IMG/VR virus record: IMGVR_UViG_3300048582_000022
Coordinates: 1 to 23,670 of that record
DNA length: 23,670 nt
Origin: a virus
Direction: 5' to 3' (one strand)
In this document: one piece after another, positions 1 to 23,670 of the stretch
Numbering within the stretch: the first letter of the stretch is position 1
How the letters are laid out: every line of letters begins with the position of its first letter
The notes under the pieces: model-generated
What the model saw: only the letters and a program-made list of their open reading frames with translations
What the model was told of the DNA's origin: nothing
The model's database searches: none
Program-made: the position numbers and the translations under genes

Positions 1-139
1 TCTATCCCGCGCAATCGGCGTCTAGTATTTGCGCCAACCGCGCCCTTGTTTGGTGGGGGTGGATGGGGTATTTTGCGCAGGCAAGGCGACCTCCGAGCCG
101 GGGCGTGTCGCTGGAGGGTAATTCCCCATTCCCCGGCAA

Positions 140-361
140 CTAACCAGCGCAGGCGGCGTCGATCAGCGTGATAAGCTGGAAGCCCGCCATCAGCGCCCGG
201 TCGTCTTGGGTGTCCACCAAGGCCGCCGAAAGATCGGCCCGCGCCTGCCGCGTCTCTTCGCAGATAACAGCACCGGAAACCGGGGGCGGCTCATTTGGTG
301 TTTGGGTCGCGGGAACGCAGGCGCTCACGCATAGCGCCAAGATCGGCGGCAGCTTCCACAT
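140..361 (-). CDS. Outer-membrane spanin (Rz1-like lipoprotein)
   Basis: A 73-residue lipoprotein. It is predicted to be the outer-membrane half of a two-component spanin, which fuses the two host membranes in the last step of lysis. The start is the ATG at 361, preceded on the minus strand by AAAGGA; longer upstream in-frame extensions lie inside the neighbouring gene. Residues 1-14 form a short signal peptide ending in a lipobox V12-S13-A14-Cys15, so Cys15 would be acylated. A Pro-rich stretch follows (TPNEPPPV), as is usual in Rz1 proteins. A second Cys (near residue 34) and one near the C terminus could make disulfides. The first 71 nt overlap the end of the inner-spanin gene in another frame, which is the 'overlapping' spanin architecture. 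The call rests on lipobox, size and position after a holin and endolysin. Sequence similarity to a named family is not recognised. Confidence 0.72.
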   Translation of the reverse strand: MWKLPPILALCVSACVPATQTPNEPPPVSGAVICEETRQARADLSAALVDTQDDRALMAGFQLITLIDAACAG

Positions 362-524
362 TGCGCATCCTTTCGCGGGTGGCATCTGCCCCGGCCCTTT
401 CGCGGGCCAGGGCATCGAACTTGGCGTTCTCGACAAGCGCGTCCTCGTAATCGCGCTGCATCTTCTGGTCGTGCAGGTATTCACGCAGCGCGGCGAATAG
501 GGCTGAGAAGAACGCGCGCCACAT
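291..524 (-). CDS. Inner-membrane spanin candidate (Rz-like)
   Basis: A 77-residue protein starting at the ATG at 524, one base after the holin stop (TGA-C-ATG), so it is probably translated by coupling. Residues 1-17 (MWRAFFSALFAALREYL) are a short hydrophobic or amphipathic segment that could anchor it in the inner membrane. The remainder is charged and predicted helical, rich in Ala, Glu and Arg, compatible with a periplasmic coiled coil. It ends in a very polar tail (RLRSRDPNTK). The lipoprotein gene at 140-361 begins inside it in another frame, which is the strongest support for an Rz/Rz1 pair. The oddity is the short hydrophobic segment, only about 11-13 residues and shorter than a normal membrane helix. 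It could therefore be peripheral, or another lysis accessory protein. Confidence 0.6.
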   Translation of the reverse strand: MWRAFFSALFAALREYLHDQKMQRDYEDALVENAKFDALARERAGADATRERMRNVEAAADLGAMRERLRSRDPNTK

Positions 525-525
525 G

Positions 526-732
526 TCAGCCGATCTTCTTCGTCGCGGTGACGCGGCCCCAGATGGCAAGCAGGCCGCCGACCAGGGTGATGGCCTCGCC
601 AACAAAACTGGTCAGTGCCACTTGATCTTCTGCGGTGATGGTATAGCCGACCATTGATGCGACAACGGACAGAACGACAATGATGCCGCCCCAGACGGTT
701 TTGGACGCAAGCAGTCCTTTGGTTTCTTCCAT
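526..732 (-). CDS. Holin, two transmembrane helices
   Basis: A 68-residue protein with two hydrophobic segments: about residues 11-30 (KTVWGGIIVVLSVVASMVGY) and 43-61 (FVGEAITLVGGLLAIWGRV). They are separated by a short acidic loop (TAEDQ), and the ends are charged (MEETKG and TATKKIG). Size, two helices and the position directly after the endolysin fit a small class II-type phage holin, which would form inner-membrane holes at the timed end of infection. The start is the ATG at 732, with GAAGGA nine bases upstream on the minus strand. The 119-base spacer before it contains a small hairpin (824-843) but no convincing promoter. The stop is one base before the inner-spanin start. Confidence 0.8.
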   Translation of the reverse strand: MEETKGLLASKTVWGGIIVVLSVVASMVGYTITAEDQVALTSFVGEAITLVGGLLAIWGRVTATKKIG

Positions 733-823
733 GGGTCTAGTCCTTCAATATGCCCACATGCGCCAGAGCGGCGTTTTAAGGGGCGTTGCGGTTGTGGGTG
801 GTGCAGATGCCTAGGCGAGTGAG

Positions 824-843
824 GCGGCCATCTGCGGGGCCGC
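824..843 (-). other. Small hairpin between endolysin and holin genes
   Basis: Inverted repeat with 6-bp arms (GCGGCC / GGCCGC) and an 8-base loop, just after the endolysin stop on the minus strand. There is no following T-run, so it is not an intrinsic terminator. It may be an mRNA-processing or stability element, or chance in GC-rich DNA. Confidence 0.3.
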
Positions 844-851
844 TTTGGTGG

Positions 852-1238
852 TCAGGCTGGGTAAACGCGCCGGTCCAATTCGAAGTGCGGGCCATCGCGG
901 AAGGAACGCCAGTCGCCGCCCCAGACGATTGCCACGCCTTCGGCCTTCGCGGCGGCTTTCACGGCGGGCGCAATCCGGTGATAGAGAGGCCAATCAAAGG
1001 CGATCTTGCCGTTAGGGCCGACCGGCACAATGTCCACCGCATGGCCGGTGATGTGGCGGCTGTTCATTGTCTTGGACGCGCCCGCCCGCACAAGCTGGCG
1101 TTGCCGTTCAACTGTCCGCAGACCTTCGATCACCACGAAGTCGATCGGGCTTTCCTGTAGCGCCCGGTCGAATACCCGGCGCAAGTCAGGGTGGATTCCT
1201 TCAAGGGCTTTGAGGCTGCGCTTTGACCACGTTCTCAT
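852..1238 (-). CDS. Endolysin, M15-family (VanY/CwlK-like) peptidase
   Basis: A 128-residue protein with the zinc-peptidase signatures of the M15 family, which includes L-alanyl-D-glutamate and D-Ala-D-Ala peptidases used as phage endolysins such as T5 and Ply500-type enzymes. It would cut peptide cross-links of peptidoglycan. The motif SRHITGHAVD at 60-69 matches SxHxxGxAxD and supplies zinc ligands His62 and Asp69. DGPHFEL at 115-121 supplies the third ligand His118 and probable catalytic Asp115. It is a catalytic domain only, with no separate wall-binding domain and no export signal, so it depends on a holin. The start is the ATG at 1238, overlapping the stop of the upstream membrane-protein gene as ATGA. 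Confidence 0.92.
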   Translation of the reverse strand: MRTWSKRSLKALEGIHPDLRRVFDRALQESPIDFVVIEGLRTVERQRQLVRAGASKTMNSRHITGHAVDIVPVGPNGKIAFDWPLYHRIAPAVKAAAKAEGVAIVWGGDWRSFRDGPHFELDRRVYPA

Positions 1239-1597
1239 TTCGGCCCCCCAAAGTTAGCCCATGCCATCAGCGCGGCAATGACGGCCCCGATTGCTACCAG
1301 CCAACGGGCGACGTAAAGCACCCCGTCCGCCGTGCGCTTGCCGCTTTCGATTTCCACCGTCACCTCCGCCATGCGCTGCAACAGCGGCTTGTCGCCGTGG
1401 CCGATCTGCGGTTCCATCAGCGCCTTGTGCATGTCGTGGACCATGGTGAAGGTCTTGACCCGCATTGTCTCGGCCTCGGCCACAAGGCGCGCGGCGGCGG
1501 CCACATCTTCCTTGATCTTGGCGTGATCGCGCTTCAACTCGGCCACGGCGATCTTGATCTCGCTGATGTGGTCATCGGTCTGCGTCTTGGGCACCAT
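1235..1597 (-). CDS. Coiled-coil, tail-anchored membrane protein (XhlA-like lysis protein)
   Basis: A 120-residue protein with a long, charged, helical N-terminal part (about residues 8-60, with heptad-like Ala/Leu/Val spacing). It has one C-terminal transmembrane segment at about 94-115 (YVARWLVAIGAVIAALMAW), and the last residues are FGGPK. This layout of coiled coil plus single C-terminal anchor resembles XhlA-type lysis accessory proteins found next to holins and endolysins. It may be a holin partner, an antiholin or a regulator. The ATG at 1597 has GGAG about ten bases upstream. The stop overlaps the endolysin start by four bases. No enzymatic motif is visible. The lysis role is inferred from layout and neighbours. 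Confidence 0.62.
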   Translation of the reverse strand: MVPKTQTDDHISEIKIAVAELKRDHAKIKEDVAAAARLVAEAETMRVKTFTMVHDMHKALMEPQIGHGDKPLLQRMAEVTVEIESGKRTADGVLYVARWLVAIGAVIAALMAWANFGGPK

Positions 1598-1642
1598 TTA
1601 AGAAGGCTCCGTTATTCGCCCAAGGGCGCTGGTGTGGTGGGG

Positions 1643-2698
1643 TTATTGAACGTCGATAGCTACGGGGCCGAAATAGTCGCCCACCCCGCCGTTGACTTGT
1701 GCAAAGCCGCTTTCAGAGATGGTTGAGGCGTCGTTGCCGGATTTGACCTTTGACCTTGCGCCGGTCGCGTTGGACCCGACAGGGATAAAGCATGTCTGGT
1801 TGTTTGTGTTGTGGAATGACACCAAAACCGGCTTTGTCCGATCAATGACGGACAGCGCGGCAACGTCAGTGACATGGATGCTGTTGAAATTGGCTGGCGA
1901 AGCATTGGCCGCGCCGAAGGTCAGCCGCGTCGGGGTTGCCGCAAACTCAAAACTACCCGCCACGTCCACCGCGTTGCCGATGAAAATGTCTGACACTTGA
2001 TTGCCGATGGCAAGGCGGAAATCCGAATAGCCCGAAGCCGGGAATACACCGGCTTCAAACCTCGTGCGGAGGGTGAACCCATTCCAGCCGGAAGAGCCAA
2101 TTTGCAGGGCCGTTCCTGCCTTGAAGGTTTCGGTCCAAACAAAATCAGCGTAGCTGTCCATCTCGACAAGCCCGATAGTCTGATCACGCGTGTCGCTCCA
2201 AGTTCCGCCGACCTGTGTTGTCAAGTCATTGAGGTTGAAAGAGCGTCGCGCCCCGAAAAGCTGGTTCGAATAGCTGGTGTCTTGGGCTGACGCCCCAGTC
2301 GGGCAGTAGTAGGACAGTATAAGGTTTTGCGTCCCGTCATAGGCAAAATCCACATCGTCGCATTCAACCCCGGATGACGTGATGGTCACGCCAGGATTGC
2401 CGCCAAAGAAGATTTGTGTTGGGGTTGCCGAGTAGACCGTTCCTGTCCCGACCCCGATATAAGCCTTGGTGATCTGAAGCTGGTTTGGGCTGACCGTCGC
2501 CCACCGCGCCCGAAACTTTGATGCGGATGCAGGCAGCAAGAAACGGTCCAAGGCTGTGCGCATGGTATAGTTGGCCCAACCGGGGACATTAAGGCCCAGC
2601 GTGGTGTCCATCGTTTCTTGCCACACCGGCGTTGGCGCGGGGTTAACAAGCCGAGATGCCGCCGTGGCCCCCAAAAACCGCGCGACGATTGGGAACAT
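1643..2698 (-). CDS. Distal tail fibre / receptor-binding candidate
   Basis: A 351-residue beta-rich protein, rich in Gly, Ser, Thr, Asn and aromatic residues, with no enzymatic motif or export signal. It is the last structural gene before lysis, the usual place for a host-recognition protein. The N terminus (MFPIVARFLGATAASRLVNP) could be an attachment segment. Residues from about 60 on look like one or two beta-sandwich units, with motifs such as GTWSDTRDQTIGLVEMDSYADFVW near 163-186. The start ATG overlaps the stop of the preceding fibre gene by one base (TGATG), so the two are co-translated. I do not recognise the family. The receptor-binding role is inferred from position, size and composition. 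Confidence 0.55.
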   Translation of the reverse strand: MFPIVARFLGATAASRLVNPAPTPVWQETMDTTLGLNVPGWANYTMRTALDRFLLPASASKFRARWATVSPNQLQITKAYIGVGTGTVYSATPTQIFFGGNPGVTITSSGVECDDVDFAYDGTQNLILSYYCPTGASAQDTSYSNQLFGARRSFNLNDLTTQVGGTWSDTRDQTIGLVEMDSYADFVWTETFKAGTALQIGSSGWNGFTLRTRFEAGVFPASGYSDFRLAIGNQVSDIFIGNAVDVAGSFEFAATPTRLTFGAANASPANFNSIHVTDVAALSVIDRTKPVLVSFHNTNNQTCFIPVGSNATGARSKVKSGNDASTISESGFAQVNGGVGDYFGPVAIDVQ

Positions 2699-3441
2699 CA
2701 GACTGCCTCCAGGTCGCCGGTCAGATCCCAGCCGTCAGTGCTGATCTTGACCAGTGCGGCGGTTGATCCGTTCTTGCGCAGTTTCAGTGTTTCCGGGGTG
2801 TTGACCGTCACGCCACCCGATGCAACCACCGTGACCTGCCCGGCCCCGGCCTGCCTGATCTGGATGATGGTTCCAACCGGGAATGCCACCGATGCGTTGG
2901 TTGGCACAGTCAGGTTGACGGCACTGCCGGAAGTCATGCGCACGTATTTGCCAACATCTGCAAGAACCAAGGTATAAGCCCCGCCTTGGCTGTTGACCGA
3001 CACGACCTGCGGGATTTCCGCCGCCACCGCCGCCGCGAAGTTGCTGATGGTCGAAGCAAGCTGCGTTCCGGTGTGGGTGGCACGATCCCGCAAGGATGCG
3101 TCCGAGGCGTTGGCCGTGGCCCCGTCTGCCACGTTCAGAAGCGCCCGCTGCGCCGCCGCGTTGGCCGCCGTAAGCATGGACCGGCCCGCCGCCGTGCTAT
3201 CGCTGATTTCGCTCGCCGGATGGGTATGGGCAGAAGGCGGGAATGTGGATGGCTTGCCGGTAATGTCATCCCAGGTTGATGCACCACCGCCACCGCCTTC
3301 CACATCGGCCCAGCCCGTCGCAAAATCGGTGTTGGCAATCTTGACCAAAGCTTGCCCGGTCGCGCCGCCAGCCGGAATGCGCCCGCCCGCGTCGATCACA
3401 ATCGGGCGTTGCGGCCTGCCGGGAATGATCGTGTTGCTCAT
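2698..3441 (-). CDS. Tail fibre protein with WDDITGKP motif
   Basis: A 247-residue fibre protein. Residues 57-80 carry the short repeat unit common in phage tail fibres (WDDITGKPSTFPP then SAHTHPASEIS), and a second HTGTQL-type unit lies near 117-122. The C-terminal 100 residues have a pattern seen at the ends of many phage fibre proteins: YTLVLADVGKYVRM, VNLTVPTNASVAFPVGT, IQIRQAGAGQVTV and ending WDLTGDLEAV. A Gly-rich hinge (49-53) separates the N-terminal segment (RPIVIDAGGRIPAGG). It would form a trimeric fibre joining the tail to the receptor-binding gene product downstream. It starts three bases after the preceding fibre gene and ends overlapping the next start. Confidence 0.78.
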   Translation of the reverse strand: MSNTIIPGRPQRPIVIDAGGRIPAGGATGQALVKIANTDFATGWADVEGGGGGASTWDDITGKPSTFPPSAHTHPASEISDSTAAGRSMLTAANAAAQRALLNVADGATANASDASLRDRATHTGTQLASTISNFAAAVAAEIPQVVSVNSQGGAYTLVLADVGKYVRMTSGSAVNLTVPTNASVAFPVGTIIQIRQAGAGQVTVVASGGVTVNTPETLKLRKNGSTAALVKISTDGWDLTGDLEAV

Positions 3442-3444
3442 GCC

Positions 3445-4521
3445 TTACATCTCCGCATTGGCGCTGTAGACCGTGATAAAGCTGACGGTCCCGGTTGCGG
3501 TTGTCTGCGCGGTCGCCCGAAAACCATCCGCGCCGATAAACTCGGCATAGGGGGTGCCGACCGAGATGATTTCATCGTCAAAAAGCCGGGTGACGGTCGG
3601 GGCAACCCGCTTCTGCGTGGCGAAGCTGACAACCGAACCGATGAAGCGCCCGATGGTCGCGCTTTCGCCAATGACGCCCGCCCGAAGGTTCTCAAAATAC
3701 CGCTGGCAGTGCGCCAGTTCTTCGCTGAACGTCAGGCGCTCAAACGGGGTCGCGGTTTCGCCAAGTTCAAGCTGCACGTCTGTGAAGGTGCCGCCGGTAA
3801 AGCGCACCGTGACATCCGTGTCGTAGGGCAAGCCGAAGGTGGCTTCCTTTGCCCGTGCAATGCCGTTGACCGTGCATGTCGCCGTGCCGGTCCAGTTGAT
3901 CACATAGGTGCCACCCTCGATGTTGCGCCCCTCAATCTCCTGCTCCACGCCGCCAGCCGGGGCCGTCATGGTGCGCCGCGCTTCCGTGCCGATAAAGGTC
4001 AGGCTTTGCCCCGAGGTGACAACCCGCCAGCGGTCGAGGGTGTATTGGTTCGCCGCGCCCGTCGCCGTGCCGCTGACATAGCCCCGCGCGTTGACCCGGC
4101 CTTGCCCGTTCATGATCCGGTTGCGGCCTGCAAGCTGCGTGTTTGCCGTTGCCATGGACACAGCTTCGATAGCCGCCTGCACGTCCGTCGCTGGCACTTC
4201 CGCTGTCGGTGAAAAGCTGATCTGCGAAGCGCCGGATCCGTTTGCCTGCACCAAAGATACGGGGTCCAGGGTGTAGAGCGTCACATCGTCCGACGTGGTG
4301 ACAACCACCTTGGCCGCCGTTGCCGTGACGTAGCGTTGCGGGAAAATGCCGCTGGCGTCCGCAATGATCGGGTTGGCCGCTGGCACCACCCCGGCAAGGT
4401 CGGAAAACACGTCCAGAAGCGTCGCCGTGCCGGTCTGATAAACGGTCATTTTCGCGCCCGGCACGGTGTAGCCGTTCAGGTCAAGGACGCGGCTGGGGTT
4501 GCCGATGATCTGGTTTGCCAT
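3445..4521 (-). CDS. Tail fibre / tailspike-like protein with N-terminal virion-binding domain
   Basis: A 358-residue protein. Residues 1-95 resemble the N-terminal virion-attachment domain of many podophage tailspikes, with the pattern GYTVPGAKMTVYQTGT at 17-32, a VFSD element and NPIIADASGIFP at 50-61. Residues 101-121 (ISFSPTAEVPATDVQAAIEA) are another common fibre linker. From 132 on (GRNRIMNGQGRVNARG, YTLDRWRV) to TPFERLTFSEELAHCQRY at 258-275 is the carbohydrate-binding-like fibre domain seen widely in phage fibres. The C terminus (about 277-358) is a separate, probably variable tip. The start is the ATG at 4521. The plus-strand promoter at 4515-4543 overlaps this start codon. It is probably the fibre attached directly to the tail. 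Confidence 0.82.
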   Translation of the reverse strand: MANQIIGNPSRVLDLNGYTVPGAKMTVYQTGTATLLDVFSDLAGVVPAANPIIADASGIFPQRYVTATAAKVVVTTSDDVTLYTLDPVSLVQANGSGASQISFSPTAEVPATDVQAAIEAVSMATANTQLAGRNRIMNGQGRVNARGYVSGTATGAANQYTLDRWRVVTSGQSLTFIGTEARRTMTAPAGGVEQEIEGRNIEGGTYVINWTGTATCTVNGIARAKEATFGLPYDTDVTVRFTGGTFTDVQLELGETATPFERLTFSEELAHCQRYFENLRAGVIGESATIGRFIGSVVSFATQKRVAPTVTRLFDDEIISVGTPYAEFIGADGFRATAQTTATGTVSFITVYSANAEM

Positions 4522-4543
4522 TGGGGGGAGTTTCCTCTATGAT
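4515..4543 (+). promoter_or_regulatory. Sigma-70-like promoter for the plus-strand membrane protein
   Basis: Plus strand: -35 TTGCCA (4515-4520), 17-base spacer, -10 TATGAT (4538-4543). Each box differs from consensus at one base and the spacing is ideal. The expected transcription start is near 4550, about 15 bases before the ATG at 4565, with GGAGG (4556-4560) between. The -35 box overlaps the start codon of the divergent fibre gene. Confidence 0.72.
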
Positions 4544-4564
4544 AGCGGCCCGATTGGAGGCCAC

Positions 4565-4756
4565 ATGGACCCGCGTTTCTTGCCGTTTCAGATTGCCGCC
4601 GGGCTGCTCTTGGCAGCCGCCGTGCTTTGGATGATGCGGATGGGGATAGCGATTTACCGGAACAACGCCGGGGTGAGGGGCTTGTTTGGTGGCGCTATGT
4701 TCGTCGGGGGCATGGCCCTTGGGTGGGCTGTTGTTTTAGCAGGGTTCGGCGCTTAG
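4565..4756 (+). CDS. Small two-helix membrane protein, autonomous 'moron' candidate
   Basis: The only plus-strand gene I can support. It encodes 63 residues from the ATG at 4565. GGAGG lies four bases upstream, and a near-consensus promoter sits at 4515-4543. Two hydrophobic stretches are clear: about residues 6-31 (FLPFQIAAGLLLAAAVLW and on to IAIY) and 40-62 (LFGGAMFVGGMALGWAVV and on). A basic loop (YRNNAGVRG) joins them, suggesting two membrane helices with a cytoplasmic loop. Its stop overlaps the stop of the convergent ejection gene (TTAG at 4753-4756). The gene fills exactly the gap between two late genes and has its own expression signals, which is the definition of a moron. Possible roles are superinfection exclusion, lysogenic conversion or an accessory lysis function. 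None can be shown from sequence. No family is recognised. Confidence 0.75.
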   Translation: MDPRFLPFQIAAGLLLAAAVLWMMRMGIAIYRNNAGVRGLFGGAMFVGGMALGWAVVLAGFGA

Positions 4757-6549
4757 GGCCGGGCCAGCGCGTTCCGTGCGTCTTCGGTGAACGGGATCAG
4801 GCCCGCTGCCGTTGCCGTGCCGATCCGCGACGTTGCCGGGTTCACCAGTTGGTTGGCTAGGTAATTCTGCACCGGGCCAGACATGCGGATTGCGCCAGAG
4901 ATCGCAGGCAAGGCAAGCCCTGCCATTGCCCCGATAGGCGCGCCCCAACCGCCCATGCCCGCGCCGATGCTTGCACCGATGGCTGCAGGAAGCGAACCAG
5001 CCGGGAGCATCGCGCGGATGCCCGCCGGGGTGCCAGAGTTGGGCAGGGCTTCCATGACTTCGCCACCGGCCCGCGCCAGTGCGCCAAGATCGCCACGCTT
5101 GCCGCGCGCATAGGATGACGCGCCCTGCTGGATGACGGAAGCCCGCACCCGCGCGGGGGAAAGCAGGCCGTCGCCTTCACGCAGGGCTGACTTCTGGATA
5201 GCGAGGAAGTTGCGCCACTCGCCCCGCGCCGTTGCCAGCCGCGCCACATCATCCGCCCGGCCCGCTGCGTTGAGCGAGGTTGCCAGCATGTCGTCAATGG
5301 TCTCCAGCGCCATGCGGGCTGCGTCACGGGTTGCCGCATCCGCGCTGGTGGTTAACTTGGAAAGGCTCGATCGCCAAGTGTTGACCGTTGAAGCCGGGAT
5401 CGTATTCCCGCCCCGGAAAGCGTTGGTCACGTCCTTGAAGATGGAACTCACTAGTGGGGCTTGGTTGCCGGTCGGGGCGAGGCTCTTGTATTCGGCAACC
5501 GCCTTTGAAAGCGCCGTGATGCTTTGGCTATCCGGCGTCACGTCGACACCGCGCGTCACGTCATCAAAGACCGCGCCGATGCGGGTTGCCGCTTCGTCCA
5601 GCACTTCCGGGGTTGCGCGCTTTGCGTTGATGCCTGCTGTTTTCAGGACCGCCGCCGTAAAGGCTTCCTGCTGTTCCACGATCAGCCGCTCACCGCCTGC
5701 CGTCAGCCCTTCCTTGCGGCGCAGGGCCTCGCTGCCGACCCGTTGCCCCGCCGTGACAGGAACGCCGAAGTCATCAAGGACGGATGCCAGCTTCAGCCGC
5801 TCGGGATCAGCGCCTCCGTAGGGGCTGACGACCTTTGCCGCGCCCTTGGCCGCCAAGCCGGGCAGGATGCCCCCTGCAAGCGCGCCTGCGACCCGTGCAG
5901 CCCCTTCGTAAGCGGTGCCTTCTGTGGCCTGCCCTGCGGCCTCTGAGGCCACGCCGGGGACAACGCCAAACCGGGCCAGGTTGGCGGGCGACATGCCGCC
6001 AAAAGCCGCAGCGCCCGGCAGGAACTCGCCAACCGTGCCAGCGTATTGCCCGGCGGTTGTCTGGCCCTTGTAATCGGTCGCGCCGCCTGTTGCCCTGGAC
6101 AAGTTGGCGACCATTGCGCCGCTTGAAAGGTTGCTTTGCGGGGCCTGCCAATCCTGCGGGATGACCCCGGCCTTTTTGCCAGCATAGGTCACGCCAGCGT
6201 CAAGCAGGTCGCCGACCGTGCCGGGCAAGCCTGCCAAGCCCGCAACGCCGCGCGCCACGCCAGCCGCCCCGGCCTTTGCAACGTCATTGACGCCGCGCCC
6301 GAACCGCTCGCCCGCGCTGTCCACGCCATCGTTCGGATCGCCGATCAGGTTGTCATACAGCGCCTGCCCCATGCCGCGCTCTGGCGGGGGCGGGTTGCGC
6401 GTCATGTCCGACAGGCTGGCAAGCCCTTCGGTCATGGCTTGGGATTGGCCGCCGGTCTTGAAGCGGGCAAGTGCCTTCTTCATGACCTCTGGCGAAGTCC
6501 CCTCGGGGAACTCGGCAATCGTGCCGTCTGGCAGTTCGACCTCGATCAT
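4753..6549 (-). CDS. DNA-ejection / internal virion protein (P22 gp16 position)
   Basis: A 598-residue protein, close to the size of P22 gp16 (about 609). It is the last of the ejection genes, as gp16 is in P22. Residues 1-30 (MIEVELPDGTIAEFPEGT and on) are an N-terminal element I recognise from many phage internal and ejection proteins. It is followed by Ala/Gly-rich helical segments, for example 91-125, and a strongly hydrophobic Gly/Ala stretch near 530-570 (IGASIGAGMGGWGAPIGAMA). Both could enter the host membrane during DNA delivery. The middle part (about 250-470) is charged and helical. No lytic motif is visible. The start overlaps the preceding gene as ATGA. The stop overlaps the stop of the plus-strand gene. 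Function is inferred from layout, not strict homology. Confidence 0.68.
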   Translation of the reverse strand: MIEVELPDGTIAEFPEGTSPEVMKKALARFKTGGQSQAMTEGLASLSDMTRNPPPPERGMGQALYDNLIGDPNDGVDSAGERFGRGVNDVAKAGAAGVARGVAGLAGLPGTVGDLLDAGVTYAGKKAGVIPQDWQAPQSNLSSGAMVANLSRATGGATDYKGQTTAGQYAGTVGEFLPGAAAFGGMSPANLARFGVVPGVASEAAGQATEGTAYEGAARVAGALAGGILPGLAAKGAAKVVSPYGGADPERLKLASVLDDFGVPVTAGQRVGSEALRRKEGLTAGGERLIVEQQEAFTAAVLKTAGINAKRATPEVLDEAATRIGAVFDDVTRGVDVTPDSQSITALSKAVAEYKSLAPTGNQAPLVSSIFKDVTNAFRGGNTIPASTVNTWRSSLSKLTTSADAATRDAARMALETIDDMLATSLNAAGRADDVARLATARGEWRNFLAIQKSALREGDGLLSPARVRASVIQQGASSYARGKRGDLGALARAGGEVMEALPNSGTPAGIRAMLPAGSLPAAIGASIGAGMGGWGAPIGAMAGLALPAISGAIRMSGPVQNYLANQLVNPATSRIGTATAAGLIPFTEDARNALARP

Positions 6550-7790
6550 TCCAATTCCCCGGTTCCAGCGTTGAATTTCAGGCGGCGCGCGCCGGTCTCC
6601 GGGGCGGTTGTAGGCGCGCTGTCGGATCGCGTTTCTGCGAAAATGCGGTCCCCAGCCTCGGGGCCGTGGATGACGCGCAACAGCGTTCTTTCGTAGTCCT
6701 CAAGATCGCGCAGGAATGTCGGGCTGTTCTGGTTAAGCGCGCCCGCCTTGTCCTGAATGACCTTCATTTCCGGGGCGGTAAGCGCGCCAAGGCCGGTTGC
6801 GCCGGTCGGGGATGCTTCCCGCATGGCTTGCAGCGTAGTGGTTGCGGCATTGGCGCGCAGCACGTCAATCTGGCGCTCCACTTCGGCGCTGTCCGTGTAG
6901 GGGATGTTCGCAACTAGGCTTGCGCCCAAGCCGCCAAGGTTCCGCTTAGAAGCCGCTTCCCGCGCCCGCGCCGCCGCCGTGGTGATCGTGTCGGTTGCAA
7001 CTGTATTCGCGCCCGCCGCGCTTGCATCCGCTGCGCTGGTGTCCTCGGGGCCGCCAGGGATGGGGACCATACGGTAGCCAGCGGGGCTGGTCGGATCGAC
7101 AACGGCAGCGAAGCCTTGCGGGATTGACCCGATTTCAGTTTTCGGCCCCGATGATCCACCGACATTGACAACCGTTTCCGGCGTCCTTGCCGTGCCTTGG
7201 GGCAGGATGCCAGCCTTCACGTCTGCCGCCAGCTTGCCCTCGGCCGAAAGCGGCTCCGGCCCGGCGTTCATCTTGAGGATTTCCGCCACGCTCATGAACT
7301 GCGCAGCCAGCACTTCCCGGTTGTCAAACTGCCCCACCATTTCAGGCCGCCCGCTTTGCACCATCAGCGCGTCAAAGGCTTCCGGCGTCGGGGCCGCAAG
7401 GGCCTGCTTGATGCCAGCCTCAAGGGCCGCCGCTTCCTGCGCCGCTTGCTCTGCGCTCAGGCTCTTGGCGTAGGCCTCGGCCTCGCGCTGCGTTGCCGTG
7501 TCCAGCGCGGCCATTTTCTTCGCCGTGAAGTCCATGTCTTGCCGGGCCGACTGCACCCCGAGGATATTCTGCTGCGTCCCAAGTGCGGCGTTTGGGTCCA
7601 TGCGCGCCAAGGCGTTCAGGGCGTTCTGATCACCGGCCATGATTCGCGCGCCCTGATCCTGGTAAAGCGCGGCAAGGGCGTTCTGCCGGTTCAGGTTGAT
7701 CTGGCCTTCCGCCGCCACTCGGCCACGGTCCATCGCGCCCATGATGTCCGGCGTCTGGCCCGCAAGGATGATGTTCGGGTTTAGCGCCAT
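6546..7790 (-). CDS. Internal virion / DNA-ejection protein (P22 gp20 position)
   Basis: A 414-residue, strongly helical, Ala/Gln-rich protein without membrane segments. Residues 1-180 are an extended helical region (for example QNALNALARMDPNAALGTQQ). Residues 195-260 are Pro/Gly-rich and probably flexible. Residues 275-390 are helical again with acidic clusters. Helical, Ala/Gln-rich internal proteins of this size lie next to the gp7- and gp16-like genes in P22-type phages and are ejected with the DNA. GAGG upstream of the ATG at 7790 supports the start, three bases after the lysozyme stop. The stop overlaps the next start as ATGA. No motif identifies the family by itself. Confidence 0.6.
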   Translation of the reverse strand: MALNPNIILAGQTPDIMGAMDRGRVAAEGQINLNRQNALAALYQDQGARIMAGDQNALNALARMDPNAALGTQQNILGVQSARQDMDFTAKKMAALDTATQREAEAYAKSLSAEQAAQEAAALEAGIKQALAAPTPEAFDALMVQSGRPEMVGQFDNREVLAAQFMSVAEILKMNAGPEPLSAEGKLAADVKAGILPQGTARTPETVVNVGGSSGPKTEIGSIPQGFAAVVDPTSPAGYRMVPIPGGPEDTSAADASAAGANTVATDTITTAAARAREAASKRNLGGLGASLVANIPYTDSAEVERQIDVLRANAATTTLQAMREASPTGATGLGALTAPEMKVIQDKAGALNQNSPTFLRDLEDYERTLLRVIHGPEAGDRIFAETRSDSAPTTAPETGARRLKFNAGTGELE

Positions 7791-7793
7791 GGG

Positions 7794-8399
7794 TTAGCCT
7801 CGCATGGAAAGGGCATTGCGCCCGCGATTGACGTTGAAGAAGGCGCGGGGGTCTTGCCGCATGTCCACCATCTGGAATGGATCCGGCGCGGCCAGGGCGT
7901 TCTGTTGCGGGGCTTGGGGTTGGGCCGTCATGCCCGCCAGCGCGTTGCCGGTGGCTGCGGGGGTCGATGGCATAGCCCCGGCTGGCTGGTATGCCTTGCC
8001 GCCGAGGTAGGCCGCTTCCCGCCGCGCCCGATGGCTTTCGGCGGGCCGCAGAAACTTGTTGACGATTGCCGCCGCCGCCGTGCCGGTATCGCCCGCGCTG
8101 GAAATGGCGTTCCATGCAGCGGCTTCCGGCCCCTGCAATTCGGTCATCAGGAAGTCCATTTGCAGGTTGGGATCGTCCACCGGAACGCCGCGCTCAGCTG
8201 CGAAAGCCTCAAGCGCGCGACGGCGCGGGCCGGTCCACTGCATCAGGCCGAAACCGCCCCGCGATCCGGGGACAATCGGCGCGATTTCGTTGATGCCGGG
8301 ATTAAGCCCGCTTTCGTCGCGGGCGTTCAGCGCGAAGGCTTCGGCAATGTGTGGGGCAACGCCGCGCTGGACTAGCCCGTCAATGAACCAGTCAGCCAT
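7794..8399 (-). CDS. Virion-associated lysozyme (phage tail lysozyme type)
   Basis: A 201-residue protein. The first 130 residues resemble phage tail lysozymes (Phage_lysozyme2-like). RDESGLNPG at 27-35 carries the probable catalytic Glu29, and GGFGLMQWTGPRRRALEAFA at 48-67 is the characteristic second motif. It would locally open peptidoglycan during DNA delivery. The C-terminal 70 residues are Ala/Pro/Gln-rich and likely disordered or a virion-packing tail. The start is the ATG at 8399 (MADWFIDGL), overlapping the upstream stop by one base (TAATG). Longer in-frame extensions lie inside the preceding gene and are rejected. Its place among ejection genes, far from the lysis cassette, argues for entry rather than release. 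Confidence 0.85.
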   Translation of the reverse strand: MADWFIDGLVQRGVAPHIAEAFALNARDESGLNPGINEIAPIVPGSRGGFGLMQWTGPRRRALEAFAAERGVPVDDPNLQMDFLMTELQGPEAAAWNAISSAGDTGTAAAAIVNKFLRPAESHRARREAAYLGGKAYQPAGAMPSTPAATGNALAGMTAQPQAPQQNALAAPDPFQMVDMRQDPRAFFNVNRGRNALSMRG

Positions 8400-9358
8400 T
8401 ACCGCCCCCCGCCGAACCAAGGCGCAGTCGCGCCGCCAGTTTGCGACCTGTTCAGGTTGCTTTGATAGTTCCACGCGCCGAGGACGTTCTGAATACCGCC
8501 GCTCAAGGCGTTGGCCTGCCCGATAGCCCCGGCGGATCGCGCGTTGCCGATGTTGCCGAATGCGTTGGAAATGTTCCCCGCCGCCGCTTGGCTGGCCGCG
8601 CCTGACATGGTGGCCGCGCTCATGCCGGTGTCGGCCCGCGCGCCAAGGCGTGACAAATAGTTGCCGTATTCGTTGGATCCGTAGTCCTGCCCGAATTTCA
8701 GCGAATCCCGCAAGGCAGCGCCAGACAACAGGCCGCCCCGCGCCGCCGCCGAAGATTGCAAGGCGTCCATGCCGGTTTTCATGCGGAAGTCAAAGCCCGG
8801 CGTCTTGGTGTATCCGCCGTAAGGCGTCCCGCCCGTGGTGTTGGCGTTGGCGTAGGCCTGCGCCTCTTCCATGGTGCCGAAGGTCTGGCCGCCAACCCGG
8901 AACATCGGCCCCGCATTGCCAAAGCCGCGATTGCCGCCCGCCATCTGCGCCCGCAGGGCTTCCTTTTGTTCGCGGATGTTGCCTGCACCTACGCCCGGAA
9001 CAAGGTTGTTGAGGAACAGATTGCCGATCCCCACGCCGCCGCCGGTTTGCCCCGGCCTGCCGATGGTCTGCCCGCCCGTCATGCCCACGTCGCCCGGCAT
9101 GATCGTTTCGATAGCCATTGGCGTCCCGCCAACCATCGGGCGCGCGGCAAGGCCCAGCTCGTAATCAAGCGCCTGCTGCGCCAGATTACCGCCCGTGCGG
9201 TAATTCGCCAGATCGTTGCGGATCAGGTCCCGCGTTTCGGTCTGAAACGCAATGTCACGGTTGGCCGCATCGGTCTGCGCCCGCGCCGCCGTCTTGGCCG
9301 CCCTGGATTGCCCAATGCCGCTGATAATGCTGCCGCCAACTGCCGCCGCTACTGCCAT
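8399..9358 (-). CDS. DNA-transfer / internal virion protein (gp7-like)
   Basis: A 319-residue protein. GGAGG five bases before the ATG at 9358 selects this start (MAVAAAVGGSIISG) over an ATG four codons upstream. The N terminus has a small hydrophobic Gly/Ala segment and then a helical Ala/Gln-rich region (about 20-65). The middle is Gly-rich. Residues from about 184 on contain the pattern TPGFDFRMKTGMDALQSSAA, then RGGLLSGAALRDSLKFGQDY, which I recognise from many podophage internal virion proteins. The C terminus is Gly/Asn/Ala-rich, ending GATAPWFGGGR. It is first in the ejection block, as gp7 is in P22. It overlaps the GNAT-like gene by ten bases. Confidence 0.75.
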   Translation of the reverse strand: MAVAAAVGGSIISGIGQSRAAKTAARAQTDAANRDIAFQTETRDLIRNDLANYRTGGNLAQQALDYELGLAARPMVGGTPMAIETIMPGDVGMTGGQTIGRPGQTGGGVGIGNLFLNNLVPGVGAGNIREQKEALRAQMAGGNRGFGNAGPMFRVGGQTFGTMEEAQAYANANTTGGTPYGGYTKTPGFDFRMKTGMDALQSSAAARGGLLSGAALRDSLKFGQDYGSNEYGNYLSRLGARADTGMSAATMSGAASQAAAGNISNAFGNIGNARSAGAIGQANALSGGIQNVLGAWNYQSNLNRSQTGGATAPWFGGGR

Positions 9359-9726
9359 TGTGGCCTCCATCCAACCATCACGACAGGCTCTGCCAGCGGC
9401 AGTGTCCCGTCGATTTCAAAGCCAATCCGGCGACACAGCGCCAGCATTGGCCGATTACTTGCCTTGACCCATCCGATAATGCGCTCGGCCCCGACCTCAG
9501 CCGCGTATGCCTGCAAGATCGCCACAGCGGCCCCATCTACACGCCTGACGCCCGGCAAGGCCCCGAGGTGGCCCATCCAGACGCCCGGCCACAGATGCAT
9601 GTGGAAAGCGCCGCACAGCCCGTCTAGCGTGCGGTAGTCCATCCAGTCGCCCAAGTCCCCGACTGCGCCTTGCGCGGGGTGCGTGAAGTATGGCGCAGCC
9701 TCTTGCGCCGTTAGCCGCTGGATCAA
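9349..9726 (-). CDS. GNAT-like (N-acyltransferase-fold) phage protein
   Basis: A 125-residue protein. I place the start at TTG 9726, which overlaps the upstream stop as TTGA. Upstream in-frame ATG codons lie inside the previous gene, and the next Met (in WMDYRT) would remove the first strands. The C-terminal part reads like the last motifs of the GNAT fold (GWVKASNRPMLALCRRIGF then MVGW). A central VWMGHLGALPGVRR fits the strand and loop before the acetyl-CoA site. A full Q/RxxGxG/A signature is not obvious, so it may be a structural use of the fold or an enzyme modifying a virion or host target. GNAT-like genes occur in other phage structural operons. Its role is unknown. The Shine-Dalgarno match is weak, consistent with coupling. 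Confidence 0.62.
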   Translation of the reverse strand: MIQRLTAQEAAPYFTHPAQGAVGDLGDWMDYRTLDGLCGAFHMHLWPGVWMGHLGALPGVRRVDGAAVAILQAYAAEVGAERIIGWVKASNRPMLALCRRIGFEIDGTLPLAEPVVMVGWRPQWQ

Positions 9727-10076
9727 ATCGCCGTCGCCACAGACACGTTGGCTTGGTATTTCTTCACGTTCACGCCGTCCGACATGCTGATTTCCATGAC
9801 GCAGGTGCGGAAATAGCCAAGGCGCGGCAAGGCGGGCAGAAGGGCGGTTTGCGCAGCCGACAGTCCGACCTGCAACAGCCCGCCAGCATCGCCAAGGGCT
9901 TCCACCTGCAAGATCGGCTCTTGGATGTAGTCGGCATAGGCAACGCGCCATTGCGCTTGCGGTTTGGTCTTGAATGTCGCGGTGCCGGTCCAGCCGGTCC
10001 AGTCTTGCCCCACGACTGTCACGTCATAGGCGAACGGCTCGCCTTGGGCGATCTTGATCGGCGGAAGTCTGTCCAT
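9723..10076 (-). CDS. Small beta-rich structural protein, unknown
   Basis: A 117-residue protein from the ATG at 10076, with AAGGGA five to six bases upstream. The opening (KIAQGEPFAYDVTVVGQDW, then TGTATFKTKPQ) reads as alternating strands, like an immunoglobulin-type or baseplate-adaptor N-terminal domain. The end (CVMEISMSDGVNVKKYQANVSVATAI) is also strand-rich. There is no signal peptide, membrane helix or catalytic motif. The stop overlaps the presumed TTG start of the GNAT-like gene. A virion protein of the neck, tail or fibre-attachment site is the most likely role, inferred from position. Confidence 0.6.
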   Translation of the reverse strand: MDRLPPIKIAQGEPFAYDVTVVGQDWTGWTGTATFKTKPQAQWRVAYADYIQEPILQVEALGDAGGLLQVGLSAAQTALLPALPRLGYFRTCVMEISMSDGVNVKKYQANVSVATAI

Positions 10077-10085
10077 GTCGATCCC

Positions 10086-10751
10086 TTACGCGCTCAAGGC
10101 CGCAGCCAGTTTCGCGGCTTTTTCGGCGGATGTGACAACGGTCCCGTATGGCACCGCGTTGGCGTTCTGCTTGGCCCAAACCGCGTCGGCCAAGGCTTCC
10201 GGGGAAAGCGGGGTAGCGCCACCCCACGATCCGGACATGGACAGATCGCCCTTCAAGTCTGCCGATCCGGTCAAGGACAAGACGCCCGTGCCTTCCACCG
10301 GCACAATCATGGACAGGCCCGCGCCGCCCGTAATGCTGATTGCGCCATCGCCGCCAAGGCCGATAGTCAGCGCAAGCCCGGCGTCCCCGGTAAAGCTGGC
10401 TGATCCGGTCCCTGACAGGGTGATGATCAGCGAGGCGTTTGCGTTGTCTGCCGTGAAGGATAGCGTTGCCGTGCCGATCAGCGGCCCGCCTTGCAACAGG
10501 TCACCAGCGCCCGCCGTCTGGATGACCGCCTGCCAGGATGACAGGCCGCCCGCGACGATTGGCAGGGTAAACGCGCCGCCCCGTGCGTAGCCATCAGGAA
10601 CGGAAGCCGTCTGCGGGATCGTCTCACCGTAGAAGATGCTATAGCGTTCGCCCTTGGGCGGGATACGCGGCATGTTGATCGTGGTAACAGATGCGTTGAA
10701 GCGGTAGGGCATGAAGCCCGGCCCCGATCTGCTGCCAAGGGGGTATTGCAT
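10086..10751 (-). CDS. Structural protein with four 20-residue glycine-rich repeats
   Basis: A 221-residue protein starting at the ATG at 10751, four bases beyond the preceding stop, with a GGGG-type ribosome site formed by the end of the upstream gene. Residues 91-170 are four repeats in exact 20-residue register (91-110, 111-130, 131-150, 151-170). Each has the form x-G-T/D-G-small-hydrophobic-S/T-hydrophobic-TG followed by hydrophobic strands, suggesting a repetitive beta structure. The N terminus (1-60) is a separate unit (YRFNASVTTINMPRIPP). The C terminus (180-221) has a helical PEALADAVWAKQ motif like those at the ends of other phage structural proteins. Probably a virion surface or fibre component. 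Confidence 0.6.
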   Translation of the reverse strand: MQYPLGSRSGPGFMPYRFNASVTTINMPRIPPKGERYSIFYGETIPQTASVPDGYARGGAFTLPIVAGGLSSWQAVIQTAGAGDLLQGGPLIGTATLSFTADNANASLIITLSGTGSASFTGDAGLALTIGLGGDGAISITGGAGLSMIVPVEGTGVLSLTGSADLKGDLSMSGSWGGATPLSPEALADAVWAKQNANAVPYGTVVTSAEKAAKLAAALSA

Positions 10752-10755
10752 CGGC

Positions 10756-11634
10756 TTAGCCCCAAACCGTCTCGACATGGCCGACAAAGGTCGTCGCCGC
10801 CGCAACAGCCGCACCCGCGACGAAAATCGGCACAATGCAGGCCCCGTCCTTGATCACCGGCAAAGACGGGATTTGGTTGATCAGGTCTTTCTCGTGGTAA
10901 AGTGATGCAACCCCAAGCGTGATTTGTGCCAAGGGCTTTGCAAGGCACAGGGCGAATGTCCCGGTGTTGGCCGCCGACATGGTGACGGATGCCACGTTGC
11001 GCACCCCGCTATCGCCCGATGCCAAGGGCAGGAAGGGGCCGTAGTTGTTCGCCGCCGTCCCCGAATGGCTGATGTGGCCGACAATCGCGGATGCGGTCAT
11101 TGCCACCGTTACAGGCAGCGTGTTGCCGGTGTTGCCCGCTTGGTCAGTGTAGGAAAGCGCAAGGTTCTGCGCCGTCGCACCAGCCGCCGCAGTCTGCACC
11201 TGATACAACCGCAAGCCGTCGCCGTTGGTATAGCGCAAGGTCGGGGTGCCGGTGAGCGTCTGCGCCGATGTGGTGTTGTTGGAAATGCCGGGCCAGTAGC
11301 CTTGCAGGTCCACCAGATACAGCGTCCCCGGAATGGCCGTCGCAGCCGTCGAAAGCACCCCCATGTTGAGGATATGCTTGATCAGGGTGGACACGTTGCC
11401 ACCGTGCGGAATGCCGAAAGCCTGCGTCCCGTTGCCGGTTGCCTCGTCGCAGGTGCGCCAAGCCAGCGCCGTGCCAGCCCATGCGTTGGCAACCGGGGAT
11501 CCGGCAAGCAGGCTCATGTCATAGGAACGGCCCGCCGTGTAAGCGCCTGCGCCGGTGATCTTGTTGAAGTCAAACCGCGAAGTCTGCCCAGCGGAAATGG
11601 CGGTCACAAGGTTGTCGATCGATTGGATTGCCAT
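10756..11634 (-). CDS. Structural protein, paralogue B of a tandem pair
   Basis: A 292-residue protein from the ATG at 11634, three bases after the stop of its paralogue. It is the same length as the upstream protein at 11638-12516. Matching blocks appear in the same order: an N-terminal helix (SIDNLVTAISAG), LVDLQGYWPG at 107-116, LRYTNGDGLRL at 133-143, LSYTDQAGNTG at 160-170, GPFLPLASGDSGVR at 199-212, LAKPLAQI at 231-238 and a C-terminal VWG. It is predicted to be beta-rich with no signal peptide or catalytic motif. In the P22-like order it lies in a block between the tail hub and ejection genes. Capsid decoration, neck or fibre protein are the likely options. The family is not recognised. 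Confidence 0.62.
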   Translation of the reverse strand: MAIQSIDNLVTAISAGQTSRFDFNKITGAGAYTAGRSYDMSLLAGSPVANAWAGTALAWRTCDEATGNGTQAFGIPHGGNVSTLIKHILNMGVLSTAATAIPGTLYLVDLQGYWPGISNNTTSAQTLTGTPTLRYTNGDGLRLYQVQTAAAGATAQNLALSYTDQAGNTGNTLPVTVAMTASAIVGHISHSGTAANNYGPFLPLASGDSGVRNVASVTMSAANTGTFALCLAKPLAQITLGVASLYHEKDLINQIPSLPVIKDGACIVPIFVAGAAVAAATTFVGHVETVWG

Positions 11635-11637
11635 GTG

Positions 11638-12516
11638 TCAGCCCCAAACAAAAGTGAGATTGCCGAACAGCGAGAACGTCCGCGCTGACCCCGAAGTCAT
11701 CATGAAAAGCCCCAGATGCGCGCCGTCTGCCACCGCTGGCATGTTGAAGCCGTTGGTCATTGCGAAGTGACGTTCAGTCACCACGGAAACCCCGGCTGCG
11801 GCTGAGTTGTGCCGGTTTTCAATCGCGACCATCGGCTTGACGAGGTAGATCGCAAACAGCCCGCCCGGTGGGGTGATGAACTGGATGCTGTCGATTTGCC
11901 GAATGCCGGTATCGCCCTCGGCCAGCTTGCAAAACAGCGGGCCAGACGATCCGCCGTTGGCCGTGGTATAGGACGCCTTAGTCACGCCGTAGGTCGTCGT
12001 GAACCAGTCAACCGTGCGCCCCGATACCCCGTTGGAGTTGGTATAGCTGACGGTCATCTGCGCCGCCGCAACAGCCGGGGCAACTTGGTTGACCAAGACA
12101 GCCCGCACCCCCGCGCCCGTTGCATAGCGAGGCAATGGCAGGGTGTTGTCCATTTCCTGCACGTCCGTGCTATCCCCGTCCAACAGGGGGTAATAGCCGA
12201 TCAGGTCGTAAATCTGGCTCTCAATCCGCACTTGCCCCGTGCCGGTCGGGGCGGTGTAGATGTTGGCCTCAAGCAGCCGCCGTTCCATGCCAGCCGGAAT
12301 GTCTGGAAACCAGATTGCGTCATTTCGCACCGCTACAGCCGGGGTGAACGTCGCCGCGTCCCCAATCCGCGCGTCATAGGCTGGCTGTCCCGAGGCAAAG
12401 GCCCAATCCGTCCAGGTGTTGTCCCCGGCAACCGCATTTGCGTTCTTGAAGAAACGTTGCGTGTGGATGCGCCCGGCGTCCACTGCGTCCGCAACGTCCT
12501 TGATGGATCGCAGCAT
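11638..12516 (-). CDS. Structural protein, paralogue A of a tandem pair
   Basis: A 292-residue protein whose ATG at 12516 overlaps the preceding stop (TAATG). Matching blocks to its neighbour are: SIKDVADAVDAGR near the start, IYDLIGYYPLL at 102-112, LPRYATGAGVRAV at 128-140, VSYTNSNGVSG at 156-166, GPLFCKLAEGDTGIR at 192-206, YLVKPMVAIENRH at 224-236 and the C-terminal VWG. Overall identity by eye is low, about a fifth to a quarter, but order and spacing are kept, so an old duplication is likely. It lacks enzyme or membrane motifs and is beta-rich. Function is unknown; virion structural by context. Confidence 0.62.
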   Translation of the reverse strand: MLRSIKDVADAVDAGRIHTQRFFKNANAVAGDNTWTDWAFASGQPAYDARIGDAATFTPAVAVRNDAIWFPDIPAGMERRLLEANIYTAPTGTGQVRIESQIYDLIGYYPLLDGDSTDVQEMDNTLPLPRYATGAGVRAVLVNQVAPAVAAAQMTVSYTNSNGVSGRTVDWFTTTYGVTKASYTTANGGSSGPLFCKLAEGDTGIRQIDSIQFITPPGGLFAIYLVKPMVAIENRHNSAAAGVSVVTERHFAMTNGFNMPAVADGAHLGLFMMTSGSARTFSLFGNLTFVWG

Positions 12517-12731
12517 TACCGGCCCGCCCGCCGCTTGCGGGCATCAGCCCGCGCGCAAAGTTCATCCCACTGCCAAGAAACGCGCGGCCCGCTGTCGCCA
12601 GACTTTAGCGGCACTCCGTCAACCAGAATGTCGCCAAAATTTGGCCAGCCGTTCCAAGGCACGTCCCGCAAAATCTCCACGCGATGGCCGTTGCGTTCGA
12701 AGGTTTCGCCCTCTGTGTAAAGCAACTGCAT
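12516..12731 (-). CDS. Small protein of unknown function in the structural operon
   Basis: A 71-residue protein whose ATG overlaps the upstream stop as TGATG, and whose stop overlaps the next start as TAATG. Such double coupling supports a real gene. The N-terminal half (MQLLYTEGETFERNGHRVEI) looks like short strands. DVPWNGWPNFGDILVDGVPL has three aromatic residues. The C terminus is a basic helix (LCARADARKRRAGR) that may bind nucleic acid or another virion protein. No family is recognised. Confidence 0.6.
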   Translation of the reverse strand: MQLLYTEGETFERNGHRVEILRDVPWNGWPNFGDILVDGVPLKSGDSGPRVSWQWDELCARADARKRRAGR

Positions 12732-13171
12732 CAGTCAACCGTGCCAGTCAGTGCGCCAGCGTTGAAAAGCGGGGTGATCCCGGCGGAAATCGCCCGCGAC
12801 GCCGACAAAGCGCCGCGATACAGGATTTCCGTCGCACCCGAGGATGCAACCCCAACCGAAAAGTGCGTAACAGTCGCCGATCCCGCCGTGCATTCGCCAA
12901 ACTGGACAGTCGCCGTGTTGCTCACTTGGTTGCCAGACACCGTGAAACCGCCCGCAGAGCGCGCCACCGCGACACGGGCATACCCCGTATAGGCCGCCTC
13001 GGACGTGTTCTGGACGCCCGTTTCACCGGGGTCTGCGGTATGCAGGGCAATGAAGAACGACCCAGCCGCGCCGGATGGTTGCAGCCCGCCCGCGTTGCCG
13101 ATGTTGGCCCAAGCCGTGTTGTTGAAAAGAAGCTGCAACAGCGCAGTTTCCGAGGCGTTGCTTAGGGACAT
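12731..13171 (-). CDS. Phage tail-fibre-like structural protein (small beta family)
   Basis: A 146-residue protein of a type seen in many phages. It shows a SLSNASETALLQLLFNNTAW opening, FFIALHTADPGETG at 39-52, GYARVAVAR, a central strand ending in SNTATVQF, TVTHFSVGVASSG and a closing LYRGALSASRAISAGITP then LTGTVD. These proteins are annotated as tail-fibre-like or minor structural proteins; their exact place in the virion is usually not established. AAGGAG eight bases upstream of the ATG at 13171 is one of the best ribosome sites in the window, suggesting high expression. The stop overlaps the next start by one base. Confidence 0.75.
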   Translation of the reverse strand: MSLSNASETALLQLLFNNTAWANIGNAGGLQPSGAAGSFFIALHTADPGETGVQNTSEAAYTGYARVAVARSAGGFTVSGNQVSNTATVQFGECTAGSATVTHFSVGVASSGATEILYRGALSASRAISAGITPLFNAGALTGTVD

Positions 13172-13183
13172 TGTTCCCGCTCC

Positions 13184-13726
13184 TTAGCTGTATGAAATGC
13201 CGGTCAGGTCGCCGCCCGAGTAGGAAAGCGTCTTGGTCAGGTCGATCCCGCCCGGCGTAGCGCCCGAAAGCACCACGGAAGTCAGATCGCCGCTCGTGTA
13301 GTTGAGGGTCTTGGTGATGCCGTTGGCGTAGACCACAGATGTCAGGTTGCCGCTCGTGTAGTTCAGCGTCGCCCCGGATGCGTCCAGGTTCTTCGCCACG
13401 GTCTCGAATGTCGGGGTGCCGCCGCTGCCACTGGCCCCGGAAATGGTCAGGCTGCCCGCCGCGTCGTTGTAGTTGAGCGTGATGTTCGTGCCCGCGACAA
13501 GCAGGCTTGCAACCCGGTCGTCTACACGCTCTGCGAAGTTGTCGATGGTCCAGACGGTGCCGCTGCCCGATACCGTAATGTCGCCCTTGTCGCCGTCCGT
13601 GACGCCCGTTCCCGGCCCGCCGCCGATACCACCGCCAGCGTTGGCGATTTCCCGCGCCAGCGCCTGAACGCCAGCCTGCGTGAAGTTGCCAAGCTGATCA
13701 ACATAGCGAATGTCCGTGCGCAGCAT
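13184..13726 (-). CDS. Repeat-bearing fibre-like virion protein
   Basis: A 180-residue protein. The ATG at 13726 overlaps the tail-hub stop (TGATG) and is preferred to a TTG one codon earlier. Residues 41-62 (GVTDGDKGDITVSGSGTVW) are a linker common in phage fibre and tail proteins. Residues 31-38 are a Gly hinge. The C-terminal third has three near-identical units at 119-132, 139-152 and 165-178 of the form TLNYTSG-N/D-LTSVV, likely stacked beta strands. It occupies the position of the P22 tail-needle gene (gp26) immediately after gp10. It lacks the long heptad helices of gp26, so it may be a different tail plug, a short fibre or a decoration protein. Confidence 0.6.
   Translation of the reverse strand: MLRTDIRYVDQLGNFTQAGVQALAREIANAGGGIGGGPGTGVTDGDKGDITVSGSGTVWTIDNFAERVDDRVASLLVAGTNITLNYNDAAGSLTISGASGSGGTPTFETVAKNLDASGATLNYTSGNLTSVVYANGITKTLNYTSGDLTSVVLSGATPGGIDLTKTLSYSGGDLTGISYS
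13204..13372 (-). repeat. Three imperfect direct repeats inside the fibre-like gene
   Basis: Copies near 13204-13238, 13281-13315 and 13341-13372 share a core like GCCGCTCGTGTAGTT. They encode the TLNYTSGDLTSVV units of the protein at 13184-13726. They are coding repeats in frame, with no spacers of constant length. Confidence 0.7.
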
Positions 13727-15090
13727 CAAATCACCGTCACGTCAACTTCTGCCAATAGCGGCACGTCCACCGCCGCCGATTGCGATAGTTCCATGGTGGC
13801 CTTGCGGAATTGCCCCAACTCACGCCAGACAAGCCGCGTGTCGTAATGCCCCGGCCCGCCAACGCCACGATCCTTGCCGGGGCCAAACTCGATCCCGTCG
13901 CGCGACGTGCGCAGCGTGACCTTGGCCTCTGTGAGATCCCCGTCGCCCTGAATGTCCACGCCAAGGCGCGGGAACGCCTCTACACTGGCAATCCGCACCC
14001 GGCGCAGTGGCTCCAGCGTCCGCGAGATGTAGCGCCGCACCAGAGGCTCGTCGAAGTCAAGGCAGGCGTCTTGCAACTTGACAATCTTGCCGCTGCCCGT
14101 GCCGACAATCCAGGTGTTGTCCAACTCCACACTGGCCCGTGCATCCCATGGGCCGCCGCTTTGAGACCGTTCGTGCCATTCGCCGGTTGCCGTGTCATAG
14201 CACCACGCCGGGGTGTCCCTGAACGCAAGGCAGATGAAGCCATGCCCGCGCTGTTCATAGTAGAACATGCTTTGCGGCTGGAAGCGGTCGATCGCCACTT
14301 CAAGCGGCGGCGTTGAAATCGGCCCGATGCCCGCCGCATACACCCGCCCATCCGTCGCCACATAGGCAAAGCCGTTGGGGTAGGTCGTGATCAGCCGATA
14401 TGCCGCAAGGCCCGGCTCTTGCATCGCGCCGCCGATCCGCTGGAAGGCATCCGGGCCAGCCGATCCCGACACGGCCCATTGTTCAAAACCGCTCGGCTTG
14501 AAGATGTAGAGCGAGTCCTTGAAGGCGATGATCCGGGTAATCGCTTCCGGCGTGATTTCCGCAGATGCGAAGTCAAGGCCGTCGAAGGTCGTCGGGTCCG
14601 CAAGGTTTGACCACGCGAATTGCCGGTCATTGAACTGCGAGACCACCGTATAACCGCCAAGGACGGCAACAGACGCAGGTTCCGTTACCGCGCCAGTCCC
14701 AGCCCCCGATGTGAGGTTGACCAGCGTAGAGCCGTTCCAGTGCCAATACTGGCGGTTTGCCACCACCACGACAAGGCCGGTGCTGCCCGCAATGCCGCAA
14801 AGCTCATCCTCTGCGCCCAAGTCATCGATCAGCAAGACAACGCCGGTCGGGGTGATGCGGTAGAAGCTATCCGCAATCACCGCGAAGATATTGCCGTTGG
14901 CAACCGCCAGCGCCCGCATGAATGACCGGTCAATGTCGACAAATTCCTTCATGCCCGGCACGGCCCGTAGCACCGCACCAGACCGGCCACCGGGCACCAT
15001 CGGCTCACGATAGCCGTTGATCAGCCGCGACGGGTTGCCCGCCGGGTTGTCAGCGTCCCGTGCGGTCTGGCCGGTGAATTCCAGCTTCAT
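13726..15090 (-). CDS. Tail hub / packaged-DNA stabilisation protein (P22 gp10-like)
   Basis: A 454-residue protein, near the size of P22 gp10 (472), directly after a gp4-like gene as in P22. It would sit under the portal and gp4 ring and close the DNA exit channel. Sequence features fit a propeller-like beta protein: repeated short strands with AVLGGYTVVSQFNDRQFAWS (about 142-161) and then LADPTTFDGLDFASAE. KDSLYIFKPSGFEQWAVSGS lies near 192-211, followed by FQRIGGAMQEPG, and a WCYDTATGEWHERS block lies near 294-307. These are recognisable in phage stabilisation proteins. The N terminus opens with NPAGNPSRLINGYREP, typical of this family. Its ATG overlaps the upstream stop as TGATG. Confidence 0.85.
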   Translation of the reverse strand: MKLEFTGQTARDADNPAGNPSRLINGYREPMVPGGRSGAVLRAVPGMKEFVDIDRSFMRALAVANGNIFAVIADSFYRITPTGVVLLIDDLGAEDELCGIAGSTGLVVVVANRQYWHWNGSTLVNLTSGAGTGAVTEPASVAVLGGYTVVSQFNDRQFAWSNLADPTTFDGLDFASAEITPEAITRIIAFKDSLYIFKPSGFEQWAVSGSAGPDAFQRIGGAMQEPGLAAYRLITTYPNGFAYVATDGRVYAAGIGPISTPPLEVAIDRFQPQSMFYYEQRGHGFICLAFRDTPAWCYDTATGEWHERSQSGGPWDARASVELDNTWIVGTGSGKIVKLQDACLDFDEPLVRRYISRTLEPLRRVRIASVEAFPRLGVDIQGDGDLTEAKVTLRTSRDGIEFGPGKDRGVGGPGHYDTRLVWRELGQFRKATMELSQSAAVDVPLLAEVDVTVI

Positions 15091-15464
15091 CAGAAGCGCC
15101 CACCGCGCCGGTAGTAGGGCCGCCGCAACGCCCGGTCCAGCTTGGCGTCGGGAATGATCAGGTAAGCCGCAGCGAGACCACGCTTGAACGCGCTGTCATC
15201 AAAGCCGGGCTGCGAATAGTTGGGCGACAGGCGGCTTGCCAGCATGTAGACAAGCCCCTCGTGAAACTCTGGCAGCATGTCGAACTGGTCCGGCAATTCG
15301 GCCTCGTTCCATGCCACGTCGATGCCTTCAAGGGCTAGGGCGCTCATCATCATGTTCAGCGCAAACATGCCCTCGGCGGCTTGGTCAGCCGTCATTGGCT
15401 CGTCGGACGCCACCACGCCAATCTTGCGAAAGGCCGCTTGGACAATATCCCGGCAAGTTGCCAT
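15090..15464 (-). CDS. Head-completion / tail accessory factor (P22 gp4-like)
   Basis: A 124-residue mostly helical protein. P22 gp4 is longer (166). The N terminus (CRDIVQAAFRKIGVVASDEPMTADQAAEGMFALNMMM) matches the usual pattern of the family: a helix, an IGV turn, a Thr/Glu-rich loop and a second helix. EGLVYMLASRLSPNYSQP follows at about 69-86. Twelve copies would bind the portal and recruit the tail hub. GAGGTG upstream of the ATG at 15464 supports the start. The gene is separated from the coat gene by 53 bases containing a strong hairpin, the largest gap between structural genes. The stop overlaps the gp10-like start by one base. Confidence 0.83.
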   Translation of the reverse strand: MATCRDIVQAAFRKIGVVASDEPMTADQAAEGMFALNMMMSALALEGIDVAWNEAELPDQFDMLPEFHEGLVYMLASRLSPNYSQPGFDDSAFKRGLAAAYLIIPDAKLDRALRRPYYRRGGRF

Positions 15465-15486
15465 GGCGTCACCTCGTCAAAGGGCA

Positions 15487-15509
15487 GGGGCGGCCATGAC
15501 AGCCGCCCC
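15487..15509 (-). other. Strong hairpin between coat and gp4-like genes
   Basis: Perfect 8-bp inverted repeat (GGGGCGGC / GCCGCCCC) with a 7-base loop, in the 53-base gap after the coat stop on the minus strand. The downstream bases (TGCCCTTTGA) do not form a clean T-run. This suggests a partial attenuator or an mRNA 3'-end stabiliser after the highly expressed coat gene rather than a full terminator. Confidence 0.5.
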
Positions 15510-15517
15510 CGTTGTCA

Positions 15518-16753
15518 TCAGCCAGCCAGACGGCAGGCCAGATCGGGGTAGATCGCCTTGACGCCGTAGAGGATGTCCAGGCGGATCCGGTCGCTGTCGG
15601 TCGTGAAGTCGTAATCCTTGATCACGCGCATCGACAGGCCGTTGTAGCTTTCGCGGGCCTTGAAGCTGGCACCGTCCGGCATGTCCAGCGGGCAAGTCAC
15701 CAGCGCAAAGGCGTTCTTGTGGAAGCCGATGTTGACCGGGAATTGCGCGTTGGCCGAACCGACGAAGGTGATCGCCGCGTTGTCCGCAGGGGCCGCCGAA
15801 ACGGTCTGCTGCGGGCCAGAGACGATGATCGCAGGCGAGATCGTCAGGGTCAGGTTGCCCGATGCGTCGGACGACCCGTTGTTCAGAACGGTGAACTGCT
15901 GCAAGTAGGGCATGACCTGCTTTGCACCAGTGCGCGGGACCGGGTTGACCGCGAACACGCCCGCAATGGTGAACACGTCACCAGCGCGAACACGCAGCGC
16001 AGCGGCGGCGGTCCAGCCGTCCGTCACCAGCGTCTGCGACCAGTTGTTGCCAACGGCGTTGGCATAGGTCACAGCCTGCGCGCCGCCGTTGACCAGCGGG
16101 GTGCCGCCCAGCGGGCCGACAGTGTGCGTGGCGATGTTCTGCGTCGAGTAGGTGTCGAAGGTCGCCACACGGCCCATGAGGGCTTCCTCGTAGGCGGTCT
16201 TCTTCACCACGCCAGCGCCTTCCAGCACCATCTGGTTGCCCGCGACGGCATAGCGGCCAGCGGGGTTCAGCACCATGGAACGGTTGGACGAGTCCACCGC
16301 CATTTCGTCAAGACGCTGGGCCGCCGCCGCAATCGCTGCGTAGTTGGCCGGGGTCGTGCCGATAGTGCCGACCTGGTTCCAGACAGACGAATAGAGGTTG
16401 GCAATCGACACGTCCACATCGTTTGCCAGCGCGATAGCGGCGGGCTTGATGTAGCGTTCCGAATACTCCTCAATCGAAAGCGTCAGGTCCTGGGTGTTGA
16501 ACTCCCATGCGACGTGCTTGCGCTGGTCGATGGTGATGTTCGTGGTCTTTTCTTCAACGTCTTGCAGGACGGCGGTCGCGCCGTTGGTGACGTTGAACTT
16601 GACCGGGCGACGGATCGCCACGGACGAACCTTGGCCGCCGGTGAATTCCTTCTTGTATTCACGGTGGACGCGGTTGGCGAGAACAAGGTTGTTCTCAAGC
16701 TGCATAAGCGCCTCTTTGGCGATCATGCTCGGGGTGACAAGAGTGTTAGGCAT
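15518..16753 (-). CDS. Major capsid (coat) protein, P22 gp5-like
   Basis: A 411-residue protein, close to P22 coat (430). The order after portal and scaffold and before gp4 matches P22. The N terminus (TPSMIAKEALMQLENNLVLANRVHREY) is the helical arm. RKHVAWEFNTQDLTLSIEEYSERYIKPA near 79-106 is characteristic of P22-type coats, and the C-terminal part (PDGASFKARESYNGLSMRVIKDYD then DILYGVKAIYP) closes the HK97-like core. A middle region (about 190-330) rich in Thr, Val and Asn is compatible with an inserted domain. AAGGAG nine bases before the ATG at 16753 is strong, as expected for the most abundant virion protein. This is a key gene for classifying the phage. Confidence 0.93.
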   Translation of the reverse strand: MPNTLVTPSMIAKEALMQLENNLVLANRVHREYKKEFTGGQGSSVAIRRPVKFNVTNGATAVLQDVEEKTTNITIDQRKHVAWEFNTQDLTLSIEEYSERYIKPAAIALANDVDVSIANLYSSVWNQVGTIGTTPANYAAIAAAAQRLDEMAVDSSNRSMVLNPAGRYAVAGNQMVLEGAGVVKKTAYEEALMGRVATFDTYSTQNIATHTVGPLGGTPLVNGGAQAVTYANAVGNNWSQTLVTDGWTAAAALRVRAGDVFTIAGVFAVNPVPRTGAKQVMPYLQQFTVLNNGSSDASGNLTLTISPAIIVSGPQQTVSAAPADNAAITFVGSANAQFPVNIGFHKNAFALVTCPLDMPDGASFKARESYNGLSMRVIKDYDFTTDSDRIRLDILYGVKAIYPDLACRLAG

Positions 16754-16765
16754 CGGTCAGGCTCC

Positions 16766-17575
16766 TTACCTGATTTTCCCGGCCCGACGCGCTGCGATGT
16801 AGTCTTCCATCGACAGCTTGTCAGCGACCAGAGATGCGCCAGCCCCGCCCCTCACAGGGGTAATCGGCGGCGGCGCGTTGGTTTCGGTTCTCGGCTTGGG
16901 TGCCTGAACGCTGGCCTCAATCCGGCCAATCGCCCTTGCAGCTTCCACCGCGTTCATGCCTGCGATCTGCGCGGCCAACGCGCGGTTCTGACCAAGGAAA
17001 TAGGCAACGTCCGCGCCAACATCTGACGTGGCGATGATCTGCCCCATGGTGGCCGTGATCGGCACATCCTTGGACAGTGCAACCGCCTCGAAGTCGGCAT
17101 AACGCTGCTTTGCTTCCGCGACTTGGGCCGTCCACGACTGCTCGATAACGGCGCGCCCTCTCGCGTCAATTTCCTGAATCTTCGCTTCTGCGGCCTGCGC
17201 CGCTTCGTCGGCCCTGTTCGCTTCTCGCTCCCGATAGCGCTGCTCTGCGCCCCAAATGGCTTTGGCGGCGGCATACTCAATCGGGTCGGGAAAGTCGGAC
17301 TCTTTCGGCGGGGCTTCCTTCTGGCCCGCCTCAAGGATGGCGCGCTTTGCAGCCTTGGCATTCTCAGCCTCGGCCCGCGCCTGTTCAGTCTCGGCCTGCA
17401 ACCGCGCCCGATACGCCTTTTCGCGTTCGCGCCGCTTTGCAGCCTCGCTCTTCTTCTCCTCGGGCTGCTCACCCTCGGCGGCTGGGCTTTCAACCTGGCC
17501 TTCTGTCTGTTCGCCCTCGGGCGCTTCCACGACTTCTGGGCCGACCTCGGGGGTCAGCGCGCTAGTGTCTTCCAT
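16766..17575 (-). CDS. Scaffold protein
   Basis: A 269-residue, highly charged protein between portal and coat. Residues 1-40 are very acidic (EVVEAPEGEQTEGQVESP), and 40-140 form a long Glu/Arg/Ala helix predicted to be a coiled coil. Residues 150-215 are helical, then a Pro-rich linker (NAPPPITPV) is followed by a short basic C-terminal helix (SMEDYIAARRAGKIR). In P22 the C-terminal basic helix-loop-helix of scaffold binds the coat, so this end likely does the same. There are no Cys residues. AGAGGA sits just before the ATG at 17575. It would guide procapsid assembly and leave the head before DNA packaging. Confidence 0.85.
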   Translation of the reverse strand: MEDTSALTPEVGPEVVEAPEGEQTEGQVESPAAEGEQPEEKKSEAAKRREREKAYRARLQAETEQARAEAENAKAAKRAILEAGQKEAPPKESDFPDPIEYAAAKAIWGAEQRYREREANRADEAAQAAEAKIQEIDARGRAVIEQSWTAQVAEAKQRYADFEAVALSKDVPITATMGQIIATSDVGADVAYFLGQNRALAAQIAGMNAVEAARAIGRIEASVQAPKPRTETNAPPPITPVRGGAGASLVADKLSMEDYIAARRAGKIR

Positions 17576-17593
17576 GGTTTCCTCTGGGTTTGG

Positions 17594-19549
17594 TTACATC
17601 ACCCGTGGCGACTGCATCAGCGCAGCCGCAACAGCCTGTTCCACGCTGGTTTCCACCAGCGCCTTGATGTCGCCTTGCATGGCGGCAACTTCGATCTGCG
17701 CCTTCTGCGCCTCGGCCTGCGCCTTCATGGCTTCAGCCTCAGCCTTGGCCGCCTTGGCCTCGGCTTCGCGCATTTCCAGCGCCTGTGCGGCCTGCTGCGC
17801 CTGCATTTGCATCTGCTGCTCTCGCATCTGCGCTTGCTTGGCCTGCATCTGTTCCGGCGTCATTTCCTCTTCGTCTTCCTCGGCAATGCCGGGCGGAAGC
17901 ATCTTGCGCAGACGTTCGGCGGCCCGATCCGCGTCGGTCCATTCCAGCGTCTTGGCGTAAAGATCGCCCAACAGCGGGGCCGCCGCAGGGTAAGCCCGGA
18001 AGAACTCCTCCATGCCCGCCCGCGTCTCTTCGCGCTTGGACGAATAGGATGGGCCAACCGCGACACGGACCTCATACTTGCCGATCGACAGGTCATTCAC
18101 TGGCATGATCCCGTCTTGGCTGATCATCATGTCGTTGATGGTTTCCATCTTCTCCTGGCCGTCTTCGCCAAGAACGCGAACCACCCGCCGCGCGTCGTAA
18201 ATGCGCGGGATCATGTCCACCAGGATCGCACCAGTATGCGACACGGCCTTGACCATGTTGTCGGAATAGATCGACGTTGCGTTTTGGCTTTCCTCTTTGC
18301 GCGCGAGGATGGCCCGCCCAGAGGTCTCGTTTGACCGTGCGCCAAGGCTGGCGTCATAAATGCCGGTCGTGCGCTTGATGTCCTCTGCCGATACCTGGAT
18401 TTCGGTCATCAGGGCTTGGGACGCAATCGGTGGGCTGACACGCTGCGGTGCGCCACCGGCTGCGGGGTCGGGGTTATACGGCAGATAGGCGCGGTTCTTG
18501 TGGCCCGCATCCGCCCAAATCTCCTCAAGCCCGGCAATCTGCGTGGTCGAGACCATGTAAGGCGCTTTGGGCTGCAACGCCGTGACCTCGGCCTGCGTCG
18601 ACCGGGCGTAATTGTAAAGCCGCTGCGGATCCTTCGCAAAGCGGATCACGCTGCTGCGATAGGTCTCCTCGCCAAGGTGCCATTCCTCGCCCGTGACAGC
18701 CACAATCGGGATGTAGCGGCAAGGGAAGTCCATCGGGCCTTCAAGCACGTCATGCGCGCTGATCTTGGCCCATTTGACCTTTGGCTCGCGGACACTGCGC
18801 TTCTTGGCGATCTGGAAGCCCTTGGGAAACGGCCCCTTGATCACCTGCCCGGAAGGCAACAGCCCAATCTCGTATTCGTCGTGGTCAATCCAGAAGTATT
18901 CCGCGACAACCACCTTCTCAGCCGATCCCCATTGTTCGATATGTGGAATTCGGTGATCGCTGGTCACATCAGCCGGGCGCGCGTTGGGGTAAAGCCGGGT
19001 GAACTCTTCCTTCGCAATCTCCTCCACGACAAAGGCATAGCGCGCGTCCTTGCGGGTCGGATGCTTGGCGAAGGGGTCGAAGAACACCGAAAACGGGTTG
19101 TAAATCCGTTCGATCAGGGCTTCCTGGTCAAAGCTGGTGCCGTCGCAGTAGTCCGTCCGCACACGCCAGTAGCCAATGGATGACGCCGCCGCTTGCTCCG
19201 TCGCGGCCTCATATACGCTGCTGGCGTCGCATTTGTTCTCAATATGCCGGATCATGCCTTCGATGATCGCAGCCACGTCCTTGTTGGCCGCACTGTCAGC
19301 CGGTGCCACGCGGATTGCCGGGTTGAGGGATCTGATCTGGCCCGTCACCTGCCGCACGTTCTGCGCCATGATGTTGACCGTAAGGCATGGGCGCGCGTCG
19401 GCCTCACGCTCTTGGCGCTCTTCGTCTTCCCACTGGTCGCCCACGACGAAACGCAGGTCATCCTCGGCACGTTCCCGGTGGATTTGATCGGCGGAATACG
19501 CCTCATCCATCCGCTGGCGGGCCTGGCTGATGATCTCGTCAGGTTTCAC
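17594..19549 (-). CDS. Portal protein, P22-type
   Basis: A 651-residue protein forming the dodecameric DNA gate. I prefer GTG 19549 as start: it overlaps the terL stop as GTGA, and AGGG lies just upstream. A GTG three codons earlier (19558) is also possible, while longer forms would run far into terL. Recognisable P22-type portal blocks are RERAEDDLRFVVGDQW near 25-40, PCLTVNIMAQNVRQVTGQIR then NPAIRVAPAD near 54-83, NPFSVFFDP, KTLEWTD and the block ILVDMIPRIYDARRVVRVLG near 462-481. The C-terminal 100 residues are a Gln/Met/Ala/Glu helix, likely the barrel that in P22 extends into the head. It is slightly shorter than P22 gp1 (725). Confidence 0.92.
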   Translation of the reverse strand: MKPDEIISQARQRMDEAYSADQIHRERAEDDLRFVVGDQWEDEERQEREADARPCLTVNIMAQNVRQVTGQIRSLNPAIRVAPADSAANKDVAAIIEGMIRHIENKCDASSVYEAATEQAAASSIGYWRVRTDYCDGTSFDQEALIERIYNPFSVFFDPFAKHPTRKDARYAFVVEEIAKEEFTRLYPNARPADVTSDHRIPHIEQWGSAEKVVVAEYFWIDHDEYEIGLLPSGQVIKGPFPKGFQIAKKRSVREPKVKWAKISAHDVLEGPMDFPCRYIPIVAVTGEEWHLGEETYRSSVIRFAKDPQRLYNYARSTQAEVTALQPKAPYMVSTTQIAGLEEIWADAGHKNRAYLPYNPDPAAGGAPQRVSPPIASQALMTEIQVSAEDIKRTTGIYDASLGARSNETSGRAILARKEESQNATSIYSDNMVKAVSHTGAILVDMIPRIYDARRVVRVLGEDGQEKMETINDMMISQDGIMPVNDLSIGKYEVRVAVGPSYSSKREETRAGMEEFFRAYPAAAPLLGDLYAKTLEWTDADRAAERLRKMLPPGIAEEDEEEMTPEQMQAKQAQMREQQMQMQAQQAAQALEMREAEAKAAKAEAEAMKAQAEAQKAQIEVAAMQGDIKALVETSVEQAVAAALMQSPRVM

Positions 19550-20850
19550 TTCATCCACCCTTTGCCCGGCTTGATCGCATACCGGCTGGCGTCCACTTGG
19601 CGCTCGGTCATGCCGGGGAATAGTTCGGTCATTGCCCACACCAGCGCGTCCACGCGGTCGGGGCTGCCCGTTCCTTCAAAGCCTGCGGTCGTCATCTGCG
19701 TCATTTGGTTTTCAAGCGCCGGGAACGATCCCACATGCGCAACCCGGCCCTGCTCATACAGCGAGGCGATAGGCTCGGCCCTGACATGCTTGCCACGGCT
19801 GGCCCTGACTTCCTTGATCTTCACGTTCGGGTCGATGGTGCGGATCGTATGCGCCACCATGTCCCCGCCTTGGTTGACCTCGACCACAATCGCGTCCGCG
19901 CCCCAGCTGCGGTAAAGGCTCACCGCGCGCTTGGCCCACTCATTCGGGCTGCCGCTGATGCTGGCATCCTCAAGGACGATCCCGCGCTGGTCAGACAGGC
20001 CCGCGACGATAATCCCGTGTTCGTCGCTGCTTTCCGTCGCCGTGACCGCCGGGTCTACCGCAACCACGATCCGCCCCATCTGCGGGGCTTCCCTTAGCCG
20101 GTAAGCGTCCAGCGTGCCGATCGACCAAAGCGCGCCGGGAAGATCGCCAAGGATTTCCGCCTCAAGTTCCTGTCGGCCTAGCCGGGTGCCTTCGTATTTC
20201 GCCTTGAGCATCGCCAAGGCTGACGGGGCCAAGTTGGCCGCGTTGTCAAAAGTGCTGCCCCGCGTCACCTTGGTTGTCGAAGACCCGACAAGCGACTTCA
20301 CCAGCGGCGTAGGCTTTGGCGTGGTGGTCACAACCACTTGCGGATGCTGCCCAAGCCGCAAGCCGAACATCAGCTGATCCCAAGCCTCGGGATAACGCCA
20401 GGCGGCCAATTCGTCGGCCCATGCCCGGTTGTGCTGCGGCCCGCGAAGGCGCTCAGGCTCATCCGCAGAGAATGTCTTGTATCGCGTCCCGTTGGTCAGG
20501 ATCAACTCACCGAGGCTGCGGTTCCACGTCTGCACGGCTTCACGGGGAAGCACGTTCAGCAAGCCGCTATCGCCTTCAATGCAGGTGTCCCGCGCGTCTG
20601 CGCTGGTGGGTGCCACAACGGCAATGCGCCAGCCCGGATTGGCTAGGCCAGCCCATGCCACGTCCTCTGCGCCGGTGCGGGTCTTGCCCCATCCACGGCC
20701 CGCAAGGATCAGCCAAGTTGACCAGTCGCCGTCTGGCGTAATCTGGTCAGGCCGGGCTGTCTGCTTCCACTTCACCCGCGCCAGTATCGCGGCCTGCTGG
20801 TGCGGCTCCATTGCCGCCCATAGCTGCGATGAAGGTTGCAAAAGCGTCAT
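19546..20850 (-). CDS. terL: Terminase large subunit (TerL)
   Basis: A 434-residue packaging motor. The ATPase domain has a Walker A GRGWGKT at 51-57 and a Walker B-like AWADE at 143-147, with Asp146 and Glu147. A TTTPKP coupling motif lies at 175-180. The nuclease domain shows the RNase-H-like acidic residues Asp266 (VVAVDPAVT), Glu324 (VVEVNQGGD) and Asp401 (DRVDALVW). It would cut and translocate concatemeric DNA into the procapsid through the portal. The ATG at 20850 lies 104 bases inside terS. A second Met at codon 14 (20811) would still overlap. The stop overlaps the portal GTG start. Confidence 0.95.
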   Translation of the reverse strand: MTLLQPSSQLWAAMEPHQQAAILARVKWKQTARPDQITPDGDWSTWLILAGRGWGKTRTGAEDVAWAGLANPGWRIAVVAPTSADARDTCIEGDSGLLNVLPREAVQTWNRSLGELILTNGTRYKTFSADEPERLRGPQHNRAWADELAAWRYPEAWDQLMFGLRLGQHPQVVVTTTPKPTPLVKSLVGSSTTKVTRGSTFDNAANLAPSALAMLKAKYEGTRLGRQELEAEILGDLPGALWSIGTLDAYRLREAPQMGRIVVAVDPAVTATESSDEHGIIVAGLSDQRGIVLEDASISGSPNEWAKRAVSLYRSWGADAIVVEVNQGGDMVAHTIRTIDPNVKIKEVRASRGKHVRAEPIASLYEQGRVAHVGSFPALENQMTQMTTAGFEGTGSPDRVDALVWAMTELFPGMTERQVDASRYAIKPGKGWMK

Positions 20851-21100
20851 CCGCGCTCACTTTGTGCAGGTGTTCGCCATTTTCCCCCGCGCCGGAAAGC
20901 GCGACAGATGACAGATCGGGTAGCGACTTGCGCAGAAGGATTTCGATTGCCTTCAAGCGCGCGCTATCAATTTCAATGGGTTGGTCGGTTTTGGGGTCTG
21001 TGCCGCCTAAGGCAAAGTCTTGCAAGCGATTTACAAGCTGACTGGTTTTGATCTTGAGGCGCACATCGGCCTGATGCGCGGCGTTTAGTCTGGCTGCCAT
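20747..21100 (-). CDS. terS: Terminase small subunit (TerS)
   Basis: A 117-residue protein directly upstream of terL. Residues 10-60 carry the pattern QADVRLKIKTSQLVNRLQDF and ARLKAIEILLRKSLPDLSSV, which I recognise from small terminases of other podo- and siphophages. The rest is an acidic or flexible tail. It would bind the packaging site and regulate TerL. The start is the ATG at 21100; upstream codons in frame include no start after the previous gene's stop. The Shine-Dalgarno match is weak. A small hairpin (21112-21131) separates an AAGAGG from the ATG. It overlaps terL by 104 bases. Confidence 0.82.
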   Translation of the reverse strand: MAARLNAAHQADVRLKIKTSQLVNRLQDFALGGTDPKTDQPIEIDSARLKAIEILLRKSLPDLSSVALSGAGENGEHLHKVSADDAFATFIAAMGGNGAAPAGRDTGAGEVEADSPA

Positions 21101-21111
21101 GTTCGCTTGAT

Positions 21112-21131
21112 CACGGCGCGCGGGGGCCGTG
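21112..21131 (-). other. Hairpin in the terS leader
   Basis: Inverted repeat CACGGC / GCCGTG with an 8-base loop in the 46-base gap before terS. On the minus strand AAGAGG lies just before it and the ATG 11 bases after it. Folding would therefore bring the ribosome site to a more usual distance. The effect is a suggestion only. Confidence 0.3.
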
Positions 21132-21146
21132 CCTCTTGCTGTGGGA

Positions 21147-21536
21147 TCAGTCCTGCTTGGGTGCCATGCCGTAGAAGGACAGCACGGCGTCAAGTTCCTG
21201 CTTGGCCTCGGTGAAGTCGATGCCATCAGCCCGCGCGGCCTTCATGACATCGCGGCCCTTGGTGATGAACGGCTCAAGCTGCCTTCGCATGTCGTCGAGG
21301 TTGGCTTGCTGCACTGTGTCGCCTCTTGCTTGGCGGTGAGGCGAAAAGGCTGACATGGCCCTCTGTTGTGCATCAGAGACCCGCTTCAAGCGCGCAAAGA
21401 AAACCTCTGGCGTGATCGGCGTCAACTTAGCCCACCTCCCGAACACGCGGACGAAGTGCTGGCCTTCTTCATGCTTGAATGTCGCGGATCGCTCCGTGGC
21501 AAAGCGGCCTGACGAGTCACGGTAGGTTGTCAGCAC
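21147..21536 (-). CDS. Hypothetical protein upstream of terS
   Basis: A 129-residue protein starting at GTG 21536, the first usable start, overlapping the stop of a 14-residue ORF (GTGCTGA). AAGG lies about 12 bases upstream. The N terminus (MLTTYRDSSGRFATERSATF) is polar. FKHEEGQHFVRVFGRWAKLTPITPEVF may form strands, and the C-terminal half (about 45-129) is helical and mixed-charge, ending FYGMAPKQD. No catalytic or membrane motif is seen. It may be a late-region accessory or packaging-associated protein. The family is not recognised. Confidence 0.55.
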   Translation of the reverse strand: MLTTYRDSSGRFATERSATFKHEEGQHFVRVFGRWAKLTPITPEVFFARLKRVSDAQQRAMSAFSPHRQARGDTVQQANLDDMRRQLEPFITKGRDVMKAARADGIDFTEAKQELDAVLSFYGMAPKQD

Positions 21537-21574
21537 TTCTTGCCGCCACCCTTGCGCTTGGTCATCTTCTTCAT
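21530..21574 (-). CDS. 14-residue lysine-rich ORF, possible coupling peptide
   Basis: ATG 21574 begins inside the stop of the preceding gene (ATGA), with GAGGGGG seven bases upstream. The product MKKMTKRKGGGKKC has seven Lys or Arg in its first eleven residues. Its TGA overlaps the GTG start of the next gene (GTGCTGA). It may exist mainly to pass ribosomes from one gene to the next, or it may encode a small basic peptide. It is too short to confirm by coding statistics. Confidence 0.35.
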   Translation of the reverse strand: MKKMTKRKGGGKKC

Positions 21575-21780
21575 GTCCGCCCCCTCTGGATTGCGTTCAG
21601 TCTGGCGCTTGCGGCGCTGTCGCACTTTTCCGACCAGATGTAGCGATGGCGAAAGCCTGCGGGGGCGCTTTGACAGCGCACCAGAAAGCAGGCCACGGCC
21701 CAAAACCCGCGCTCTGCCTGCGGGCTGGCGTCAACGCGCCTGTCCTTGATGATGCGCACGTCCTGAAGGCTGCCCGTCAT
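21571..21780 (-). CDS. First small gene of the presumed late transcript
   Basis: A 69-residue protein from the ATG at 21780, with AGGGGG seven bases upstream. Longer forms would start in the promoter and are rejected. It is basic, with Cys residues near 31, 36 and 53. Motifs include RIIKDRRVDASPQAERGFW and CFLVRCQSAPAGFRHRYIW. A Cys-based fold is possible, but three Cys without regular spacing do not make a zinc site. Its stop overlaps the next tiny ORF as ATGA. As first gene after the promoter it may act early in the late programme. The family is not recognised. Confidence 0.5.
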   Translation of the reverse strand: MTGSLQDVRIIKDRRVDASPQAERGFWAVACFLVRCQSAPAGFRHRYIWSEKCDSAASARLNAIQRGRT

Positions 21781-21802
21781 GCCCGCCCCCTGCAATGCGG
21801 AA

Positions 21803-21830
21803 CGCCCGGCAGGGTTTATCCCTCCGGGCG
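21803..21830 (-). promoter_or_regulatory. Leader hairpin after the late promoter
   Basis: Strong hairpin in the 5' leader of the presumed late mRNA. Arms CGCCCGG / CCGGGCG (7 bp) continue, after one bulged base, into a second stem AGGG / CCCT (4 bp) with a five-base loop. It starts about 16 bases after the predicted transcription start. No T-run follows. It may be an antitermination, pausing or translational-control element. Confidence 0.5.
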
Positions 21831-21851
21831 CAACAACTTCCGATTTTTTCC

Positions 21852-21879
21852 AGCATACGCAGATGGGGTCACTTGTCAA
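21852..21879 (-). promoter_or_regulatory. Sigma-70-like promoter for the late operon
   Basis: On the minus strand: -35 TTGACA (perfect, 21879 to 21874), 16-base spacer, -10 TATGCT (21857 to 21852). The predicted start is near 21845. It lies between the Trp-rich gene stop (21886) and the first small late gene (21780). It is the only well-formed minus-strand promoter I found, so it probably drives the whole structural and lysis operon. Confidence 0.7.
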
Positions 21880-21885
21880 GCGCTT

Positions 21886-22065
21886 TCACTCGCATCTTTT
21901 CATTCGCCTGAACTTAAACCGCCAGCCGCGCCAGTTGCACCACGCTTCGCCTCCGTAGCGTTCGCCGTAAAGGGGGGGCTTCCACGGCGCTTTGATGTGC
22001 AGCCACCAGTCGCACAGGATGAAGCCAAAAGAACCATCTTTCCACTTCCACCATACCTGGTTCAT
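21886..22065 (-). CDS. Trp-rich basic small protein
   Basis: A 59-residue protein from the ATG at 22065, overlapping the upstream stop as ATGA. Nine of 59 residues are Trp (5, 6, 8, 20, 21, 28, 42, 45, 48), and Phe and Tyr add six more. The C terminus is strongly basic (RFKFRRMKRCE). There is no clear membrane helix, though the aromatic clusters could bind membranes or nucleic acid. It lies just before the late promoter. Its family and function are not recognised. The coupled start favours a real gene. Confidence 0.5.
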   Translation of the reverse strand: MNQVWWKWKDGSFGFILCDWWLHIKAPWKPPLYGERYGGEAWCNWRGWRFKFRRMKRCE

Positions 22066-22661
22066 TTCACCACCATCCGCAAAGCCTGCACGGCAACACT
22101 GCCTGTTGTGGTTGGCTTCCGGTCGCGCCACAAGTCGCCATCGCCTAGGAAGCCGTTCAGCGCGCCGCGTAGCGCCCATTTCAGCGGGGGTGCGGGCAGG
22201 GCGTTGATCTTGGCTTCCCACTCGGCCCAGGACTTCTTGGCGGCCTCAGCCCGTTCGGCTGGGGTGCGCAGGTCCACGCGCAAGCTGGGGTCGGTCTCCA
22301 TCGGCTCTGGCAGCATGGGGATTGCCGCGCCTTGCGGATCGCCTGTCTGGCCTATCACCAAGAGGCGATAGTTGCGATGGCTTGCGGACAGGGCTTCCCA
22401 GGCGTTGACCAGATCGGCGCGGTCATCCCCGGTGGCCATGTGGCGAATGCACAAGCCCATGTCGGTGCCGCAGATGGGCTGTTGCGCTTCCTTGGGATCG
22501 GTAACGCCGGATCTGCGGATGCGGGCGGTGGTGACGGTCAAGCGGGCGTCCTCCGGCTGGTTGGTGTGGCGGCGGTCGCGGCCTGTGGGGCGCTGGTCTA
22601 CGGATTGGCCGCCGGGCAGGCTGATCTTGCGGCGGCGCTTGCGTTCGGCTTTGCTGGTCAT
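22062..22661 (-). CDS. Basic protein of unknown function
   Basis: A 199-residue protein from the ATG at 22661, with AGAGGA upstream. Residues 1-55 are very basic and probably disordered (KAERKRRRK near the start). Residues 60-75 include a Cys pair (CGTDMGLCIRH). ADLVNAWEALSASHRNYRLL at 82-101 looks like a conserved helical block, and RMVVK ends the protein. It is placed after a methyltransferase gene and ahead of the late promoter, a place where many phages keep regulators. No DNA-binding motif can be named. Function is unknown. Confidence 0.6.
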   Translation of the reverse strand: MTSKAERKRRRKISLPGGQSVDQRPTGRDRRHTNQPEDARLTVTTARIRRSGVTDPKEAQQPICGTDMGLCIRHMATGDDRADLVNAWEALSASHRNYRLLVIGQTGDPQGAAIPMLPEPMETDPSLRVDLRTPAERAEAAKKSWAEWEAKINALPAPPLKWALRGALNGFLGDGDLWRDRKPTTTGSVAVQALRMVVK

Positions 22662-22775
22662 TGCCTGTATCCTCTGAAAGCGGGCCGCTGGTGGCCTCTG
22701 TGGGTTTCGGGTGTCCGGTATCGTGAAAACGCGGGAAGGCCGTTTCTCGGCGCGCTGGTGAAGCGTGGCGGGGTG

Positions 22776-23495
22776 TTACAGGTCAAAGCCCTCTTGCACG
22801 GGCGCTTGGCGGGCTTGCGGGATCAGCAAGTCAGGCTGGCGGGCGGCCTCGTCCACGCGCTTGCAGGCGATGGCGAAATAGTCCGGGTCCAGTTCAATGC
22901 CGGTGCCGTTGCGGCCCATGCGTTGGCAGGCGACTAGCGTGGTGCCGCTGCCCATGAAGGGGTCTAGGATGGTCTGAGCGTTGGGAAGGAAGCCGAGGCA
23001 CCATTCCATCAAGGCGACTGGCTTCTGGGTGGGGTGAAGGCGCGTCTTTTCTTTGGCGTGAAGCCCAGAACCGTTGTAAGTAAACTGCTTCACCGCGTCA
23101 CCAGGCAGGCTTGACCATGCAAGCTCGCCATCGCCAAAGCTTGGCATTGTCTGGCATTTGTCCCAAAACAGCCATTTGCCTTGCGGCGGCAAAAGGTCTG
23201 CGAAAAATTGGCCGCCCCAGATGATATGAGCATCAGCTGAATCGGTGATCAGGTTAAAGGCGTCAACTGGCGGTCGGTCGGCATCCCATCCGCCAGCATA
23301 TCGCTTGACGTGCCGTGCGCGCCGAACTCCATCGCCAAAGCCTGAAAAGCCGCCAGTTCCCACGCCGCGATCCATCTTGATTCCATACGGCGGGTCAGTC
23401 ACCACCGCGTCAAACCGGCCCAACAGCGGCATGACTTGCAGGCAGTCGCCAAGGATCAGCCGCTGGCCGCCAATGCGCTCTTCCTTGATGATCAT
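22776..23495 (-). CDS. DNA methyltransferase, N6-adenine/N4-cytosine type (beta class)
   Basis: A 239-residue protein. The catalytic motif IV DPPY is at 34-37 and the AdoMet-binding motif DPFMGSGTT at 178-186. The catalytic motif comes first, which is the beta-class order. HPTQKPVALMEW at 154-165 and GTGIELDPDYF at 197-207 are further family motifs. It would methylate a specific site in phage DNA, most likely adenine N6, and so protect against host restriction or mark DNA for packaging. The ATG at 23495 overlaps the upstream stop as ATGA; a GTG five codons earlier is also open. No restriction enzyme gene lies beside it. The 114 bases after its stop hold no gene I can support. Confidence 0.92.
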   Translation of the reverse strand: MIIKEERIGGQRLILGDCLQVMPLLGRFDAVVTDPPYGIKMDRGVGTGGFSGFGDGVRRARHVKRYAGGWDADRPPVDAFNLITDSADAHIIWGGQFFADLLPPQGKWLFWDKCQTMPSFGDGELAWSSLPGDAVKQFTYNGSGLHAKEKTRLHPTQKPVALMEWCLGFLPNAQTILDPFMGSGTTLVACQRMGRNGTGIELDPDYFAIACKRVDEAARQPDLLIPQARQAPVQEGFDL

Positions 23496-23670
23496 TCCAC
23501 CCGCTCCCACATCGTCGTGTGTTGTCCCACGCGCCGGAACTTCACCCGGCCCTCGTCGCCAAGCTGCGAAAGCAAATCGGTCGCGTAGCTTTTGCCGAAC
23601 CCAAGGCGCGCGGCCACTTCCCGGCTTGTTGCAGGCAGTAGCGCGAGTATCTGCTCCTTGCGATCAGCCT
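23492..23670 (-). CDS. Partial winged-helix / HTH-like protein (3' end only)
   Basis: An open frame enters at the right edge and ends in TGA 23492-23494, overlapping the methyltransferase ATG. The 58 visible residues read like a helix-turn-helix with wing: KEQILALLPATSREVAARLG, then SYATDLLSQLGDEGRVKFRR and HTTMWERVE. The pattern (first helix, SREVAARLG turn helix, recognition-like helix with LLSQLGDEG, then a strand wing) is like a MarR/ArsR-type winged helix. The 5' end lies outside the window, so total size and start are unknown. It may regulate the phage genes upstream of the late promoter. Confidence 0.6.
   Translation of the reverse strand, partial: ADRKEQILALLPATSREVAARLGFGKSYATDLLSQLGDEGRVKFRRVGQHTTMWERVE

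What the first reader, a model, noticed from the sequence alone, without database searches (positions are those of the whole stretch)
4515..4756. Autonomous plus-strand membrane-protein gene inside a fully minus-strand late operon
Within 242 bases there is a near-consensus promoter (TTGCCA-N17-TATGAT), GGAGG at the right distance, and a 63-residue two-helix membrane protein. Its stop overlaps the convergent neighbour's stop. The promoter's -35 box overlaps the fibre start codon. All other genes in the window point the other way. This is a classic moron layout: a gene expressed independently of the lytic programme, possibly from a prophage or early in infection. Its small size and two helices fit superinfection-exclusion or anti-phage membrane proteins, but no known family is recognised. 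Its transcript would also run antisense into the ejection gene.
Basis: partly seen in the sequence, partly recalled or inferred. Interest (0 to 1): 0.72.

Follow-up and report, generated by a model that had tools for sequence, protein, structure and literature searches.

The report
Hairpin membrane gene in sieA-like slot
A tiny, genuinely conserved membrane-protein gene sits back-to-back with the gene for this phage's DNA-ejection protein, in the position where Salmonella phage P22 keeps its superinfection-exclusion gene sieA, and a search of related phages shows that this position is a recurrent slot for small membrane proteins that probably stop other phages from injecting their DNA.

Summary
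Window 4565-4756 (+) encodes a 63-residue two-helix protein with a 10/12 sigma70-like site and GGAGG upstream. Its stop overlaps the convergent ejection gene's stop by 4 nt. It is a real gene: four homologues in IMG/VR phages (62-70% identity in three, 41% in the fourth) occupy the same place, and dN/dS is 0.12-0.31 among the close ones. No known family matches.

Following it outward changed the picture. I collected phages sharing the neighbouring tail-lysozyme ejection protein. A convergent ORF with two or more predicted helices lies at the stop of the last ejection gene in 12 of 32 loci, but at only 2 of 407 other gene ends (p=2e-13). With gap-matched controls and the index family removed, it is 8/17 against 1/58 (p=1e-5). 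The proteins form at least two sequence families plus singletons, and occupied slots go with integrase genes (7/8 against 3/13, p=0.007).

Salmonella phage P22 keeps sieA, which blocks DNA injection through the ejection proteins, in the same position and orientation. No homology to SieA was found. Best explanation: an unrelated, smaller SieA-like exclusion protein aimed at the ejection conduit (about 0.55). Expression, membrane location and exclusion are untested.

The parts
4515..4543 (+). sigma70-like promoter candidate: TTGCCA (4515-4520), 17-nt spacer, TATGAT (4538-4543); -35 overlaps the fibre start codon
   Evidence: 10/12; weak alone, 0.5% of random 130-mers; 9/12 in L002, 8/12 in L003 and L004, none in L012
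4556..4560 (+). ribosome-binding site GGAGG, 4 nt from the ATG
   Evidence: GGAGG also kept in L003 and L004
4565..4756 (+). slot gene: 63-aa two-helix membrane hairpin, proposed superinfection-exclusion protein (RNN family)
4577..4636 (+). predicted transmembrane helix 1 (about residues 5-24); the first 15 residues are invariant in the four close homologues
4637..4690 (+). basic loop (about residues 25-42, net +3, conserved RNN motif), predicted cytoplasmic by the positive-inside rule
4691..4747 (+). predicted transmembrane helix 2 (about residues 43-61)
4753..4756 (.). 4-nt overlap of the two convergent stop codons (TTAG); a 4-nt overlap recurs with slot genes of other families (L047, L049, L050, L053, L063, L090)
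4753..6549 (-). last DNA-ejection protein (598 aa), the proposed partner or target type
   Evidence: phrog_26400 DNA ejection protein, E=1.3e-11
6546..7790 (-). second ejection-type protein (414 aa)
   Evidence: phrog_2534 'released from the phage upon host infection', E=3.4e-4
7794..8399 (-). ejection protein with tail-lysozyme domain (7965-8399), used as bait for the survey; the ORF caller extends it to 8474
   Evidence: PF18013 Phage_lysozyme2 E=9e-22
8399..9370 (-). gp7-like DNA-ejection protein
   Evidence: phrog_598, E=4.5e-28
3445..4521 (-). tail fibre gene, the other border of the slot
   Evidence: phrog_4492 tail fiber protein, E=4.6e-30

Best explanation
The gene is one occupant of a sieA-like slot between the last DNA-ejection gene and the fibre gene, transcribed against the late operon. 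It makes a small inner-membrane hairpin with both ends in the periplasm and a basic cytoplasmic loop. In a lysogen (or early in infection) the protein sits in the inner membrane and, when a related phage infects, interferes with assembly or opening of the conduit that the incoming ejection proteins build there, so DNA entry fails: superinfection exclusion by the same principle as P22 SieA but with an unrelated, much smaller protein. Shown: gene reality, position, hairpin prediction, slot recurrence, association with integrase. Inferred: membrane location and topology, expression in the lysogen, the target, and the exclusion phenotype.
For: Conserved and under purifying selection. Same slot and orientation as P22 sieA; [quoted passage not shown] PMC10883804). 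A convergent ORF with 2 or more helices lies at the last ejection gene in 12/32 loci against 2/407 other gene ends. It co-occurs with integrase (7/8 against 3/13, p=0.007). The L012 phage with a homologue has an integrase, an S24-type repressor and a Cro/YdaS-like gene. Two sequence families share the basic-loop hairpin design. In L003 the fibre differs but the small gene and ejection gene stay together. L051 has an HTH regulator beside its slot gene, as P22 has mnt.
Against: No sequence similarity to SieA or any defence family. SieA is 162-164 aa with three helices, this is 63 aa with two. Promoter evidence is modest, and weak for other slot genes. No integrase in the window or in the three close relatives, all short fragments. 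Slot-gene presence could follow lifestyle or lineage for other reasons; the loci are related by descent, so p-values are optimistic.
Confidence: 0.55

Rival explanations
1. Self-protection rather than exclusion: the hairpin binds the phage's own newly made ejection protein in the producing cell and keeps it from inserting in the inner membrane before packaging, like an immunity protein.
For: Tight physical linkage to the ejection gene and slot content that mostly follows ejection-protein similarity.
Against: It is not in the late operon and points the other way; many homologous ejection genes have no slot gene, so it is not generally needed; occupancy goes with integrase.
Confidence: 0.15
2. 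A lysogenic-conversion membrane protein with a function unrelated to DNA entry (for example altering host physiology or membrane stress) that merely uses a permissive insertion site.
For: Moron-like slot with mixed cargo, including lipoproteins and an HTH regulator.
Against: The recurrent selection of two-helix hairpins exactly at the ejection-gene end is not expected of random cargo.
Confidence: 0.17
3. A lysis component (holin, antiholin or pinholin) displaced from the lysis cassette.
For: Two-helix small membrane protein.
Against: A full lysis cassette lies elsewhere on the minus strand: holin-like ORF 526-732, M15 endolysin 852-1238 and nested Rz/Rz1-like ORFs 140-605 (by eye). No holin family hit. 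The gene is not in late orientation.
Confidence: 0.05
4. The plus-strand transcript matters as antisense RNA to the ejection gene; the protein is incidental.
For: Convergent overlapping stops; no terminator above chance.
Against: Clear protein-level selection and unrelated proteins of like design in the slot.
Confidence: 0.04

Closest known systems
SieA of Salmonella phage P22 and P22-like prophages (PHROG phrog_7745; PMC10883804)
   Same: Position between the last ejection gene and the tailspike/fibre gene, opposite strand to the late genes, multi-spanning membrane protein, phage with P22-type coat protein and ejection proteins; several very divergent sequence types at one site
   Different: No detectable sequence similarity; 63 aa with two helices against 162-164 aa with three; the FxRYPxEAxxFNK motif is absent; slot is 4-nt overlapped with the ejection stop; no function tested
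Imm of phage T4 (small inner-membrane protein blocking DNA injection; from general knowledge and PMC11436027)
   Same: Small membrane protein thought to stop DNA transfer; a second gene (sp) blocks the tail lysozyme, which resembles the lipoprotein neighbours seen in several slots
   Different: T4 Imm lies in an early region of a lytic myovirus; sequence relation was not tested one to one
HK97 gp15 and Tuc2009/TP-J34 exclusion membrane proteins (as summarised in PMC10883804)
   Different: Act on long-tailed phages through the tape measure; different genome position

Membership tests
P22 SieA family | gene between last ejection gene and tailspike/fibre, opposite strand to late genes | tested here: met
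P22 SieA family | sequence similarity to SieA (phrog_7745) | tested here: not met
   hhalign E=0.23 over 7 columns; no phrog_7745 match, while P22 SieA itself hits it at 9e-109
P22 SieA family | three transmembrane helices, about 160 aa | tested here: not met
   63 aa, two helices
P22 SieA family | own promoter | tested here: inconclusive
P22 SieA family | blocks DNA injection; escape mutations in ejection genes | not testable with these tools
   needs a phage-host pair
P22 SieA family | carried by a temperate phage | tested here: inconclusive
   window fragment has no PF00589 hit; the phage with the distant homologue (L012) is temperate
Moron (autonomous accessory phage gene) | opposite orientation to flanking late genes | tested here: met
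Moron (autonomous accessory phage gene) | present or absent in relatives with flanking genes intact | tested here: met
   e.g. L055 has a homologous ejection gene (41% identity) and no slot ORF; met only at this distance, not among the four close relatives, which all have it
Moron (autonomous accessory phage gene) | own promoter and terminator | tested here: inconclusive
   promoter candidate; terminator-like sites not above chance
Phage holin | member of a holin family or of the lysis cassette | tested here: not met
Known anti-phage defence families (PADLOC) | profile match | tested here: not met

The most novel reading that the evidence does not exclude
The slot is a general ejection-immunity locus of P22-type phages that carry a tail-lysozyme ejection protein. 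Its two-helix proteins descend from one ancestral convergent gene that has diverged beyond recognition under an arms race (hence the shared 4-nt stop overlap in unrelated-looking families), and the lipoproteins that often lie next to them form a second layer that inhibits the incoming lysozyme domain, a pairing that would resemble T4 Imm plus Sp.
Probability: 0.15. Interest if true: 0.8.

Novelty: new variant of a known kind. Interest (0 to 1): 0.62.

Why it matters
SieA is the only system described in the papers I read that stops a short-tailed phage at the ejection conduit, and it was reported from enterobacterial P22-like phages. If the slot found here does the same job, exclusion aimed at ejection proteins is widespread, is done by proteins as small as 46-75 residues that annotation pipelines miss, and can be found by position rather than by sequence. 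It would also turn the open question of how SieA copes with very diverse ejection proteins into a comparative one, with many slot/ejection pairs to swap.

Tried and rejected
Single-protein scans with the ejection and fibre proteins found nothing; profiles were needed. The only genome-contig hit (L013, Streptomyces) was judged spurious on reading the DNA: it is not a start-to-stop ORF in a phage context (by eye). No match in annotated phages or plasmids, Pfam, PHROGs, NCBIfam, PADLOC or PDB beyond weak hydrophobic hits (TctB 2e-4, GspN 0.04). Fold searches gave only generic hairpins, none with E below 0.001. The RNN family could not be joined to the other slot family by profile comparison. Holin, antisense-RNA and chance-ORF readings were rejected for the reasons given under rivals. 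dN/dS for the second family was saturated at synonymous sites and gave no ratio. Slot promoters in the wider set were not enriched (combined p=0.1).

Full report
1. The observation. The bases described are there. The plus-strand gene runs 4565-4756, 63 codons, with GGAGG four bases before the ATG and a TTGCCA-17-TATGAT site at 4515-4543. Its TAG overlaps the TAA of the convergent ejection gene by four bases. The promoter match is not remarkable in 20 kb (3 found, 3.5 expected), but as the best match within 130 bases upstream of this ATG it is in the top 0.5%. The fibre gene starts within the -35 box. All recognisable genes are on the minus strand.

2. The gene is real. A viral-contig scan found three further phages with 62-70% identical proteins, and a fourth, 41% identical, turned up next to a related ejection gene (L012). 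In all of them the gene lies on the opposite strand, directly at the stop of the ejection gene and upstream of the fibre-side gene. The first fifteen residues are invariant in the four close members. dN/dS is 0.12-0.31 for every pair among those four, and third codon positions change most.

3. What it encodes. Hydropathy and an AlphaFold2 model (mean pLDDT 91) give two helices joined by a short turn. The loop carries net +3 in this protein and the ends are neutral, so by the positive-inside rule the loop should be cytoplasmic and both ends periplasmic. No profile library or structure library places it.

4. Neighbours. The minus-strand genes next to it are a DNA-ejection set: 8399-9370 (phrog_598), 7794-8399 with a Phage_lysozyme2 domain (PF18013, 9e-22), 6546-7790, and 4753-6549 (phrog_26400). 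The coat protein is of the P22 type (PF11651). In the three close relatives the small gene keeps company with the ejection gene (48-67% identity) while the fibre varies widely, 24% to 52%, and in L003 the fibre N-terminus is unrelated. So the gene is linked to the ejection module, not to the fibre.

5. The same place in P22. In P22 the gene after ejection gene 16 and before tailspike gene 9, on the opposite strand, is sieA, with its own promoter. [quoted passage not shown] escape mutations lie in ejection genes 16 and 20, and sieA-like genes in other prophages occupy the same position (PMC10883804). The window protein is not a SieA homologue by profile comparison.

6. A slot, not a single gene. 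Using the tail-lysozyme domain as bait I fetched 64 viral contigs and mapped genes downstream. I defined the last ejection gene by a rule (first plus-strand gene of at least 495 aa within the four genes after the domain gene) and asked at every plus-strand gene end whether a convergent ORF of 40-160 aa with at least two predicted helices stops there. It does at 12 of 32 last-ejection ends and at 2 of 407 others (p=2e-13). The fair objection that most other genes abut the next gene was tested: among ends followed by a gap of at least 120 bases, and without the index family, it is 8 of 17 against 1 of 58 (p=1e-5). The loci share ancestry, so these p-values overstate independence, and the rule was written after I had seen gene maps; the contrast is nevertheless large.

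7. Who sits in the slot. The RNN family (window, L002, L003, L004, L012); a second family with an A/G-N motif in helix 1 (L011, L049, L053, L065, L076, L080, L099, and a four-helix relative in L064); and singletons such as L096, L079, L046, L063. An unannotated 64-aa ORF in Bradyrhizobium prophage ppBeUSDA76-2 also fits but has no known relative. Both main families have hairpins, mostly with a positively charged loop. They cannot be joined by profile comparison. A 4-nt stop overlap recurs across families (window, L047, L048, L049, L050, L053, L063, L090), which suggests either one old gene that diverged or a constraint on the junction. Relatives with homologous ejection genes but no slot ORF exist (L052, L055, L056, L074, L082).

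8. Link to lysogeny. Among scored contigs of at least 33 kb, 7 of 8 with a two-helix slot gene carry an integrase, against 3 of 13 without (p=0.007). The L012 phage carries an integrase, an S24-type repressor and a Cro/YdaS-like gene. Several slot-positive contigs bear IMG identifiers of isolate genomes, that is, are probably prophages (my reading of the identifiers). L051 has an HTH regulator beside its slot gene, as P22 has mnt. The window itself is a fragment, and no integrase is present in it.

9. Mechanism. Taken together, position, orientation, membrane hairpin design, tie to the ejection genes and to integrase favour a prophage-expressed exclusion protein that disturbs the ejection conduit at the inner membrane. 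I put this at about 0.55. The steps shown are gene reality, position, recurrence and association; expression, location, target and phenotype are inference. It works like SieA in this proposal; it is not a member of the SieA family, because sequence and size were tested and not met.

10. Novelty. I found no paper describing this slot outside enterobacterial P22-like phages, within an open-access library only. I therefore call it a new variant of a known kind.

Noticed in passing
L012 7967-8389 (-), L046 12526-12885 (-), L044 13544-13903 (-), L050 12493-12825 (-), L079 13110-13544 (-), L011 9105-9503 (-), L057 13057-13440 (-): Lipoprotein-like genes (signal peptide with Cys) often sit in the same antisense slot; L012 and L050 look related to each other, as do L011 and L079. 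No Pfam match. Possible second exclusion layer against the lysozyme-bearing ejection protein.
   Followed up: partly
L051 12244-12642 (-): HTH_3 regulator next to the slot membrane gene, reminiscent of mnt beside sieA in P22.
   Followed up: no
L014 7489-7683 (-) (OP596614.1 33630-33824): Unannotated convergent 64-aa two-helix ORF overlapping the end of the ejection gene in Bradyrhizobium prophage ppBeUSDA76-2.
   Followed up: partly
window 140-605 (-): Nested ORFs that look like an Rz/Rz1 spanin pair (second ORF with lipobox-like LALCVSAC), next to a holin-like ORF 526-732 and an M15 endolysin 852-1238: a complete lysis cassette.
   Followed up: no
window 22776-23510 (-) and L022 10826-11542 (-): An N6/N4 DNA methylase gene shared by the window and the temperate L012 phage, a second sign that the two phages are related.
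   Followed up: no
L003 3835-4932 (-): Fibre gene with an N-terminus unrelated to the window's but like that of L011, a fibre-module swap beside an unchanged slot and ejection gene.
   Followed up: partly
L064 12364-12801 (-): A 145-aa four-helix version of the slot protein, perhaps a duplicated hairpin.
   Followed up: no
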